From NCBI GenBank assembly GCA_900315315.1, contig OMYT01000006.1, positions 1 through 64,000 on the forward strand: 64,000 nucleotides of DNA. The letters run 5' to 3'. This stretch comes from an uncultured Eubacteriales bacterium (GTDB lineage Bacteria > Bacillota > Clostridia > Christensenellales > Aristaeellaceae). The notes beneath the pieces were generated by a model. It was not told the origin of the DNA, searched no databases, and saw nothing but the letters and a program-made list of their open reading frames with translations. Of the stretch, positions 1 to 64,000 are shown piece by piece. A program made the position numbers and the translations under genes. Every line of letters begins with the position of its first letter. The first letter of the stretch is position 1.

Positions 1-70
1 CGCAAGCGGATCTAAACGGCGGAAAGGCGGACTCAATCGGCGGAAGGGTTGCTCTCAACGGTCACAGGAA

Positions 71-88
71 CCGGGTCTCACGACCCGG
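71..88. repeat. Perfect hairpin at end of replication-protein ORF
   Basis: CCGGGTC and GACCCGG form a 7-bp perfect stem around a TCAC loop. The last codons and stop of the minus-strand ORF at 78-404 lie inside it, so the ORF end may be a junction rather than a natural terminus. No T-run follows on the minus strand, so it is not called a terminator. Confidence 0.4.
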
Positions 89-404
89 AATAATCAATAG
101 CCCATTCCTTTTGGTAATCCGTCTTGTTATATCGGTCATTTTTCACATTGTTGTTTATTAAGAAATGCGTGATAAGAAACACTTTGCTTGTTGGAAATGG
201 GATAATGAATCCAGTGTCAATCAATTCTTCCAACTCATTGTTTGTAGCACCAATGAGGTTTGCTATCTTTCTAGCCTGTGCAACAAACCCATCATCATCT
301 GTCTTCATTCCTAGATGGAAGTAGAGAAGTTGGGCGGATGGCGATAGGTCAACAAAAGCATCTTTATCTATAATGTTATTTGAAAACATTCGCTTTGTCG
401 CCAT
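78..404 (-). CDS. Phage/ICE replisome-organizer-like protein, probably C-terminally truncated
   Basis: The 108-residue product resembles the N-terminal part of phage and conjugative-element replication initiators (replisome organizer, DnaD-associated). It has an early LSPSAQLLYFHL helix, a winged-helix-like region (about residues 20-75, with DDGFVAQARKIANLIG) and the ITHFLINNN segment. Such proteins normally run to 200-300 residues, but this one stops within a short hairpin just after the winged-helix part, so truncation at the window edge or at an element junction is likely. It lies 6 bases downstream of the excisionase-like gene on the same strand. Base composition is AT-richer than the chromosome to the right. 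Its role would be replication of the mobile element; this is inferred from family resemblance only. Confidence 0.6.
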   Translation of the reverse strand: MATKRMFSNNIIDKDAFVDLSPSAQLLYFHLGMKTDDDGFVAQARKIANLIGATNNELEELIDTGFIIPFPTSKVFLITHFLINNNVKNDRYNKTDYQKEWAIDYSGS

Positions 405-410
405 TGTTGA

Positions 411-593
411 TTATTCCTCCGTCATCTCCTGTTGCTCAAGCCAGTCATCAAGCTTATCAACATTAATGAGTATTTTTCTGCCTATTCTAAAGGCAGGAAA
501 GAAACTTTCCGAGTGAACAAGTTCATATGCTGAGTTTCTACCAATTTTAAGGATTTCCATCAGTTCTTCGGGGGTAATTGTCTTTGCATTCAT
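411..593 (-). CDS. Excisionase-like helix-turn-helix protein
   Basis: A 60-residue basic protein with the MerR/Xis-type winged helix seen in element excisionases and DNA-binding proteins: ITPEELMEILKIGRNSAYELV followed by FPAFRIGRKILINVDKLDDWL. In this family the protein bends DNA at att sites and steers the tyrosine integrase towards excision. It is transcribed divergently from the XRE repressor gene at 713 and precedes the replication-like gene, the usual arrangement of an ICE or prophage lysogeny module. The ATG follows an AGGAGAAAAATAAAAG leader. A regulator without excision activity is the main alternative. Confidence 0.75.
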   Translation of the reverse strand: MNAKTITPEELMEILKIGRNSAYELVHSESFFPAFRIGRKILINVDKLDDWLEQQEMTEE

Positions 594-648
594 CTTTTAT
601 TTTTCTCCTTCTTTTTTTGCTGAAACCCCTTGCAAGTTTCGCAATGTT

Positions 649-679
649 ATTGTATCATCAATTATGAGTATAATACAAT
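649..679. promoter_or_regulatory. Candidate repressor operator overlapping a -10 box
   Basis: ATTGTAT (649-655) and ATACAAT (673-679) form a dyad in the divergent region between the excisionase-like and XRE genes. The right arm overlaps a TATAAT box (669-674) that would drive the XRE gene. Autoregulation by the XRE protein is inferred. Confidence 0.45.
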
Positions 680-712
680 CTTTGATCAAAAACGGTTTTT
701 TGTGGAGGAAAC

Positions 713-1372
713 ATGAAAAAAAACAAAAATGGAATCGGGAAGCGGATTAGTGATTGTAGGGAAGATATGGATTTAACAATGGAAGAATTAGCAACGATTA
801 TGGATGTTGGACAAGCAACAATTAACCGATGGGAAAGTAACAAAACAGAACCTAATGCAACGCAAATAGGCAAATTGTCAAAAGTGTTCAATACATCATG
901 TGATTATATCATTACTGGCATTGAAACAAAGGATAGAACTATTTATGATGAAATAGGACTAACCACTGAATCCATTGACCGACTTAAAAGCAAGCAATCA
1001 AAGATATTTGGCATTGAAGCGAAAGCTATTAATTTGTTACTCTCTCCACCGTATCGGGGAATATTGATCAGTATATATGAATATTTGTTTGTCAACTATA
1101 GAGAACCATATGTTATGACAAGCAATGGAATCAAGCAAGTATTTCCCCCAACGATGTTTCCCCCCTTGATACAAGAGGATGATATTACTGTTGCTGATAG
1201 TATTGGAGGTTCAATAGACGCCTTGTTTGAAGGGAATGAAGCAACAAAGGTTTTTGAAGAAGCAAAACTCTTAAACTTAATGATTGATATTAGTAAAGCA
1301 AAAGAGGAAGTTTATAAGAGAGCCATACCAGTAAGGATGTCATTTGATAAGGAGGAAAAGAAAGATGAGTAA
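713..1372 (+). CDS. XRE-family transcriptional regulator of the integrated element
   Basis: 219 residues. The N-terminus (about 8-65) is a Cro/C1-type helix-turn-helix: RISDCREDMDLTMEELATIM, then GQATINRWESNKTEPNATQI. The remaining 150 residues match no domain I recognise and could sense a signal or dimerise. A strong GGAGGAAAC site precedes the ATG. It is transcribed away from the excisionase-like gene and overlaps the integrase start by 8 bases (ATGAGTAA), so repressor and integrase are translationally coupled. The likely role is keeping the element quiescent by repressing the divergent promoter; the dyad at 649-679 is the candidate operator. Confidence 0.8.
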   Translation: MKKNKNGIGKRISDCREDMDLTMEELATIMDVGQATINRWESNKTEPNATQIGKLSKVFNTSCDYIITGIETKDRTIYDEIGLTTESIDRLKSKQSKIFGIEAKAINLLLSPPYRGILISIYEYLFVNYREPYVMTSNGIKQVFPPTMFPPLIQEDDITVADSIGGSIDALFEGNEATKVFEEAKLLNLMIDISKAKEEVYKRAIPVRMSFDKEEKKDE

Positions 1373-2561
1373 GATCAAGAACGCAAACGGTCAAGGACAC
1401 ATCCGTAAACGGAATGACAGACAATGGGAAGGTCAGTATTCTACTTTTGATGCGAATGGAAAACGTCACCGTCATTCTGTATACGGTTCGACACAAAAAG
1501 AGGTACAACAAAAACTCAATTCAAAACTTAATGATATTATTAATGGTACTTATATCAAAACTGACAAGATGACCCTTGCTGAATGGTGTGATATTTGGGA
1601 GAAGGATTATCTTGGAGATATTAAAGCTTCCACATATGACCAATATGATTATCAAATTCGTATTCATATTAAACCCACATTGGGACACTATAAGCTTCAA
1701 AAAATAACACCTCCTATGGTGCAACGCTTCTATAACGAATCTATGAAAGAGCGAAAAGTTCTTGGAAAAAACGGGAAAACACGTACAACTAAAGGTTTAT
1801 CTCCGAAATCTGTAAAAAACCTTCATGGTGTAATGCACAAGCTTTTCAATCAAGCGGTTGCATGTCGATTAATCCCAAACAATCCTTGTACTGCATGTAA
1901 ATTACCTCGTATTGAAAAGCAAGAAATGAAAACACTTAATGATGAGCAAATGACTTTATTCCTTGAAGCTATCAAGGATGATGAATACGAAAATTTATAC
2001 TTCGTTGATGTTTTTACTGGAATGCGGCAAGGTGAAATAATAGGTCTAACTTGGGATTGCGTTGATTTTGATAAGAAAATCATTCGAGTGGAAAAACAAT
2101 TGCGTAAGAGTCATGCTCTTGCAGGCGCTGAATATGCCTTTACAAGCCTCAAAAACGGCAAAGCAAGACTTATAAGACCTTCTAGCGATGTATTTGACGT
2201 TCTTAAGAAAGAGCGGGCAAAACAAGCTAAAAACAAGCTCAAATATGGTTCTTCTTATGAGAACAAGGACAACCTTGTTTTCACGAACAAAATTGGAGAG
2301 CATTTAACTGCTGTAACAGTGTACAACCATCTAAAGATGATTCTGAAAACGATTAACCTTGATGATAGACGCTTTCATGACTTGAGGCATACTTATGCGA
2401 CTATAGCACTTCAAAACGGGGATAATATCAAAACCGTTTCGAAAAACCTTGGACATGCAACGGTTGCATTCACGCTTGATGTATATGGTCACGTTTCTGA
2501 AGAAATGGAAAAAGCCTCTGCTGATTCCATGCACAAATACATTGAAAAAGTGAGCGTTTGA
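1365..2561 (+). CDS. int: Tyrosine site-specific integrase
   Basis: About 398 residues, the length of Tn916/phage-type integrases. An N-terminal AP2-like arm-binding region (GQGHIRKRNDRQWEGQYSTFD) is followed by a SAM-like core-binding domain (about 60-160). The catalytic domain carries the R-H-R-H-Y set: Arg in TGMRQGE, His/Arg in HDLRHTYA, His in NLGHA and nucleophile Tyr in LDVYGH. The ATG at 1365 is preferred over an upstream TTG at 1344 because AAGGAGG lies 8 bases before it. The gene ends 78 bases from the 3' end of tRNA-Ser, the usual target of such enzymes, so the element is probably integrated in that tRNA and extends leftwards out of the window. Confidence 0.92.
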   Translation: MSKIKNANGQGHIRKRNDRQWEGQYSTFDANGKRHRHSVYGSTQKEVQQKLNSKLNDIINGTYIKTDKMTLAEWCDIWEKDYLGDIKASTYDQYDYQIRIHIKPTLGHYKLQKITPPMVQRFYNESMKERKVLGKNGKTRTTKGLSPKSVKNLHGVMHKLFNQAVACRLIPNNPCTACKLPRIEKQEMKTLNDEQMTLFLEAIKDDEYENLYFVDVFTGMRQGEIIGLTWDCVDFDKKIIRVEKQLRKSHALAGAEYAFTSLKNGKARLIRPSSDVFDVLKKERAKQAKNKLKYGSSYENKDNLVFTNKIGEHLTAVTVYNHLKMILKTINLDDRRFHDLRHTYATIALQNGDNIKTVSKNLGHATVAFTLDVYGHVSEEMEKASADSMHKYIEKVSV

Positions 2562-2599
2562 TGATTGTGGCGGTACAGTGGCGGTATTTTAGATATGAA

Positions 2600-2635
2600 A
2601 AAACCCTAGGAACGTTGATTTTCCTAGGTTTTTTT
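2600..2635. terminator. Bidirectional terminator after the integrase gene
   Basis: CCTAGGAA (2605-2612) pairs perfectly with TTCCTAGG (2621-2628). The stem is flanked by A-runs and T-runs, so it can stop transcription from the integrase and, on the other strand, read-through from the tRNA. Confidence 0.85.
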
Positions 2636-2639
2636 AAGC

Positions 2640-2662
2640 GGAGAAGCCGGGATTTGAACCCG
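2640..2662. other. Probable attachment-site core in the tRNA-Ser 3' end
   Basis: Tyrosine integrases next to a tRNA 3' end generally recombine within the T-arm/acceptor region. The integrase lies directly beyond this end. The partner copy would be outside the window, so the core cannot be defined here. Confidence 0.45.
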
Positions 2663-2726
2663 GGCTGCCATCACTGACACTACTCCCTTAGCAGGGGAGC
2701 CCCTTCGGCCACTTGGGTACTTCTCC
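2640..2726 (-). tRNA. tRNA-Ser (GCU)
   Basis: An 87-base class II tRNA read on the minus strand. The acceptor stem GGAGAAG pairs with CTTCTCC, the T-arm holds GGTTCAAATCC, and the anticodon arm is CTCCC-CTGCTAA-GGGAG, giving anticodon GCT (codons AGC/AGU). A long variable arm, as expected for Ser, lies between anticodon and T arms. CCA is not encoded. Its 3' end faces the integrase gene and is the likely attachment site. Confidence 0.95.
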
Positions 2727-2866
2727 ATGTCAATCATGAGACGGAAAAAGCGTCAAGTGGTTTTTCAATTCCTCCCCTGTCGACGGTGTCGCTGTATGTT
2801 ACGGCCTTGTTTCGCGTTTCCTTTTGTTGTATCATGTGTATACCAATATGAAAGCGGGAGAAAAAT

Positions 2867-3286
2867 ATGCAGTACAAAAGATTTGGTGATACCTGTATCG
2901 TAAGAATCGACCTGAACGAAGAAATCATGCAAAGCCTGAAGGCTGTATGCGAGAAAGAGGATATTCATCTGGCGCAGGTGGATGCCATCGGCGCGATTAA
3001 TCACGGGATCGTTGGTGTATTTGACCTTCAGGAACAGGCTTATCACCGGGAAGAGCTGAACGGTTTCATGGAAATCACCAGCCTTACCGGAAGTGTGACC
3101 CGGATGAACGGCGAGGTATACCTGCACCTGCACGGCACCATGGCCGATCAGAATAACGTGATCCACAGCGGGCACGTCATCGAGCTGACCGTCGGCGCCA
3201 CCTGTGAAATGTTTGTTCGGATTCTCCCCGGAGAGGTTTCGCGCGTCAGAGATCAGGACCTCGGCATTAACCTGATCAGCCTGTGA
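2867..3286 (+). CDS. PPC/DUF296-domain protein
   Basis: 139 residues forming a single PPC domain (plants and prokaryotes conserved, DUF296). Hallmarks are VDAIGAINHGIVGVFD (about 42-57), the GSVTRMNGEVYLHLHG strand pair with its histidines, and the closing GHVIELTVGATCEMFVRI strands. Bacterial members are small trimeric proteins annotated as PD1-like DNA-binding proteins, though no AT-hook is present, so DNA binding is not shown. A GGGAGAAAA site precedes the ATG. It is a single gene between the tRNA and the convergent MATE gene. Confidence 0.85.
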   Translation: MQYKRFGDTCIVRIDLNEEIMQSLKAVCEKEDIHLAQVDAIGAINHGIVGVFDLQEQAYHREELNGFMEITSLTGSVTRMNGEVYLHLHGTMADQNNVIHSGHVIELTVGATCEMFVRILPGEVSRVRDQDLGINLISL

Positions 3287-3307
3287 GGGCCGCCGGAAAA
3301 AAACTGT

Positions 3308-5089
3308 TCAGTCTGACACGGTAATGATGACTGTGTTCATCCCCAGCGCCTGCACATATTTCATGTCGGAAGCCAGGCCGGCCGTCAGCCGGATCCCGAT
3401 CTGTTCTTCAGCCACCCTGGCCTCTGTGCCGTGCTCCTGCAGCCAGGCAAGGGGATCGAATTTCCTTCCCGTATCCTTCAGATAGATTTTCCATTTTTCG
3501 CCGTCCTGGACCAGCCGGACGGACAGAAGAGGCTTCCCTTTCTCCTGAAATCCCCATTCCATGATATTCTTGCCATACTCCTCAATGCACAGGGAAATCG
3601 TATTGGCAGCTTTTTGACTTGCTCCCCTGCTGAGGACAAACGTTTCTGCTTCCCGGCTCACATCCATGATCCGGTTGATATTGTCACATTCATAATTCTG
3701 TTCACAGACATCCGTGCCGTCCGGCAGCTGCAGCAGATCCTCGAACTTCCTGACCGGCCGTTTGTGATAGACACGCGCCATCACCGCCAGCGCGATAAGT
3801 GTACAGACTTCCCCGACGGGAAATGCCGCCCAGACGCCGTTCAGTCCGACAGTATATCCGAGAATTACCGCAGCCAGGCAGACAAAAAACAGGTTGTCAA
3901 AAAAGCAGAGAAGATTGGTTGTCTTTATCCGCCGGATCCCCTGGAAATACAGCATGAACGTCATATTGACGGCATAGAGCGGCATGCTGATCAGGTAACC
4001 CAGAAACGCGTCCGCCGCGTAGTTTGCCACTTCGTCGCTTTTCGTAAACATGCTGACCAGCGGATACCGCGCAAATATACAGGAGACCGCAACCAGGACG
4101 GAAAGTCCCAGGCCGTACAGCACCGCCAGCTTCATCATGTTTTTCATGCCCGAAAGATTCTTTTCCCCTGCGTAGTAGGAACTGACGGTCATGGCGGCCG
4201 CGCCTGCGCCGACGCAGACACAGGTCACGATGCTGACCAGGGAATTCTGTACGGAAAAGGCTGTGATGGCCGCCTGGAAAAACACGAATCCGAGGATGGT
4301 ATTGATGATCCATGTCCGGGCCATATGGCATACCCGGACAAAGGCCATCGATCCGCCGACTTTCAGAATGCCGGGGAATTCTTTCGGGGCAAAGTCGGAC
4401 AGACGGATGCGCAGGGAGGCCCCGCCTGTTTTATGACCGGTAAACTGCGTCAGAAGAATAGCCGAGGATACAAGGTAGCAAAGGGCTGTCGACAGGCCGA
4501 TCCCAAGCATCCCGGCGTGAAAAACATAGACTGCCGCCAGATCACCTGCCGCGTTGAACACGGTACCGACGGTCATGGCAATCAGGGATATCTTCTTTTT
4601 TCCGACCACATAGAGCTGGGTCGACAGGGCATTGCTCAGGCAGACCAGCGGAATGGACAGGCCGATTCCCCTCAGATAAAGAACCAGGTCCGGTTTCAGA
4701 TTTTCATGCGGCGCCCTGGCGCCGAGTGCCGAGGCAATCGGATCCGTAAAAAGCTCGATAATGAGAATCAGTGCCGCACCGATCAGGCAGAGAAAACCCA
4801 GGGAGGTGTTGAAATACCGGTTTGCTTCTTCCGTGTTTCCGCTTCCGATCGCCGTGGCGCACTTGTTCTGCGTTCCGCTGGAAAACACGCCGGCGATCGC
4901 CGATCCCAGATAAACCACCGGGATGCTCAGTCCCATGGCGGACATAGAGACATCTCCGAGGCATGACCCGACCACAATCCCGTCTACAAACGATCCCAGC
5001 ATCGTCGCCAGGTTCGTCAGGATCATGACCGGAATCATTCCCCGGAGCACTCCCCAAAGTTGTCTGTTTTCCCTGATCAGTTTTCGCAT
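3308..5089 (-). CDS. MATE-family exporter fused to an RsbW-like HATPase domain
   Basis: 593 residues. The first 450 or so are a complete 12-segment MATE transporter (VDGIVVGSCLGDVSMSAMGLS, two pseudo-symmetrical halves), normally a cation-coupled exporter of drugs or small metabolites. The last 110 or so form a GHKL ATP-binding fold like anti-sigma kinases: an N-box-like CIEEYGKNIMEWGF, a G1-like YLKDTGRKFDP, and a closing IGIRLTAGLA-to-VIITVSD strand. MATE proteins usually end near residue 450, so this is a true fusion. It is last in the operon starting at 10064, 20 bases after the dipeptidase gene. The ATP-binding tail might phosphorylate a partner or gate transport; neither can be told from sequence. 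Confidence 0.85.
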   Translation of the reverse strand: MRKLIRENRQLWGVLRGMIPVMILTNLATMLGSFVDGIVVGSCLGDVSMSAMGLSIPVVYLGSAIAGVFSSGTQNKCATAIGSGNTEEANRYFNTSLGFLCLIGAALILIIELFTDPIASALGARAPHENLKPDLVLYLRGIGLSIPLVCLSNALSTQLYVVGKKKISLIAMTVGTVFNAAGDLAAVYVFHAGMLGIGLSTALCYLVSSAILLTQFTGHKTGGASLRIRLSDFAPKEFPGILKVGGSMAFVRVCHMARTWIINTILGFVFFQAAITAFSVQNSLVSIVTCVCVGAGAAAMTVSSYYAGEKNLSGMKNMMKLAVLYGLGLSVLVAVSCIFARYPLVSMFTKSDEVANYAADAFLGYLISMPLYAVNMTFMLYFQGIRRIKTTNLLCFFDNLFFVCLAAVILGYTVGLNGVWAAFPVGEVCTLIALAVMARVYHKRPVRKFEDLLQLPDGTDVCEQNYECDNINRIMDVSREAETFVLSRGASQKAANTISLCIEEYGKNIMEWGFQEKGKPLLSVRLVQDGEKWKIYLKDTGRKFDPLAWLQEHGTEARVAEEQIGIRLTAGLASDMKYVQALGMNTVIITVSD

Positions 5090-5109
5090 CTTATCATTCG
5101 TCGGATAAC

Positions 5110-6699
5110 TTAATCGGATTCGCCTTTATATGGCGTCACATCCAGCTCCACCTCGATCGGGGTCAGAACCCGTTCAGTCGTGTACAGCTCATCGGTCTCC
5201 GGGTTCATCCCCATCTTCATGGTATTTGAATTTGCGCTCATCGCCCAGCGCACCTCATTCAGCAAGGCTTTTCCGTCCTCAAAGGCTTTCTCCTGTAGCT
5301 TCGAGCAGAAAACCGTCATCTTCCTCTGGGCTTTTGCGGGGTCGCTCTTCAGCAGTTCATTGACGGTTTCCAGTTCTGCCGCCATGGCGTCAATCATGTG
5401 TTTCTCGGCTGTATGCCAGTACTTGCGAACCGGTATGCCGTAGGTCTTGTAATCCGTCAGGCAAAGGGTGTTCAGTTCCTTATACGTAAACCAGGGATAC
5501 ACGTCTGATTCGAACTGGTTCAGGTGGTCCTCCGGCTGGTTCGCCGCATAGGACTCCGAAGGCTCGCTGCACAGGATGTTCAGAGGCACAAAAACGCCGT
5601 AAGGCGCCGGGCCCAGGCAGATCCATGTGGTTCCCGCGATGCTCGGCGGCAGATCCGGATGCATCTGTACAATATGAACGCTCATGGAGGTATCCGTTCC
5701 GATCACGCGCATGTCTTTGCGTCCGGTTTCATCGGGGCTGTACGGAGTGCCTTCATAGCGGTTGCGCATCAGCTCCATCACCGTCTGCAGGGAGACCCTG
5801 TTCTCCGGGGAGAACATAAGCGGATAGAGATCATCCTTGCTGTAATCGCCGTATGCCGATGGCGCCAGCACCTTATGTCCGATCCAGGTGCGCCTGTGGC
5901 TGTAGTCCTCCACGGTTTCCTTGCCGGCGTAGGTGGCCAGCAGGTTCAGTTCGTTGTCTCTGCCGTAGACTGCAAAGCCGTTGTCAACCGCCAGTTTTTC
6001 CAGGTTTTCGGAAACGATGCTTTCGGAGTAATCCGAGAGATATTCCAGATTGAATTCGTTGCCGAATACAGACACCTTGTCATCGGGAAGCTTGACCGCC
6101 GCGTACTGGTGCCCGTTGTACATCTCCACATACCACGCTTCATGCTGGTCAATGATGAGGGCAATGTTCGTCTCCGAACTGCCGTACTGGTCAATCAGCT
6201 TCGCCAGGCGCTGAACTGCTTCCTTCGCGGTCTTGCTGGTCGTAAGCACCAGCTGGTTCATCGTGAACTCCGTAATCCCAGTGGGAACCCACGGATCTGC
6301 TGCCTTGGCGGCCTTGTTGCTGAACGCGGTCACGGACATGGTCATCGCGACGCCGTACTCGTTGACGCAGACTGCGTCGTCCATTCCGTTTCCGTTTTCC
6401 AGCATGGCGGAATCCATGAACGGCGTCCCGGTATATTTATAGGTTGTCCCCGGCAGATCAAAGAATTCCGAGCGTTCGTTGTTTACCGGCATTTCCCGGT
6501 TCGGATCCTGTTCCACGCGGGGCGACACCATGACCCTGGTCGGGTAATTTCCCTGCGTGTCGTTGGAACGGGCAATGATAATGGTCCCGTCCGTACTTGC
6601 TTCCTTGCCGATGTATACACCTGTACAGGCAAATGCGCCGGCGGACAGAAGACAGATCATCACACAGATCGCAATACAGAGTACCTGTTTCATATTCAT
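5110..6699 (-). CDS. Secreted C69-family dipeptidase
   Basis: 529 residues. A signal peptide ends at AGAFA, exposing Cys25 (ACTGVYIGK), the N-terminal nucleophile of the peptidase C69/U34 family, which splits dipeptides. Further family marks are IIIARSNDTQGNYP, GMDDAVCVNEYGVAMTMS, the ALIIDQHEAWYVEMYN strand and TSMSVHIVQMHPDLPPSIA. Cleavage just before Cys25 would both release and activate the enzyme. AxA|C is not a good lipobox. The start is ATG 6699 or ATG 6693; the GGAGAG site allows either. It sits between the permease-kinase gene (32 bases upstream) and the MATE gene (20 bases downstream), suggesting that it supplies amino acids outside the cell for the neighbouring permease-kinase. Confidence 0.88.
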   Translation of the reverse strand: MNMKQVLCIAICVMICLLSAGAFACTGVYIGKEASTDGTIIIARSNDTQGNYPTRVMVSPRVEQDPNREMPVNNERSEFFDLPGTTYKYTGTPFMDSAMLENGNGMDDAVCVNEYGVAMTMSVTAFSNKAAKAADPWVPTGITEFTMNQLVLTTSKTAKEAVQRLAKLIDQYGSSETNIALIIDQHEAWYVEMYNGHQYAAVKLPDDKVSVFGNEFNLEYLSDYSESIVSENLEKLAVDNGFAVYGRDNELNLLATYAGKETVEDYSHRRTWIGHKVLAPSAYGDYSKDDLYPLMFSPENRVSLQTVMELMRNRYEGTPYSPDETGRKDMRVIGTDTSMSVHIVQMHPDLPPSIAGTTWICLGPAPYGVFVPLNILCSEPSESYAANQPEDHLNQFESDVYPWFTYKELNTLCLTDYKTYGIPVRKYWHTAEKHMIDAMAAELETVNELLKSDPAKAQRKMTVFCSKLQEKAFEDGKALLNEVRWAMSANSNTMKMGMNPETDELYTTERVLTPIEVELDVTPYKGESD

Positions 6700-6731
6700 T
6701 TACTCTCCTGTTGTTTTTTATTGGAATCGCC

Positions 6732-9656
6732 TTATTTGTTTTCCCGGATCAGTTCGCTCAGCGTGCTATACAGCTTCTCAGGTTCGACTGGCTTGGCCAG
6801 GTGCGCGTTCATCCCGACCTGCAGGCAGTGTTCCACATCCTCCTCAAATACATCGGCTGTCATCGCGATGATCGGAATCGTCTTCGCGTCGGGCCTGTCC
6901 AGTTCCCGGATCGTCCTTGTCGCCGTCAGGCCGTCCATTACCGGCATCCGGAGATCCATCAGGATCGCGTTGTAATACCCTTCCGGCTTTTCGGAGAACA
7001 TCCTGACCGCAATTTCTCCGTTCTCCGCGAGTTCCGTCTCCGCCTCTTCCATTTCCAGCAGATCCTCCAGGATCTCCGCGTTCTGTTCGACGTCCTCTGC
7101 AATCAGGATCCGCCGTCCTGCCAGAACATTCTCTTTTCCCGTCTCCGCTGTTTCTTCCGCCGGAATCTTCGTGTTTATTCTGTCGGATCTTCCTAACGGA
7201 ACCGTAACGGTGAAGACGGATCCGACTCCTTTCTCGCTTTCCACCAGGATGTCGCCGTTCATCATGTCCACATAATTCTTGGTAATCGCCATACCCAATC
7301 CGTTCCCCCCATAGCGGTTGGTTGCCGTTTCATCTTCCTGGGTGAAGGAATCAAAGATCTTCGGAATAAATTCCGGGTCCATGCCGATGCCGGTATCCTG
7401 TATCCGGAACCGCAGTGTCCGGGTCACCTCGGTTTCCTCCGTTTCCTCCACGGAAAGGGTCACCTGTCCCGGCGCGTTTGTGAACTTGACCGCGTTGCCG
7501 AGAATGTTGATCAGCACCTGCTTCAGTTTCAGATCATCGCCGATGTAATAATCCCGTACGTTGCCGATAATCGTGCTTTCATATTGCAGCCCTTTGTCTT
7601 CGCACTGCCCGTTGATGATGATATTGATCTGGTCCAGGAATTCCCGGAAGGAGAATTCGTCACTCTTCAGCGTCATCCGGCCGGATTCAATACGGCTCAT
7701 GTCCAGGATGTCGTTGATCAGGCCCAGCAGATGCTTGGCGCTGACGCCGATCTTTTCCAGCTGATCCCGCGTCTCGGGCTGAAGGTCCGGATTCCGCAGC
7801 GCAAGGCTGTCCAGGCCGATGATCGCGTTCATCGGCGTCCGGATTTCATGGCTCATGTTGGACAGGAAACTGGTCTTGGCCCTGCTGGCGTCCTCCGCAA
7901 CGGCTTTTTCAATCTCCGTCTTTCGTTCCCGTTTCTGCACATGGGAATAGATATCGAACATGATGATCAGCGCGCTGACAATCAGCACGATCTGAATGAA
8001 GAGGCCGGCATCCAGGGTGTTATCGATCGGTTTCAGCTCATCCTTTACGTATTCGGAAACGGTTCGTCCCGATACTGCTGCCGGATCAACACCCGCGTTT
8101 TCCATCTGCTCCGTATAGTATCCCTCGATGGATGAAACGGATCGCTCAATGGTGTTGTCCGTGTTCTGATGCATCCAGATACTGGAGGTGAAAATAATCA
8201 GACCTAGCAGCACGATCCATGCGACCGTCGACCGGCCCAGCCGTTTATCGTCGTCTTTCTTCAGGATAGCCCGGAAAGCAATGAATCCGAGGATACTCCA
8301 GGCTGCGAGAATCAGGTAGGATTCCGTTGCCATGGTTTTAATACTTACGATGTTCGGCACGAGGAATTCCAGGGCAAACAGCAGTGATACGACCATCCCG
8401 ATGATTCCCATGACCGAAAATAGCCGGTTGTGCTGCCTTCTGGCCTCTTTCCAGGCTGACGCGGAAGCGAAGGCATATGCAATTGTCGCGCCGACCGTGG
8501 TCACGTCCACGATCCAGCTGATGGCTGTCCGTCCGAAGAACGGAAGCAGAATGGAGGCAATCAGGATGCAGAGGATTGCCTTGCGCGGCACCTGATTTTT
8601 ATCCAGCTCTGCGATCTTCCCTGGCAGCATCTTGTCCTCCGCCAGGGAGGTAAGCAGTCTGCTCAGCGCAATATAGTTTCCGATTAGTCCGGTAAAGATC
8701 CCGCACAGCGCAGCAACGCCCAGAATCACGCTCCCGGCAGTGCCCAGAGCGCTGTTCGCCGCGAAGAATGTGGGCTGGGATGCCAGTCCCTGCTGTTCTT
8801 CCAGCCTGTCAGTGTATTCCGTCCAGGTGCCGATTCCTTCCGGCAGCGCCGTCACCGCAAGCAGGCTCAGCAGAGCGTAAGCGATTCCGGCGGCAATCAG
8901 TGCGATGGCCATAATGCCGAAACTGCGTTTGAGGTTGAACTTCGCCTCCCCTGCCGAATGGGCGATCGACTCAAACCCGACGTACGCCCAGGGGGCCAGC
9001 GCGAACACGGTGAACGTCCCGCCCAGCGGGGTCTGCTGCGGAGAGAATGCCGGCTCAAAAGGCTGCGCCAGATTTGTCTGCGTAGCGGCAAACACAAAGC
9101 AGATCACGACACCGGCAAACAGCAGCACCGCCATCACGATCTGCGTCCCTTCCGCCGCCTTGCGGCGCAGGCAGACCAGCGCAGCCAGCACCAGCGCACC
9201 CACCGCCAGGATCATCTCTCCCATATATACGTGGTAGCCTGCAATCTCATAGTGGAAACCGAACTGGAATGTATTGCCCAGCAGTGTCCGGGCGATCAGC
9301 GGCAGCGCCGTGGCATTCGCCCAGATAATTGCCACATAGGTCAGAATCAGAAACCACGCGCTCAGAAATCCGTGATCATACCCGAAGCTTTTCTTCGTGT
9401 AGGTATAGGTACCGCCCGCGTCCGGAAACCGGTTCATCAGGAAATGATAGTTCGCCGCGATGATCAGGATCACCACCGCGCCGAGTCCCAGTCCGATGGC
9501 GGAACCGACCGGGCCTGCCAGCGGCAGGAAAGTGTTTCCGGGCATAACAAAGGAACCCCAGCCCACGGCGCACCCGAAGGCCAGTGCCCATGCGCCCAGG
9601 GCAGTCAGATACGGGGATCTCCTCCTGCTTCCGGTCAGATTCGGTTGACTGTTCAT
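6732..9656 (-). CDS. APC amino-acid permease/hybrid histidine kinase/receiver fusion
   Basis: 974 residues. Residues 1 to about 470 are an APC-superfamily amino-acid permease (GWGSFVMPGNTFLPLAGP; WAYVGFESIAHSAGEAKFN; some 12 membrane segments). Two more membrane segments (about 478-500 and 553-575) flank an outside loop of about 50 residues, followed by a coiled linker and HisKA with His603 (SNMSHEIRTPMNAIIG). The HATPase has N-box Asn about 721, DTGIGM about 754 and GGNGLGM about 785. A receiver starts near 848, with phosphoacceptor Asp901 (ILMDLRMP) and Lys955. All catalytic residues are present. Such architecture resembles the transporter-coupled kinases of the CbrA type, where a transporter module serves as sensor. 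The HPt gene lies 33 bases upstream, so phosphate can flow His603-Asp901-HPt. Confidence 0.93.
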   Translation of the reverse strand: MNSQPNLTGSRRRSPYLTALGAWALAFGCAVGWGSFVMPGNTFLPLAGPVGSAIGLGLGAVVILIIAANYHFLMNRFPDAGGTYTYTKKSFGYDHGFLSAWFLILTYVAIIWANATALPLIARTLLGNTFQFGFHYEIAGYHVYMGEMILAVGALVLAALVCLRRKAAEGTQIVMAVLLFAGVVICFVFAATQTNLAQPFEPAFSPQQTPLGGTFTVFALAPWAYVGFESIAHSAGEAKFNLKRSFGIMAIALIAAGIAYALLSLLAVTALPEGIGTWTEYTDRLEEQQGLASQPTFFAANSALGTAGSVILGVAALCGIFTGLIGNYIALSRLLTSLAEDKMLPGKIAELDKNQVPRKAILCILIASILLPFFGRTAISWIVDVTTVGATIAYAFASASAWKEARRQHNRLFSVMGIIGMVVSLLFALEFLVPNIVSIKTMATESYLILAAWSILGFIAFRAILKKDDDKRLGRSTVAWIVLLGLIIFTSSIWMHQNTDNTIERSVSSIEGYYTEQMENAGVDPAAVSGRTVSEYVKDELKPIDNTLDAGLFIQIVLIVSALIIMFDIYSHVQKRERKTEIEKAVAEDASRAKTSFLSNMSHEIRTPMNAIIGLDSLALRNPDLQPETRDQLEKIGVSAKHLLGLINDILDMSRIESGRMTLKSDEFSFREFLDQINIIINGQCEDKGLQYESTIIGNVRDYYIGDDLKLKQVLINILGNAVKFTNAPGQVTLSVEETEETEVTRTLRFRIQDTGIGMDPEFIPKIFDSFTQEDETATNRYGGNGLGMAITKNYVDMMNGDILVESEKGVGSVFTVTVPLGRSDRINTKIPAEETAETGKENVLAGRRILIAEDVEQNAEILEDLLEMEEAETELAENGEIAVRMFSEKPEGYYNAILMDLRMPVMDGLTATRTIRELDRPDAKTIPIIAMTADVFEEDVEHCLQVGMNAHLAKPVEPEKLYSTLSELIRENK

Positions 9657-9689
9657 GGCTGGTTTTTCCTCTCTGTGCTTTTGCCCGGA

Positions 9690-10064
9690 CTAAGGGTTCT
9701 CTGTCTCATACCGGTTGATCGCGTCCGCTGTTTTTTCATACAGCCCGGCGATCTCCTGCAGCTTGGCGCTCACTTCCGCGTCTGTCATTTTCCGGGGATT
9801 CCCCGGGCGGAATTCCTCCGCAATCTCCGATAACGCTTTGTAAAGCTTCGTCAGTCCCAGATTACCGCAGTTTCCCTTCGCCGCGTGCGCTGTTTCAAAC
9901 AGCTGTGTGGCGTCCATCCCTTCCCCTGCGGCCAGCAGGGCTTCGATCGGTCCGTTCTTCGTCAGTTTACGGATATGCTTATCCACCAGCTTTTCCGTCC
10001 GCAGCACGCGCAGCGCCTGCTCATAGTCCTCTCCGATGCTGCTGTACAGTTCCTGAACTGTCAT
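9690..10064 (-). CDS. HPt-domain phosphotransfer protein
   Basis: 124 residues, all helical, with the phosphotransfer motif AHAAKGNCGNLGL; His60 is the expected phosphorylated residue. The ATG at 10064 is chosen over a longer frame (to 10196) because an AAGGAAGG site precedes it and the extra residues are a low-complexity basic stretch that overlaps a hairpin. It is first in the operon and lies 33 bases before the permease-kinase-receiver gene, so it is the natural next step of that phosphorelay. The final response regulator is not in the operon and remains unknown. Confidence 0.9.
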   Translation of the reverse strand: MTVQELYSSIGEDYEQALRVLRTEKLVDKHIRKLTKNGPIEALLAAGEGMDATQLFETAHAAKGNCGNLGLTKLYKALSEIAEEFRPGNPRKMTDAEVSAKLQEIAGLYEKTADAINRYETENP

Positions 10065-10089
10065 GACCGTTCCTTCCTTTTCCTCACGG

Positions 10090-10118
10090 AAGCGGTTCCG
10101 GCAATGCCGGAACCGCTT
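10090..10118. terminator. Strong 13-bp hairpin between the zinc-ribbon and HPt genes
   Basis: AGCGGTTCCGGC and GCCGGAACCGCT make a perfect stem around AAT. The T-rich flank is on the plus-strand side, so as a minus-strand terminator for the gene ending at 10150 it is imperfect. It separates the HPt operon from the gene upstream. Confidence 0.5.
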
Positions 10119-10149
10119 TGTTTGATTGAACCTGTTCTCAGGCCGGGGC

Positions 10150-11010
10150 TTATTTTTCGATCGGGAACTCCTGGGCAAAAACGTATTCGTTGTCAAAGAA
10201 CAGTTTGAAGGTATAGGTGCCCACCGGAATGGATCCCTTCGTCCTCATCAGTGTATTCCAGAGATATTTGAAATCATAGTTCTCCCAGATGTAATATCCT
10301 CTCGTACGTCCCATCGTTCCCCTCTCCAGATGGATCAGGAGCGGCTCTCCGGAAGGAAGAATGATTCCCATGCGGAAATCGAAGCTTGTATCCTGATCCA
10401 GCTTCGGGGTGACCTTGATGTTGGCGCCGAAGAGATTATAGGCAAACTCGTTCTCGATATCCTTGGCGGAGAAGAATTTGACCATCGCAGAACGGTTGTT
10501 CCTGTGGGTCCGAAGCGTGAAATAGTAAGGACAGCTCGTGCGGGAGAACGCGCCGGCGTAATCATTGAAGTCGTACCATGCATAATTCTGGTTCGCATCC
10601 TCAACGATAACCCAGTAATGCTCTCCGGGTACGAAATCACTGTCGTATTTGGCCGAATTGCTGTAGTTGCCGCTTTCCGCGGTCCATAAGATCGCATCTT
10701 CCACACCGGCATTTTGATTTCCGTTGACATAATACTGATAGTAGATGTTGTACGGAGCCGATCCGCCGGACCAGGCAACGCTGACCGAGCCGTCATTTTC
10801 AAGCTTGACTTTGTCGATCTTCAGGTCGCTCGCGGAAGTACCTTTGCCGGTATCCTCCCCCTTGCCGTCCGGGCGTTTGGTACCGTCGTTCGGGCAGAAA
10901 TTATTGCTGTTCTTTTCACCGCATACCGGGCAGTACCAGTCGTCTGCCAGAGCAATTCCGGCAGCCAGCAGCAGGACCATCGCCAAAAGGAATGAGATCA
11001 GACGTTTCAT
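10150..11010 (-). CDS. Secreted zinc-ribbon protein of unknown function
   Basis: 286 residues. A signal peptide (MKRLISFLLAMVLLLAAGIALA) is followed at once by a short zinc ribbon (WYCPVCGEKNSNNFCPNDG, CxxC...C) and a linker rich in Lys/Gly/Asp. Residues of about 60-120 look like a beta-sandwich (VKLENDGSVSVAWSGGSAPY, fibronectin-like), and the C-terminal half is beta-rich with many aromatic residues (PYYFTLRTHRNN, YYIWENYDFKYLW). A zinc ribbon outside the membrane is unusual, because such ribbons normally sit at the cytoplasmic start of membrane proteins. AAGGAGGG precedes the ATG. No function can be assigned. Confidence 0.75.
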   Translation of the reverse strand: MKRLISFLLAMVLLLAAGIALADDWYCPVCGEKNSNNFCPNDGTKRPDGKGEDTGKGTSASDLKIDKVKLENDGSVSVAWSGGSAPYNIYYQYYVNGNQNAGVEDAILWTAESGNYSNSAKYDSDFVPGEHYWVIVEDANQNYAWYDFNDYAGAFSRTSCPYYFTLRTHRNNRSAMVKFFSAKDIENEFAYNLFGANIKVTPKLDQDTSFDFRMGIILPSGEPLLIHLERGTMGRTRGYYIWENYDFKYLWNTLMRTKGSIPVGTYTFKLFFDNEYVFAQEFPIEK

Positions 11011-11215
11011 GTGATACCCTCCTTGATCAAGATATGTGGGATTGTGATGGTTTCGGATCTTTCCGAAAGTTGTAACGCAGCACTCAGCTGGACATATTAT
11101 ATCCTATTTCTCCGATGATTACAAGGGTTTACTCTTCACCCTTCTCTGATATACAATACGCGTATCAGGATCAGCTGAGCACATTCATTATTCTTTCTGA
11201 AAGGCGGTCCCTCAA

Positions 11216-12235
11216 ATGATGATTCCTTCCAATGAACTGGCCTGCCGGACGCTCTTCCTGCAGGCGGCAGACAGCGGGCGCGGTCCCGTGCTCTTCGGGA
11301 GCAGCAAAGATCGCGCTTGTGAAGCAATTCTCCCCTTTCTGGAAGGGGTTCCTTTTCCGGAGGTGTATCTGGAGTTTCCGCTTGCCGGCGATCCTTTTCT
11401 GGATGTCACCGTACTCTACAGAGAGATCAGTACCGGCACGCGTTTTGATTCGCCGGCCGCAGCCGGGACTGAAAGAATAATCGACTGGTTTGCCGATGTC
11501 CATGCCGCCTGTTCCGAAATCTGTTTCGGTTACGAACTGGACACCAAAGAATCATCGCCGACACCGGCTGCCGTCCATTTCCAGCCCCGTCAGCACAGCG
11601 ATCTGGTTCTGCCTTTCTGCCATGCGCTCGGGCGGGAGGATGCCGCTCTGCTTTATATGGATCTGGCTGCCCGTATGCCCGAAGGCTGGCCGCTTTCTTT
11701 CTTTGGCCTTTTCCGGGGTCGTGCGGACGCGCCCCTGCGCGTATGCGGCTATATGGATTATGCTGAAAAGAGCCGCTGCGCGGAGGATCCAGCCCGACTG
11801 GAAACGGTCTTCCGGACTGTCGGCTTCAAGGTATATAATGACCTGATGCTGTCCCGGATCGCCATGGCTCTTTCCGCAGCGCCGGTCACGGTCGATTTCC
11901 AGTTTGATATTTTCCCGGACGGAACCCTGGGCAGCACCTTCGCCCTCGATATCGGCTTCCGGACCGAGCAGTCGGAAACGATCCGCTCCTCCTTCCTTGA
12001 CGGACCTTTTGCCGCAGTGATGAATCTCTTTGAATCCTGGGGTGCGGCGGACAGCCGGTGGAAGCTTGTTTCCGATTTATCCCTGACCCGGTCCATCCCC
12101 GTGGAAGACGAAGAGGGCCGCGTACGCCCCTATGGCCTGGTAATCCAGCCCCGCTGGATTAAAATCCGCTGGACCGACGGCGTCCTCCGCCCCTCAAAAA
12201 TGTACTGCCTGGCAAACGCCGGCCTGGCAGACTGA
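11216..12235 (+). CDS. Unrecognised 339-residue protein
   Basis: I do not recognise the family. The protein is soluble, with no signal peptide or membrane segment, Pro/Leu/Phe-rich, and alternates short strands and helices. Notable stretches are FHFQ-type aromatic strands in the middle (about 200-245, with VDFQFDIFPDGTLGSTFALDIGF) and a conserved-looking end, QPRWIKIRWTDGVLRPSKMY. Codon use is like the surrounding chromosome, so it is probably native. AAAGGCGG precedes the start, with two adjacent ATGs (11216, 11219). It stands alone: the gene upstream is divergent and the next is convergent. Confidence 0.75.
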   Translation: MMIPSNELACRTLFLQAADSGRGPVLFGSSKDRACEAILPFLEGVPFPEVYLEFPLAGDPFLDVTVLYREISTGTRFDSPAAAGTERIIDWFADVHAACSEICFGYELDTKESSPTPAAVHFQPRQHSDLVLPFCHALGREDAALLYMDLAARMPEGWPLSFFGLFRGRADAPLRVCGYMDYAEKSRCAEDPARLETVFRTVGFKVYNDLMLSRIAMALSAAPVTVDFQFDIFPDGTLGSTFALDIGFRTEQSETIRSSFLDGPFAAVMNLFESWGAADSRWKLVSDLSLTRSIPVEDEEGRVRPYGLVIQPRWIKIRWTDGVLRPSKMYCLANAGLAD

Positions 12236-12237
12236 AA

Positions 12238-12268
12238 AACGGCCTGCTGCCGGCAGGTCGTTGTATTT
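12238..12268 (+). terminator. Weak terminator after the 11216 gene
   Basis: ACGGCCTGC and GCAGGTCGT pair with one mismatch just after the stop codon, followed by TTGTATTT. Confidence 0.45.
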
Positions 12269-12324
12269 AACAAAAGAAAATAATTTGCTATTCGGGCCGA
12301 AGGGATACCATGCAACTATTCGAA

Positions 12325-12355
12325 CCGAAGGTCCAGGGCGATCGGAAAGCCCTGG
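12325..12355 (+). repeat. GATCGGAAA hairpin repeat, copy 1
   Basis: CCGAAGG box, then stem CCAGGGC/GCCCTGG around the GATCGGAAA loop. It lies between two convergent genes. Confidence 0.85.
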
Positions 12356-12408
12356 TCGCGTCCGCAGACGCGAAATTCCCTTTTCTATTGCTGATGAAAT
12401 ATATAATA

Positions 12409-13584
12409 TCACTCGTGATATTTATATATTCTCATCAGCAAAGCCCCATCATCGTTAGATGTTCCCTGAATCCTGATCGGGAAATCATACCGATTCGTAA
12501 AAATCAGATTCAGTTCCGGGTTACCCACTGCCGCGTCGCAGTGGATCGGCAGATAGGAAGCCCCGTTTCCGCCGTGCGGCCTGCGTTTGACGATTTGAAT
12601 CTGAGGCAGCTGAATCAGTACATTGTACAGCGTACTGGATACCTGGCAGGTACCGCCGCCGTATCCCAGTTTCGTTCTGCCTTCCGTCAGCACGCCGGCC
12701 TGCTTGTATCCCTTGCTCGGCCGGTACGGCCCCATGATCTTGTTGGCGTCAAACGTTTCTCCGGGCTGCAGCACTCTGGAGATATACCCGCACCCGGTCT
12801 TGATATTGTGAATCCGGTTGAGGTTTGTCTCCGTCTGCGTCATTTTATAGTAGCTGGTATATGCGGCAATCGGACTGTCCGGGAACAGTTCCTCGTCCGT
12901 CGGAGACACGGGAACCAGGTCCGTCAGTTCGTTCGGATCGATATAGCCGTATTCCCGCATATAGTTGACGACGGCCCAGCCCTTGTAGAATTTCCAGATG
13001 CTCAGCTCCGTGCCCGGCTTCAGGATCACCCAGTTGTTGCCGTCATCCTTTTTGCCGCTGGAGGGCACCATGCTCTTGCGCACATGGCAGGTGGTTGCGG
13101 TCTTTGCGATATAGGTGTGCTTCTGCACATTGAACGGAACCTGATTGACCGGATCGACCGGCACGATGTCCGTCTTGTGAATGTATTCCCGTTTCACGTA
13201 TCCGATGGTATTGCCCATCCGGACCACCAGCCAGCGCAAGCCGACGTACAGGATGTCCACCTTCTTGCCCGCCGCGGGAACGCTCTTGACGCTCTTGTCC
13301 GTGCTCTTCTCCATCCAGATCACTTTGCCGAAATCCTTCCGGATCACGCCGGTGAAAAGAGCGGGAGAATCCAGGTCAAAATCCTCTTTGGTCAGTTCTT
13401 TATAGACTTCGCCGCTTACGACCACTTCTTCGTCTTCTTCGGCTTCGCGTTCCTCTTCCTCCATCTCCGCGAGTTCTTCATCGGAGAACTCTACGTCTTC
13501 TTCTTCGTCCTCCTCCGCCGCGGCAAAGCAAACCATGCCCAGCAGCAGGCTCAGACTCAGCAATAAACATAAAAAGCGCTTCAT
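12409..13584 (-). CDS. Secreted VanW-family protein with SH3-like segment
   Basis: 391 residues. A signal peptide ending in CFAAAEE is followed by an acidic stretch of about 35 residues (Glu/Asp-rich), SH3-like segments (about 100-230; DILYVGLRWLVVRMGNTIGYVKREYI and WAVVNYMREYGYIDPNEL) and a C-terminal VanW domain: ETNLNRIHNIKTGCGYI, LQPGETFDANK, YGGGTCQVSSTLYN and FTNRYDFPIRI. VanW-domain proteins are widespread secreted cell-wall proteins in Clostridia, biochemically undefined and unrelated in action to vancomycin resistance as such. AAGGAGAGG precedes the ATG. It is a single gene, convergent with the unknown gene at 11216. Confidence 0.9.
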   Translation of the reverse strand: MKRFLCLLLSLSLLLGMVCFAAAEEDEEEDVEFSDEELAEMEEEEREAEEDEEVVVSGEVYKELTKEDFDLDSPALFTGVIRKDFGKVIWMEKSTDKSVKSVPAAGKKVDILYVGLRWLVVRMGNTIGYVKREYIHKTDIVPVDPVNQVPFNVQKHTYIAKTATTCHVRKSMVPSSGKKDDGNNWVILKPGTELSIWKFYKGWAVVNYMREYGYIDPNELTDLVPVSPTDEELFPDSPIAAYTSYYKMTQTETNLNRIHNIKTGCGYISRVLQPGETFDANKIMGPYRPSKGYKQAGVLTEGRTKLGYGGGTCQVSSTLYNVLIQLPQIQIVKRRPHGGNGASYLPIHCDAAVGNPELNLIFTNRYDFPIRIQGTSNDDGALLMRIYKYHE

Positions 13585-13642
13585 TGCACCTCTCCTTCCT
13601 TATTACATACAAATTATCCCTCTTTTTTTTTACCCTGTCAAG

Positions 13643-13745
13643 CCAAAGGGGTCCAGGGGTTCGACGCGCCCGGAAAAAGAGCCAGTGTGCTCTTTTTCAG
13701 TAAAGAACGGGCGGCAGTCCAGGAAGATCAGAAAGCCCCCTGGTT
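13643..13745 (+). repeat. Long-form structured repeat, copy A
   Basis: Outer helix CCAGGGG/CCCCCTGG, middle helix CGCCCG/CGGGCG and an inner stem AAAAAGAGC/GCTCTTTTT. It shares its flanks with copy B at 22029-22127, but the inner stem sequence is unrelated there. The 3' half (GATCAGAAAGCCCCC) matches the short repeats. Confidence 0.85.
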
Positions 13746-13786
13746 ACCAAAATCTTGTGTTCCCCTTCCTTTTCTTCCACATTTTG

Positions 13787-13795
13787 TGGTATAAT
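13787..13795 (+). promoter_or_regulatory. Extended -10 promoter of the topoisomerase operon
   Basis: TGGTATAAT is a TGn-extended -10 element; no good -35 is seen. Transcription from about 13802 would place three GATCGGAAA repeats in the 5' leader. Confidence 0.6.
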
Positions 13796-13810
13796 AGTCT
13801 GTCAACATTC

Positions 13811-13834
13811 GGGCATGACGATCGGAAAGCCTAC
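13811..13834 (+). repeat. GATCGGAAA repeat, degenerate copy
   Basis: GACGATCGGAAAGCC is retained, but the stem is poor. First of three units before parE. Confidence 0.6.
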
Positions 13835-13840
13835 TGAAAA

Positions 13841-13880
13841 CCGAATGGGTTCCGGGAAGCGATCGGAAAGATCTCCCCCA
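13841..13880 (+). repeat. GATCGGAAA repeat, degenerate copy
   Basis: CCGAATGGGTT box, then GCGATCGGAAAG between GGGA and TCCC. Second of three units before parE. Confidence 0.7.
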
Positions 13881-13884
13881 GGGG

Positions 13885-13920
13885 CCGAAGGGGTTTTAGG
13901 GGGCGATCGGAAAGCCCCCT
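13885..13920 (+). repeat. GATCGGAAA hairpin repeat, full copy
   Basis: CCGAAGGGG box and stem TTAGGGGGC/GCCCCCTAA around GATCGGAAA. It ends next to the AAGGAG ribosome site of parE, so the hairpin could affect translation. Confidence 0.88.
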
Positions 13921-13933
13921 AAGGAGTGAACCA

Positions 13934-15940
13934 ATGCCAACCCAAACCTATAATGCCGGGAATATCCAGGTTCTGGAAGGCCTCGAAGCCGTCCGGATGC
14001 GCCCCGGCATGTATATCGGAACAACTTCATCCCGCGGTCTCCATCATCTGCTTTGGGAGATCGTGGACAACGCGATCGACGAGGCCTCCAACGGCTTTGC
14101 CACCGAGGTCTCCGTCACCCTGCATAAAGACGGCTCCGCCAGCGTCTATGACAACGGCCGCGGCATGCCGGTCGACACGCATCCGACCATGGGCATCCCC
14201 GGGGTCGAGGTCATCTTCACCGTCCTGCACGCGGGCGGCAAGTTCAACAACGAGAATTACGATTACTCCGGCGGTCTGCACGGCGTTGGCGCCAGCGTGG
14301 TCAACGCCCTGAGCAAGTGGCTCACCGTGGACGTATTCCTCAACTGGACCCATTACCGCATGGCCTTCACCAGCGAGTTCAACCCCGCCGCCGGGAAGGT
14401 CGAAGCCGGCAAGCCTGTCGGCCCGCTTGAAACCGTGGGAAACACCCGCAAAAAGGGTACCCTGGTCCGCTTCCTCCCGGATGACGAAATCTTCGAAGAT
14501 GTGAAGTTTCATACCGAGACCGTTTCCCGCCGCCTGCAGGAACTGGCTTATCTGAACCGCGGCGTCCGCATCACCTTTACCGACGAGCGCATTGCCGATC
14601 CGGAAAGCCGTACCCGCGTCTTCTGCTATGACGGCGGAATCTCCGACTATGTGCTTTATCTCAATGCTGGGAAAACCGCCCTGCAGGATGATGTGATCTA
14701 TCTCGAAGGCAAGCGGGATACCGTCATCTGCCGTGCCGCCATCCAGTATACCGACGGCTATACGGAGAGCCTCTTCTCCTATGTCAACAATATCAATACG
14801 CCCGAGGGCGGTTCCCATGAGGCCGGTTTCAAAACGGCCTTCACCAAGTGCTTTAATGATTATGCCCGCCGGGTCGGCCTCCTGAAGGAAAAGGACAACA
14901 ACCTTTCCGGCGAGGATTTCCGCGAAGGCCTCACCTGCGTCCTGACCACCATGGTCAAAAACCCGCAGTTTGAAGGCCAGACCAAGGGCCGCCTCGGCAA
15001 CAGCGAGGTCCGTCCCGCCGTGGAAGCGATCGTTTCCCAGCAGCTGCTGGACTGGCTGGATAACCTCAAAAACCAGGAAGTCGCTTCCGCCATCGTCTCC
15101 AAGGCGATCCGCGCCGCCCAGGCCCGCGAAGCCGCCCGCAAAACGCGGGACAATATCCGCAAGGCCAGCCAGCTGGAGGCCGCTCCCCTCGTGGGCAAGC
15201 TGTCCAGCTGCACTGGCCGCAAGTGGGAGGATAACGAGCTCTTCATCGTGGAGGGCGATTCCGCAGGCGGCAGCGCCAAGCAGGGCCGGGACCGTCGTTT
15301 CCAGGCGATCCTTCCGCTCCGCGGCAAGCCCCTGAATGTCGAAAAGAAGCATCTGGACCAGGTCCTCGGCAATGAAGAATTCCGCTCCCTGATCACCGCC
15401 CTGGGCACCGGGATTGATGAAGGCTTCTCTTTGGACAACCTGAAGTACGGCAAAGTCATCATCCTCTCCGATGCGGACCAGGACGGCGCCCACATCCGGG
15501 CGATCCTCCTGACCTTCTTCTTCCGTTATATGAAGGACCTGATCACCGGCGGCCACGTCTACATCGGCATGCCCCCGCTCTATAAAGTCCAGAAGGGTCA
15601 GAAGGTCATCTACGCCTATGACGACAAGGAACTGGCAAAGGCTGTCAAGTCCGTCGGCAAGGGCTATACCCTGCAGCGGTACAAAGGTCTGGGCGAAATG
15701 AACCCGGAGCAGCTCTGGGAGACCACCATGGATCCGTCCCAGCGCAAGCTCATGCGTGTCGGCATCGAAGATGCTGCCCTGGTCGACCGGCTGACCACCG
15801 TCCTCATGGGGGACAAGGTCGAGCCCCGGCGCGACTATATCAGCGAGCATGCCGATTTCAACCGTCCCGATGATTTCGATACCGAGCTGGATGGCCACAG
15901 CCACCAGGCTCAGCCGGTTCCGGAAGGAGGTGCTGACTGA
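13934..15940 (+). CDS. parE: Type IIA topoisomerase ATPase subunit (ParE-like)
   Basis: 668 residues. A GHKL ATPase comes first ([13 protein letters not shown] about 42-54; [35 protein letters not shown]), then a transducer domain and TOPRIM ([29 protein letters not shown]). With the next gene it forms an A2B2 enzyme that passes duplex DNA through a double-strand break. [13 protein letters not shown] resembles ParE more than GyrB, but a gyrase-type enzyme is not excluded and no second pair is in view. AAGGAG precedes the ATG. The stop overlaps the next ATG by one base. Three hairpin repeats lie in the leader. Confidence 0.9.
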
Positions 15941-18438
15941 TGGCGAGACGCAAAGAACCGGAAAAGCCCATCGTGAAGGACGATCCTTCCCGCATTATTG
16001 ACATCAATATGGAAGACGTCATGCACAACAGCATGATGCCCTATGCCGAGCACGTCATTCTGGAGCGCGCCCTGCCCCGGGTGGAGGACGGCCTCAAGCC
16101 CGTTCAGCGGCGTATCCTCTATACCATGATGGAACTGGGCACCACGCCGGATAAGCCGCACCGCAAGTGCGCCCGTATCGTCGGCGACTGTCTCGGTAAA
16201 TATCATCCTCACGGGGATTCCTCTGTCTACGGTGCCCTGGTCCATATGGCACAGGACTTCTCCATGCGCTGCCCTCTCGTGGACGGCCATGGTAACTTCG
16301 GCTCCATCGACGGCGACGGCGCCGCCGCCATGCGGTATACCGAAGCACGTATGACCCCGCTGGCCATGGAAATGCTGCGGGATATTGAAAAGGATACCGT
16401 TCCTTTCCGGCTGAACTTTGACGATACCCTGAAGGAGCCGGATATGCTCCCCGCCCGTTTCCCGAATCTGCTCGTGAACGGCGCAGGCGGCATCGCTGTC
16501 GGCCTGGCCACCAATATCCCAACCCATAACCTCGGTGAAGCTGTCCGTGCAGTCATCGCCCAGATGGAAAACCCGGACATCACCCTGGACGAGCTGATGC
16601 AGATTCTTCCCGGGCCCGACTTCCCCACCGGTGGCATCGTCCTCAATAACGAGGAAATCCGCCGCGGCTATGAAACCGGCAAGGGCAAGCTGACCCTTCG
16701 CGCCAGAATTCATGTGGAGGACGGTGCTTCCGGCCGCAAGCTGCTGGTCATCACCGAGATCCCTTATCAGGTGAACAAGGCTGCCATGCTGGAGAAGATC
16801 CAGAAGCTTTCCGAGGAAAAGAAGGCCGCTCTCTCCGGCATCTATGATATCCGGGACGAGAGTGACCGGACCGGTATGCGTGCCGTCGTCGAGCTGAAGC
16901 GCGATGTGGATCCCATGCGGGTCCTGGCCTACCTCTATAAGTATTCCGACCTGCAGGTCACCTTCGGCGTCAACATGGTCGCCATCGTCGGCGGCAAGCC
17001 GAAGCAGCTGTCCCTGAAGGAGCTCATCGCCAGCTATATCGAGTATCAGAAGCGGGTCGTCACCCGCCGCACCGAGTATGAGCTGAAGCAGGCCAAGGCC
17101 CGGGCCCATGTTCTGGAAGGCCTGATGATCGCCCTGGATAATCTGGACGAAGTCATCGCCCTTATCCGGGCCAGCAAGAGCCCGAAGGAAGCCCGCATCG
17201 GCCTCATGGAACGCTTCGCCCTCACGGAAATCCAGGCCCAGGCGATTCTGGATATGCGCCTGCAGCGCCTCACCAATCTGGAGATCGAAGCCCTCCGCAA
17301 GGAGTACGCCGATATCCTGAAGCTGATCGCCCGCCTCGAAGGCATCCTGAAGAGCGGAAAGAAGCTCACCGATGTCATCCGCAAGGAAATGGAAGCCATC
17401 GCCCAGGAATATGCGGACGAGCGCCGCACCACCTTGGAACTGCCGGAAGACGCGCCGGTCGAGCTGCCGGACAACACGCCTGTTCCCGAGGACGCCGTCG
17501 TCATCTACACCGAGGGCGGTTATCTCAAGCGGGTCCTCCCCGCCTTCCTGAAGCGCAGCCCGCTGCCTTCTCCCGAAGAGAATCTGGCGGACAGCGCCCG
17601 TTTCCGCATGGAAACCACCACTGCGGAGAATCTGTACATCTTCACGGATCTGGGCAACTGCTATCCCATCAATGTAGGTAAGCTTGCCGAGTGCAAGCCG
17701 AAGGATCGCGGCCAGCTCCTTTCCGGCGTCCTCGCCGGCATTGAGGAAGGCGAACAGCCCCTGCTCATGCTCACCTGCGATCCGGCAAAGATGAAGGACC
17801 TGCCCGATTTCCTCTTCCTCACGAAGAACGGTATGATCAAGCGGACCGCTGCAGCCGACTATGACGTCCGCAGCCGCAAGTATCCCGCCCTCTCGCTGAA
17901 GAAAGGCGATTCCCTCCTGGATGTCCGCCTGGCTGCCGGCGAAGGCGATCTCCTGCTCCTCACGAAAGGCGGCATGAGCATCCGCTTCCCGCTCGCCTCC
18001 GTGCCGGTTCAGGGCCGGATCGCCGCCGGTGTCAAGGGCATAGGCGTGGAATCCGGGGATGAGGTCTGCTGGTGCTGCCAGCTGGAAGAGACGGATGAGA
18101 TCATCCTCTTCTCCGAGCGCGGCTGGGCCAAGCGGATCCCGCAGCTGGATTTCGAGCCCCAGAATCGCGCCGGCAAGGGTGTCCGCTGCTTCTATTTCAA
18201 CAAGAACGGATCCAACGGCCGGAATCTCGCCGGCATCGCGAAGGTCAACCGGGACGTTCCCTGCGATCTCCTGATCTGGCAGACCAGAACTCCGGTCAGC
18301 AAGCTCAACAGGAACGAGATCCTCCTCCAGAACCGTTCCGGCAAAGGAATGCCCTATGTAATGGCCATCCTCGACGACGTCGTCACCCGCATTATGCCGA
18401 TAGAAACCCAAAATCTGACCGAGGAATCTCAAACCTGA
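15940..18438 (+). CDS. parC: Type IIA topoisomerase cleavage subunit (ParC/GyrA-like)
   Basis: 832 residues. A winged-helix domain carries catalytic Arg132-Tyr133 ([10 protein letters not shown]). Tower and coiled-coil domains come next (to about 490), then a beta-pinwheel C-terminal domain with six blades ([15 protein letters not shown] and similar). A degenerate GyrA-box-like QNRAGKG lies near residue 745, whereas a gyrase normally has QRRGGKG, so the subunit is closer to ParC. The quinolone-determining stretch reads [13 protein letters not shown]: the serine is kept, but the usual acidic residue four positions on is Gly98. AGGAGG in the end of parE serves as ribosome site, and the two genes overlap by one base. 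Confidence 0.9.
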
Positions 18439-18459
18439 AACATTTATTGTAACCAAAGG

Positions 18460-18494
18460 CCGAAGGGGCTTGGGGGGCGATCGGAAAGCCCCCG
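18460..18494 (+). repeat. GATCGGAAA hairpin repeat
   Basis: CCGAAGGGG box and GGGGGC/GCCCCC stem. First of four units between parC and ybaB. Confidence 0.85.
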
Positions 18495-18537
18495 AATTAA
18501 AAACTAACTATAACCCCTTACTAAATTTTTATGGAAA

Positions 18538-18573
18538 CCGAAGGGGTTTAAGGGGGCGATCGGAAAGCCCCCT
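18538..18573 (+). repeat. GATCGGAAA hairpin repeat
   Basis: Stem TTAAGGGGGC / GCCCCCTAA around the constant loop. Second of four. Confidence 0.88.
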
Positions 18574-18600
18574 AATCAAAAAACATACTTAAAGAAAGGA

Positions 18601-18640
18601 CCCGGAAGGGTCCAGGGAGTAACCGGAAAGTTCTCCCCCA
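18601..18640 (+). repeat. Degenerate hairpin repeat
   Basis: CCGGAAGGGT box; the loop has drifted to TAACCGGAAAG between GGGAG and TCTCCC. Third of four. Confidence 0.65.
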
Positions 18641-18645
18641 TGGGG

Positions 18646-18682
18646 CCGAAGGGGTCCAGGGGGCGATCGGAAAGCCCCCTGG
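18646..18682 (+). repeat. GATCGGAAA hairpin repeat
   Basis: Stem CCAGGGGGC / GCCCCCTGG. The unit ends directly at the GGAAGG ribosome site of ybaB. Confidence 0.88.
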
Positions 18683-18696
18683 AAGGTACCAAACTT

Positions 18697-19044
18697 ATGG
18701 GAAGACAGAATTTCGGAGGCTTCGGTGGCGGAGCCAACATGCAACAACTCATGAAACAGGCTCAGAAGATGCAGCAGCAGCTTCAGGAAGCCCAGGAACA
18801 GCTTGACGCAGCCGAGTACGAAGCAACCTCCGGCGGCGGCATGGTGACGGTCAAAGTCACCGGCAAGCACGAAATCACCTCCATCATCATCGACCCCCAG
18901 GTCGTGGATCCCGACGACATCGAAATGCTTCAGGATCTGATCATGGCAGCCGCCAACGAAGCGCTCCGCAAGGGCGAAGAAGCCCGTGAAGCTTCCATGA
19001 GCCGCGTGGCCCCCGGTCTTGGCGGAATGGGTGGGCTGTTCTGA
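18697..19044 (+). CDS. ybaB: YbaB/EbfC nucleoid-associated protein
   Basis: 115 residues: a flexible Gly-rich start, the long helix [19 protein letters not shown], the strands of the hairpin dimer ([19 protein letters not shown]) and a helical end with a Gly tail. The family forms dimers that bind DNA without marked sequence specificity. The ATG at 18697 is chosen because the frame upstream is only repeat sequence and GGAAGG lies 10 bases before it. recR follows after one base, the classic ybaB-recR pair. The dnaX gene that usually precedes the pair is replaced here by the topoisomerase genes and a repeat cluster. Confidence 0.93.
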
Positions 19045-19045
19045 T

Positions 19046-19645
19046 ATGAGCGTCCCCTTCGAACCCATCGCGGCCATGGCCATGGAACTGGCCAAGCTGC
19101 CCGGTATCGGCCCGAAAACCGCCCAGCGCCTGGCTTATCATCTGGCGTCCCAGCCGCAGGAGAACGTTCGCGCGCTCTCCGTGGCCCTCTGGGAAGGCCG
19201 TAAAGCGATCCGCTTCTGCGATACCTGCGGCAACTACTCCACCGGCACCGCCTGCCCGGTCTGTGCGGATGCTGCCCGTCATAACGGACAGATCTGCGTC
19301 GTCCGGGATCCCCGGGATGTCGCCGCCCTGGAGCGGATGCACGAGTATCACGGCCTCTACCATGTGCTCCACGGCACCCTTTCCCCCATGGAAGGAATCG
19401 GTCCGGATGATATCCGCATCCGGGAGCTTTTGTCGCGCCTTTCTTCCGAAGAAGTGACCGAGGTCATCCTCGCCACCAACCCGGATGTGGAAGGCGAAGC
19501 AACCGCGACCTACATAGCCCGCCTCCTGAAACCCATGGGTGTAAAATGCACCCGCATTGCCCACGGAGTCCCCGTAGGCGGCGACCTGGAATACACCGAC
19601 GAAGTCACCCTCTTCAAAGCCCTGGAGGGAAGACGAGAAGTATGA
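19046..19645 (+). CDS. recR: Recombination mediator RecR
   Basis: 199 residues. It has a helix-hairpin-helix ([19 protein letters not shown]), a Cys4 zinc finger ([16 protein letters not shown] about 57-72) and TOPRIM ([31 protein letters not shown]), ending in the Walker-like C-terminus. It acts with RecF and RecO to load RecA on gapped DNA. The ATG at 19046 follows the ybaB stop by one base. An upstream TTG in the same frame lies inside ybaB and lacks a site of its own. Overlap with rmuC (ATGA) indicates coupled translation. Confidence 0.96.
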
Positions 19646-20904
19646 CCACCGAAGTACTGATCATGACAATGCTTCTCGCAGCTTGTCTGATATTACTGAT
19701 CATCCTGCTCATCCGCCAGAACAACCTGGCGCATGAGCAGGAACGCTCCCGCATGGCCCAGGAACACGCCATCGTCGATCTTGGCAACAAACTCCTCGAC
19801 GAACTCGACGCCCAGCACGACGAATCCGCTGAGTCCATCTACAACGCCAACCAGGCTCTCATGAGCACCCTCTCCCAGATGGGCCAGAGCCAGTCGACCC
19901 TCCTCGAGAGCATGCAGCGTCAGGTCCTGCTTTCCACTCGAAACCAGGAGGAAAAGATCAACGACCTCCGCCTGGAAAACGAGCGCCAGCTCACTGAAAT
20001 GCGCAAAACCGTCGACGATCGCCTCTCCGAGTCCCTGGACAAGAAGCTCGACCAGAGCTTCGCCCAGGTCAGCGAGCGGCTGGAATCCGTCTATAAAGGA
20101 CTCGGCGAGATGCATACCCTGGCCTCCGGCGTAGGCGATCTGAAAAAAGTCCTGACAAACGTCAAGACACGTGGCATCTGGGGCGAAATGCAGCTGGGCA
20201 ATCTCATCCGCCAGACGCTGGCTCCCGGCCAGTATGAGGAGAACGTAGCCGTTATCCCCGGCTCCCAGGAGCGGGTCGAGTTTGCTGTCTGTCTGCCGGA
20301 TAAAAGCGGCCGCATGGTCTATCTCCCTGTGGACAGCAAGTTCCCCCAGGAGGATTATATCCGCCTGACGGAAGCATCCCAGAACGGTGACGCCGCGGGC
20401 GCGGAAGCCGCCCGCAAAGCCCTGTCCCAGCGGCTGCGCACGGAAGCAAAGAAGATCTCTGACAAGTATATCGCCCCGCCGAATACGACGGATTTTGCCA
20501 TCATGTTCCTGCCCGTGGAGGGCCTCTATGCGGAAGCCCTCCAGACGCCGGAACTGATCGAATCTCTCCAGCGGGACTACCGGGTCGTCATTGCCGGTCC
20601 CGGTACTTTCTCCGCCATGCTGAACGCCCTGCAGATGGGCTTCCGCACCATGGCTATCGAGAAGCGCTCCGGCGAAGTCTGGCACCTGCTCGGCGAGATC
20701 CGCAACGATTTCACCCGCTTCGCGGAAATGCTGGAGAACACCCGCCGCCGCCTGGATCAGGCCGGCGAGTCCATCGACACCGCCGTCACCCGCTCCCGCA
20801 CCATCCAGCGCAAACTTTCCGCCATAGAAACCGACGCTCCCACTCTTGACTTTCCGTCTGAAACCCTTACAATGAAAGAAGAATCAAATATTCAGGAGGG
20901 CTGA
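19642..20904 (+). CDS. rmuC: DNA recombination protein RmuC homolog
   Basis: 420 residues. There is one N-terminal membrane segment (about 8-25), then a long coiled coil (about 30-170) and the RmuC core: [62 protein letters not shown] and [20 protein letters not shown]. RmuC proteins limit inversion between short inverted repeats and belong to the PD-(D/E)XK-like group; the conserved D-K pair is in PVDSKFP. The ATG overlaps the recR stop, so an upstream frame start at 19546 inside recR is rejected. Its place in a recombination operon fits. Confidence 0.93.
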
Positions 20905-20909
20905 AAAAA

Positions 20910-21977
20910 ATGTCAATAAAATCCGAAGTCTGGGGTACTTCTCCCAAAGGCAAACCTGTTCATCGTTTTACCATGACTAACGCTATGGGTGCCTCTGTCA
21001 GTGTTATGGAGTGGGGAGCGATCTGTACCTCCATCATCGTTCCCGACGCCGGCGGCAACCTGGATGACGTCGCCCTCGGCTTCGATACCCTGGAGCCTTA
21101 TCTCGGCTCCCATGGCTGCTTTGGTGACACCGTCGGCCGTTACGGCAACCGCATCGGCGCCGGCAAATTCTCCATCGACGGCAAGGAATACCAGGTTGCC
21201 CTGAACGATCACGGCATCAACCATCTCCATGGCGGCAACGTCGGCTTCGCAGCCCATTTCTGGACCGGCACGCCCAAGGAAGGCGATCATGAGGATTCCG
21301 TTTCCTTCCACCGGATCTCTCCGGACGGTGAGGAAAACTATCCCGGCAATCTGGATGTCACCGTGACCTATACCTGGAATGATATGTGCGATCTGATCAT
21401 CCGCTACGAGGCCACCACCGACAAGCCCACCCTCTGCAACCTGACCAATCATACCTACTTCAACCTCGGCGGCCATAAGCACGGCACCGTCAAGGATCAT
21501 GAAGTGGCCATCGATGCCGATGTCGTCACCAAAGTGGATGCCGGCCTGATCCCGACCGGGGACTATATGCCCGTCGTCGGGACGCCCCTGGATCTGAGAG
21601 ACGGTCTCCTGCTGGAAGAAGGTCTCGCCGTCTACGAGACCTGCCCCCAGATGATTCCCGCCGGCGGATACGACCACAACTTCGTCCTCCGCAAGGGCGA
21701 GGCCATGGGTGCCGCCGCCAGCGTGTATCATGAGGATTCCGGCCGCTACATGGAAGTGCTGACCGACCAGCCCGCCATCCAGCTCTACACCGCCTGCACC
21801 ACCGATATCAAGGGCGGCAAGGAAGGCATGAACTACGGCAAGTATTCCGGCTTCTGCCTGGAAACCCAGCACTGCCCGGATGATCCCAATCACCCGAACT
21901 TCCCCGGCACCACAATCCTCCGTCCCGGCGAGAAGTACGACACCACCACAATCTACGCCTTCCGCGCAGACGAATAA
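20910..21977 (+). CDS. galM: Aldose 1-epimerase (mutarotase)
   Basis: 355 residues, the usual length of GalM. Marks are GDTVGRYGNRIGAGKF, the catalytic histidines in NHLHGG and NHTYFNL, GGYDHNFVL, and the catalytic base region GFCLETQHCPDDPNHPNFP. It interconverts alpha and beta anomers of galactose, glucose or xylose in the cytosol. AGGAGGG precedes the ATG, and rmuC ends 5 bases upstream, so it may be co-transcribed. No other sugar gene is adjacent on this strand; xylB is 2 kb away on the other strand. Confidence 0.94.
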   Translation: MSIKSEVWGTSPKGKPVHRFTMTNAMGASVSVMEWGAICTSIIVPDAGGNLDDVALGFDTLEPYLGSHGCFGDTVGRYGNRIGAGKFSIDGKEYQVALNDHGINHLHGGNVGFAAHFWTGTPKEGDHEDSVSFHRISPDGEENYPGNLDVTVTYTWNDMCDLIIRYEATTDKPTLCNLTNHTYFNLGGHKHGTVKDHEVAIDADVVTKVDAGLIPTGDYMPVVGTPLDLRDGLLLEEGLAVYETCPQMIPAGGYDHNFVLRKGEAMGAAASVYHEDSGRYMEVLTDQPAIQLYTACTTDIKGGKEGMNYGKYSGFCLETQHCPDDPNHPNFPGTTILRPGEKYDTTTIYAFRADE

Positions 21978-21994
21978 CCCCAAAGACCAAATCG

Positions 21995-22028
21995 CCCGCT
22001 GCAGAAAACTCTGCAGCGGGTATTCTTT
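21995..22028 (+). terminator. Terminator of the parE-galM block
   Basis: CCCGCTGCAGA pairs perfectly with TCTGCAGCGGG (11 bp, loop AAAC), followed by TATTCTTT. Confidence 0.88.
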
Positions 22029-22127
22029 CCGAAGGTCCAGGGGTTCGGCGCGCCCGGAAAACTGTCCAGTGGACAGTTTTCAGCAGAGAACGGGCGGCAG
22101 CCCAGGAAGATCGGAAAGCCCCCTGGT
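22029..22127 (+). repeat. Long-form structured repeat, copy B
   Basis: Same outer and middle helices as copy A (13643-13745), but the inner stem is AAAACTGTCC/GGACAGTTTT, a different sequence that still pairs. It ends at the stop codon of the convergent gene at 22128. Confidence 0.87.
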
Positions 22128-22376
22128 TTATTTTGCTATCTTCCTGACCAACCAGATCACAATACATGCACCGACCGTGGAAACCAGGATATCCCCGATA
22201 AAGCTTTTAGCTCCCAAACCAATCAGGCTGAAGATCAGACTTCCGACAAAACCGCCGACCAGTCCCAGGATGATATTGAGGATCCATCCATGCGGATTCT
22301 CATCCTTCATCAGTTTGCCTGCCAGGTATCCCGCCAAAGTCCAAATCAAGATCTTAACAATCCATTGCCAAACCAT
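22128..22376 (-). CDS. GlsB/YeaQ/YmgE-type small membrane protein
   Basis: 82 residues with three glycine-rich membrane segments (KILIWTLAGYLAGKLM, ILNIILGLVGGFVGSLIFSL, IGDILVSTVGACIVIWLV), typical of transglycosylase-associated/GlsB stress membrane proteins. Family members are small inner-membrane proteins induced by stress; no enzyme activity is known. The loop DENPHGWILNI between segments 1 and 2 is family-typical. TAGGAGAAAAAG precedes the ATG. It stands between two hairpin repeats, one at each end. Confidence 0.9.
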   Translation of the reverse strand: MVWQWIVKILIWTLAGYLAGKLMKDENPHGWILNIILGLVGGFVGSLIFSLIGLGAKSFIGDILVSTVGACIVIWLVRKIAK

Positions 22377-22432
22377 AGTCTTTTTCTCCTACAATAACAT
22401 ACTCTTCTCCCAAAACCAAAAGCACATTCGGG

Positions 22433-22468
22433 CCGAAGGGGTTTAAGGGGGCGATCGGAAAGCCCCCT
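22433..22468 (+). repeat. GATCGGAAA hairpin repeat
   Basis: Stem TAAGGGGGC/GCCCCCTTA. Both flanking genes are on the minus strand, so the unit is antisense to them. Confidence 0.88.
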
Positions 22469-22474
22469 TATTAA

Positions 22475-22933
22475 TTACATCTTCTCATCAACCAGCTTTT
22501 GCAGCTCGTCCATAAAAGTCCCCACATCCGTGAACTTCCTGTACACCGCCGCGAACCGTACATAAGCAACATCATTCAGGTTCTTCAGCTCGGCCATAAC
22601 CATATCGCCGATCTTCTCGCTGGTGACTTCACCGTCCATGGACGAATAGGCCTTCTGTTCGACCCGGGTCACAATCTCGTCAATCTGCTGCATACTCACC
22701 GGCAGCTTATCGCAGGCATGCAGAATACCCGCCTTGATTTTCTGGCTGTCAAAGCCTTCCCTTCTCCCGTCGCGTTTAACCACAAACAGCGGGCTCAGTT
22801 CCACCTTTTCATAGGTGGTGAACCGCCTGCCGCAGTTCGTGCATTCGCGTCTCCGGCGGATGCTGTTTCCGTCATCCGTCGGCCGGGAATCGATCACCTT
22901 GCTGTCCAAGCAGCTGCAGTATTGGCATTTCAT
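22475..22933 (-). CDS. nrdR: Ribonucleotide reductase repressor NrdR
   Basis: 152 residues. A zinc ribbon (MKCQYC...RECTNCGRRF, four cysteines) is followed by an ATP-cone domain (LFVVKRDGRREGFDSQKIKAGI to about 140). NrdR binds NrdR boxes and represses nrd genes according to the ATP/dATP state. Length and motifs are standard. GGAGG precedes the ATG. No nrd gene is in the window. A variant hairpin repeat lies just upstream of the start and another downstream of the stop. Confidence 0.96.
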   Translation of the reverse strand: MKCQYCSCLDSKVIDSRPTDDGNSIRRRRECTNCGRRFTTYEKVELSPLFVVKRDGRREGFDSQKIKAGILHACDKLPVSMQQIDEIVTRVEQKAYSSMDGEVTSEKIGDMVMAELKNLNDVAYVRFAAVYRKFTDVGTFMDELQKLVDEKM

Positions 22934-22971
22934 TCACAAATCCTCCACTCCATATTATATAGAGATATTTC

Positions 22972-23004
22972 GGTCGAAGAGTCCAGAGGCGATCGGAAAG
23001 CCTC
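22972..23004 (+). repeat. GATCGGAAA hairpin repeat, stem variant
   Basis: GAGGC/GCCTC replaces the common GGGGC/GCCCC, a compensatory change, with the loop unchanged. Confidence 0.8.
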
Positions 23005-23028
23005 CATTTCCCCAAAAAAGTATGCGAT

Positions 23029-23064
23029 CCGAAGGGGTTTAAGGGGGCGATCGGAAAGCCCCCT
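23029..23064 (+). repeat. GATCGGAAA hairpin repeat
   Basis: Stem TAAGGGGGC / GCCCCCTTA; its last base is part of the xylB stop codon. Confidence 0.88.
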
Positions 23065-24587
23065 TATAGTCTAGCCAGATCCTTAAACAAAGCTTTATTG
23101 GCCCCATAAAGCTTTTTATAAACCTCATACACCTTCTCATACTTCGGCACATTCTTCGCAATCGGATCCTGCGCTTCATTCACCTGGATCATCGCCCTGC
23201 AGGCTTCCTGTACGCTGCCGTACAGTCCTGCGCCGACGCCGGCCAGGATCGCCACGCCCAGCGCGGGTCCTTCCGTGTTCACCGTCGTCGCCACGGGACA
23301 CTTCATAACGTCCGCCAGCATCTGCCGCCACAGGGGGCTCTTTCCGCCGCCGCCGCAGGCCAGCATCGTTTCAGGTGCCACGCCCATCTCTGCCAGTACG
23401 CCCAGACAGTCGTTCAGGCTGTAAGTGACGCCTTCCATCACGGCGCGCATAACGTCTCTCCGCTGATGCATTGCGCTCAGGCCGAAGAAGATACCGCGGC
23501 AGTCGCTGTCCAGGTGCGGGGTCCGTTCGCCCATCAGATACGGAGCATAAATCAGCTTGTTGGCGCCGATGGGGCTCTGCTTGATTTCCTCGTTAATCAG
23601 GATGTAGGAGTCCACACCCATGGCATCCGCTGTCGTAATTTCCGGAGAGCAGAAGTTGTCCCGGAACCACTTCAGGCTCAGGCCCGCAGCCTGTGTAACG
23701 CCCATCACATGCCATGCGCCCGGCACCGCGCAGCAGAAAGTATGCACTCTGCCCTTGGGGTCGATCGCCAGTTTATCCGTATGCGCAAACACCACGCCGC
23801 TCGTTCCGATGGTCGTGAAGGCCTTTCCGTCTTCCACAACGCCGGTGCCCACAGCCGCAGCCGCATTGTCTCCGGCGCCGCCGACGACCAGCGTCTTCTC
23901 GCTCAGTCCGGTCAGTTCCGCGGCCTTCGCGGAAATGTGTCCGGTCACTTCGCAGCTCTCATAGACCTTTGCCAGCATGCTCTTGTCAATATCCAGGATG
24001 CCCAGCAGTTCCTCGCTCCAGCAGCGGTTCGGCACATCCAGCATCTGCATGCCGCTGGCGTCCGATACTTCCGTTGCGTAATCGCCCGTCAGCATAAAGC
24101 GGACATAGTCCTTGGGCAGCAGCACATGCTTGCACTTTGCGTAGTTTTCCGGTTCATGGTTCCGCACCCAGATCAGTTTGGAAAGCGTGAAGCCCGGCAG
24201 TGCGGGGTTCGCCGTAATCCGGATCAGGTTCTCATATCCGACCTTAGCCGTAATCTCTTCGCACTCCTTGGCCGTCCGCTGATCGCACCAGATGATGGAG
24301 GGACGGATCACCTCGTTGTTTTCATCCAGCATAACCAGACCGTGCATCTGACCGCTGATGCCCAGAGACACAACGTCTTCCTTATTGACGCCGCTCTTGA
24401 AAAGCACCGTATGGATCGTGCTTACCGCAGCGTTGTACCAGTCTTTCGGATCCTGTTCCGCCCAGCCATTCTGCGGCTGATAAAGCGGATATTCCACCGT
24501 TGCCGAGCAGATGCCCTTACCGTTCTGGTCAAACAGAACTGTTTTTGTACCCGATGTACCCAGGTCGATCCCCAGAAGATACTTCAT
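23064..24587 (-). CDS. xylB: Xylulokinase
   Basis: 507 residues, FGGY family. The ATP/sugar site motif YLLGIDLGTSGTKTVLFD comes at the start, then SGQMHGLVMLD, DASGMQMLD, the GTSGVVFAHTDK adenosine motif, YLMGERTPHLD and GGGGKSPLWRQMLADV. It phosphorylates D-xylulose to xylulose 5-phosphate for the pentose phosphate pathway. The ATG at 24587 fits the GAGGAAAG site better than the in-frame GTG two codons earlier. Upstream lies a near-perfect sigma-A promoter and a palindrome just after the start of transcription, so repression by a sugar-responsive regulator is likely. Confidence 0.93.
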   Translation of the reverse strand: MKYLLGIDLGTSGTKTVLFDQNGKGICSATVEYPLYQPQNGWAEQDPKDWYNAAVSTIHTVLFKSGVNKEDVVSLGISGQMHGLVMLDENNEVIRPSIIWCDQRTAKECEEITAKVGYENLIRITANPALPGFTLSKLIWVRNHEPENYAKCKHVLLPKDYVRFMLTGDYATEVSDASGMQMLDVPNRCWSEELLGILDIDKSMLAKVYESCEVTGHISAKAAELTGLSEKTLVVGGAGDNAAAAVGTGVVEDGKAFTTIGTSGVVFAHTDKLAIDPKGRVHTFCCAVPGAWHVMGVTQAAGLSLKWFRDNFCSPEITTADAMGVDSYILINEEIKQSPIGANKLIYAPYLMGERTPHLDSDCRGIFFGLSAMHQRRDVMRAVMEGVTYSLNDCLGVLAEMGVAPETMLACGGGGKSPLWRQMLADVMKCPVATTVNTEGPALGVAILAGVGAGLYGSVQEACRAMIQVNEAQDPIAKNVPKYEKVYEVYKKLYGANKALFKDLARL

Positions 24588-24605
24588 ATGCACTTTCCTC
24601 TCTAT

Positions 24606-24621
24606 CCACTAAATATAGTGG
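24606..24621. promoter_or_regulatory. Palindromic operator in the xylB leader
   Basis: CCACTA and TAGTGG around AATA form a perfect 6-bp dyad about 10-25 bases after the predicted transcription start, a good place for a repressor. Confidence 0.6.
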
Positions 24622-24637
24622 TTACTCACTGAAACCT

Positions 24638-24666
24638 ATTATAGTCTTGTGGTATACCCCTGTCAA
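24638..24666 (-). promoter_or_regulatory. Consensus promoter of xylB
   Basis: On the minus strand TTGACA, a 17-base spacer and TATAAT match the sigma-A consensus at all twelve positions. Confidence 0.88.
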
Positions 24667-24755
24667 GCCGATCAACCAAAAAGGGACCGGCTCAAAAGCC
24701 AGTCCCCAAAGATTCCCTTTTCCCTTAGTCACAGCAATTACCTAAAGTTGAATTG

Positions 24756-24790
24756 CCGAAGGGGTGAAGGGGGCGATCGGAAAGCCCCCT
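24756..24790 (+). repeat. GATCGGAAA hairpin repeat
   Basis: CCGAAGGGG box and AGGGGGC/GCCCCCT stem; antisense to both neighbours. Confidence 0.85.
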
Positions 24791-24801
24791 GCATTATTAC
24801 C

Positions 24802-27800
24802 TTAATCGAAGCAATCACCAACGTGATTGATCACAATTTCCACTCCCAACGGAGTCTCATAATCATCAAACACATACACTGCTTCGCCTGCTGTCTTCGG
24901 CGCCTTGCCGCCGGTAGGCGCAGCCGTATTCCGATGCCATACGCGGTTGGTAATGGTCGTAGTGTTTCCATTGACATCTTCGCTGATCTTGTCGTAGCCG
25001 AGAACTCTCTGCTCAGTCCACTTGTATTCGATCGGCTTTCCGTTCACTCTGGTGGGCAGGTTGTCGATACCGGCCGTCCAGTTGTTCTCCGGACTCAGCA
25101 CCACTCTCATACCGTTGTTCAGCGTCATCACGATGCTTTCCGGTCTCTGGTTCGTCGCGTTGAAGTTGTCTTCCCATTCCTTATGGACCCAGACGTTGAT
25201 CAGTTCAGGCTCATAGATATTCCGGATATTGAATCCGTTGATCTCAGCCGAGTACCACATAACCGGATCCTCGGAAATGGTGTACTTGATTGCCGCCTTG
25301 TTCTCATCGAGCCTCGGCATGCCGGTGAAGGTGTACCGCCATCCGTTCTCCTTGCTCAGCTGTGCGGTGGCCACTTCGAGGCCGTTCCCTAACAGTATGA
25401 CCGTTACGCTCTCGGGCCGGTTGCCGTCCTTGTTTCCGTTGTCGTCCCAGGTCTTGATGACCGGGATATCAATCGGTTCATCGCTCGGTCCGAAAGGCTC
25501 CCAAGGCTTGATGTCGAATTCCTTCTCGATGATCAGCTTACCGTTCTCGTAGGTATTCGTGATCACAAAGCCTGTGGTTGTGCCGCCGCTTACCTTGCAG
25601 ATGTAGCCGTCCGGGATCTTGGTCTCGGCAACCGAGTATACGATCGGAGTCGCTATGCCGTTCACATTGACGTTCTTCGGCATCTCGCCCCAGTCATATG
25701 CCCAGCTGTTGGAAGCATCCAGTGTCACGGGAGTTCCGACTGCCTGACTGTCTGCGTACAGCTGCACCTCGATGCTCGCCGGACGCTTACCGTTCTTGTT
25801 GTCGTCATCCGCCCAGACCTTCTTCACGCTGACCGGCACCTTCTCAACCTTGTGGGTATTCGTCAGGGTAGTCAGGGTTCCCAAGCCTTTCTCGACATTT
25901 TCCAGCGTAACTTCAACTTCCGTCTTATCGGTAAGCTTATACTTTGTGCCGGGATTTGGCTCTTCCCAAGTGTAGATAATGTCTTTCAGGTTATCATCCA
26001 CTGCAGGCAGATCCTTCACGGTCGCTGTCCAGTGATTGGCCTCGTTCAGCGTCACATTGGTCTTCTTTTCACCGTTTGCCATCAGGTTCACCGTGATGGC
26101 CTCCGGGCGTACCGCGTCGCGGTCGTTATCGTCGTTCCAGATCTTCATGACGGAAGCAGAGAGCTTCTTCATGGTGTCTTCCACCAGGAGAATTTCATCC
26201 GGTGTCATCGTTCCGGAGAGCCGCACAACCTTGCCCGTGGTCGAATCAATCTTGAACTCGGTATCCGCTGTGATCAGGTATCCGTTCGGAGCCACCTTCT
26301 CATGCAGGATGTATTCCACGCCGGCCTTCAGACCTTCGATTTCCGTATCGGTCTTTCCGCTGATGAACTTAGTGACAAATTCGCCTCTGCTTTCCGGCTT
26401 GGTTTCATCTTTGATATAGATCTCGATCTCTGCGCCTTCCAGCTCATGCTGATCGGCAATGTCTCTCTTCTTCGCTTTCACGACCCGGTTGATGAAGACC
26501 ATCTTGCCGTTCTCCGGCTCTGCTTTGGCGGTCAATTTACCCTCGTCTGCGTCATAGGTCAGCGTGATTGTCACGTCATAACCCATCGTGCCGTCTTCAC
26601 GCATCGGAGAGACAGGAATCACTGCAGGTTCGGCTTTCAGAGCTTCCAGATCTTCGTCGAGCAGCAGATTCAGCTTATACTGATTGTTCTCATCCAGCAG
26701 CTCAGTGATATCGAAGTATCCTTCTTTCTCTCTCTGGTCAGTTGTGGAATTCACAGCAAACTTGAGTTCGCTGAACTTCACTTCACCCTTGCCATTGTTC
26801 TTCGCTTCCAGATTTACTTCATAATACGGATCGGTGCTGTTGGCAAGTTTGGGATCCTTGTTCTTCAGCGTGAATCTGAATTCCTGATCCACCAGATCGC
26901 GTCCCAGCATGACCTTTGTCGCTTCCAGATTGACTTCGGTCTTGGCGTTCTTGATGTTCGTGAACTTGAAGACGGTATCCTTCGGGGCAACCGAAACAGT
27001 CAGTTCACCTGTCGCTTTCTTGTAATCCACATTGACCGTGATGTCGTAATGATCAGCACCTTCAAGACGGATATCCTTCTTGTCCAGGTCAGTGGTGTCT
27101 TCTGCCAGGACCAGCTTGAATTCATAGTGGCCCGCATCATTCAGCGGCAGATCCTTCACATCGATGTAGCCTTTTGATTTCTGGTCAACTGTCGGATTCA
27201 CCGCAAACTTCAGCGCATCGAAGGTCACAATGCCCAGACCGTCTTTATCTGTGCCCTCATTTTTCTTCGTCTGATCTACGCTGTACTTCTCATTGATCTT
27301 GCCCTTCAGAGTGAAGGTAAATGCATCGTCTTCAAGCTTAAGGCCCTTCATTTCCTTCTTGGCTGAGATGACAAGTTCCTTAGCAGTGTTGTATTTATTC
27401 ACATACTCAGGCTTATCCAACGGCTGCTTGCACTCAGCATCTTTGTAGTAGAAGACCTCAGCATCTTTCAGCGTTCCGTCATTCTGATCAGCACCGACAA
27501 CAACCTTAGCATAGATCTCAGTAGGACCATTCTTAGTATCGCGGCTTACACCTTCGGTCTCATGTTCAACATATGCATCTTCGGTGATCTTGTAGATGTA
27601 TTCTGTTTCGGCTTCATCAAGCTCATACCAGAAGTCCGGGAATGCAACCTTTTCACTGTCATCCGCATTATAAACCTTCAGCAACTTGGAATCGATAGGC
27701 TGGAAGTCTGCACCGAGCATCGGAGCCTTATTGCCGTTTGCATCCTCTACCGGGCTCACCGTGAAGGAATAGATCCCGGGTTTCAAGGTCATACCATCCA

Positions 27801-28167
27801 GATGTTTAGCAACCTCAAGTGTTCCCTTGCCCTTCGCGTCATACTCGTTGATGAAGTTCTTGCTGCTCGTGATCTCATCGCTCAGCTTGGCTTCGCCTTC
27901 GGCTGCTTCCGCTTTATACGTCTTGTAATCCGCGCCTACTGTCACTTCCGCGTAAATCTTCGCAGGCCCTGTCGTTGTGTTCTGCGTTACGCTCGGATCT
28001 GTAATCCTGTTCTCTGTGATCTCATAGATAAACTTGCTTCCGGCTTCTCCACGTTCATAGTGGAACACAGGGAAGCTCACAGGACCGATCTTTTCCGCTC
28101 CTTCCGGCGCTCCGTTCTTTACCGTCAGCGCTGTTGCCTGATATGCTTTCATATCCGCATCGCGCAT
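24802..28167 (-). CDS. CnaB/FctA-repeat surface protein, distal part of a split gene
   Basis: 1121 residues of tandem beta domains without a signal peptide. Residues 1 to about 560 are FctA/Spy0128-type isopeptide domains (FTFTLKGK, FRFTLKNKD; YEITENRI, YKITEDAY). Then comes a prealbumin-like CnaB domain (ELEGAEIEIYIKDE) and CnaB repeats with VKKVWADDDNKNGKRPASI, VIKTWDDNGNKDGNRPESV and similar. It ends in TPLGVEIVINHVGDCFD with no LPXTG motif. The frame stays open back to 28227, adding RRLTEKEFSFTISAIGDAP, the middle of an FctA domain. The ATG has no ribosome site. Thus it is the continuation of the ORF ending at 28215, separated by a frameshift plus a small deletion or an assembly error. 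Confidence 0.75.
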   Translation of the reverse strand: MRDADMKAYQATALTVKNGAPEGAEKIGPVSFPVFHYERGEAGSKFIYEITENRITDPSVTQNTTTGPAKIYAEVTVGADYKTYKAEAAEGEAKLSDEITSSKNFINEYDAKGKGTLEVAKHLDGMTLKPGIYSFTVSPVEDANGNKAPMLGADFQPIDSKLLKVYNADDSEKVAFPDFWYELDEAETEYIYKITEDAYVEHETEGVSRDTKNGPTEIYAKVVVGADQNDGTLKDAEVFYYKDAECKQPLDKPEYVNKYNTAKELVISAKKEMKGLKLEDDAFTFTLKGKINEKYSVDQTKKNEGTDKDGLGIVTFDALKFAVNPTVDQKSKGYIDVKDLPLNDAGHYEFKLVLAEDTTDLDKKDIRLEGADHYDITVNVDYKKATGELTVSVAPKDTVFKFTNIKNAKTEVNLEATKVMLGRDLVDQEFRFTLKNKDPKLANSTDPYYEVNLEAKNNGKGEVKFSELKFAVNSTTDQREKEGYFDITELLDENNQYKLNLLLDEDLEALKAEPAVIPVSPMREDGTMGYDVTITLTYDADEGKLTAKAEPENGKMVFINRVVKAKKRDIADQHELEGAEIEIYIKDETKPESRGEFVTKFISGKTDTEIEGLKAGVEYILHEKVAPNGYLITADTEFKIDSTTGKVVRLSGTMTPDEILLVEDTMKKLSASVMKIWNDDNDRDAVRPEAITVNLMANGEKKTNVTLNEANHWTATVKDLPAVDDNLKDIIYTWEEPNPGTKYKLTDKTEVEVTLENVEKGLGTLTTLTNTHKVEKVPVSVKKVWADDDNKNGKRPASIEVQLYADSQAVGTPVTLDASNSWAYDWGEMPKNVNVNGIATPIVYSVAETKIPDGYICKVSGGTTTGFVITNTYENGKLIIEKEFDIKPWEPFGPSDEPIDIPVIKTWDDNGNKDGNRPESVTVILLGNGLEVATAQLSKENGWRYTFTGMPRLDENKAAIKYTISEDPVMWYSAEINGFNIRNIYEPELINVWVHKEWEDNFNATNQRPESIVMTLNNGMRVVLSPENNWTAGIDNLPTRVNGKPIEYKWTEQRVLGYDKISEDVNGNTTTITNRVWHRNTAAPTGGKAPKTAGEAVYVFDDYETPLGVEIVINHVGDCFD

Positions 28168-28214
28168 CGGTGCATCGCCGATCGCACTGATCGTGAAGCT
28201 GAATTCCTTCTCCG

Positions 28215-30629
28215 TCAGTCGTCTTGCTCATAGTTTATGAAATCAGGCAAATAGAACAATTCTTTATCTTCAGCTTTGTCAGCCGATTCGAATTCTTCCG
28301 TTTCCGGATTCCAAACAGAAACTTGTATATCGATCGTTTCGTTACCAACATCCATTGATGCTTTTGTTATGGATGCATCAACTTTTATCTTAATCTTTTT
28401 TGTACTATAAAGAATACCATCAATCTCTTTATAGACAATACCCGCAATTGTTTCTTCAGGAGTAGTTTCACTATCTCCATCAATCACTTCTTCAACTATA
28501 TAATATAATGTTCCTTTATAAGTCTGATCTGTTTCATCAAAAGTAAGGTCAGCAAGTTCAGTTTTAAACTTCGGGAACTCTACTTTGCCACCCGCTTTGG
28601 TCTTAGATGTCTTTTGATAGGCATTTTCTCCAGTAATGCGGGTCCAATTGGCGTCTGTTCTATAAAGCTCAAATGTAAACTGATCTTTCGCAACTGTCTT
28701 CGTTGTATTAGTATTCTTTTCTTTGAGTAGTTTTCTCAGTTCTATTCCTGTTTCTACATGAGCTTGATAAGTACGTCCTTGGAAGTAGAAATGCCACTCA
28801 GTTGGTGTTTCAACTGTTCCATTAGCAACAATCCAACCGGCTCCATTCGATTCCTTTACATACTTTGAATTTGGCGCTAGGAGTATACCTGACACTTCCG
28901 TAAATACAACATTTTCCGTCGTCTTATGCACATTGTATATAATGTGCTTTAAGAAAACTTCCTCAACTAACCTGTTTCTACCATCATTAAATGTCCCATC
29001 GTCTTGATGACCATTAAATTGATCTGTTTTTCCACAAATACAATTAGGAACTCCCCGGACAGTTTGCTGTTCTATGGCATTAGGATATACAAGATCTCCA
29101 TTCTCATCTTGAACACGAACCCACAACTGACCTATATCAACATTTCCAGTCCATGGAACATTGAAAACAACACTTTGGTTCGGTAACTTTATAAGCACAT
29201 TAGAGCCTGACAAATTGGTATATTCTGAGCAATCAATATATATTGTCGAATTATCCGGTAGATCTGTAATGTCGATTATTGGCTTCGTGTTGTCAGGTTT
29301 GATTGTATACCTACCCGCCAGTGCGTTCGATTTTCCTCTTACGTTTCCAATGAGACCATTTACATATGATTGGATGTGATCATATGTTCTTTCATATACA
29401 TTCAGAGTCTTGCCCGAACTCAATAGGTCGATGATTCTACCAGAGTCTGCAGCACTATGCGCGACCGTATTATACTTCTTCTGAGTGAATAAATCTACAT
29501 CGGCATTTGTCAGACTCTGTAACTTGAGTCGACTTTCTCCATCAAAATCTCCAATGTAGAAAGGAATGGTATTTGTTCCACTACCGTCAATGTCGATACC
29601 CTGTTCACCATTTACACTGTAGATATTGACAGCAAAGTTTGTTTCAGTATGTGCTAATTGGTTATATTGATTCGCTACTATACCATACTCCATTGCTGGT
29701 CCAAGAACCGTTGAAGGAGTTTCTGCACCGTAATTCAATCCCTTTGTTAATCTATAAATCTTAGCTTTTGTTGTATTATCGTAACCTTCATCTGAAAGAA
29801 TCAAACCACCAACACCGTAAACATCTACTTTGTCAGCGTCTCCAGGTATTACGTTTCCTTCGGTAATCGTTTTGCCAATATTTGCTTTTACAACCGATAT
29901 CTTCCTATATGCTTTCCCGGCAAATTCATTACTTGGTTGAATGATGAATTTCTTTTCATTGCCATTATAGGAAAGAGATGTTGTATATCCCGTATTATCG
30001 TTAAATTCAAAAACAACAAAATATTTCCCAGATTTAATCTCAATTGGTGCTGTAGTCGAATCAAATTCAAACACAGCTGTCGGCCTGTCAAACTCAGTAG
30101 TCTCCCTAATCGTAAACAGGCGATAACCTTTTGCCAGTTCTTTTCCAACAATCTGATATTTCTTGTCATTTTTAAGTATGGTTGAGCTTCCATTATCTAC
30201 AGCGAGATCTTCAAAGCCATCGCCCTCGCTGTGGAATTGTTCGGCATTGCTTCCTTCACTATATTGGTCAGATGGAATACGCTTAAAAGTGGTATGTAAT
30301 TTTTCGGGAACTCCATCCTCAAAATGGAAACCATAAAAAGCACCATTTTCGTTTTGTAAAAGAGAATCTGTTAATTCTATTGATTGGTATGGAGTATCTG
30401 TTCCTGCAATAATAAAGTATCGAAACCCTGTTGTATCGTAATCATCTGGTCTTTCAACCCGTACAAAAACATTTGGCTTTTCAACCGAATTAACACATAG
30501 CGGCGCAACAAAACCTGTAAACTGACTTCCTTCAGATGCATTTTCTGCAAGCGAAGCTACCGGTGCTATCTCCAGAGTCATCAACAGCGCCATCAGGAAA
30601 GCTAAGATTCTCTTAACCCGATACTTCAT
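28215..30629 (-). CDS. Choice-of-anchor A/FctA surface protein, proximal part of a split gene
   Basis: 804 residues. A signal peptide ending in VASLAENA precedes about 450 residues of beta-rich sequence. A choice-of-anchor A-like stretch follows (VFTEVSGILLAPNSKYV, GAGWIVANGTV, EWHFYFQG about 595-650), then FctA-type strands (FTFELYRTD, GTLYYIVEEVID) ending abruptly at LFYLPDFINYEQDD. An adhesin would continue into more FctA/CnaB domains, exactly what the next ORF supplies in another frame. DNA of this ORF is clearly AT-richer than that downstream of the break. GGAGTAATAAAAA precedes the ATG. Likely a chimeric or disrupted adhesin. Confidence 0.8.
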   Translation of the reverse strand: MKYRVKRILAFLMALLMTLEIAPVASLAENASEGSQFTGFVAPLCVNSVEKPNVFVRVERPDDYDTTGFRYFIIAGTDTPYQSIELTDSLLQNENGAFYGFHFEDGVPEKLHTTFKRIPSDQYSEGSNAEQFHSEGDGFEDLAVDNGSSTILKNDKKYQIVGKELAKGYRLFTIRETTEFDRPTAVFEFDSTTAPIEIKSGKYFVVFEFNDNTGYTTSLSYNGNEKKFIIQPSNEFAGKAYRKISVVKANIGKTITEGNVIPGDADKVDVYGVGGLILSDEGYDNTTKAKIYRLTKGLNYGAETPSTVLGPAMEYGIVANQYNQLAHTETNFAVNIYSVNGEQGIDIDGSGTNTIPFYIGDFDGESRLKLQSLTNADVDLFTQKKYNTVAHSAADSGRIIDLLSSGKTLNVYERTYDHIQSYVNGLIGNVRGKSNALAGRYTIKPDNTKPIIDITDLPDNSTIYIDCSEYTNLSGSNVLIKLPNQSVVFNVPWTGNVDIGQLWVRVQDENGDLVYPNAIEQQTVRGVPNCICGKTDQFNGHQDDGTFNDGRNRLVEEVFLKHIIYNVHKTTENVVFTEVSGILLAPNSKYVKESNGAGWIVANGTVETPTEWHFYFQGRTYQAHVETGIELRKLLKEKNTNTTKTVAKDQFTFELYRTDANWTRITGENAYQKTSKTKAGGKVEFPKFKTELADLTFDETDQTYKGTLYYIVEEVIDGDSETTPEETIAGIVYKEIDGILYSTKKIKIKVDASITKASMDVGNETIDIQVSVWNPETEEFESADKAEDKELFYLPDFINYEQDD

Positions 30630-30682
30630 TTTTTATTACTCCTTTGCCTGATTTCAAAATCATATTGCTTAATGCTCTTATA

Positions 30683-30706
30683 GCCGTGTCCAATTTTGAA
30701 CACGGC
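30683..30706. terminator. Hairpin between two surface-protein genes
   Basis: GCCGTGT and ACACGGC pair around an AT-rich loop. No T-run follows, so termination is uncertain. Confidence 0.35.
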
Positions 30707-30714
30707 CTATGTTC

Positions 30715-33606
30715 TTAACTATCCTGAGTCTCCTCTACTATATCAACCACAACGCGCCAGAAATTCGTGTAATTCTCTGTGGTTACTTCTATATCCATAG
30801 TCTCTTCTGTTTCACCATCTAAATCCATCCAGTTTTCATTATCAAAACTCGTCTGCCACTGGATTTTATAATCGACATCATCATATCCGTTCAAAACTGC
30901 CCTAAAATGAGCAACTGACCCAAACGCAGGTGTTTCATCGTCCCATTCGATTACAAAGCTTACCGTCCGCTCAACTTCTTCAATTGCGATAATATCGGCT
31001 TTTTTAATATACTCAATCACATTCTCTTTTTCGTTATTGAACAGAGCAAGCCATTCATCATCTTCCGTTGCCTTATACCAGATCTCTGTATTATAACTGA
31101 GATGATTGATAACTTCAGAAGTATCATCAGCTATGAAATACACATCAGCACCTGCTTCTGTTTTTACTGTATCCTTGATGTATCCCAGTTCAACAATCTG
31201 TTCATCGCTCAGCGGTTCCTTAACTTTTTCCTCATTTTCGGTCGTTTCTGCCTTAACTGCTTCTACATCTTCCATGGAGATGTATTTCGCAGGGACTTCT
31301 TCATCTTCGCTGTAGAGCTGGCCGAAGGTCTGGTCGTCGTTCAGGGTAACCCAGGCTTCGGTTTCTACATCCAGGTGGCCGACTACTTCGGATTCTTTGG
31401 TGGCTTCCGCGTAAACGTCTGCGCCTTCTTCAGCGGTCACGGTGACCTTGGTGCAGCCCAGGGCAGTCATCTTTTCTTTTTCAGTTTCTTCTTCTATAAC
31501 TTCTTCAGCTTTGATCGCTGCGTCCTCCATGGAGATGAACTTGGCAGCGGCTTCTTCGTCTTCGCTGTACATCTGGCCGAATGTCTGGTCCTCGTTCAGG
31601 GTGACCCACACTTCGGTGCCGGCATCCAGGTGGCCGACTACTTCGGATTCTTTGGTGGCTTCCGCGTAAACGTCTGCGCCTTCTTCAGCGGTCACGGTGA
31701 CCTTGGTGCAGCCCAGGGCGGTCATCTTCTCATTTTCTTCAGTATCTTCTTCGACAGCTTCAGCTTCTTCTCCTTCGGTCTCTTCTTCGGAGGTTTCGGC
31801 GCCTTCAGCGGTCTCTTCTTCGGTTTCTTCCGTCTCGCCGGTCACTTCTTCGGTGTTTTCGTCTTTGTTCTCTTCAGCGTTTTCATCGGCGGATTCGGTT
31901 TCTTCTTTATTAATATCTTCTTCGTTTTCTTCTTTGTTATCTTCCTTGGCTTCTTCTTCGTCTTCTTCCTCTTCGCCTTCGGCGGCAACGGCTTCACCGA
32001 TGTCTTCGGCATTCAAGGTAAAGTCGAGGTCCTGCTTGGCGGCAAGGATGATGGTAAACTTGCGGAAGGCGACGTTGTTCAGTTCGAGGGTATAGGTGCC
32101 ATCGGCTTCCTGGGTGAAGGAGTTGTCAGCGCCTTCGACCTGGACGTTCAGGTCATCCGGATTGGAATTCAGGACCAGTTTCACATCGTTGTGTTTTCCG
32201 CACTTGAGCTGGATCTTGGCCTTCTGGCCGCCGATCAGGGTGTCGCTGATGCTGTTGCCAACCTTCAGGCCGCTGTAGGTTTTCTGGGAAACCTGAATGG
32301 TGGGTTCGGGAGATTCAATCTGCTGGATGTTGTTGGCTGTTCCTTCATTATTATTGCTGTTATCTTCGGTGGTATCGATCGTTTCAATCTGTTCGGTTGT
32401 CTCGGTGGTATCGGTGGTTTCGGTGTTGGCGTCGTTGTTCTCGGTATTGGTGTCGTTGTTTTCGGTGTTTTCAGTATTTTCGATATTTTCGATATTTGCT
32501 TCAATATTATCTTCAGAAGAGGCGGGTGCTTCGTTGGTTCCTTCGGCGGGGGCAGCTTCCTCGGTCCGGGGGGTCACATCCTGGACTTCGGTCTGTTCTG
32601 CCACAGCAGCAAACTTGAAGGAGACGGTATCATTCGCGGTCAGGGAGATCTGGTAAGTCCGGCCGGCGGTGTTCTCCAGCACGTAAGTGCACATCACGAA
32701 GGCGGGATCATCGCTGTCGGCGGGGGTAAACGCTACAGCCTTGCCGTCAACCTTCACGCTCATGGCACTGTTGGCGTAGAGTTTCAGGTCCACGGTCTGG
32801 GCGCTGCCGCACTTCAGGGTGATCACCAGTTCATCTCCGAAGGAAATGGTATCGGAGAGGATCTCGTTCACGTTCATGGAAGCACTGCGGAGCCCCTTCA
32901 GTTCGTCCGTGATCTCCGGCGTGTTTTCGCTGATAACGTCGGGATCAACGTAGCCCCAGCTGTCGTCGATCTCATAGTAGCCGTTCTCGTCGGCTACATC
33001 TTCGGGTACAGCGTTACTGTCAGAAGATTCTTGCTCGGCAGCCTTGCGGGCTTCTTCCTCTTCGGCAGCTTTGCGGGCTTCTTCCTCTTCGGCAGCCTTG
33101 CGGGCAGCTTCCTCTTCGGCAGCCTTGCGGGCTTCTTCCTCTTCGGCAGCCTTCCGGGCAGCTTCCTCTTCGGCGGCCTTCCGGGCAGCTTCCTCTTCAG
33201 CGGCCTTCCGGGCTTCTTCCTCTTCGGCGGCCTTCCGGGCAGCTTCTTCCTCGGCAGCCTTGCGGGCAGCTTCTTCTTCGGCAGCCTTGCGGGCGGCTTC
33301 CTCTTCAGCGGCCTTGCGGGCGGCTTCTTCTTCGGCTGCGATCCGGGCAGCTTCTTCCTCAGCTGCGATCCGGGCGGCTTCTTCTTCAGCCGCAATCCGG
33401 GCGGCTTCCGCTTCCTCAGCAGCGATCCGGGCAGCTTCCGCTTCTTCGGCAGCTATCCGGGCAGCTTCGGCCTCGGCTTCCGACTGCTGGGTTTCATCCC
33501 ACGCAGGAGCTCCGTCCGCTTCTTCTGCGAAGGCCATCGCGACGCAGGAGACCAGCAGCGCGATCACACACAGAATGGAGAGAACCTTCTTGGACAATTT
33601 CGTCAT
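30715..33606 (-). CDS. Secreted Glu/Ala-repeat stalk protein with SH3-like domains
   Basis: 963 residues, starting at the MTKLSKK signal peptide (ending AMAFAEE); the longer frame upstream lacks a good site. Sixteen near-identical 9-residue units (AARKAAEEE or AARIAAEEE, about 35-185) should form a single long charged helix. Two beta domains follow ([16 protein letters not shown] and [17 protein letters not shown]), separated by an Asn/Thr/Glu-rich linker. Next is a very acidic region, two nearly identical SH3-like domains ([20 protein letters not shown]), a diverged third and a final Ig-like domain. No LPXTG or membrane anchor is seen, so attachment is unknown; SH3-like domains may bind the wall. 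Confidence 0.85.
31371..31475. repeat. Direct repeat within SH3 region, copy 1
   Basis: A 105-base stretch almost identical to 31626-31730 (offset 255), encoding the start of an SH3-like domain. It indicates recent duplication or gene conversion. Confidence 0.85.
31626..31730. repeat. Direct repeat within SH3 region, copy 2
   Basis: Partner of 31371-31475; identical apart from about one base near its end, while the flanks have diverged. Confidence 0.85.
33032..33480. repeat. 27-base tandem coding repeats
   Basis: Sixteen units, mostly 27 bases, encode the AARKAAEEE helix of the Glu/Ala-repeat protein. Third-position differences show that several units are old while others are recent copies; copy number probably varies between strains. 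Confidence 0.9.
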
Positions 33607-34296
33607 GACCCTTACCCCTCTTCTCTTCGTCCTTGGAGTAGCTTTCGGATTCGCTTCCCACCTCTCCGTTACATTTAAGTTACATTTGGGCGGTTTTTGA
33701 GGTTTCAAATCACTTCAAAATAGGTACACGAATCCACTGAAGATGATACCATAAAAAAAACGGGTTTGCAAGCTTTTCAGGCCATTTTATTACAAACAAA
33801 GCGAAACGAGCCTGTTTTGGCTGTTCTCCCTTGTTTTATAAGGCTTTTGGTTGATTTTTAAATTGTTACAGATAGTTTTTGTTTTGTTTTTGATGTGTAA
33901 CTGTTTTGTTATTGTCGGAGGGTTGTTTGGTTACTTGAGCGGGGTGAAAACCAGGTAAAAAATTGAAAATCCGGTATAGTTTTTTACCGGATTTGACCTT
34001 TTTTTGAAATGTAACCGATCCCCGGTGGCAGGTGTACAGGCCGGAAGCCCCGTAATTGCGTTGATGGTATCGGTTTCGGAATTTCTCCAGTCCTTTTTGA
34101 TCTGTTTTTCGTCCAAATAACGCATTTTTGATTGCATCAGTTGCAGAGATCTGTGCATTTGGAATAGTCCGTACAAAAAATATTACAAAAGTTTAACATT
34201 TTCTTCGGGGCTATATTTAGCAATGTGTACAGGATCTTTTTAGTCCCGGCAGGAGGGAGTGATGGCGGTGATTGGGTGCGTCAGGGACGGAGTGGA
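33607..34296. other. AT-rich intergenic stretch of about 690 bases
   Basis: No convincing gene. An 81-codon minus-strand frame (33931-34176) lacks a ribosome site and family features and crosses a terminator. The stretch should contain the promoter of the Glu/Ala-repeat gene and holds one bidirectional terminator. Low GC matches other leader regions here. Confidence 0.6.
33966..34007. terminator. Bidirectional terminator in the AT-rich gap
   Basis: AAATCCGGTA pairs with TACCGGATTT, with T-runs on both strands. On the minus strand it would end transcripts from the isomerase-like gene about 290 bases upstream. Confidence 0.8.
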
Positions 34297-35127
34297 TCAA
34301 GCCTGCAGGGATTCGATGTACTTCCTTGCCAGATCGAACTGCTCGTTCAGGGGCTCCAGATGGATTTCTCCCTCAGGATCGAATCCGGTGGCTTCGAAGG
34401 TGAAGTCTCCTTTGTAGCCGGTTTCACGAATATGGGTGAAGAAGCGGTCGAAGTCGATATGTCCCTTCCCCATCGGGAGGACGCGCAGGTTGTTCCAGTC
34501 CATGTATCCGCCGCCGTAGTCGTTGACGTGATAGTGGCGGATATGGTCCTCCTGCCAGAGCCAGGCGTATTCCGGCTGGTACAGCAGGTCCAGCTGGCGG
34601 TGGAAGTCCGCCATCTTGGTATCGAACACAAAGCGGATCTCCGGATAGTGACGGTAGAGCTCCACCCAGTGGGACATCGGGTCCTGGCGGCAGATGACGT
34701 TCTCCACCAGCAGTTCAATACCGTGGGCTTCCGCTGTTTTGTTCAGCAGGGGGTAAGCTTTGAGGTTGTTCTCGAAGTGCGAGTCGGAGATCGGGCCGTT
34801 CCAGAGGTGCAGCACCATCTTTTTCGCGCCCAGGCGGTTGGCCAGGGTACAGTTGATCTCAAAGAGGCGGAAAGCCTCCTGCCATTCCTCGTCCCCGCCC
34901 TTTGTGATATGTTCCCCGAGGGTCTTCTCGCAGTGCATAACAGGGATATTCAGATGCAGGGACGAAAGGAATCGGGTCAGGTTTTCCAGATCCTGATACC
35001 AGCTGTCGTAGAGAATGAATTCAAAGCCGTCGCAGTTAAGCTGAGGGCAGTATTCCGCCAGAAGGCGGTAGTCCCGGCCGTTCGGCCGGCCCAGCAGGGC
35101 GCCTGTGGAGCAGTAAATCTGATGCAT
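34297..35127 (-). CDS. Sugar phosphate isomerase/epimerase-like TIM-barrel protein
   Basis: 276 residues, xylose-isomerase-like TIM-barrel superfamily (AP endonuclease 2 family). Candidate metal ligands lie at strand ends: Glu in LLVENVICRQDPM, Asp/His in VFDTKMADFHRQ, His/Asp in YHVNDYGGGYMDW, HIDFDRFF and Glu in FTFEATGFDPEG. The substrate cannot be told; such proteins are often sugar or inositol-type isomerases. An AAGGAAATC site precedes the ATG. It is downstream of the oligopeptide-binding protein gene, but a terminator lies between, so it may be expressed only by read-through or from its own promoter. Confidence 0.85.
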   Translation of the reverse strand: MHQIYCSTGALLGRPNGRDYRLLAEYCPQLNCDGFEFILYDSWYQDLENLTRFLSSLHLNIPVMHCEKTLGEHITKGGDEEWQEAFRLFEINCTLANRLGAKKMVLHLWNGPISDSHFENNLKAYPLLNKTAEAHGIELLVENVICRQDPMSHWVELYRHYPEIRFVFDTKMADFHRQLDLLYQPEYAWLWQEDHIRHYHVNDYGGGYMDWNNLRVLPMGKGHIDFDRFFTHIRETGYKGDFTFEATGFDPEGEIHLEPLNEQFDLARKYIESLQA

Positions 35128-35144
35128 CTTCTTTTGATTTCCTT

Positions 35145-35174
35145 TAAAAACCGGACGCCGTAGCGGCGCCCGGT
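35145..35174 (-). terminator. Terminator after the peptide-binding protein gene
   Basis: On the minus strand ACCGGGCGCCG pairs with CGGCGTCCGGT (one mismatch), followed by TTTTTAAA. Confidence 0.8.
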
Positions 35175-35192
35175 CGTATTGGGTTTTGCGGA

Positions 35193-37604
35193 TCAGTCGT
35201 CAAAGGCTTCCATTTCTTCCGCGCCTTCCGCACCTTCTTCGGTCGTCTCCTCGGGCACGGTCTCATAGGACTCGAGAGCGAAGTAGGCGGGCAGGATTGC
35301 CTGGGACCAGGTCACCTGACCGGTGATGTAGTAGTTCTGCAGGTACTGGTTGAAGAAATCGAAATAGATGTTGGAATAGATCGGGATGGTGGGCAGCACT
35401 TCGTTGTAGCGCTCCTGGAATGCAACCCACTTCGAGACGTATTCGAAGATGTCGCCGGGCTCGGTCCGCCGCATGTTCACGGCATCGTTCCAGAGCAGTT
35501 CATCGTCGGAATAGGTGTTGTTCCAGATCTGGTGATTCTTGGTCTTGTCCGTCGAATAGGTGATGGACGGGTCCACGATGACATGGAAGTTGGTGGCCAG
35601 GTAGATCATGTCGGTGGTACGTTCCGTCTCACGGTAGTACGCCTTGAGCAACTCCGTCATGGGGGCGGGCACGAGTTCCAGTTTGATACCGACCCGGGCC
35701 AGGTTGTCGATGAAGTTCTTTGTCCAGTCACGGCCTTCGACCGCAATCTCGTCCTTGCCGGCTTCCATCATGATCTCAGCCATGTGGTTGCCTTCAGGAT
35801 AGAGCATCTTCAGGTCCATCGGCAGGAAGGTGCCGTCTTCCATCTTCTTGCAGCGGACATCGTCCTTGCCGGCGTGATAGGCGCCGCCCTCACGGTTGTA
35901 GGTCCAGCCGGCCTTATCCAGCAGGGCGTTGGCCTTGTCCAGATCCACGCTGTAAACCGTCAGCTTGTCCTGCCACTCCTCGGTCAGGGCCTGCCAGGCC
36001 GCGACATACATGTCGTATTCTTCTTGGGTGGTGGCGTAGAGGTTGCGCTTCTTGAGGTATTCCTGGCGTTTCTCTTCCCGGGCTTCCTCTTCCTCGGCGG
36101 TAATCACTTCCGTCACCGGCGGTACCACCTGGTCGATGAAGTTGACGGGATACTCCAGCTGGCCGGTCACCAGCAGGTACTCCCACTGTTCGATTCCGAA
36201 GTAGCCGTCCACGCGGGTGCCGAAGCTGATCTTGCTGTCCACGCCTTCCATGGAATAGCCGCAGTATTCGTTGGTCAGCAGGTCACGATCCATGCAGTAG
36301 GCGATGGCCTGGCGGACTTCCATGTCATGCACGGTGGGCCAGTCGTAGGTGAAGGTCAGGAAGGACAGGCCGATCCGGGGATAGTTCTGGAACTGGATGC
36401 CGGCTTCCTTCGCTACGTCGCCCTGCATGCCATCCCGAATGGTGGGACCGTAGGTGACCTTGTTGACCAGATGCAACTCGCCGTCGGCCAGCTTCTGGAT
36501 CATGGTATCGTTGTCTGCCTCCACGAAGCAGATCTTCTCGATGGTGGGCTTGACCAGCCAGATCTCTTTTCCGGAAGCGTCCAGTTTCGGAATGCCTTCC
36601 TCATCCAGCACCTGGATGTAACGGACGGGGCCGGAATAATCCGGGCCGGGTAGGTTGTTGTGATACCAGGCGCCCTTGAAATAGGGGTTGATCTCGAAAT
36701 GGCCTTCGCCGGTTTCCTTATCCCAGGATTTCATGGTATAGGGGCCGGAAACGACTGACGGATGTGAATTGTATCCGGTTTCCGGATCCAGGATCGTCTT
36801 GCGCAGCAGATCCACGGTGAACCGTTCGGTCTTGTCGTTCGGGTCCTCGTTGCCGATATACACGCCGAAGCCTTCGTCATACACCTTGCATCCGGGCGCG
36901 ATCACGCTGATAGGATACGGAACGGTCATCAGCAGACCGGTCTCGAAGAAATAAGGCAGGAAGTCGGCGTCCAGCGTGATGACCAGTTCAAAGTCATTGC
37001 GGACTTCCACACCGCTCAGGGACAGCACGTCCCCTTCCGGGCTCAGGTCCAGCGGTTCACCCGCGACAACCTTTTTCCGTGTCTTGATATAGTCATCGTA
37101 ACCGAGCAGATGCTCCGCGCGGTAAATCTTACCGCCGATAGACGGATCTTCGATCTCGGGGCTCATCATCAGGAGGAGGGAGAACGCATAGTCCCAGGCC
37201 GTGATCTGCGTGCCGTCAGAATAGTACAGGTCGTCCGCGATGAGCATATCGTAGCTCTTATTGCCCACTTCATCGACGGTAACCTGATACTGGGTGACCA
37301 CGCTGGGATCCATGACGTAGGTGCCCTGGTTCTGGTCCCAGTTCACCAGGTTGTAGCCATGGATCAGGGCGCGAACGTCGATATCCGCCGTATCATTGCC
37401 GAACAGTTCGGTAAAGAAATCGCCCTTGGTGATCGTGGGATGGCCGACGATCAGCTCCTCCGGGAATTCAACATCCTCCGCCGGGGCTTCGGTCGCCTCG
37501 GGTTCGTCATCAAAGGTTTCCGCTTCTTCCGCCAGGGAAAGGGCAGAAGCCGTGAGGAGCATTAAAGCGAGCAGGAGACTGAGGATTTTCTGCAGCTTGT
37601 TCAC
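35193..37604 (-). CDS. Extracellular oligopeptide-binding protein (SBP family 5)
   Basis: 803 residues, longer than the usual 520-600. A signal peptide (MNKLQKILSLLLALMLLTASALSLAEE) is followed by an acidic linker and a solute-binding family 5 fold (PSVVTQYQVTVDEVGNKSY, YDMLIADDLYYSDGTQITAWDYAFSL split over strands, VSGPYTMKSWD, VRQAIAYCMDRDLL, FIDNLARVGIKLEL). Family members deliver peptides to Opp/Dpp importers. No lipobox cysteine is present, although a Gram-positive binding protein normally needs one. The tail is Glu-rich. No permease or ATPase genes adjoin. It starts 21 bases after the CnaB gene and is probably co-transcribed with it. Confidence 0.9.
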   Translation of the reverse strand: MNKLQKILSLLLALMLLTASALSLAEEAETFDDEPEATEAPAEDVEFPEELIVGHPTITKGDFFTELFGNDTADIDVRALIHGYNLVNWDQNQGTYVMDPSVVTQYQVTVDEVGNKSYDMLIADDLYYSDGTQITAWDYAFSLLLMMSPEIEDPSIGGKIYRAEHLLGYDDYIKTRKKVVAGEPLDLSPEGDVLSLSGVEVRNDFELVITLDADFLPYFFETGLLMTVPYPISVIAPGCKVYDEGFGVYIGNEDPNDKTERFTVDLLRKTILDPETGYNSHPSVVSGPYTMKSWDKETGEGHFEINPYFKGAWYHNNLPGPDYSGPVRYIQVLDEEGIPKLDASGKEIWLVKPTIEKICFVEADNDTMIQKLADGELHLVNKVTYGPTIRDGMQGDVAKEAGIQFQNYPRIGLSFLTFTYDWPTVHDMEVRQAIAYCMDRDLLTNEYCGYSMEGVDSKISFGTRVDGYFGIEQWEYLLVTGQLEYPVNFIDQVVPPVTEVITAEEEEAREEKRQEYLKKRNLYATTQEEYDMYVAAWQALTEEWQDKLTVYSVDLDKANALLDKAGWTYNREGGAYHAGKDDVRCKKMEDGTFLPMDLKMLYPEGNHMAEIMMEAGKDEIAVEGRDWTKNFIDNLARVGIKLELVPAPMTELLKAYYRETERTTDMIYLATNFHVIVDPSITYSTDKTKNHQIWNNTYSDDELLWNDAVNMRRTEPGDIFEYVSKWVAFQERYNEVLPTIPIYSNIYFDFFNQYLQNYYITGQVTWSQAILPAYFALESYETVPEETTEEGAEGAEEMEAFDD

Positions 37605-37625
37605 GATGATCAGATCCTTCCTATA

Positions 37626-39587
37626 TTAATCAAAGCAGTCGCCCACGTGGTTGATGACAATCTCAACCCCCAGAGGCGTATCATAGTCTTCAAAAATATA
37701 CGTGGCCTGTCCGGGAGTCTTCGGCTTCTTGCCCTGGGTCGGATTCTCGGGGCGTGTCCAGACAGAGTTGGTGAAGGTCATATGGTTGCCGCGCTGCTCT
37801 ACGTAATCAAGCGTATAGCCGAGCACCTGCTGTTCTTTCCAGGCATAGACAGCCTTCTGGCCGTTCACAATGGTGGGCAGATGGTTGACCGTCGCGGTCC
37901 AGCCGTTTGCCTCGCCGAGCAGGACAACAGCAGCGGGTTCCTCCGTTACACCGTTGTACAGGATCATTGCGACTTCGACAGGTCTCGTTCCCTGCGAGTT
38001 GTTTGTGTCGTTCCAGACCTTGGAAACGGATGCGCTTACCTCTGCGGGGCTATAGTTGTTCACAATGTTGTATCCGTTGACCTCCTGCGAGTACATCGGG
38101 ATTTCATCTTCCCGTACGGCATATTTGATCTCGGTCTTGTGATCTTCCTGATAGCGGGGTTTGTCCATAAAGGTATACGACCAGACTTCCGCGGCGGTCA
38201 GCACATGGCTGTCCACTTCAACGCCGTCGGCAAACAGCCGGACGGTAATGCTTTCGGGACGGTTCCCGTCCGCATTATAGTTGTCGTTCCAGCTCTTGGT
38301 CACCGGGATGTTCACATATTCGGCGTCCGGTTCCGGTGTCGGGGCCGGCGTGTACTGGTTGAAGAGTTTTGCGGTGGCCGTGCCATTGGGAGCGACATTC
38401 AGGGTCATCCCGGTGACGCTCTCGCTGGTCAGGGTATAATACTTGACCAGGGTTTCGGCATTGCGCTCGATCACGGTATAGACGCCGGGAACGAGATCCT
38501 GCAGTTCATACTTGCCGTCTGTGAACTCGGCATAGGTAACTGTCTTTTGGAGATCCGGCCCCATGATCTCGAAGCTCAGGTTCCCGATATTCGCCGCGGG
38601 ATCGTAATCCTCCTCGGCTTCATAGCTTTCCGGAAGTTTCCATGTATATTTGAATTCAAGGGAAGCGGTTTCATCGGGCCTGACATACACGGCATCCGAA
38701 ACCTTGCAGTTTTCGGTGTCCATGATATAACCTTCGATCAGCAGATCCGCATTGTTGTTGCGAACCAGATAGGCGCCGGGGAGTACGTCGCCGAAATCAT
38801 AGGTGCCGTTGGCCAGCTGGCTGTAAGACATTGTCACGTTATGAACGGCCGGATCCGGGCCGTCAAGAATCAGCCTCAGCTTGCTGATGTCCGCGCCTTC
38901 CGGAACGCCTTGCAAGGACGTCTTCAGGTTCAGCCTGCCGGTCAGCAGGGTATTCGTCACCTTCAGTTCGTTCACATCCGACACATAACCGGCGGGCTGC
39001 TGCATCTGCGAGACGGTATACTTGATCTTGGTCCCGGTGTCATCGTTCGCGGGAAGGTCTTCCCAGGTCGCTTTCCAGGCGGGGGCTTTAACCGTCTTCG
39101 GTTCGCCATAAGGCTTGTCGTTCGCCAGCAGTGCCAGTTGAAGCGATTCGGGCCGTACGCCTTTGGCGTTGTTTGCGTCCTCCCAAACAACGGAAGCACT
39201 CGCGGAGGTGGTTGCCACGGTCTTCTTCCGTACCGTCAGGACCGTCGCGGTTTTGACCCCGTTATTGCCTTGGTTATCGGCTATCGGGGTCATCTGGATC
39301 GTATAACCATCCGGCGTAACGAAGGACCAGTCTCCCAACGTTCCTTCGGCAACCAAAGTTTCAGCAGTCCAGTTGTTTGCCTTGTTCAGTGTGGCACTGA
39401 ACCCGGTGGCACTGTACGTCACTGCGATCTCGGGACGGTCGTCATCCGGACTGCTCCCGTCTTCCCATTGCACTGCAATGATGCGGGGCTCCGTCTGCTG
39501 CTCCGCCAGGGCGGCAGTGGTTACACAGCCGAACGCCAGGGCCAGGATGCACAGCAGGGACAGGATTTGCTGTAACCGTTTTTTCAT
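37626..39587 (-). CDS. CnaB-repeat surface protein with conserved C-terminal tail
   Basis: 653 residues from the MKKRLQQ signal peptide (ending TTAALAEQQ); the longer frame to 39680 is rejected because GGGGAGAATC lies just before ATG 39587. Repeated CnaB-type units carry VVWEDANNAKGVRPESLQL, VTKSWNDNYNADGNRPESI and VSKVWNDTNNSQGTRPVEV, with two SpaA-like middle domains (LRLILDGPD, LSFEIMGPD). It ends in TPLGVEIVINHVGDCFD, the same tail as the 24802 protein, with no LPXTG. The role is presumably a stalk-like surface adhesin stabilised by isopeptide bonds. The peptide-binding protein gene follows after 21 bases. Confidence 0.88.
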   Translation of the reverse strand: MKKRLQQILSLLCILALAFGCVTTAALAEQQTEPRIIAVQWEDGSSPDDDRPEIAVTYSATGFSATLNKANNWTAETLVAEGTLGDWSFVTPDGYTIQMTPIADNQGNNGVKTATVLTVRKKTVATTSASASVVWEDANNAKGVRPESLQLALLANDKPYGEPKTVKAPAWKATWEDLPANDDTGTKIKYTVSQMQQPAGYVSDVNELKVTNTLLTGRLNLKTSLQGVPEGADISKLRLILDGPDPAVHNVTMSYSQLANGTYDFGDVLPGAYLVRNNNADLLIEGYIMDTENCKVSDAVYVRPDETASLEFKYTWKLPESYEAEEDYDPAANIGNLSFEIMGPDLQKTVTYAEFTDGKYELQDLVPGVYTVIERNAETLVKYYTLTSESVTGMTLNVAPNGTATAKLFNQYTPAPTPEPDAEYVNIPVTKSWNDNYNADGNRPESITVRLFADGVEVDSHVLTAAEVWSYTFMDKPRYQEDHKTEIKYAVREDEIPMYSQEVNGYNIVNNYSPAEVSASVSKVWNDTNNSQGTRPVEVAMILYNGVTEEPAAVVLLGEANGWTATVNHLPTIVNGQKAVYAWKEQQVLGYTLDYVEQRGNHMTFTNSVWTRPENPTQGKKPKTPGQATYIFEDYDTPLGVEIVINHVGDCFD

Positions 39588-39862
39588 CGTGATTCTCCCC
39601 TCCGGTTTTGCTTGGGTTTCCGCTTCCTTTTTAACGATAACAAACCATACCCGTCTGCCGAACGAAATTCGGCTTTCCACGGGTATATTTTCACAGATTT
39701 GATTATAGAAGGAAAAGAAGTAAAAAGCAAGTTTGATACAATGTGTTCCCGGTCATTTTGGCCGGATTGCAACCGGATAGTACCGAATTTGTCTGAACTT
39801 TTCCAAAATTGTTTTTTTATTGTTTTTTGGGCTGTTCGTTTTCGGTAACGATTCCAATAAAA

Positions 39863-40903
39863 TCAAGGGTTTCCGGCATTTCCGTCTCGGACTCCCGGAT
39901 CGGTTTCCGCCTGATCCGGTTCGGTTTCTTCCTTCCAGCGGCGTTTTTCGCTCTCCCAGGTGCGTGCGGAGATGATATACCGGGGGCGGCGCTTGGTTTC
40001 CAGGTAGGTCTTTCCGATATACTGCCCGATGATCCCGAGGCTGATCAGCTGAATACCGCCGAGCAGGCAGATGATACACACGGTGGAGGTCCAGCCGGCC
40101 ACGGTCTTTCCGAGAATGGATTCAATGACAGCCCAGACCATCAGGATCAGGCCAATCACGCTGAAGCCCACGCCGAAGCCCGTGATGATCGTTATCGGCT
40201 TGACGGAAAGGCTCGTGATCCCGTTGAATGCCAGCGCCAGCATCTTTCGCAGCGGATAATGGCTCTTCCCCGCCAGCCGCTCCGCCCGTTCATAGCTGAC
40301 GGTCGCGCTCGGGAATCCCACCAGCGGCACGAGGCCGCGCAGGAAAATATTCACTTCCTCAAAGTCCGCAAAATGATCCAGCACTTTCGCGGAGATCAGC
40401 CGGTAGTCCGCGTGGTTGAAAACCACTTCAGCCCCCAGCATATTCATCAGCTTATAGAATCCCTCCGCCGTTGACCGCTTGAAGAAGGAATCCTTGTCCC
40501 GTTTCGAACGGACGCCGTAAACGACCTCCGCGCCTTTCAGGTATTCATCCACCATCGCGTCCATGGCATTGATATCGTCCTGCCCGTCGCAATCGATGGA
40601 AATCGTGATATCGCAGTGGTCCTTTGCCTCCATAAGGCCGGCCAGCACCGCGTTCTGATGGCCCCGGTTCCGGCTCTGGCAGATGCCGAGATAATGCTCA
40701 TCCGAAGCCGCCAGGCCGAGGATAATCTCCCAGGTGCTGTCCGTCGATCCGTCATTGACAAACAGGATCCGGCTGTTCCCGCTGATCTTCCCCTCCTCCG
40801 TCAGCTGCCGAAGTTTCTGCAGAAACATCGGCGCGGTCAGGGGCAGAACCTGCTCCTCATTGTAGCAGGGAATCACGATCCACAGAATCGGTCTGGCACT
40901 CAT
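39863..40903 (-). CDS. Family 2 glycosyltransferase (DPM1/GtrB type)
   Basis: 346 residues. A GT-A domain (WIVIPCYNEEQVLPL, ILFVNDGSTDSTW, ISIDCDGQDDINAMD with the metal-binding DxD-like site, YGVRSKRDKDSFFKR) precedes two membrane segments (about 235-300). Homologs move a sugar from a nucleotide donor to polyprenyl phosphate on the inner face, for decoration of wall polymers or lipids. The ATG at 40903 is chosen for homology start and an AAAGGGA site; the frame upstream is unlike the family. It is divergent from the potassium-uptake genes. The sugar is unknown. Confidence 0.9.
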   Translation of the reverse strand: MSARPILWIVIPCYNEEQVLPLTAPMFLQKLRQLTEEGKISGNSRILFVNDGSTDSTWEIILGLAASDEHYLGICQSRNRGHQNAVLAGLMEAKDHCDITISIDCDGQDDINAMDAMVDEYLKGAEVVYGVRSKRDKDSFFKRSTAEGFYKLMNMLGAEVVFNHADYRLISAKVLDHFADFEEVNIFLRGLVPLVGFPSATVSYERAERLAGKSHYPLRKMLALAFNGITSLSVKPITIITGFGVGFSVIGLILMVWAVIESILGKTVAGWTSTVCIICLLGGIQLISLGIIGQYIGKTYLETKRRPRYIISARTWESEKRRWKEETEPDQAETDPGVRDGNAGNP

Positions 40904-41041
40904 TTCAAATCCCTTTCCCGGGGGCTTTCCGCACGGAAGCATACGCAGTATTGCCTTTGCGGCCCCTTTCAGATAAACTAGGACAGAATATAATTGTAGT
41001 TTTTAACCCATGGCAAGTCAAGCCGAAGCAAAAATCGCTTG

Positions 41042-41071
41042 TTGCCACCGGCACCGTATGAGGTGTATACT
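41042..41071 (+). promoter_or_regulatory. Promoter of the potassium-uptake operon
   Basis: TTGCCA, an 18-base spacer and TATACT. The start of transcription would be about 20 bases before the AAGAAGGGA ribosome site. Confidence 0.6.
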
Positions 41072-41094
41072 CTACCCCGAAAGAAGGGAACAGC

Positions 41095-42459
41095 ATGAAG
41101 GTAGCCAGGAAGATCTTCAAACCCCGGCGTGTGTACAGCATCGGCCGGATTATGGCCTTTTCCTTCCTGGCGATCATTCTCTGCGGCACGCTGCTGCTGT
41201 GTCTTCCCTTCTCGTCCCGGGACGGTCACTCCGCCGGGCTGATCAAATCCCTTTTCACGGCCACGTCGGCCACCTGCGTCACCGGCCTCGTCCTGGCGGA
41301 CACCTGGACCCAGTGGAGCGCTTTCGGCCAGGCGATCATCCTCGTGATGATCGAGATCGGCGGTCTGGGCTTCATGTCCGCGGCATCCCTGGCCTTTTTC
41401 AGCCTGAAACGCAAGATTCCCATCCAGCAGCAGATGGTGATTGCCGAGGCTATCGGCGCCAGCGACATGAGCGACGTGGTGGCTCATCAGCGCCGCCTGC
41501 TGATCCGTGCTTTCAAAATTGAGGGCATCGGCGCCCTGATCCTGACGGTGCGTTTCCTTTTTGAATACCCCTTCCTTCAGGCGGTGAGGCTGGGAATCTT
41601 CCATGCGGTTTCCGCCTTCTGCAACGCCGGTTTTGATATCCTGGGGTTCAAAGAGCCCGGGGCCAGCCTGCTCGTTTATCAGAATGATCCCGTCATTCTG
41701 CTGACGCTGATAGCACTGATCGTGGTGGGCGGTCTCGGCTTCCTGGTCTGGGACGAACTGCTGCGGGAACACCGGCCGAAGAAATGGAGCGTCTATACGA
41801 GGCTGGTCCTGATCACCACCGGAGCCCTGCTCCTGTTCGGAACAGTCTCCTTCTGTGTGCTGGAATGGGACAATCCCGATACTCTCGGTCCGCTGTCGGT
41901 TCCCGGGAAACTGCTGAACGCGTTCTTCCAGTCCGCAACCCTGCGTACCGCCGGCTTCGCCTCCATCGATCAGGGGCAGCTGACCTCCGCCGGCAAGGCC
42001 GTATCGATCATGCTGATGCTCATCGGCGGCTCCTCCGGTTCCACCGCCGGCGGCCTGAAGACCGTAACCTTCGTGGTCCTGCTCCTGTTCCTGTGGAACA
42101 GGATCCGCGGCAAGTATACGGTCAACGTCTTCCACCGGACGATTTCAGACAATCACGTGCTGAATGCCATCACGGTTTTCCTGCTCATGGTGCTGCTCGC
42201 TTTCTTCGGCGCGGCATACATCAGCACCACTTCGCCCATCACCTTCGAGGACAGTCTGTTTGAGACCGTTTCCGCCCTCGGAACGGTCGGGCTGACCGCG
42301 GATGTGACGCCGCACCTGAAGGTGTCTGCACAGCTGATGATTATCGTGTTTATGTACTTCGGCCGCGTCGGTCTTCTGACCATCAGCTTTGGGTTCCTGA
42401 AGAGGAAGCCCGCCGGGGAAAAATACAAGTATGCAAATACCGATCTGCTGATCGGATAA
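41095..42459 (+). CDS. ktrB: Potassium-transporting membrane subunit KtrB/TrkH
   Basis: 454 residues with four M1-P-M2 repeats. The pore loops hold the single conserved glycines: TATSATCVTGLV, AVSAFCNAGFDILGF, SATLRTAGFASIDQG and VSALGTVGLTADV. The length and lack of extra N-terminal helices favour KtrB over E. coli-type TrkH. With the cytosolic subunit encoded 17 bases downstream it forms a K+ uptake channel-transporter. AAGAAGGGA precedes the ATG. Confidence 0.93.
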   Translation: MKVARKIFKPRRVYSIGRIMAFSFLAIILCGTLLLCLPFSSRDGHSAGLIKSLFTATSATCVTGLVLADTWTQWSAFGQAIILVMIEIGGLGFMSAASLAFFSLKRKIPIQQQMVIAEAIGASDMSDVVAHQRRLLIRAFKIEGIGALILTVRFLFEYPFLQAVRLGIFHAVSAFCNAGFDILGFKEPGASLLVYQNDPVILLTLIALIVVGGLGFLVWDELLREHRPKKWSVYTRLVLITTGALLLFGTVSFCVLEWDNPDTLGPLSVPGKLLNAFFQSATLRTAGFASIDQGQLTSAGKAVSIMLMLIGGSSGSTAGGLKTVTFVVLLLFLWNRIRGKYTVNVFHRTISDNHVLNAITVFLLMVLLAFFGAAYISTTSPITFEDSLFETVSALGTVGLTADVTPHLKVSAQLMIIVFMYFGRVGLLTISFGFLKRKPAGEKYKYANTDLLIG

Positions 42460-42475
42460 ACAGGAGGTTCTCCCG

Positions 42476-43117
42476 ATGAAATCCTACATTGTGATCGGCC
42501 TGGGCCGCTTCGGCGCCGAAATAGCCGCCAAGCTCTACGAATGCGGCGAGGAAGTCCTGGCTGTGGACACGGACGAAGGCATCATTGACAAAATCGCCGA
42601 CCGTGTGACAAAGGCCGTTGCCTGCGACGCGCGGGACCGGGATGTGCTGGAGAAGCTCGGCGCAGGGAACTTTGACCGCGCCGTGGTGGCAGTCGGTTCC
42701 GATCTGGCTGCCTCCGCGCTGATCACCATGCACCTGAAGGCCCTGAACGTTCCCTTTATCATGTGCAAAGCCCATGATGACACCTACCGGGAAATCCTTG
42801 AAAAGCTCGGGGCCGACCGGGTTATCATCCCGGAGCGCGAGGTTGCGGACAAGCTGGCGCTCGGCCTGACCCACGCCGGCGTCATGGAGTATATCGAACT
42901 GTCCGAGGAATACGGAATCGTGGAGATGGAGCCCGTCAGCAGCTGGATCGGCAAAAGCATCCAGGAGCTGGAGCTCCGCACCCGCTACGGTGCCAACGTC
43001 ATCGCGATCCGCAAAGGCGAATCGATTCAGATCCCCCCGGATATTCAGGCTCCGATCGCCGCGGACGAAATCATGGTCATGCTCGGAAGTTACGAGATGT
43101 TTGATCGTCTCAAATAA
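42476..43117 (+). CDS. ktrA: Potassium uptake regulatory subunit KtrA (RCK/TrkA)
   Basis: 213 residues: RCK_N Rossmann domain (YIVIGLGRFGAEIAAKLYE, then AVDTDEGIIDKI and VAVGSDLAASALITM) and an RCK_C domain from about 135 (GIVEMEPVSSWIGKSIQEL, ANVIAIRKGESIQIPP). It binds ATP/ADP or NAD(H) and gates KtrB. The length of one RCK pair indicates KtrA rather than double-length TrkA. CAGGAGG precedes the ATG. A hairpin repeat begins at the stop codon. Confidence 0.93.
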   Translation: MKSYIVIGLGRFGAEIAAKLYECGEEVLAVDTDEGIIDKIADRVTKAVACDARDRDVLEKLGAGNFDRAVVAVGSDLAASALITMHLKALNVPFIMCKAHDDTYREILEKLGADRVIIPEREVADKLALGLTHAGVMEYIELSEEYGIVEMEPVSSWIGKSIQELELRTRYGANVIAIRKGESIQIPPDIQAPIAADEIMVMLGSYEMFDRLK

Positions 43118-43118
43118 A

Positions 43119-43151
43119 CCGAAGGGGTTTGGGGGCGATCGGAAAGCCCCC
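43119..43151 (+). repeat. GATCGGAAA hairpin repeat
   Basis: Stem TTGGGGGC / GCCCCCAA, a compensatory variant of the outer pairs. Confidence 0.87.
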
Positions 43152-43159
43152 AATCAAAA

Positions 43160-43198
43160 AATTAAAGGACTGCATCCCATGCAGTCCTCAAATTTTTA
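43160..43198. terminator. Bidirectional terminator between ktrA and the CD1247-like gene
   Basis: AGGACTGCAT pairs with ATGCAGTCCT around CCC, flanked by A- and T-runs. Confidence 0.9.
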
Positions 43199-43675
43199 TT
43201 TCTCAGGTTGTTTTTCTTCTTCCGGTTCGGGCTTACCGTCGGGTTCTTTTTCCGGCTCAGGCTTGCCGTCAAGTCCTTCTTCCGGCAGCTCGGGGAAAAG
43301 CTCCTTGCCGCATCCGGGGCACAGGGCATCCTCGTCGAAATCCACTTCGTCCGGATCAATCTCGATCTTCGCGCCGCAATGCGGACACTCATACTCGATC
43401 ATGCCTTCGAAGTCGTCATCGTCCTCTTTCCTGGCCAGGTTCTCGTTCTCATCGTCATAAAGGTTGGCTTCCAGATCAGCGAGATCCTCGTCAATGGCTT
43501 CCACATAGTCGCTCAGTTCCCCGTGGGATTCCGCGAGGGCTTCAAAGGACTCGCCCACCTCGCCCAGTACGTCGAGGATACCGAGAATCAGCTTATGGGA
43601 ATCCTTTTCCGGGTTCAGCTTCATGCCTTCCGCCAGGCCCTGCAGATAGCTGATGCGGTCCGTCATTCTGCTCAT
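43196..43675 (-). CDS. CD1247-type protein with zinc ribbon
   Basis: 159 residues. The helical start MTDRISYLQGLAEGMKLNPEKDSHKLI is the CD1247 N-terminal domain common in Clostridia. An acidic coiled region follows, then a zinc ribbon (YECPHCGAKIEIDPDEVDFDEDALCPGCGKE, two CxxC) and a disordered tail with repeated PDGKPEPE units. The function is not known. It lies downstream of efp and the M24 peptidase on the same strand (27-base gap to efp), a common Clostridial grouping. GGAGG precedes the start. Confidence 0.88.
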   Translation of the reverse strand: MSRMTDRISYLQGLAEGMKLNPEKDSHKLILGILDVLGEVGESFEALAESHGELSDYVEAIDEDLADLEANLYDDENENLARKEDDDDFEGMIEYECPHCGAKIEIDPDEVDFDEDALCPGCGKELFPELPEEGLDGKPEPEKEPDGKPEPEEEKQPEK

Positions 43676-43702
43676 GCTGTTTCCTCCTGTGCCCGCCGCC
43701 GG

Positions 43703-44260
43703 TCAGGCGCGCTTCAGGTACTCGCCGGAGCGGGTATCGATCTGGATCTTGTCGCCGGTGTTGATGAACAGCGGCACCTGCAGACTGAAGCCGGTCTCCA
43801 GCGTAGCGGGCTTGTAGGTGTTGGAGGCGGTATCGCCGGCGAAACCGGGCTCAGTATCGGTCACTTCCAGCACGACGAAGTTCGGTGCTTCCACGGAGAA
43901 GGCGCTGCCCTTGAAGAAGCGGACGGTCACGTTGGTGCCTTCCTTCACGAAGGGGATGGCATCCTCCACCTGGTCCTTACTCAGCGGCAGCTGCTCATAG
44001 CTTTCCGTGTCCATGAAGTAGTACAGATCGCCGTCGTTGTAGACGTACTGCATTTCCTTGGTCTCGATAATGGCCTTGGGCATTTTGTCCGTGGGGTTGA
44101 AGCTGCGTTCAACCACGGCGCCGGTCATCACGTTCTTGATCTTCGTGCGGACGAAAGCCGCGCCCTTGCCGGGTTTCACATGCTGGAAATCAACAATGTT
44201 CCAGACGCCCCCGTCCCACTCAATGGTAATGCCCTTCTTGAAATCGCCAGCGGTAATCAT
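43703..44260 (-). CDS. efp: Elongation factor P
   Basis: 185 residues, three beta-barrel domains. Lys32 in the loop [10 protein letters not shown] is the residue modified in many bacteria. [11 protein letters not shown] is the conserved C-terminal signature region. EF-P relieves ribosomes stalled at consecutive prolines. Polyproline clients exist in this window, for example the PPPKPEG repeats of the histidine kinase at 60354. CGGAGG precedes the ATG. It forms the usual pair with the upstream M24 peptidase gene (35 bases). Confidence 0.96.
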
Positions 44261-44295
44261 GGTTCATTCCTCCGTTCGTTCTTTCTGGATATATA

Positions 44296-45369
44296 TTACA
44301 GGGTGATCAACTGCTTGTCCGCCGTCGTCAGCGGGACGCAGCCGTTTTCCTTAACCAGGCAGGTGTTTTCGATCCGTACGCCGCCCACGCCGGGCAGGTA
44401 GATGCCGGGTTCCACAGTGATCACAACGCCGGCGGCCAGCACGTCCTTGCAGGTCTGGCTCAGCCGCGGATCCTCATGAATATCGATACCCACGGAATGT
44501 CCCAGCCCGTGACCGAAACGTCCCGCATATCCCCGGGCGTCAATGTAATCCCGGGCAAGCTTGTCGATATCGCAGCCTTTTTTGCCTGCCATCAGGGCTT
44601 CCTCGCACATCGTCTGCGCCCGCAGGACCGTCTCGTAGACCTTCCGCATTTCCGGGGACGGCTGCCCCAGCGCAACCGTTCGGGTCATATCGCTGCAGTA
44701 TCCGCCGACCTTTGCCCCGAAATCCATGGTAATCATGTCGCCGTTTTTCAGCTTCCGGCTGCCGGGAATCGCATGGCACAGGCTGCCGTTTTCACCGGAG
44801 GCGATGATCGTGTCAAAGGCCATTTCATCCGCGCCCAGCCGCAGCATTGTAAAGTCCAGTTCGATCTGCAGTTCCTTCTCGGTCATGCCTTCCCGGATCT
44901 TCGGCAGGATCGCGTTGAATGCCTCGCTGGTGATGTCGCAGGCTTTGCGGATCGCCAGCACTTCGGTCTGGCTTTTGATCTCGCGCAGCTTCTGGACAGC
45001 TTTGTTCAGCGGCATACAGGAGATTTCCTCCCCGACTGCGGCCCGCAGCTTCTCAAAATCGTCCACCGGCAGATAATTGGTCTCCGCCCGGAGCTCATCA
45101 ATCCCGTCCGCCTTCGCCAGTTCCGCCAGGACCTGGTTGTGGTTCCGCCCCTGCTCGGTCATCTCCACCCGGAAACCGGGCGCCTGGCGTTCCGCCTGCT
45201 CGGTATACCGGAAATCGGTGATGATGACCCGCTGTTCCTCGGAAAGATAGACAAGCCCTTCTCCCGTATATCCTTCCGTCAGGTAGAACATATTGGACGG
45301 ATCATGCAGCACAACCGCCGTTCTGGGGCCGGCATGCAGATGATTCAACAGCCGTTCTGCCGCCGTCAA
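44296..45369 (-). CDS. pepP: M24 Xaa-Pro aminopeptidase/dipeptidase
   Basis: 357 residues. An N-terminal creatinase-like domain (TAVVLHDPSNMFYLTEGYTGEG) is followed by the pita-bread domain with metal ligands Asp/Asp (MDFGAKVGGYCSDMTRTV), His (FGHGLGHSVGIDIHE), Glu (ITVEPGIYLPG) and Glu (GGVRIENTCLV). It removes residues before proline in cytosolic peptides. The start is TTG at 45369, with GGCGGGA close upstream; there is no good ATG nearby. Its pairing with efp is common in Firmicutes. PepQ-type dipeptidase is the alternative name. Confidence 0.9.
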   Translation of the reverse strand: MTAAERLLNHLHAGPRTAVVLHDPSNMFYLTEGYTGEGLVYLSEEQRVIITDFRYTEQAERQAPGFRVEMTEQGRNHNQVLAELAKADGIDELRAETNYLPVDDFEKLRAAVGEEISCMPLNKAVQKLREIKSQTEVLAIRKACDITSEAFNAILPKIREGMTEKELQIELDFTMLRLGADEMAFDTIIASGENGSLCHAIPGSRKLKNGDMITMDFGAKVGGYCSDMTRTVALGQPSPEMRKVYETVLRAQTMCEEALMAGKKGCDIDKLARDYIDARGYAGRFGHGLGHSVGIDIHEDPRLSQTCKDVLAAGVVITVEPGIYLPGVGGVRIENTCLVKENGCVPLTTADKQLITL

Positions 45370-45488
45370 AAGAATCCCGCCTTTCCGAATGAAATCCGAA
45401 CGGATCCGAAATCATCCGCCGCGGAAACATCCAACCGTTAGTTTACCATATCCGTCGTGATTTGAAAAGGAAAAATTGGACGCCCGGA

Positions 45489-46982
45489 TCAGCCGAACTG
45501 TTCCAGCACCGCGGGACCCATGGCATCCCGTTCGCAGACCGCCGTGTGGCGGACCGGCAGATCCCGAAGTTCGCGCACCTGTTTCGGCATCGGCATACCG
45601 GTCAGGCGCTCCAGTTCCTCGCTGCAGGCAAAGGGATCCAGATCTTTTACGGCATCCTCGCCCGCCACGCCGCGCAGCACATCCGCTGCGAACTTATAGG
45701 GGCTCGCGGTGGAGAGAAGAACTGTCACCGTCGGGTCGTTCTTCCGAATGCGGTACTGGCGCAGCACATGGGAGCCGACAGCCGTATGCGGATCCATCAG
45801 GTACTGGTTCTCATGGAACTGTTTCCGGATTTCCAGCAGCGTATCCTTGTTGTCAGCACAGTCTCCCCAGAACACATCCTGGATCCAGTCCCTGCGCTGA
45901 TCTCCCACGGAGTAGCTGCCGCATTCCTTCAGCTGGTTCATCCAAACGCGGATCAGCCCGCCATCCCTGTCCGCTGCCTCGTAAAGCAGACGCTCCAGGT
46001 TGGAGGATACCAGGATGTCCATGCTTGGGCTGAGCGTCCTGAAGAAGGTGCGGTGGGTGGAATAGATGCCCGTGTTCAGGAAATCCGTCAGCACATTGTT
46101 GCGGTTGCTGGCGCAGATCAGCCTGTTGACCGGCAGACCCATGTTCCGGGCATAATACCCCGCCAGGATATCGCCGAAGTTTCCGGTCGGCACACAGAAA
46201 TTGACCGGATCCCCGGGCGTGATGGCATGTGAATTGACCAGATCTGCATAGGCGGAGAAGTAGTATACGATCTGCGGCACCAGGCGGCCGAAATTGATCG
46301 AGTTGGCGGAGGACAGGACCTTGCCCTTCCCGTTCATCTCCTGCGCGAAGGTTTCCGAAGAAAACAGTTCCTTCACGCCGGTCTGGGCGTCGTCAAAGTT
46401 CCCCTTCACGGCGATCACATGGGTATTGTTCCCCCCGGTGGTCACCATCTGCAGTTTCTGCACATCGCTGACGCCGTCCAGCGGATAAAACACGGTGCAG
46501 CTGGTTCCCTCCACGTCGCGGAAACCTTCCAGCGCGGCTTTGCCTGTATCGCCGCTGGTCGCCACCAGGATGCTGACTTCCCGCTTCTCGCCGTTCTTCA
46601 GGGCGGCAAGCTTCATCAGGTGCGGAAGCAGTTGAAGCGCAATGTCCTTGAAGGCCAGCGTCGGGCCGTGGAACAGCTCCATGATCCAGGTGGAGTCGTC
46701 GATCTGCTTCAGCGGCGTAATCCGCGGATCATCGAACCGTTCCAGGCTGTAGGCCGCGCGGACAGCCTGCTCGATCTCCGTGGAGGTATAATCCTCCAGG
46801 TAGGCCTTCAGCACATCCGCCGCACGTCCTGCATAATCTTTGCTGAACAGACTGTCCATCTGTTCCGCCGTGAATGCCGGAAACATGGCGGGGACATAGA
46901 GGCCGCCGTCCGGCGCCAGTCCGCGCAGGATCGCCTGGCTGGCAATCACGCAGCTTTCGCCGCGGGTGGAAAAGAATGCCAT
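45489..46982 (-). CDS. thrC: Threonine synthase
   Basis: 497 residues, the length of the long bacterial form. It shows FFSTRGESCVIASQAILRGLAPDGGLYVP at its start, PLP lysine in FHGPTLAFKDIALQLLP, phosphate loop ATSGDTGKAALEGF and PTGNFGDILAGYYAR. It converts O-phosphohomoserine to threonine. The true start is ATG 46982, after GGGAG; the longer frame to 47270 runs through a terminator and the neighbouring gene. No other threonine gene is adjacent, and no attenuator or T-box is seen in its 80-base leader. Confidence 0.95.
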   Translation of the reverse strand: MAFFSTRGESCVIASQAILRGLAPDGGLYVPAMFPAFTAEQMDSLFSKDYAGRAADVLKAYLEDYTSTEIEQAVRAAYSLERFDDPRITPLKQIDDSTWIMELFHGPTLAFKDIALQLLPHLMKLAALKNGEKREVSILVATSGDTGKAALEGFRDVEGTSCTVFYPLDGVSDVQKLQMVTTGGNNTHVIAVKGNFDDAQTGVKELFSSETFAQEMNGKGKVLSSANSINFGRLVPQIVYYFSAYADLVNSHAITPGDPVNFCVPTGNFGDILAGYYARNMGLPVNRLICASNRNNVLTDFLNTGIYSTHRTFFRTLSPSMDILVSSNLERLLYEAADRDGGLIRVWMNQLKECGSYSVGDQRRDWIQDVFWGDCADNKDTLLEIRKQFHENQYLMDPHTAVGSHVLRQYRIRKNDPTVTVLLSTASPYKFAADVLRGVAGEDAVKDLDPFACSEELERLTGMPMPKQVRELRDLPVRHTAVCERDAMGPAVLEQFG

Positions 46983-47007
46983 TGATTGATCACTCCCTGT
47001 CTTGATT

Positions 47008-47039
47008 TCAAAAAGCCTTCCCCTGTACAGAGGGGAAGG
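47008..47039 (-). terminator. Terminator between the P-loop gene and thrC
   Basis: On the minus strand CCTTCCCCT pairs with AGGGGAAGG, followed by CTTTTTG. Confidence 0.85.
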
Positions 47040-47065
47040 TGGCCAAAGGCCGATGAAGTGTTCGT

Positions 47066-47476
47066 TCAGATCAGATACTGTTTCAGGAAATCCGGCAGTT
47101 CTTCCGGATCGGCACTCAGGCTCAGGACGAAGTCCACATCCTGCCTGGATCCGAGATCCTTGAGCACGTTCACAATCGGCTCCGTGTCCGCCAGTTCGGT
47201 ATGGCAGAGCTTGAGGAATGCGTCGATGAAGACTGTGCCGACGTCGAAATTGGAGGAAAGGATACCGCACAGGAAGCCGATAAACATATCGGCGCTGTGA
47301 ATATGATATTCTTCGGCGTTGATGAACCGGACTTTCCGGTCCACGTCGAACATGTAGCGATTGTCGTCATCCAGAAAGACCACGTCGTGCGCAGCTTCCC
47401 GGGCAGTGGTATTGGTCAGGTCAATCAGCCGCTTCGTTTTGCCGGAGCCCTTCTTGCCTGCGATTACCTGTATCAT
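47066..47476 (-). CDS. Small P-loop ATPase-like protein
   Basis: 136 residues. A Walker A motif opens the protein (MIQVIAGKKGSGKTKRLI), and strands VVFLDDDNRYMF and GTVFIDAFLKLC could supply a Walker B aspartate. The C-terminus (DFVLSLSADPEELPDFLKQYLI) resembles a switch region. I recognise it only as a conserved nucleotide-binding protein of Clostridia, with no assigned role. AGGAGG precedes the ATG. It is a single gene between a prohibitin-like gene and thrC. Confidence 0.8.
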   Translation of the reverse strand: MIQVIAGKKGSGKTKRLIDLTNTTAREAAHDVVFLDDDNRYMFDVDRKVRFINAEEYHIHSADMFIGFLCGILSSNFDVGTVFIDAFLKLCHTELADTEPIVNVLKDLGSRQDVDFVLSLSADPEELPDFLKQYLI

Positions 47477-47575
47477 GGGGATACGCCTCCTTTATGGGTT
47501 TTTCTCTGGGTTTATTATACGCCACTTTTCTTTTTCACGCAACGTGTTTTTCCTTTGTTCTCCCGTGAACAGGGA

Positions 47576-47605
47576 AAACGGGGTCCTGCAATGACCGCAG
47601 GACCC
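47576..47605 (-). terminator. Terminator after the prohibitin-like gene
   Basis: GGGTCCTGC and GCAGGACCC pair; on the minus strand CGTTTTCC follows. Confidence 0.75.
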
Positions 47606-47621
47606 TGCCATGGCTCCGGGT

Positions 47622-48518
47622 TTATTCGTTTGAGCTGTTCGTCTTCGTTTCCTCTTCGCCGCCCAGGTTCAGGATCGGCACCGTGGAGGAACCCTCCCCC
47701 GCCATGTAGGCAGGCAGTTTGCCGTCCCAGGCCTTGACTTCGTTGAACCGGATCAGGTTCTCCGTCAGGGATTCGGCAATCTTCTTGTTAGCTTCCGCCT
47801 CCGCTTCGCTGCGCACCTGCAGGGCGTAGGCATCCGCGTCCGCGTTGATCTTGGCCACACTGGCTTCCGCTTCGGCGTTGATGCGTTTCCGCTCGGCCTG
47901 CTGCTGGGTTTCCATCGTCATCTGGCCCTGCTCGATTTCCGCCTGCAGTTTCTTTTGCGCAGCCACCTGCTTGGCTTCGACCGCGTCGGTGAAAGCGTCG
48001 GTGAAATCCAGGTTCTCAATGCTTACGCTGATCACGTTGATGCCGTACTGGTCCAGCTCGGCATGCAGCCCTTCGCGGATCGCCTCACTCAGCCGCTGGC
48101 GGTTCGCCACCAGGTTCTCGGCCGTGTATTTGCTGAATACACCCTTGGTAATTTCCAGCATCCGGGGATAAACCAGTTTGTTGAAGTAGTCCGTGCCGAC
48201 TTCCTTGAACAGGTTCATGGCCGTGCTCTTGTTGATCGCGTAGTTGATCGAACCGATGATGTTCACCTGCTGGATGTCGCTGGAGAAGGCTTCCGTGGTG
48301 AAAGTATCCTTCTGCTCCCGGTTGTCCATGGAAATAATCTTCTGGAAGGGTGTCTTGAAATGGAATCCCGCCTCCAGGGTCATATCCTCCACCTTGCCGA
48401 ACGTTGTCACAATTCCGGTATATCCGGTCTGCACCGTTGCCGTGCAGGTCAGCACCACAAGCAGCACAACCGCCGCCGCGGCGATCAGAATGATCATTCC
48501 CTTCTTCATGTTCTTCAT
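47622..48518 (-). CDS. Prohibitin-like SPFH membrane protein
   Basis: 298 residues. One N-terminal membrane segment (MIILIAAAAVVLLVVLTCTA) is followed by the SPFH domain (TGIVTTFGKVEDMTLEAGFHFKTPFQ, SSDIQQVNIIGSINYAI, ISVSIENLDFTDAFTDAVEAKQVA) and a long helix (about 180-255) rich in Glu/Ala/Lys. SPFH proteins form large ring or cage assemblies on membranes and modulate proteases. The tail is short and acidic. It is transcribed alone between terminators. Confidence 0.92.
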   Translation of the reverse strand: MKNMKKGMIILIAAAAVVLLVVLTCTATVQTGYTGIVTTFGKVEDMTLEAGFHFKTPFQKIISMDNREQKDTFTTEAFSSDIQQVNIIGSINYAINKSTAMNLFKEVGTDYFNKLVYPRMLEITKGVFSKYTAENLVANRQRLSEAIREGLHAELDQYGINVISVSIENLDFTDAFTDAVEAKQVAAQKKLQAEIEQGQMTMETQQQAERKRINAEAEASVAKINADADAYALQVRSEAEAEANKKIAESLTENLIRFNEVKAWDGKLPAYMAGEGSSTVPILNLGGEEETKTNSSNE

Positions 48519-48606
48519 GGGTTCTCAGTCCTTTCCTTTGGGTCCGCCCGCCTCCGGGCTCATGCAGCCGGGCCGTTTCCCGGTCTGTGAGGACATTATA
48601 CCCATC

Positions 48607-48651
48607 AAAAAACCCCGGATAAACGACGTTCTCCGCCATTTATCCGGGGTT
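48607..48651. terminator. Terminator after the DegV gene
   Basis: AACCCCGGATAAA pairs with TTTATCCGGGGTT (13 bp), with T-runs on either strand. Confidence 0.88.
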
Positions 48652-48718
48652 ATTTTTCCATTTCTGTAATTCTTCTTATCCCCTCATTCGTTACCGGTTA
48701 ATCTCTCTTTGTTGCGAC

Positions 48719-48754
48719 CCGAAGGGGGTATGGGGGGCGATCGGAAAGCCCCCT
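48719..48754 (+). repeat. GATCGGAAA hairpin repeat
   Basis: CCGAAGGGGG box and GGGGGC/GCCCCC stem; antisense to the DegV gene, which ends 5 bases away. Confidence 0.87.
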
Positions 48755-48758
48755 TTCC

Positions 48759-49622
48759 TCATCTCTCGGTGCCGACAAAGAACAGCGCCAGCGTCCCGGG
48801 CCCGGAATGCGCTCCGATGACCGATCCTACGTAGGTAATCAGATCCACCTTCTTGTTGTACTCCTTCTCCAGGATCTCCTTCAGCATCTCCGCGTCCTCG
48901 ATGCAGTCGCCGTGGGAGATAAAGATCGGTGAATGCGGCACGATCGTCTCGCCCAGCATCTCCGCCATCTTCCGGATGGACTTTTTCCGCCCGCGCACCT
49001 GGGTCACCTTGATCAGATGGCCTTCATTGTCCACGTGCAGCACCGGCTTGACGTTCAGCGCGGTACCCAGCAGCGCCGTGGTCCTGCTGATCCGCCCTCC
49101 GCGTTTCAGGTAAACAAGGTCTTCCACCGTAAACCAATGGCAGACATGCAGCAGATCCGCTTCCAGCGCCTTGGCATTCTCTTCCAGGCTCATCCCCTTG
49201 TCCCGGTTCTGCACCGCCAGGTAGACAAACAGGCCTTGGCCCGCGGAAGCCGCCAGTGAATCGATTACGACGATCTTCCGTTCCGGATACTTTTCCTGCA
49301 GCTGTGCGGCTACCTTTTTCCCGTTCTCGCAGGTCACGCTCAGGCCGCTGGAAAATGCCAGGTACAGAATATCCTTTCCCGCTTCCAGAATAGGGGTGAA
49401 TGTCCGGATAAACCGGTCCTCATTCACGCTGGAAGTCTTTGCAATACGCCCGTCGCGCATAGCCTTATAGAATTCCTTGATCGGTTCCTCATGGTCCAGC
49501 TGTTCCTTCCCCGTGTCCGTGAACAGAAAGGCCAGGGGGATCATCTCCACCTTCCACTCTGCCAGCTTTTCGGGCAGGATATCGCATGCGGAATCCGTAA
49601 CCAGAACATAGTTCTCTGCCAT
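48759..49622 (-). CDS. DegV-family fatty-acid-binding protein
   Basis: 287 residues. Typical signatures are YVLVTDSACDILPEKL, TSSVNEDRFIRTFTPIL, LYLAFSSGLSVTCENGK, VIDSLAASAGQGLF, YLKRGGRISR and GAHSGPGTLALFFVG. DegV proteins (FakB-like) hold a fatty acid for phosphorylation by FakA; whether this one serves FakA is unknown, since no fakA is in the window. ATG 49622 is preferred because AGGAGG is placed correctly. A consensus promoter lies upstream, divergent from that of the paaK leader. Confidence 0.92.
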   Translation of the reverse strand: MAENYVLVTDSACDILPEKLAEWKVEMIPLAFLFTDTGKEQLDHEEPIKEFYKAMRDGRIAKTSSVNEDRFIRTFTPILEAGKDILYLAFSSGLSVTCENGKKVAAQLQEKYPERKIVVIDSLAASAGQGLFVYLAVQNRDKGMSLEENAKALEADLLHVCHWFTVEDLVYLKRGGRISRTTALLGTALNVKPVLHVDNEGHLIKVTQVRGRKKSIRKMAEMLGETIVPHSPIFISHGDCIEDAEMLKEILEKEYNKKVDLITYVGSVIGAHSGPGTLALFFVGTER

Positions 49623-49673
49623 GATGTTTCCTCCTGTGCCGGCATGAATCATCTCAGCGCCGACAACTTAAAA

Positions 49674-49702
49674 AATATATCATTCCCCCCCTTATCTGTC
49701 AA
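49674..49702 (-). promoter_or_regulatory. Promoter of the DegV gene
   Basis: On the minus strand TTGACA, 17 bases, TATATT. Confidence 0.78.
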
Positions 49703-49737
49703 CTGAAGGAAAAACAATCGGAATACAAAGTAAACAG

Positions 49738-49766
49738 TTGACAAGCCGCATCCGCTGGCTTATCAT
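49738..49766 (+). promoter_or_regulatory. Promoter of the paaK leader
   Basis: TTGACA (49738-49743), a 17-base spacer and TATCAT (49761-49766). Transcription would start near 49773, about 36 bases before the leader peptide. Confidence 0.82.
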
Positions 49767-49808
49767 TTCCGCAATGGCACGGTTTCCGTGCGGAGAGGAG
49801 AATCCCCC

Positions 49809-49856
49809 ATGAGGTTGTACACTGCTTTCTTCTTTAGCAGGTCAGCGATGGATTAA
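49809..49856 (+). CDS. Phenylalanine-type leader peptide
   Basis: A 15-codon ORF encoding MRLYTAFFFSRSAMD, too short for gene finders. GAGAGGAG lies 8 bases before its ATG, an excellent ribosome site. Codons 7-9 are TTC TTC TTT (three Phe in a row), with one Tyr at codon 4. The Phe codons sit in the loop of a small CTGCT/AGCAG hairpin. The end of the ORF overlaps the 5' arm of the antiterminator, as in ribosome-mediated attenuators such as pheL of E. coli. Sense and position, not length, make it convincing. Confidence 0.82.
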   Translation: MRLYTAFFFSRSAMD

Positions 49857-49919
49857 ACAGACGCCGCAAGCGTTTTGAATCCACCGCCTTTTGAGTTGGA
49901 AAAGGCGGTGGTTTTTTTT
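49844..49919 (+). promoter_or_regulatory. Transcription attenuator of the paaK operon
   Basis: GCGATGGATT (49844-49853) can pair with AATCCACCGC (49878-49887), 9 of 10 pairs, forming an antiterminator. This excludes the terminator below, whose 5' arm overlaps it. A ribosome stalled at the Phe codons (49827-49835) would leave the antiterminator free to form; one reaching the stop codon would cover its 5' arm. Confidence 0.8.
49881..49919 (+). terminator. Intrinsic terminator of the attenuator
   Basis: CCACCGCCTTTT pairs perfectly with AAAAGGCGGTGG (12 bp, 7-base loop), followed by eight T. It lies between the leader peptide and the ligase gene. Confidence 0.93.
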
Positions 49920-50007
49920 GAAGAGCCTACCGCGCTTCATCTGCCCGTCGCTGACCATTCCCAGCGTATCCTTCCAACACATTAAAATCAAGGAGGTACC
50001 CTGTACC

Positions 50008-51312
50008 ATGGCACAGTATTACCAGCCGGAGATCGAAACCGCGCCGCGGGAGAAGATCCTGGAGATGCAGAATGAGAAAATCGTTAAACAGGTCCGTCAT
50101 GTCTGGGACAACGTGCCCTATTACCGTCACCTGATGGAAAAGAAGGGCATTACCCCGGAAGATATCAAAAGTGTAGATGATATCCGCAAGCTTCCCTTCC
50201 TCAGCAAGGACGATCTGCGGGAAACCTATCCCTACGGCCTGCTGGGCACAGACCTGAAAGACTGTGTCCGGATCCATTCCACTTCCGGTACCACCGGCAA
50301 GCGCGTAGTCGCCTTCTATACCCAGCACGATATTGACCTGTGGGAGGACTGCACGGCCCGCGCCATCGTCGCCGCCGGCGGCACCAAAGAGGACGTCGTC
50401 CAGGTCTGCTACGGCTACGGCCTGTTCACCGGCGGTTCCGGCCTCCACGGCGGCTCCCATAAAGTCGGCTGCCTGACCCTGCCCATGTCCTCCGGCAACA
50501 CCGATCGCCAGATCCAGTTCATGATGGATCTGAGCGCCACCATCCTCTGCTGCACCCCCTCCTATGCCGCCTATATCGGCGAGGCCCTGGCGGAACAGGG
50601 GATTAAGCCGGAAGACAACAGCCTGAAAGCCGGTATCTTCGGTGCCGAACCCTGGACGGAGGAAATGCGGCAGGAAATCGAGAAAAGTTTAGGCATCAAG
50701 GCATACGATATCTACGGCCTGACGGAAACCAGCGGCCCCGGGGTTGCCTTCGAGTGCGAAGAGCAAAAAGGCATGCACATCAACGAGGACCATTTCTATG
50801 CAGAAATCATTGATCCGGATACCGGCGAGGTTCTGCCGGAAGGCTCCAAGGGCGAGCTGGTCTTCACTTCCCTGGACAAGGAAGCCTTCCCGCTCCTGCG
50901 GTACCGCACCAAGGACATCTGTGTTCTGAACCGGACACCCTGCTCCTGCGGCCGGACCCATGTGCGCATGTGCAAGCCGATGGGCCGCAGCGATGACATG
51001 ATGATCATCCGCGGCGTCAATGTCTTCCCGAGCCAGATCGAGACCGTGCTCCTGAAGGAAGGCTATACGCCGAACTATCAGATTGTGGTGGACCGCGAGC
51101 GGAATACCGATACCTTCGACATCTTTGTCGAGGTCGCGCCGGATCAGTTCTCCGATCTGATGAGCCACATCCAGCGGATGGAAAAGAGCCTTGAATCTGC
51201 CCTGCGCACCATGCTCGGCATCGGGCCCAAGGTCCATCTTGTTGCCCCCAAGACCATTACCCGCAGCGAAGGCAAAGCCGTCCGCGTCATCGACAAACGC
51301 AAGCTACACTGA
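50008..51312 (+). CDS. paaK: Phenylacetate-CoA ligase
   Basis: 434 residues, adenylate-forming family. It shows the P-loop STSGTTGKRVVAFYT, GYGLFTGGSGLHGG, the A5 motif YDIYGLTETSGPG, LLRYRTKDICVLN, the hinge GRSDDMMIIRGVNVFPSQIE and TRSEGKAVRV near the end. It joins phenylacetate (or another arylacetate) to CoA with ATP. AAGGAGG precedes ATG 50008; the longer frame to 49891 runs through the terminator. Its Phe attenuator and ACT-protein neighbour tie it to aromatic amino acids. In rumen anaerobes phenylacetyl-CoA can be reductively carboxylated to phenylpyruvate for Phe synthesis; the oxidoreductase needed is not in the window. Confidence 0.93.
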   Translation: MAQYYQPEIETAPREKILEMQNEKIVKQVRHVWDNVPYYRHLMEKKGITPEDIKSVDDIRKLPFLSKDDLRETYPYGLLGTDLKDCVRIHSTSGTTGKRVVAFYTQHDIDLWEDCTARAIVAAGGTKEDVVQVCYGYGLFTGGSGLHGGSHKVGCLTLPMSSGNTDRQIQFMMDLSATILCCTPSYAAYIGEALAEQGIKPEDNSLKAGIFGAEPWTEEMRQEIEKSLGIKAYDIYGLTETSGPGVAFECEEQKGMHINEDHFYAEIIDPDTGEVLPEGSKGELVFTSLDKEAFPLLRYRTKDICVLNRTPCSCGRTHVRMCKPMGRSDDMMIIRGVNVFPSQIETVLLKEGYTPNYQIVVDRERNTDTFDIFVEVAPDQFSDLMSHIQRMEKSLESALRTMLGIGPKVHLVAPKTITRSEGKAVRVIDKRKLH

Positions 51313-51346
51313 CCGAAGGGGTCTGGGGGCGATCGGAAAGTCCCCA
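51313..51346 (+). repeat. GATCGGAAA hairpin repeat
   Basis: Stem CTGGGG / CCCCAG with one G-T pair next to the loop. It begins at the paaK stop codon, inside the operon. Confidence 0.85.
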
Positions 51347-51377
51347 GAAGACTAAGACAGAAATACGGGAGGTATTT

Positions 51378-51803
51378 ATGGCTATTACACAGTTATCCAT
51401 CTTCCTGATGAACCAGCCCGGCGCGCTGGTAGATGCAGTAAGCGCCATTTCCGGTGCCGGAGCAAACATCCGGGCCATGAGCCTTGCCGAAGCCAATGAC
51501 TTCGGAATCCTGCGGATCATCGTGTCTGATTCCGACAAGATCTGCAAACTGCTGGGCGACAAGTACCTGATTTCCAAAACAGAAGTTGTGGCCGCCCGGA
51601 TGAGCGACCGCAGCGGTGCCCTCTATCCGATCCTGGTCGCCCTGAGCGATGCCAACATCAACATCGAGTACATGTATGCCTTTACCGGTTCCGATGCAGA
51701 CGAAGCCTACGTCGTCTTCCGCGTCAATGATGTAAAAACCGCCGAGGCTGTCCTCAACTCCAACGGCGTCAGCACCCTTTCCGACGAAAGTTTGAAACTG
51801 TAA
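51378..51803 (+). CDS. Tandem ACT-domain protein
   Basis: 141 residues made of two ACT domains (about 4-70: QLSIFLMNQPGALVDAVSAI; about 72-138: SDRSGALYPILVALSDANINIEYMYAF). ACT domains bind amino acids. Stand-alone tandem ACT proteins often accompany paaK and indolepyruvate/phenylpyruvate ferredoxin oxidoreductase genes in anaerobes. This one follows paaK after 65 bases with only a hairpin repeat between, so it shares the attenuator. It may sense Phe at protein level. CGGGAGG precedes the ATG. Confidence 0.9.
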   Translation: MAITQLSIFLMNQPGALVDAVSAISGAGANIRAMSLAEANDFGILRIIVSDSDKICKLLGDKYLISKTEVVAARMSDRSGALYPILVALSDANINIEYMYAFTGSDADEAYVVFRVNDVKTAEAVLNSNGVSTLSDESLKL

Positions 51804-51907
51804 AAGTGTCTTGTATTTTCTCGGTATTTCATCTTCAAAATACCGAAAAAACGGCTGAAGCCCTTGAAATTTGCACCTTTTGGTAAACTTTCGCCTATTG
51901 TATCCCA

Positions 51908-51936
51908 TTGTTTCGCGCGCGTATATATGTTATATT
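51908..51936 (+). promoter_or_regulatory. Promoter of the 52002 gene
   Basis: TTGTTT, 17 bases, TATATT. The leader that follows holds a CCGCGGAA/TTCCGCGG hairpin at about 51942-51961. Confidence 0.65.
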
Positions 51937-52001
51937 ATGCCCCGCGGAACAGATTCCGCGGTTCATTTTGATCAGGCGCGCAGCGCGAAAGGAAGAGGAA
52001 A

Positions 52002-52229
52002 ATGAAGAAGGTTATTTGCAAGGTCGAGTACGATACCGAAGCTTCCGAACTGATCCAGAAGAAAGTTTTCGGCGTGTTCGGCGACCCCAAGGGCTATGAA
52101 GAGTCCCTGTACAAGACCCAGGAGGGCAAGTTCTTCCTGTACGGTCTGGGCGGCACTGAGTCTCCCTACCCGGAAGAGACCATCAAGCGGCTGGCCGCTG
52201 ATAAGGTCAAGGCCTGGCAGAAGGCGTAA
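52002..52229 (+). CDS. Small conserved-looking protein of unknown function
   Basis: 75 residues, MKKVICKVEYDTEASELIQKK at the start and a GLGGTESPYPEETIKRL segment later. It has no signal peptide, membrane segment or known domain. Codon use is strong and typical for the genome. It has its own promoter, a hairpin leader, AAGGAAGAGG before the ATG and its own terminator, which suggests a well-expressed single gene. I do not recognise the family. Confidence 0.8.
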   Translation: MKKVICKVEYDTEASELIQKKVFGVFGDPKGYEESLYKTQEGKFFLYGLGGTESPYPEETIKRLAADKVKAWQKA

Positions 52230-52241
52230 TCATACGCTTAC

Positions 52242-52271
52242 AAACCGTCCGGCGATTCGCCGGGCGGTTTT
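52242..52271 (+). terminator. Terminator of the 52002 gene
   Basis: AACCGTCCGGCG pairs with CGCCGGGCGGTT around ATT, followed by TTCTGTT. Confidence 0.85.
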
Positions 52272-52350
52272 CTGTTGCCTGTCTTTCTTGCAAATACTAT
52301 CCCCAAACGGGTATAATACGGATGTAAATGATTTCACAGGGAGGTGCCGT

Positions 52351-53739
52351 ATGAAGCTCCGGAAATGGCTGCTGTTTTCCGCTGTCCTGTCGCTGATGCT
52401 GGCTGTTCACACCGCCGTTGCGCTGGAGCTTTCCGCCGGTCCCGTAACCCCTTTTGATGAGAACCCCGTCACGGTTCGCTCGGATACCGCCGGCACCCTG
52501 ACGCTGATTCCTTCCCTGCCGGACTATGATCTGAAACCGGTAGTAACGGATTACCCCCTTGATGCCGGGGAAACCGTTATCCCCTGGGATGGTCTCAGCT
52601 GGCTCGGGGAGCCGCTGCCTTCCGGCAGGATTATGCTGAACGCGCAGCTCCAGGATGCCTCCGGCACGGTTTCGAATGCATCTCTCGAAGTTAAAATCTC
52701 CTCACCTCTGTGCGCTGCCGTCAGCTGTCTGCCCGCGGCGGATGTTTTCTGCCCGAAGGAGGATTCGCTGCGCATCGAATGCGGACTGAGCCGCAAAGGC
52801 AGCGTGAAAGTGGAAATCGCTTCCGCCGGGGAGCCGGACAAAGTCCTGCGCACCCTGGAGGGAAAAGCAAAGGATACGGTGCCCGTCACGCTGAAGTGGG
52901 ACGGAAAAGACCGGAAGCACAAAGTCCTGCCCGAGGGGGATTATCTCCTCACCGCCTATTCGGCAAATCTCCCGGACCGCAGGGTCACTGCCTCTGTCAC
53001 CCTGTCCGCCTCCCCTGTTCCCGTTCCGGCTGTCTTTGAGACCGGGGATATCATCCCCGCGGATCCGGAGAACGACGGGGAAGTCTGGGCCGCCCTGACC
53101 GCCCCGGCAGTCGTCGGTGCGGGAAATGAAGGCCAGGGCCTGTATCTGATGAAAAAGAAAAAATACTCCCCAGGCGGAAGTATTTCGGCACGGACCGCCG
53201 CGGTCCGTGTGCTGGAAGTCGACGGCAGCTGGTGCAGGGTGGCAGCCTGGCGCCAGGCTGTCGGCGAATATATGGAAGGCTGGGTCCAGACGGAAAAACT
53301 GACCGTGATTCCGTCCCGCCTGCATTACGGCGCGCTGATCAACAAAAAGGATCACACCATGACCGTTTACGAGGACGGAAAACGCATCGGCAGGATCCGG
53401 GTGTCCACCGGCTTGCTCAATGCCGCCAATCCGCTGGCTGCCACGCCACCCGGCGTCTATCTGATCGGCTCCCGCATGAAGGATTTCCAGATGGATGGAT
53501 ATCATTACGATTATCCGATCCGCCTTCACGGGGACTATCTCCTGCATACCGTCGGATATAAGACAAAAGACTCCGTCCGATACTATACAGAGGAACTGGA
53601 GGATCTCGGAGGCGAGGCCAGCCACGGCTGCGTCCGCATGGATATCCGGGCAACGGAAGAAAGCGGCGGCCTGAATGCCTGGTGGGTCTGGACTCACCTG
53701 GGCAGGGATACCCGGGTCATCGTAACCGAGGGGGAATAA
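52351..53739 (+). CDS. Secreted L,D-transpeptidase (YkuD)
   Basis: 462 residues from ATG 52351 (AGGGAGG just upstream); the longer frame starts inside the previous gene and is rejected. A signal peptide (about 1-25) is followed by two FlgD/Ig-like domains (about 35-215; PEGDYLLTAYSANL), an SH3-like region (AAVRVLEVDGSWCRV) and a YkuD domain from about 325, with the catalytic SHGCVRMDI motif (Cys near 430) and RLHGDYLLHT. It would form 3-3 cross-links in peptidoglycan or anchor proteins to it. It is convergent with the EamA gene, with no gap. Confidence 0.92.
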   Translation: MKLRKWLLFSAVLSLMLAVHTAVALELSAGPVTPFDENPVTVRSDTAGTLTLIPSLPDYDLKPVVTDYPLDAGETVIPWDGLSWLGEPLPSGRIMLNAQLQDASGTVSNASLEVKISSPLCAAVSCLPAADVFCPKEDSLRIECGLSRKGSVKVEIASAGEPDKVLRTLEGKAKDTVPVTLKWDGKDRKHKVLPEGDYLLTAYSANLPDRRVTASVTLSASPVPVPAVFETGDIIPADPENDGEVWAALTAPAVVGAGNEGQGLYLMKKKKYSPGGSISARTAAVRVLEVDGSWCRVAAWRQAVGEYMEGWVQTEKLTVIPSRLHYGALINKKDHTMTVYEDGKRIGRIRVSTGLLNAANPLAATPPGVYLIGSRMKDFQMDGYHYDYPIRLHGDYLLHTVGYKTKDSVRYYTEELEDLGGEASHGCVRMDIRATEESGGLNAWWVWTHLGRDTRVIVTEGE

Positions 53740-54627
53740 TCACCCGGCCTTCCGGTTCAGAATGATCACCGCGGAAAGAATCAGGAGAATGCCCAACGCC
53801 GGAAGAAGGGTCAGCGGCTCGGAGAAAGCAAGGATCCCGACCAGCGTCGCAACCAGCGGCTCAACCGTTGCGAGAATCCCCGCCCTGCTGGCTTCCACCG
53901 TGCGAAGGCCCAGGGTATAGAACAAAAATGGGATAACGGCCGTGACCAATGCGGTCAGTCCGCAGAAAAGCAGCAGTGAAACCGGATCCTGCGCCGCGGT
54001 AAACTTTGAGATCATGTCCGCCGGCCCGCAGATCAGCCAGGATCCGGCAGCCGCGAACAGAAACGTATAGGCCGTAACGGTGTACGGGGAATATTTCCGC
54101 AGGGCTACCGTCCCCAGAATGCTGTATAGCCCGTACCCGAGACCGGATCCGAGACCGACGAACAGTCCGGTCAGCGTAATTCCCTCACCGGAGATTCCCG
54201 AAACCAGCACACAGCCCGCAAAGGCCAACGCCAGCGCCAGCAGTTTTTTTCCGTTCAGCTTTTCATGGAAGAACAGCACGGACATCAGCATGATCCAGAT
54301 GGGGGAAGTATAGAGAAGGATCGCCGCGGTGGAAAGCGGCATCATGGTAATGGCGGTAAAATAGCATACGGTGAAAAACAGAATGCTCCCGAACCCCAGC
54401 CCGAGGAAAAGCGGAAGATCCCGCAAAGCGATCCTGAAGCCCGATCGGTCTTTGATCAGCAGAATGATGCAGAAAAACAGCGCTGCCAGCGTAACACGGA
54501 TCGAAACGATCTGCACGGCAGTGAAGCCGTACTCTGTCAGTCTTCTGACAAAGATCCCCATGCTGCCCCAGAAGCATCCTGCCAGGATAATCAGCAGCGG
54601 GCCGATGTTGCGTTTGCTCTTCTCCAT
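53740..54627 (-). CDS. EamA/DMT-family transporter
   Basis: 295 residues, ten membrane segments in two EamA repeats (LAGCFWGSMGIFVRRLTEYG; GLGSGLGYGLYSILGTVALRKYSPYTVTAYTF). The second repeat ends in RTVEASRAGILATVEPLVATLVGILAFSEPL, the typical signature. Such proteins export amino acids or other small metabolites; the substrate is not predictable. CAGGAGAGG lies upstream of the ATG. The stop abuts the L,D-transpeptidase stop. Confidence 0.92.
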   Translation of the reverse strand: MEKSKRNIGPLLIILAGCFWGSMGIFVRRLTEYGFTAVQIVSIRVTLAALFFCIILLIKDRSGFRIALRDLPLFLGLGFGSILFFTVCYFTAITMMPLSTAAILLYTSPIWIMLMSVLFFHEKLNGKKLLALALAFAGCVLVSGISGEGITLTGLFVGLGSGLGYGLYSILGTVALRKYSPYTVTAYTFLFAAAGSWLICGPADMISKFTAAQDPVSLLLFCGLTALVTAVIPFLFYTLGLRTVEASRAGILATVEPLVATLVGILAFSEPLTLLPALGILLILSAVIILNRKAG

Positions 54628-54848
54628 GCTGTGTCTGTCCTCTCCTGCATCATTTCAGGTACTGCACCGGTCATATTATCACGGATCGGTATCTTTCTGA
54701 AGTTTTTTCGAAAAGGATTCCGGCGATTCCGCATCGAATTATCCTGTCAGAGCGAAAAAACGATGCGTTTTATACTGCCATCATCCGCTGTGCCGGGATG
54801 ACCGGACTTCCCGATGCAATAATGACACTGAAACAAGGAGCTGCAACC

Positions 54849-55166
54849 ATGAAAAAGGACACCCGGCCGTTATCATTTGCCAGTATGGCTCTCGCCCTGG
54901 CGAGCGACTACAACCGCCTGTTTGTCATCGATTCCGATGACGACAGTTATGTTGAGTACTCCGCCAACGGCGCCGAAAAGGAACTCGTTCCGGTTTCATC
55001 CGGCGAGGATTTCTTCCGGGCCGTTCACCGGGACGCGAGAGAGCAGGTCTGGCCGGAGGATCAGACGTACGGAGACGAATTTGCCGTCATTCTGCAGGAC
55101 GTATTTGAGCGTGCCGGCAAACGGATGTATGAAGACAAAACAAAATGCAAGCAGAAAGCACAGTAA
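54849..55166 (+). CDS. Remnant of a GGDEF-type sensor protein
   Basis: 105 residues. Residues 8-75 (MALALASDYNRLFVIDSDDD, then GEDFFRAVHRDAREQVWPEDQ) match the sensor-like domain that precedes GGDEF domains in many Clostridia. At once follows YGDEFAVILQ, the GGDEF motif with Tyr for the first Gly, and then FERAGKRMYEDKTKCK, the usual end of a GGDEF domain. The 150 or so residues normally between are gone. It is therefore an internally deleted diguanylate cyclase, unlikely to make c-di-GMP, though AAGGAG precedes the ATG and the frame is open. The ComB-like gene follows after 13 bases. Confidence 0.75.
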   Translation: MKKDTRPLSFASMALALASDYNRLFVIDSDDDSYVEYSANGAEKELVPVSSGEDFFRAVHRDAREQVWPEDQTYGDEFAVILQDVFERAGKRMYEDKTKCKQKAQ

Positions 55167-55179
55167 AGGCGGCTGCCTC

Positions 55180-55866
55180 ATGAATATCGAAATCTTTCAT
55201 CTGATCGAAGGCGCAAAGCAGGCGGACGGCCTGGCTGTCATCATTGACGTGTTCCGCGCGTTTTCCATGGAGTGCTGGCTGTATTCACTCGGGGCAAAGG
55301 AAATCCGTCCGGTCGGAAGTGTTGAGGAAACCTTTGCCTGGAAGCAGAAGGATCCGGACTGCATTCTGGTCGGAGAGCGGCACGGAAGAAGAATCGACGG
55401 ATGCGATCTGGGCAACTCTCCTTCTTCCATTGATCCCGACCTGATCCGCGGAAAGCGGATCATTCATACCACAAGCGCCGGAACCCAGGGCATTGTCAAT
55501 GCCGTCCACGCGGAAGAAATCGTCACGGGCAGTTTTGTAAACGCCAAAGCCATTGCGGATTATATCCGGAAAAAGTGCCCGGATAAAGTCTCCCTGGTCT
55601 GCATGGGCAAGGAAGGCCTCGCGCAGGCGGAAGAAGACGAACTGTGCGCCGTTTATCTCAAAGCCTTGCTGATTGGCGAAGAGATGCCTGATATTGATAA
55701 CAGACTGAAAACACTCCGGACAGGCGGTGGCAAACATTTCTTCGATCCGTCCCTGCGGGAAGTGTTTCCGGAAAAAGATTTCTGGATGTGTATTGACCGG
55801 GACCGTTTTGATTTTGTGCTTCAGGTCAGACGGGACCGGGACGGGCTGATTTCTGTCCCGGTCTGA
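55180..55866 (+). CDS. ComB-family 2-phosphosulfolactate phosphatase-like protein
   Basis: 228 residues. It carries VIIDVFRAFSMECWLYSLGA, LVGERHGRRIDGCDLGNSP, IIHTTSAGTQGIVNA, EIVTGSFVNAKAIADYI and EDELCAVYLKALL, signatures of the ComB family. The named activity belongs to coenzyme M synthesis in methanogens; most bacterial members lack that pathway, so the substrate here is unknown. The start at ATG 55180 overlaps nothing; a long frame beginning at 54877 in the previous gene is spurious. It is probably co-transcribed with the GGDEF remnant. Confidence 0.88.
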   Translation: MNIEIFHLIEGAKQADGLAVIIDVFRAFSMECWLYSLGAKEIRPVGSVEETFAWKQKDPDCILVGERHGRRIDGCDLGNSPSSIDPDLIRGKRIIHTTSAGTQGIVNAVHAEEIVTGSFVNAKAIADYIRKKCPDKVSLVCMGKEGLAQAEEDELCAVYLKALLIGEEMPDIDNRLKTLRTGGGKHFFDPSLREVFPEKDFWMCIDRDRFDFVLQVRRDRDGLISVPV

Positions 55867-55973
55867 AAAAGGCCGAAATAATTTTTTCTCTTTTAAAGTT
55901 CATTTTAGGAATCAACGCTATCATGCAATTGTTCCCACCGGGAACCACTAAACTGCAAGGAGTTGATCTTAAC

Positions 55974-56714
55974 ATGAAGACCATGAAAAAATTGTCTCTG
56001 ATGACCCTGGCCCTTCTGCTGGCCCTGAGCCTGAGCGCTGCGGCCTTCGCCGAAGAAACCGAAACTGCCGTAGCAGAAGCGGCTCCTGCCGCAACGGAAG
56101 AAGCAGCCCCAGCCGAAACGGAAGCAGCCCCTGCCGAGACTGAAACCGCGGCCGCTGACACCCAGCAGGATGAAAAAGCCCTGTACGACGCGCTGGCTGC
56201 CTATGCCAAAGCAAAGGCCGAAGCCCGTAAGCAGGCACGTCTGGACAGCCTGAAAGAGGAACTGAGCGGCTATGTGACCGCCGGCATTCTGACCCAGGAA
56301 GAAGCGGACCTGATCCTGAATTACTACACCGAGCAGATGAACCAGACCGGCAACGGCTTCGGCCGCGGCGGCAAAGGTCTCCCGAACAGCCAGAGGAACC
56401 CGTTCGGCCGGAACGGCCAGTTCGGACAAAACGGACAGTTCGGACAGAACGGACAGGGAACTCAGCAGGGCGGTTCCGGCTGCGGCGGAAAATGTCTCCC
56501 GAACGGTCAGAACAATCAGAACGGTCAGAATGGCTGGAACGGTCAGTTCGGCCAGAATCCGCAGGGCGGTTTCGGCATGGGCGGACGTCATGGACAGTTC
56601 AATAATACCCCTTCCGTGCCTGATACCGTAACCGGTGCGACTCCCAACACAACTGCACCTGCTGTTCCGAACCAGAACACATTCCCCGCGCCGGGCGCAT
56701 TCCCCGGCCGCTGA
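55974..56714 (+). CDS. Secreted Q/N/G-rich low-complexity protein
   Basis: 246 residues. A signal peptide (ending SAAAFAEET) is followed by an Ala/Glu/Thr-rich stretch and a helical segment (about 60-120) with YVTAGILTQEEADLILNYY, resembling DUF2680-like repeats. Then come about 100 residues of Gly/Asn/Gln with FGQNGQFGQNGQ units and one CGGKC pair. The start is ATG 55974 with AAGGAG before it. The protein at 62558 has the same design (LVKDNVITQEICDAILNYM). The function is unknown: a wall-associated matrix protein is one possibility. Confidence 0.82.
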   Translation: MKTMKKLSLMTLALLLALSLSAAAFAEETETAVAEAAPAATEEAAPAETEAAPAETETAAADTQQDEKALYDALAAYAKAKAEARKQARLDSLKEELSGYVTAGILTQEEADLILNYYTEQMNQTGNGFGRGGKGLPNSQRNPFGRNGQFGQNGQFGQNGQGTQQGGSGCGGKCLPNGQNNQNGQNGWNGQFGQNPQGGFGMGGRHGQFNNTPSVPDTVTGATPNTTAPAVPNQNTFPAPGAFPGR

Positions 56715-56729
56715 TAAAACAGCTTTCTG

Positions 56730-56757
56730 CGCCATCCTTTCCGGGATGGCGTTTTTT
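56730..56757 (+). terminator. Terminator after the Q/N/G-rich gene
   Basis: CGCCATCC pairs with GGATGGCG, followed by six T. Confidence 0.9.
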
Positions 56758-57033
56758 CATGTACTCTCCATCGATGACTTTGGCAGCGGCCTTTCTTCTC
56801 TCAGCATGGTAGCCGATACCCTTCCGGATGAGATCAAAATCGACTGCTCCCTGCTGAAAAAGAACTGCGAGGACGAGCGGGAACGGATTATCCTGGAAAG
56901 CATCTTCCTTTTCGCCACCCGCCTGAACATGCGCACGGTTGCCGAAGGCGTGAAAACCGGTAACTACTTTGTCAAAAGCCCGGCAACCGAGGATGTCCTG
57001 GTCATCAGCCTCTGCCACAATATCAGTGAATAA
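56746..57033 (+). pseudogene. EAL-domain fragment
   Basis: The frame encodes VLSIDDFGSGLSSLSMVADT, LPDEIKIDCSLLK, ERIILESIFLFATRLNMRTVAEGVKTG and then unrelated residues. These are the middle and late motifs of an EAL phosphodiesterase domain (DDFGSG, K-x-D, AEGV), but the EAL motif itself and the start are missing. It directly follows a terminator and has no ribosome site. It is a fossil of a c-di-GMP phosphodiesterase; a GGDEF remnant lies 1.6 kb upstream. Confidence 0.8.
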
Positions 57034-57414
57034 TCATAGCCGAGACGCAACCACTTCAATCTCGATCAGCCCGCCCTTGGGAAGCTGCGCCGCTTCAACG
57101 CAGGACCGGGCGGGTTTATGATCGCCGAAGAATTCCGCATAGATCCCGTTCACAACGGCAAAATCAGACATATTCTTCAGGAAAACGACCGTCTTGATGA
57201 CGTCGGTCTTCTGCAGTCCCGCTTCTTCCAGAATCGCCTGAATATTCTTCAGGGATTGTTTTGTCTGCTCTTCAATGCTTTCCGGCAGGGCGCCGGTCTC
57301 CGGGGCCAGCCCCAGCTGCCCGGAAGTGTAGAGCAAACCGCCGGCCATAATGGCCTGGGAATAAGGTCCGATCGCCGCCGGGGCGTTCTTTGACTGAATA
57401 ATCCTGTTGGACAT
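57034..57414 (-). CDS. ridA: RidA-family deaminase
   Basis: 126 residues. Typical features are NAPAAIGPYSQAIMAGGLLYTSGQLG, the catalytic arginine in PARSCVEAAQLPKG and the closing IEIEVVAS. RidA hydrolyses reactive enamines/imines made by PLP enzymes such as threonine dehydratase. Length and motifs are complete. AGGAGG precedes the ATG. It is convergent with the EAL fragment and divergent from the importer operon. Confidence 0.95.
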   Translation of the reverse strand: MSNRIIQSKNAPAAIGPYSQAIMAGGLLYTSGQLGLAPETGALPESIEEQTKQSLKNIQAILEEAGLQKTDVIKTVVFLKNMSDFAVVNGIYAEFFGDHKPARSCVEAAQLPKGGLIEIEVVASRL

Positions 57415-57519
57415 GTTTCCGTATCCTCCTCATACGATGAATTCATATATCTTTCATTCGATATGGAGCTCTGAGATTCCTATATCTTGTTCTGAAAATG
57501 TTTTATTAAACAATTTCGA

Positions 57520-57547
57520 TTGACACTTTCCCGTTCAATGCTGTAAT
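57520..57547 (+). promoter_or_regulatory. Promoter of the TrpXYZ-like importer
   Basis: TTGACA, 16 bases, TGTAAT. No T-box or other riboswitch is evident in the following 97 bases. Confidence 0.65.
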
Positions 57548-57643
57548 TTCATATTCAATCCAATGGATCAACAAAGGAGTTCTTCCGGAAGGGGAGGGCT
57601 TTCTTTTTTGATACATTTTGTGAGTGAATGGGAGGAAATCGAT

Positions 57644-58594
57644 ATGAAAAAAGTGCTTTCTGTTCTGGTTGCCATGGTTCTTACACTCTGCCTGTGTAGT
57701 TTCGCCTCAGCAGAAGAAACTGCCTACCATGTCGGTATCTGCCAGCTGGTGCAGCATGTAGCGCTGGATGCCGCCACGCAGGGCTTCCAGGATGCCCTGA
57801 AGGAAAAACTGGGAGACGCAATCGTCTTTGACCTGCAAAACGCTTCCGGTGATACCAACACCTGTTCCACCATTATGAACAACTTTGTCTCCAACGGTGT
57901 GAATCTGATTATGGCAAACGCCACGCCGGCCCTGCAGGCTGCGGTGGCTTCCACCGGCGACATTCCGATTCTCGGCACCTCCGTGACCGATTATGCAACA
58001 GCTCTCGACATCAGCGACTGGACCGGCGCAACCGGCATCAATGTGTCCGGCACTTCCGACCTGGCTCCTCTGGATCAGCAGGCCGCCATGCTGCATGAAC
58101 TGTTCCCGGACGCAACAAAGATCGGCCTGCTTTACTGCTCCGCGGAACCCAACAGCAAGTATCAGGTGGATGTAATCAGAGGATATCTCGAAGATATGGG
58201 CTGCACCTGCGCCGAGTATACTTTCGCTGATTCGAATGATGTCGCGTCCGTAGCACAGAACGCCTGCGACGGCAGTGAAGTTATCTATATCCCGACGGAC
58301 AACACAGCCGCTTCCTGCACCGAAGCCATCCGGAATGTGGTGGAACCCGCAAAAATTCCGGTAATCGCCGGTGAGGAAGGACTCTGCAAGGGTTGCGGCG
58401 TAGCCACCCTGTCCATCAGCTATTATGATCTCGGCTATGCCACAGGCGAAATGGCGTATGAAGTACTGACAGGCGGTGCGGATGTCACCTCCATGGCAAT
58501 CCGCTTTGCGCCGAACGTGACAAAGGAATATAACAAGGAATTATGTGACCTGCTTGGTGTTGTCATTCCCGAAGGCTACACCGCTATCGAATAA
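57644..58594 (+). CDS. ABC importer substrate-binding protein (TrpX-like)
   Basis: 316 residues. A signal peptide ends in SFASAEE. The ABC_sub_bind fold shows ICQLVQHVALDAATQGFQDAL, NLIMANATPALQAAVASTGDIPILGTSVTDY, KIGLLYCSAEPNSKYQVD and VIYIPTDNTAASC. Homologs in Firmicutes are predicted tryptophan or other aromatic compound importers (TrpXYZ). The two cysteines in the signal do not make a lipobox, so the protein seems freely secreted or held otherwise. ATG 57644 follows GGGAGG; the upstream frame start is rejected. First gene of a three-gene operon. Confidence 0.9.
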   Translation: MKKVLSVLVAMVLTLCLCSFASAEETAYHVGICQLVQHVALDAATQGFQDALKEKLGDAIVFDLQNASGDTNTCSTIMNNFVSNGVNLIMANATPALQAAVASTGDIPILGTSVTDYATALDISDWTGATGINVSGTSDLAPLDQQAAMLHELFPDATKIGLLYCSAEPNSKYQVDVIRGYLEDMGCTCAEYTFADSNDVASVAQNACDGSEVIYIPTDNTAASCTEAIRNVVEPAKIPVIAGEEGLCKGCGVATLSISYYDLGYATGEMAYEVLTGGADVTSMAIRFAPNVTKEYNKELCDLLGVVIPEGYTAIE

Positions 58595-58665
58595 CCATCT
58601 CATATGAAACAGGCGAGGGCTCCCCGGTGATCTCTCGCCTGTTCCAAATTCCGGAGGGATTTATC

Positions 58666-59592
58666 GTGAATCTGGGAGCTCTTCTGAATGCCCTTCCCGG
58701 TGCAGTGGCCCAGGGCCTGATCTGGGGCATCATGTCCATCGGGGTCTACATCACCTATAAGGTGCTCGATCTGGCCGATCTGACCGTGGACGGCAGTATG
58801 GCCACCGGCGGCGCCGTCTGCGTTATGCTGATGCTGAACGGATGCAATGTCTGGCTGGCCCTGCTCTGCGCGGTCATCGCCGGCATGCTGGCAGGTCTTC
58901 TCACCGGTATTTTCCATACACAGTTCGGGATTCCGCCGATCCTTGCCGGAATCCTGACCCAGTTGTCCCTGTATTCCCTGAATCTGGCCATCATGGACTT
59001 CAAGGCAAACCAGGGAATCAATGTAACAAAATATCAGCTGATCGTCAGCCAGCGGAATGTCAGAACCTTTGATCTTTCCAACCCGATCGTGATAACCCTG
59101 CTGTTCCTGGTTGTGCTGATCGGCATTCTGTACTGGTTCTTCGGTACGGAGACAGGCTGCTCTCTGCGGGCCACCGGTGCCAATGAAGCCATGTCCCGCG
59201 CCCAGGGGATCAACACAAAGAAAACCAAGATTCTCGGCCTGATGATTTCCAACGGAATCGTTGCCCTGTCCTCCGCTATGCTGGCGCATTACCAGGGGTT
59301 TGTGGATGTCAATATGGGGCGCGGCGCCATCGTGATCGGTCTGGCTGCTGTGATCATCAGCGAGGTTCTTTTTGGAAAGCTGTTCCGGAATTTTGCGCTG
59401 AAACTGCTTGCGGTCGCCATCGGAGCCGTCCTGTATTTCATCGTGATCCAGATTGTTCTCTGGCTCGGCCTGAACACAAACCTGCTGAAACTGCTCTCTG
59501 CTCTGATTGTTGCGGTCTTCCTCGGCATTCCTTTCTGGAAAGCCAATCTGACCGGAAAGCATCCGCATAAAGGGGGCCAGCCGCATGCTTGA
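58666..59592 (+). CDS. ABC importer permease (TrpY-like)
   Basis: 308 residues, about nine membrane segments, with GLIWGIMSIGVYITYKVLDLADLTVDGS and the LRATGANEAMSRAQGINTKKTKILGLMISNG loop that contacts the ATPase. It belongs to the BPD_transp_2 family used by TrpXYZ-type importers. GTG at 58666 is chosen: CGGAGGG lies 9 bases before it, while the in-frame ATG at 58627 has no site and adds residues unlike the family. It overlaps the ATPase gene by 8 bases. Confidence 0.9.
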   Translation: MNLGALLNALPGAVAQGLIWGIMSIGVYITYKVLDLADLTVDGSMATGGAVCVMLMLNGCNVWLALLCAVIAGMLAGLLTGIFHTQFGIPPILAGILTQLSLYSLNLAIMDFKANQGINVTKYQLIVSQRNVRTFDLSNPIVITLLFLVVLIGILYWFFGTETGCSLRATGANEAMSRAQGINTKKTKILGLMISNGIVALSSAMLAHYQGFVDVNMGRGAIVIGLAAVIISEVLFGKLFRNFALKLLAVAIGAVLYFIVIQIVLWLGLNTNLLKLLSALIVAVFLGIPFWKANLTGKHPHKGGQPHA

Positions 59593-60379
59593 AATCACGA
59601 ATGTTACGAAGATCTTCAATGCGAAAACGATCAATGAGCGGGTCGCGCTGAACAATATCAGCCTGCATCTGAATGACCGGGATTTTGTTACCGTCATTGG
59701 CGGGAACGGAGCGGGTAAATCCACTCTGCTGAACGCAATCGCCGGCGTCTGGCCCGTTGAGAGCGGAAGCATTGTCCTCGATGGCACAGACATCACCGGC
59801 ATGCATGAATATAAACGTGCTGCCCTGCTTGGCAGGGTTTTTCAGGACCCGATGATGGGTACGGCCGCCACTATGCAAATCGAGGAAAACCTGGCTCTTG
59901 CCGCCCGGCGAGGGCAAAAGCGCACCCTGAAAGCAGGGATCACCCGGGAAGAGCGCGAGCGCTACCGGGATCAGCTGGCTGAATTGGGACTGGGCCTGGA
60001 AAACCGGATGACAGCAAAGGTCGGCCTGCTGTCCGGCGGTCAGCGACAGGCTCTGACCCTTCTGATGGCCACCCTGAATAAACCCAAGCTGCTGCTCCTG
60101 GACGAGCATACCGCCGCGCTGGACCCGCGGACAGCTGCCAAAGTACTGGAACTTTCAGAAAAAATCATCAACGAAAACCAGTTGATGACCCTGATGGTAA
60201 CCCATAACATGAGGGACGCTATCCGCTATGGTAATCGTCTGATCATGATGAATGAAGGCAAAGTGATCCTGGATATTTCCGGCGAAGAAAAAAAGCAGCT
60301 CACCATCGAACTGCTCATGGATGCTTTTGCCAAAGCCAGCGGCGAATCTTTTGTCAACGACAGGATGCTGCTTTCCTGA
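59585..60379 (+). CDS. ABC importer ATPase (TrpZ-like)
   Basis: 264 residues. Walker A GGNGAGKSTLLN, signature LSGGQRQALTLLM, Walker B LLLLDEHTAALD and switch histidine VTHNMRDAI are all present. It drives uptake by the permease encoded just before. AAAGGGGG lies before the ATG inside the permease end. Its 3' end overlaps the convergent histidine kinase gene by 26 bases, so no terminator lies between. Confidence 0.93.
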   Translation: MLEITNVTKIFNAKTINERVALNNISLHLNDRDFVTVIGGNGAGKSTLLNAIAGVWPVESGSIVLDGTDITGMHEYKRAALLGRVFQDPMMGTAATMQIEENLALAARRGQKRTLKAGITREERERYRDQLAELGLGLENRMTAKVGLLSGGQRQALTLLMATLNKPKLLLLDEHTAALDPRTAAKVLELSEKIINENQLMTLMVTHNMRDAIRYGNRLIMMNEGKVILDISGEEKKQLTIELLMDAFAKASGESFVNDRMLLS

Positions 60380-61784
60380 CCTGCCCTTCCAGCAAAACTG
60401 TAAACGTATTTCCTTCCCCTTCCCGGCTGTCCACGGTAATCTTTCCGCCGTGCGTGTCCACAATGGACCGCGCGATCGCAAGACCCAGTCCGTGACCGCC
60501 GGTTTCGCGTCCGTGGGCGGGATCCGCGCGCCAGAACCGGTCAAAAATTCTTTCCCGGTCTTCCGGGTCGATTGCGTCCCCGGTGTTGAACACACTGATT
60601 TCCCGTTGCCGTCCTCTGGCTTTCAGGCTGATGACGATCCGTCCGTTCGGGTCGGAATACTTCAGCGCGTTTGACAGGAGAATCACGGCAAGCTGTTTGA
60701 TCATTTCCTCGTTACCGGTATATTCAATGCCTTCCGGAATCTGAATATCCAGGGTCTTGCCGGCCTCAAAGACCGTACTCTCGAAAGGAAGTGTGACGTC
60801 CAGCAGCGCGTGGCTCAGGTCAAAGGGCTTCATCTCAGCCGTGGTTTCATTCCGGTCCAGCCTGGCCAGGGTCAGCAGATTCCGCACCAGGGTATCGGTT
60901 CGTTTGACTTCGGATCGGATATAGCCCAGATATTCATTCTCCCCGATCTCCTGCTCCAGTACCTCCGCGTTCGCGGAGATTACGGCCAGAGGCGTTTTCA
61001 GTTCATGACTCGCGTCGGATACAAACCGTTTCTGACGGATAAAAGCATCCTCCACCGGCTGCACCATCCGCCGGATCAGGAGCCAGGCCAGTAGGGAGAG
61101 CAGCAGGCACGCCGCGCCGGCAATCAGCATGGAAGCGTGCAGCATATTGGAGGCGGACAGATAATCCAGCCGGGCATCCAGCACGATCAGCTTTGTCCGC
61201 CCCTCGCTCTGGATTTTCCGGTAAAACTGCGTCCCGATCCTGCCGTTGTCCTTGCCGTCCGCAAGGGCGCTTTCCGCCATGGCGGCAACCTGATCGTCCG
61301 TGTACAGGTTCGTCTTGTCCGACGTCCAGGACTCCACTGAACCGTCGTCGTTCAGCGTAATAGTGTAGGAATTGCTCAGCCCGGCGGCGGCCACATCCCT
61401 GCCGTTGCGAATTTCGGGCGGCTGTCCCGGCGCGCCGGGCCGGTCCCCATCCGGTTTCGGCGGAGGCGATCCTTCCGCTGCTCCCGGATCGTTCTCCTCC
61501 CCTTCGGGCTTCGGCGGCGGTGATCCTTCCGCGTCTCCCGGGCCGTTCTCGTCTCCTTCGGGTTTGGGTGGGGGCGTTTCACCGTTCCCGCCGGGTCCCG
61601 CACCGTCCGGCGGCATGGAAGATCGGGGGCCGCTCCCCTCTGCAAGCGCTGTCAGCGTGTTCTCCGCCTGGGCTGCAATACTGCGTTCGTTGGACAGATG
61701 GATTGCCAGTACGATGCCTGCGGAAATCAGGATCAGCACCAGGATCACCATCAGCGTCATGCGCCGGCGCAGTCGTTTGATCAT
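60354..61784 (-). CDS. Sensor histidine kinase with proline-rich outer domain
   Basis: 476 residues. Two membrane segments (about 10-30 and 218-240) enclose an outer domain. Its first part (50-125) is Pro/Gly/Glu-rich, with three PPPKPEG-type units; the rest (135-212) is a short alpha/beta domain (SYTITLNDDGSVESW). HisKA has His260 (VSDASHELKTPLAVIS), and the HATPase is complete (NALKYSD, FNTGDAIDPEDRERIFDRF, HGLGLAIARSIV). It pairs with the response regulator by ATGA overlap. The outer repeats echo the low-complexity style of the secreted protein at 62558, suggesting common function at the cell surface. Confidence 0.94.
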   Translation of the reverse strand: MIKRLRRRMTLMVILVLILISAGIVLAIHLSNERSIAAQAENTLTALAEGSGPRSSMPPDGAGPGGNGETPPPKPEGDENGPGDAEGSPPPKPEGEENDPGAAEGSPPPKPDGDRPGAPGQPPEIRNGRDVAAAGLSNSYTITLNDDGSVESWTSDKTNLYTDDQVAAMAESALADGKDNGRIGTQFYRKIQSEGRTKLIVLDARLDYLSASNMLHASMLIAGAACLLLSLLAWLLIRRMVQPVEDAFIRQKRFVSDASHELKTPLAVISANAEVLEQEIGENEYLGYIRSEVKRTDTLVRNLLTLARLDRNETTAEMKPFDLSHALLDVTLPFESTVFEAGKTLDIQIPEGIEYTGNEEMIKQLAVILLSNALKYSDPNGRIVISLKARGRQREISVFNTGDAIDPEDRERIFDRFWRADPAHGRETGGHGLGLAIARSIVDTHGGKITVDSREGEGNTFTVLLEGQVRKAASCR

Positions 61785-62461
61785 GCTTCTTCCTCCAGCG
61801 AATATCCGACGCCGCGTGTTACCTTGATCTTGACATCAGCACCGAGAAACCCCAGCTTCTTTCTCAGAAAAGAGACATATACTTCCAGATTGTTGTATTC
61901 CGCGTCGCTTTCCAGACCCCAGACGCGCTCATGAATCGTTTCTTTTCCCAGGATCTGACCGGGATTGCGGAGAAACAGCTCCATCAGTTGGTATTCCTTT
62001 GCCCCGAGCTTGACAGCAGCGCCGCTTTCACGGTTCTTCAGTTTGCCGTCTTTGGGGTCCAGCGCAATGTTCCCGTAGCTCAGTTCCATGACCGGCGCAC
62101 GGATTCCGCGGCGTGTAATCGCATGCAGGCAGCTGATCAGTTCCGCGGATTCGAAGGGTTTGCCCAGATAATAGTCCGCGCCGCTGTCCAGCCCTGTCAG
62201 CCGGTCTTCCAGCTCGGTCCTTGCTGTCAGCATCATCACAGGGGTGGAGATTTTTTCTTTCCGGAGCTCCCGCAGTACGCTGAACCCGTCCATCCCCGGA
62301 AGCATCACATCCAGGATGATTGCGTCATATTCGCTGCTTAATGCCCAGTCCAGGCCGTCGCTGCCGTCATAGACAGCGTCCGCCGTAATCCTTTCCTTCT
62401 CCAGCAGCCGGCAAATCGCGGCCGACAGCTTTCTGTCGTCCTCCACCAGTAATACACGCAT
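61781..62461 (-). CDS. OmpR-family response regulator
   Basis: 226 residues: receiver with Asp51 (AIILDVMLPGMDGF), acidic pair Glu7-Asp8-Asp9 and Lys in YLGKPFESAEL, then a winged-helix output domain (SGAAVKLGAKEYQLMELFL, RVWGLESDAEYNNLEVYVSFLRKKL, TRGVGYSLEE). ATG 62461 is the family start, with GAGGGGAAAAGAG before it. The gene is 97 bases downstream of the Q/N/G-rich secreted protein gene on the same strand and overlaps the kinase by 4 bases. Confidence 0.95.
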   Translation of the reverse strand: MRVLLVEDDRKLSAAICRLLEKERITADAVYDGSDGLDWALSSEYDAIILDVMLPGMDGFSVLRELRKEKISTPVMMLTARTELEDRLTGLDSGADYYLGKPFESAELISCLHAITRRGIRAPVMELSYGNIALDPKDGKLKNRESGAAVKLGAKEYQLMELFLRNPGQILGKETIHERVWGLESDAEYNNLEVYVSFLRKKLGFLGADVKIKVTRGVGYSLEEEA

Positions 62462-62520
62462 CTCTTTTCCCCTCCGTGTTCTGATCATATCATATCCGTC
62501 TGTGTTACAGCAAGAAGGGG

Positions 62521-62540
62521 CTCCCGGAAGTTTCCGGGAG
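62521..62540. terminator. Hairpin after the 62558 gene
   Basis: CTCCCGGAA and TTCCGGGAG form a tight stem. The T-run is poor on the minus strand, so it may only partly separate the secreted-protein gene from the regulator. Confidence 0.45.
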
Positions 62541-62557
62541 TCCCGCGGGTTTCATGC

Positions 62558-63334
62558 TCAGGCGTCGGCAGCCGCGGTTCCGGCCGTGGTGTCAGTCGTA
62601 GTGAGCATTTCCAGCAGCAGATCATAGATCTCCTGGGTAATCACGCTGTTGTCCAGCAGTTCCTGCAGCAGCTGTGCTTCCATACCGCCGGGAGCATTCT
62701 GGTCGCCTTCCGGCTTCGCCGGGGGTTCACTGCCCTGCGCAGGCGCGTTTCCTTCTGTCTGGTTCGGAGCTTCGCTGCCTTCAGCAGGCGCCGTCCCGTC
62801 AGGCTGTCCCTGGGGAGCGTGCTCCTTCATATAGTTCAGGATCGCGTCGCAGATTTCCTGGGTAATCACGTTGTCCTTTACCAGCTGCTCAAAGTCCAGC
62901 TGCTTTTCCGGCTCACCGCCGGGAGCATTCTGCGCAGCGCGGTCCTTCTGGCCGGGTTTGCCCTGAGGCTTCCCGTTTTTCCCGTTGCCGGGTTTATTTC
63001 CGGACTGCTGACCGTTCTGGCCTTCCTGTCCGTTCTGGTTGTTCTGTTCGCTGCCGTTCATCTCCGGGGGCTGCTGACCGTTCTGATTATTCTGGTCATT
63101 CTGTCCGTTGCCGGGCATTTCCGGGGGCTGCTGGCCGCCCTGGCCGTTCTGGTTGTTCTGTCCGTTCCCGGGCATCATCGGGGGCTGCTGGCCGTTCGGG
63201 CCGCCCTGGGCGGTTACTCTGGTCGCGGTTGTTACCTGGTCAACTGTTTCGGTTGCACTTTCGGCAAACGCCGGAAGGGCGAGCGCGCTGATCAGCAGCG
63301 CAATGGTCATAAGCAGTGCAATGATCTTTTTCAT
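62558..63334 (-). CDS. Secreted Q/N/G/P-rich low-complexity protein with ITQE repeats
   Basis: 258 residues from ATG 63334 (TGGAGG upstream; longer frame rejected). A signal peptide ends in LPAFAES. About 110 residues of Gln/Asn/Gly/Pro follow, with units such as PPEMPGNGQN, then a basic GKNGKPQGKPGQK stretch. Two helical units, LVKDNVITQEICDAILNYM and LLDNSVITQEIYDLLLEML, are joined by a Pro-rich linker with PAKPEGDQNAPGG. The design matches the protein at 55974. It lies next to a two-component system and is a likely target or partner; the role is unknown. Confidence 0.82.
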   Translation of the reverse strand: MKKIIALLMTIALLISALALPAFAESATETVDQVTTATRVTAQGGPNGQQPPMMPGNGQNNQNGQGGQQPPEMPGNGQNDQNNQNGQQPPEMNGSEQNNQNGQEGQNGQQSGNKPGNGKNGKPQGKPGQKDRAAQNAPGGEPEKQLDFEQLVKDNVITQEICDAILNYMKEHAPQGQPDGTAPAEGSEAPNQTEGNAPAQGSEPPAKPEGDQNAPGGMEAQLLQELLDNSVITQEIYDLLLEMLTTTDTTAGTAAADA

Positions 63335-63621
63335 CGTTTTAACCTCCATTCGTTGGTTTCTTCGTTCAGATTTACGGTCTGTCATCGGCGCCGTTTCTGA
63401 TGACGCTGTGAGGATAACGCCCGAACCTTGAATGAAAATTGAAAAAATGAAAAAAAGAAAAACTTTTTTACAAGTATGTTTCCGGAGTGTTTCTCCAATC
63501 ACCTCTTTTTTACCTATCAAACAGATAGGAAATAATTGACCGGAAGCGAAGCCTGTGGCATAATATCAGCGTCTGCGCAGGCGGCCCCGAAGTATGTCAG
63601 CCGCCGCCGGAAGGGAGCATC

Positions 63622-64000
63622 ATGAACAGAGAAGAACTGACCCATTACAGCCGGTGCCTGGACCGGGAAATGCATATCATGGTCTACGGGCAGGGCGGGA
63701 TCCCGATCCTCGGCTTCCCGACCCAGAATTCGATGTGCCGCAACTATGAGGATTTCGGCATGATCCATGAACTGGCGGACTTCATTGAAGAAAACCGGAT
63801 CCAGCTTTTTGTCGTAGATACGGTGGACAGCGAGAGCTGGTCCCCGAAGGACGGGGACAAGGCCTGGCGCGCCGCGCGGCAGGAGCAGTATTTTCATTAT
63901 ATCGTCGATGAAATAATCCCCCTGATCCGGGAGCGTAACCCGGAAATCCCAGCCGTCACCGGCTTCTCCATGGGAGCGGATCACGCGGTGATCACCTTCC
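63622..64000 (+). CDS. Esterase-type alpha/beta hydrolase, 3' end outside window
   Basis: The frame is open to the window end (126 codons seen). It starts MNREELTHYSRCLDREMHIM, a typical start of the small esterase family near esterase D, and continues GIPILGFPTQNSMCRNYEDFGM, then VVDTVDSESWSPK, and reaches the nucleophile elbow TGFSMGADHAV (GxSxG, Ser of GFSMG). AAGGGAG lies before the ATG. It is divergent from the Q/N/G-rich gene. The substrate is unknown; the acid and base residues lie beyond the window. Confidence 0.85.
   Translation, partial: MNREELTHYSRCLDREMHIMVYGQGGIPILGFPTQNSMCRNYEDFGMIHELADFIEENRIQLFVVDTVDSESWSPKDGDKAWRAARQEQYFHYIVDEIIPLIRERNPEIPAVTGFSMGADHAVITF

Follow-up and report, generated by a model that had tools for sequence, protein, structure and literature searches.

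A putative phenylalanine-responsive leader-peptide attenuator upstream of a phenylacetate-CoA ligase-family gene in Clostridia

The pheA and pheST genes of Proteobacteria are controlled by leader-peptide attenuators. An earlier note on the DNA studied here took ribosome-mediated attenuation to be typical of Proteobacteria and Firmicutes to use mostly T-boxes. This contrast needs correction, as leader-peptide attenuators have already been described in Firmicutes, according to the accessible parts of reports on hisS/hisZ of bacilli (PMC2965389) and ilv-leu of Staphylococcus aureus (PMC5794164).

In gut anaerobes, an indolepyruvate-type ferredoxin oxidoreductase (IOR) occurs adjoining an AMP-forming aryl-acid ligase, and the direction of this pair is disputed (PMC13285125, accessible sections). 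Those sections argue for synthesis in Bacteroides, say that AMP-forming ligases favor acyl-CoA formation, and cite a study that found conversion of phenylalanine (Phe) to phenylacetate by the IOR of Bacteroides thetaiotaomicron. That rumen bacteria make Phe from phenylacetate is the subject that Allison gave in the title of a paper from 1965, which appears in the references seen of PMC7356843. None of the titles and abstract openings listed in our search of the open-licence literature describes a Phe attenuator, or a T-box, on paaK.

Anatomy of the leader upstream of paaK

The window, the whole 64,000-nucleotide stretch that was analyzed, contains a compact leader on its plus strand directly before paaK. 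A promoter-like sequence, TTGACA-17-TATCAT at 49738-49766, is a consensus match only (11 of 12 bases) and says little by itself, because three such sites occurred in 2.7 kb versus 1.4 expected. A ribosome-binding site (GAGAGGAG, 49793-49800), eight bases 5' of the ATG at 49809, precedes a 15-codon open reading frame, MRLYTAFFFSRSAMD (49809-49856, stop TAA at 49854-49856), which has homologous leaders in the genus. Within it are three consecutive Phe codons, TTC TTC TTT at 49827-49835, which recur as FFF or FAF in paaK-type leaders of the genus and are the candidate control codons. Region 2, the 5' arm of the antiterminator (GCGATGGATT, 49845-49854), was placed by stem pattern, alignment, and covariation, and pairs with region 3, the 3' arm (AATCCACCGC, 49878-49887), at nine of ten positions, with a single A-C mismatch. 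Folding of the spacer places a small hairpin (49859-49875) within the antiterminator loop, 49859-49864 pairing with 49870-49875. Region 3 overlaps the 5' arm of an intrinsic terminator (49881-49919), located by folding and alignment, which has a 12-bp stem at 49881-49911 and then eight T at 49912-49919. Since 49881-49887 are common to both stems, terminator and antiterminator are mutually exclusive. The earlier note had described this arrangement, and its promoter, ribosome-binding site, Phe-codon frame, terminator, and mutual exclusion were all recovered; for the antiterminator, its nine pairs and 3' arm stand, and its 5' arm had been placed one base too low. The fold of 49772-49920 reached -53.8 kcal/mol (z -3.40), a value matched in 0 of 200 shuffles.

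These features point to a leader-peptide (ribosome-mediated) transcription attenuator that would sense charged Phe-tRNA, and from the sequence an attenuator as such before paaK is almost certain. When Phe-tRNA is short, the ribosome would stall at the FFF codons, leaving region 2 free to pair with region 3; this pairing would block the terminator, so that paaK and the following ACT gene would be transcribed. With ample Phe, the ribosome would reach the stop at 49854 and cover region 2, and the terminator would form and end transcription. Region 2 extends to the stop codon and lies 3' of the Phe codons; given the size of the ribosome footprint, a region so placed is covered by a ribosome at the stop and free with a ribosome at the control codons. 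The locus thus combines three of the features that define a leader-peptide attenuator: a short frame holding a run of codons for the amino acid of the predicted pathway, two stems that exclude each other, and a region 2 coverable from the stop but not from the control codons, the last with one exception (aroB of genome G031).

The leader region matched no Rfam family at threshold. GcvB was the best sub-threshold match (17.1 bits versus a gathering score of 42), which we took as chance, and on the window's paaK no T-box turned up in a scan for the RF00230 structure and its specifier and bulge. A tRNA at 2639-2726 on the minus strand is the sole at-threshold Rfam match in the window. Back to back with the attenuator promoter lies a divergent degV gene (48759-49702, minus strand), with its own promoter-like site, TTGACA-17-TATATT, at 49702-49674.

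Distribution and covariation of the element

PaaK relatives were present in 49 of 61 genomes by protein search. Following a leader pattern search, a covariance model (R1) built from 19 leaders was run on 45 genomes of the genus and hit the element in 23. In 22 of these the leader is of the paaK type, and all 22 keep the run as FFF or FAF. The earlier note had named loss of the frame or of its Phe content among relatives as evidence that would count against it, and both are retained. FAF replaces FFF in four genomes (G004, G031, G020, and G066), and in the twenty-third genome, G015, the sole leader is of the Tyr/Phe type and stands before a pheA-type gene. The gene that follows the paaK-type leader is paaK in 21 of 22 cases (17 from protein-search coordinates and four from the tree stage); in G031, the contig ends just past a start codon. 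Read backwards, the stem pattern gave no match in the same 45 genomes. A looser leader pattern gave 21 forward versus 3 backward matches in 61 genomes, and two of the 21 forward places (L048 and L049, within long frames) were dropped before counting.

The leader is absent from some genus members with paaK, five of them with paaK 87-90% identical and nine with 71-77%. On a tree of 37 PaaK proteins, in which several forks were poorly supported, the leader label needs two changes, such as a gain plus a loss within one group of five. Outside the genus set, a stem scan of a genome contig collection (84,980 species by its description) returned 41 loci. We discarded 19 of these, which had neither a leader of this kind nor a T run, and accepted the remaining 22 as real. 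Record titles for these read Clostridia, Clostridiales, or Ruminococcus, and several name sheep or goat gut sites. Partial or weak model matches, from the scans of the genus (including the one that covered the genome's own iorAB), the order, and the class, were excluded from all counts. No leader was seen in the ten weak matches that were read (L155, L156, L160, L271, L272, L324, L325, L327, L330, and L332), of which several on the minus strand were poorly centred, so that a weak leader could be missed; those left unread include G073 and G150 (order) and L323, L326, L328, L329, and L331 (class).

When folds were halted before the 3' arm of the terminator, the minimum-energy structure contained the antiterminator in all 28 leaders. 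Within the genus its arms are nearly invariant and covariation is therefore little informative, so we used a wider alignment, A3, of 23 sequences (18 of the 28 in alignment A2 and five new; row L266 was taken as 1008-1132 rather than 1035-1159, its 5' part being absent and its paired columns inside). Between families, changes in the two arms pair up: GCGAUGGAU with AUCCACCGC, GCGAUGUGU with ACGCACCGC, and GCGAUGUGA with UCACACCGC. The stems thus covary among relatives, which the earlier note had put forward for checking. In A3, 97.1% of antiterminator cells were paired, and four pairs had changed on both sides, in 15 cells. The covariation score was 0.243 versus a shuffled mean of 0.081 and was equaled in 0 of 500 shuffles that ignored kinship; since four related genomes within a single genus supply most of the signal, it represents few events. 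Sliding the antiterminator by one to three columns lowered pairing to 27 to 57%. The terminator was 89.8% paired, with three pairs changed on both sides; slid by three columns, it kept the same covariation score but was 73.9% paired. The nested hairpin failed to line up in the alignment, and in single folds it averaged -6.4 versus -3.5 kcal/mol for shuffles, a minority of sequences passing individually at 5%. In two leaders of another family (G213 and G235), the RNA arm is retained even though the peptide runs in a different frame there and ends in SDV, which makes the AMD ending look like a constraint on the RNA.

Probable phenylalanine-specific control of other genes and of paaK in a sister genus

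Six genus members carry the element before Phe-pathway genes whose identities were checked, with Phe- or Tyr/Phe-rich leaders. In G034, the leader MRPYVSGFFFSRSAMD precedes prephenate dehydratase and DAHP synthase. Chorismate mutase-prephenate dehydratase follows leaders with YYYFY (G015), YFYFY (G066), and YYYF (G020), and 3-dehydroquinate synthase (aroB) follows leaders with YAYYYF (G004) and YSYYF (G031). The G031 aroB leader, MKGYSYYFTGAMDERRDASV (L257:380-1100, G031:C45), differs from most in having its stop eight codons past region 2, and for that reason fits the masking model less well.

In a scan of 200 genomes of the order, a second model, R2, had matches at E <= 0.001 in 12: three of the same genus, five with new leaders, and four with partial matches only, two of which were read with no leader seen. 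Of the new leaders, four come from genomes of one genus in another family, all FFF leaders before prephenate dehydratase, and one from a genome of a sister genus in the same family, with FYF before chorismate mutase-prephenate dehydratase. Of 391 genomes across the class, 10 had matches at E <= 0.0001; apart from the genome of the window, one was recognised, G564 of another order, with FFFF before chorismate mutase-prephenate dehydratase. We saw no leader of this kind on the pheA or iorAB of the window's own genome.

In a sister genus, some paaK loci carry a different type of sensor. We searched 17 genomes and scanned the best locus of 16, one locus per genome, with about 1.5 kb of flank. Four of the 16 loci (L281, L307, L308, and L309) have a T-box directly upstream of orthologous paaK-ACT genes, with scores of 94.0 to 101.7 bits, over the Rfam gathering score. 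In all four, the specifier strand has kept GAAGUUCAUUCUG and the bulge UGGU. By eye, we prefer to read the specifier as UUC (Phe) rather than UCA (Ser), which a one-base shift would give, because this register agrees with that of Tyr and Thr boxes and because the UGGU bulge pairs with a discriminator A, not G. The discriminator base is A in Phe tRNA and G in Ser tRNA. A fifth genome (L310), with paaK 91% identical, had no at-threshold T-box, and no Phe-run leader was noticed in 420 bases; in a sixth (G254), paaK is split across contigs. At the gathering score, none of 20 further paaK upstream regions of the order had a T-box, four of these regions being shortened by contig ends (L292, L293, L295, and L301).

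Probable metabolic role and comparison with known systems

The gene behind the attenuator, paaK (50008-51312, plus strand, 434 aa, here PaaK1), belongs to the AMP-forming phenylacetate-CoA ligase family by profile, domain, and PDB matches. It has AMP-binding and AMP-binding_C_2 domains, falls within the PaaK-like ligase superfamily, and is close to solved phenylacetate-CoA ligases (best PDB match 4r1l, E 8.9e-128). Against TIGR02155 it scored 526.9 bits, short of the equivalog cut-off of 646.3. Directly after paaK lies a gene for an ACT-domain pair protein (ACT_8, 51378-51803, plus strand, 141 aa), which adjoins paaK in 46 of 47 loci tested (the exception is L207) and is probably a Phe-sensing or regulatory partner.

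The earlier note had suggested looking for an IOR, and the genome has two IOR operons: IOR1 stands behind an acyl-CoA synthetase, and IOR2 has a second paaK. In the three relatives tested, IOR1, PaaK1, and ACT occur together in one order, and the genome's own IOR1 is 83-86% identical, by subunit, to this clustered IOR1 (37-39% for its own IOR2); PaaK1-ACT is therefore most likely the partner of IOR1. The IOR2 operon (G000:C121:29980-33624, L152) has its own paaK, 42% identical to PaaK1, and no Phe leader was seen in the stretch read. The genome's iorAB gave no match to the element model, so the ligase and IOR halves were not seen to be co-regulated. No leader-type Phe run was found upstream of the three IOR1 operons read; in L259, another gene precedes the IOR1 operon and the operon start is out of view. 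In L260 (G026:C2), the gap between a neighbouring gene and the iorA of an IOR1-PaaK-ACT operon contains, some 150-250 bases before iorA, two terminator-like hairpins with T runs, and no Phe-run leader was seen there.

Together, these genes suggest a route in which PaaK1 would activate phenylacetate to phenylacetyl-CoA and IOR1, encoded elsewhere in the genome, would carboxylate it reductively to phenylpyruvate, a precursor of Phe. The earlier note had looked for a missing or incomplete prephenate branch, which was not borne out: the genome has a full pheA with chorismate mutase, prephenate dehydratase, and ACT domains, and a prephenate dehydratase match was present in 35 of 41 genus genomes. 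With pheA complete, the phenylacetate route would not be needed for Phe, and it looks like a second, scavenging route used beside the shikimate route.

We consider it very probable that paaK-ACT serves Phe synthesis. Activation of phenylacetate under Phe shortage, as proposed in the earlier note, is supported by two unrelated Phe sensors, one of them common to Phe synthesis genes. Its statement that the control makes sense only if the ligase feeds Phe synthesis was too strong, because we infer the ligase substrate and flux direction, as we do the switching itself and the role of the ACT protein. Several points count against the account, among them that PaaK1 falls below the TIGR02155 cut-off and has only a predicted substrate, that pheA is complete, and that the leader is absent from some relatives. 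These would be at home in a different scheme, in which the attenuator responds to Phe but PaaK1-ACT handles another aryl acid, a detoxification, or a CoA-ester signal wanted at low Phe. We regard this as unlikely, as orthologous genes stand under two unrelated Phe-specific sensors, the same element precedes pheA-type genes and aroB, and clustering with an arylpyruvate oxidoreductase points to Phe supply.

If PaaK1 and IOR1 instead worked oxidatively, within a fermentation of Phe to phenylacetate, as reported for the B. thetaiotaomicron IOR in a study cited in the accessible part of PMC13285125, induction at low Phe would have the wrong sign: expression of paaK-ACT under shortage fits Phe synthesis and not Phe breakdown. 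An AMP-forming ligase also spends ATP to form the CoA ester, a point made in the same part of that paper, and the oxidative reading is very improbable. Short frames are frequent, as are terminator-like hairpins, of which 11 candidate sites occurred in 2.7 kb, so the plain terminator of an unrelated transcript could lie beside a chance frame; conservation of the leader, its frame, and its Phe codons, stems that are mutually exclusive and covarying, and the empty backward search of 45 genomes leave next to no room for this. The whole account, in which a Phe-tRNA attenuator turns on paaK-ACT at low Phe for reductive Phe synthesis, is in our judgment highly likely from the sequence.

T-boxes and the leader attenuator coexist in this genome. 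By eye, the specifier is UAC or UGG in three T-boxes (L082, L084, and L085), UAC before aminotransferase-like and transporter-like genes and UGG before an ABC substrate-binding-like gene. Two further T-boxes fall short of the Rfam gathering score, one at G000:C159:5667-5932 (L086, L262:513-2810) with 70.5 bits and a specifier that looks like GUC (Val), the other at G000:C109:13087-13325 (L087, L263:3267-5672) with 68.0 bits and one that looks like AUC (Ile), both judged by eye. They precede HTH-cupin-AMP-ligase fusion genes, one assigned by Pfam on its first 473 residues and the other by eye, which suggests that the products may be acyl-CoA ligases through which Val and Ile are built from branched acids. 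We lean slightly towards a general strategy in this group of gut Clostridia, in which amino acids would be made from fermentation acids and the RNA sensor on each acid-CoA ligase would respond to the amino acid that the ligase serves. If true, gene control would reveal the direction of otherwise reversible pathways.

The mechanism at paaK is of a known kind; as far as we searched, its target gene and a direction read from two unrelated Phe sensors are new. On the disputed direction of IOR and ligase, the two unrelated forms of predicted control by Phe shortage speak for synthesis, and the element offers a way into the genetics of how rumen bacteria make Phe from phenylacetate. The same enzyme pair occurs as the IOR and arylacetate-CoA ligase of Bacteroides, and anabolic use has been proposed for these and for the IOR of methanogens; in the sections seen of PMC13285125 the Bacteroides direction is argued from enzyme type, whereas that of paaK-ACT is argued from gene control. 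The T-box family RF00230, with a Phe specifier at the orthologous sister-genus gene, binds tRNA directly without a leader peptide and is absent from the window's paaK. The pheA and pheST attenuators of Proteobacteria share with the paaK element a Phe-run leader peptide, an antiterminator opposed to a terminator, and control of Phe genes; the element differs in having paaK-ACT as its main target, in its bacterial group, and in matching no Rfam family at threshold. Like hisS/hisZ (PMC2965389) and ilv-leu (PMC5794164), it would be a case of ribosome-mediated attenuation in Firmicutes; in the parts of those reports available, these systems sense His and Leu, whereas the paaK leader would sense Phe and stands on a gene for activating an organic acid.
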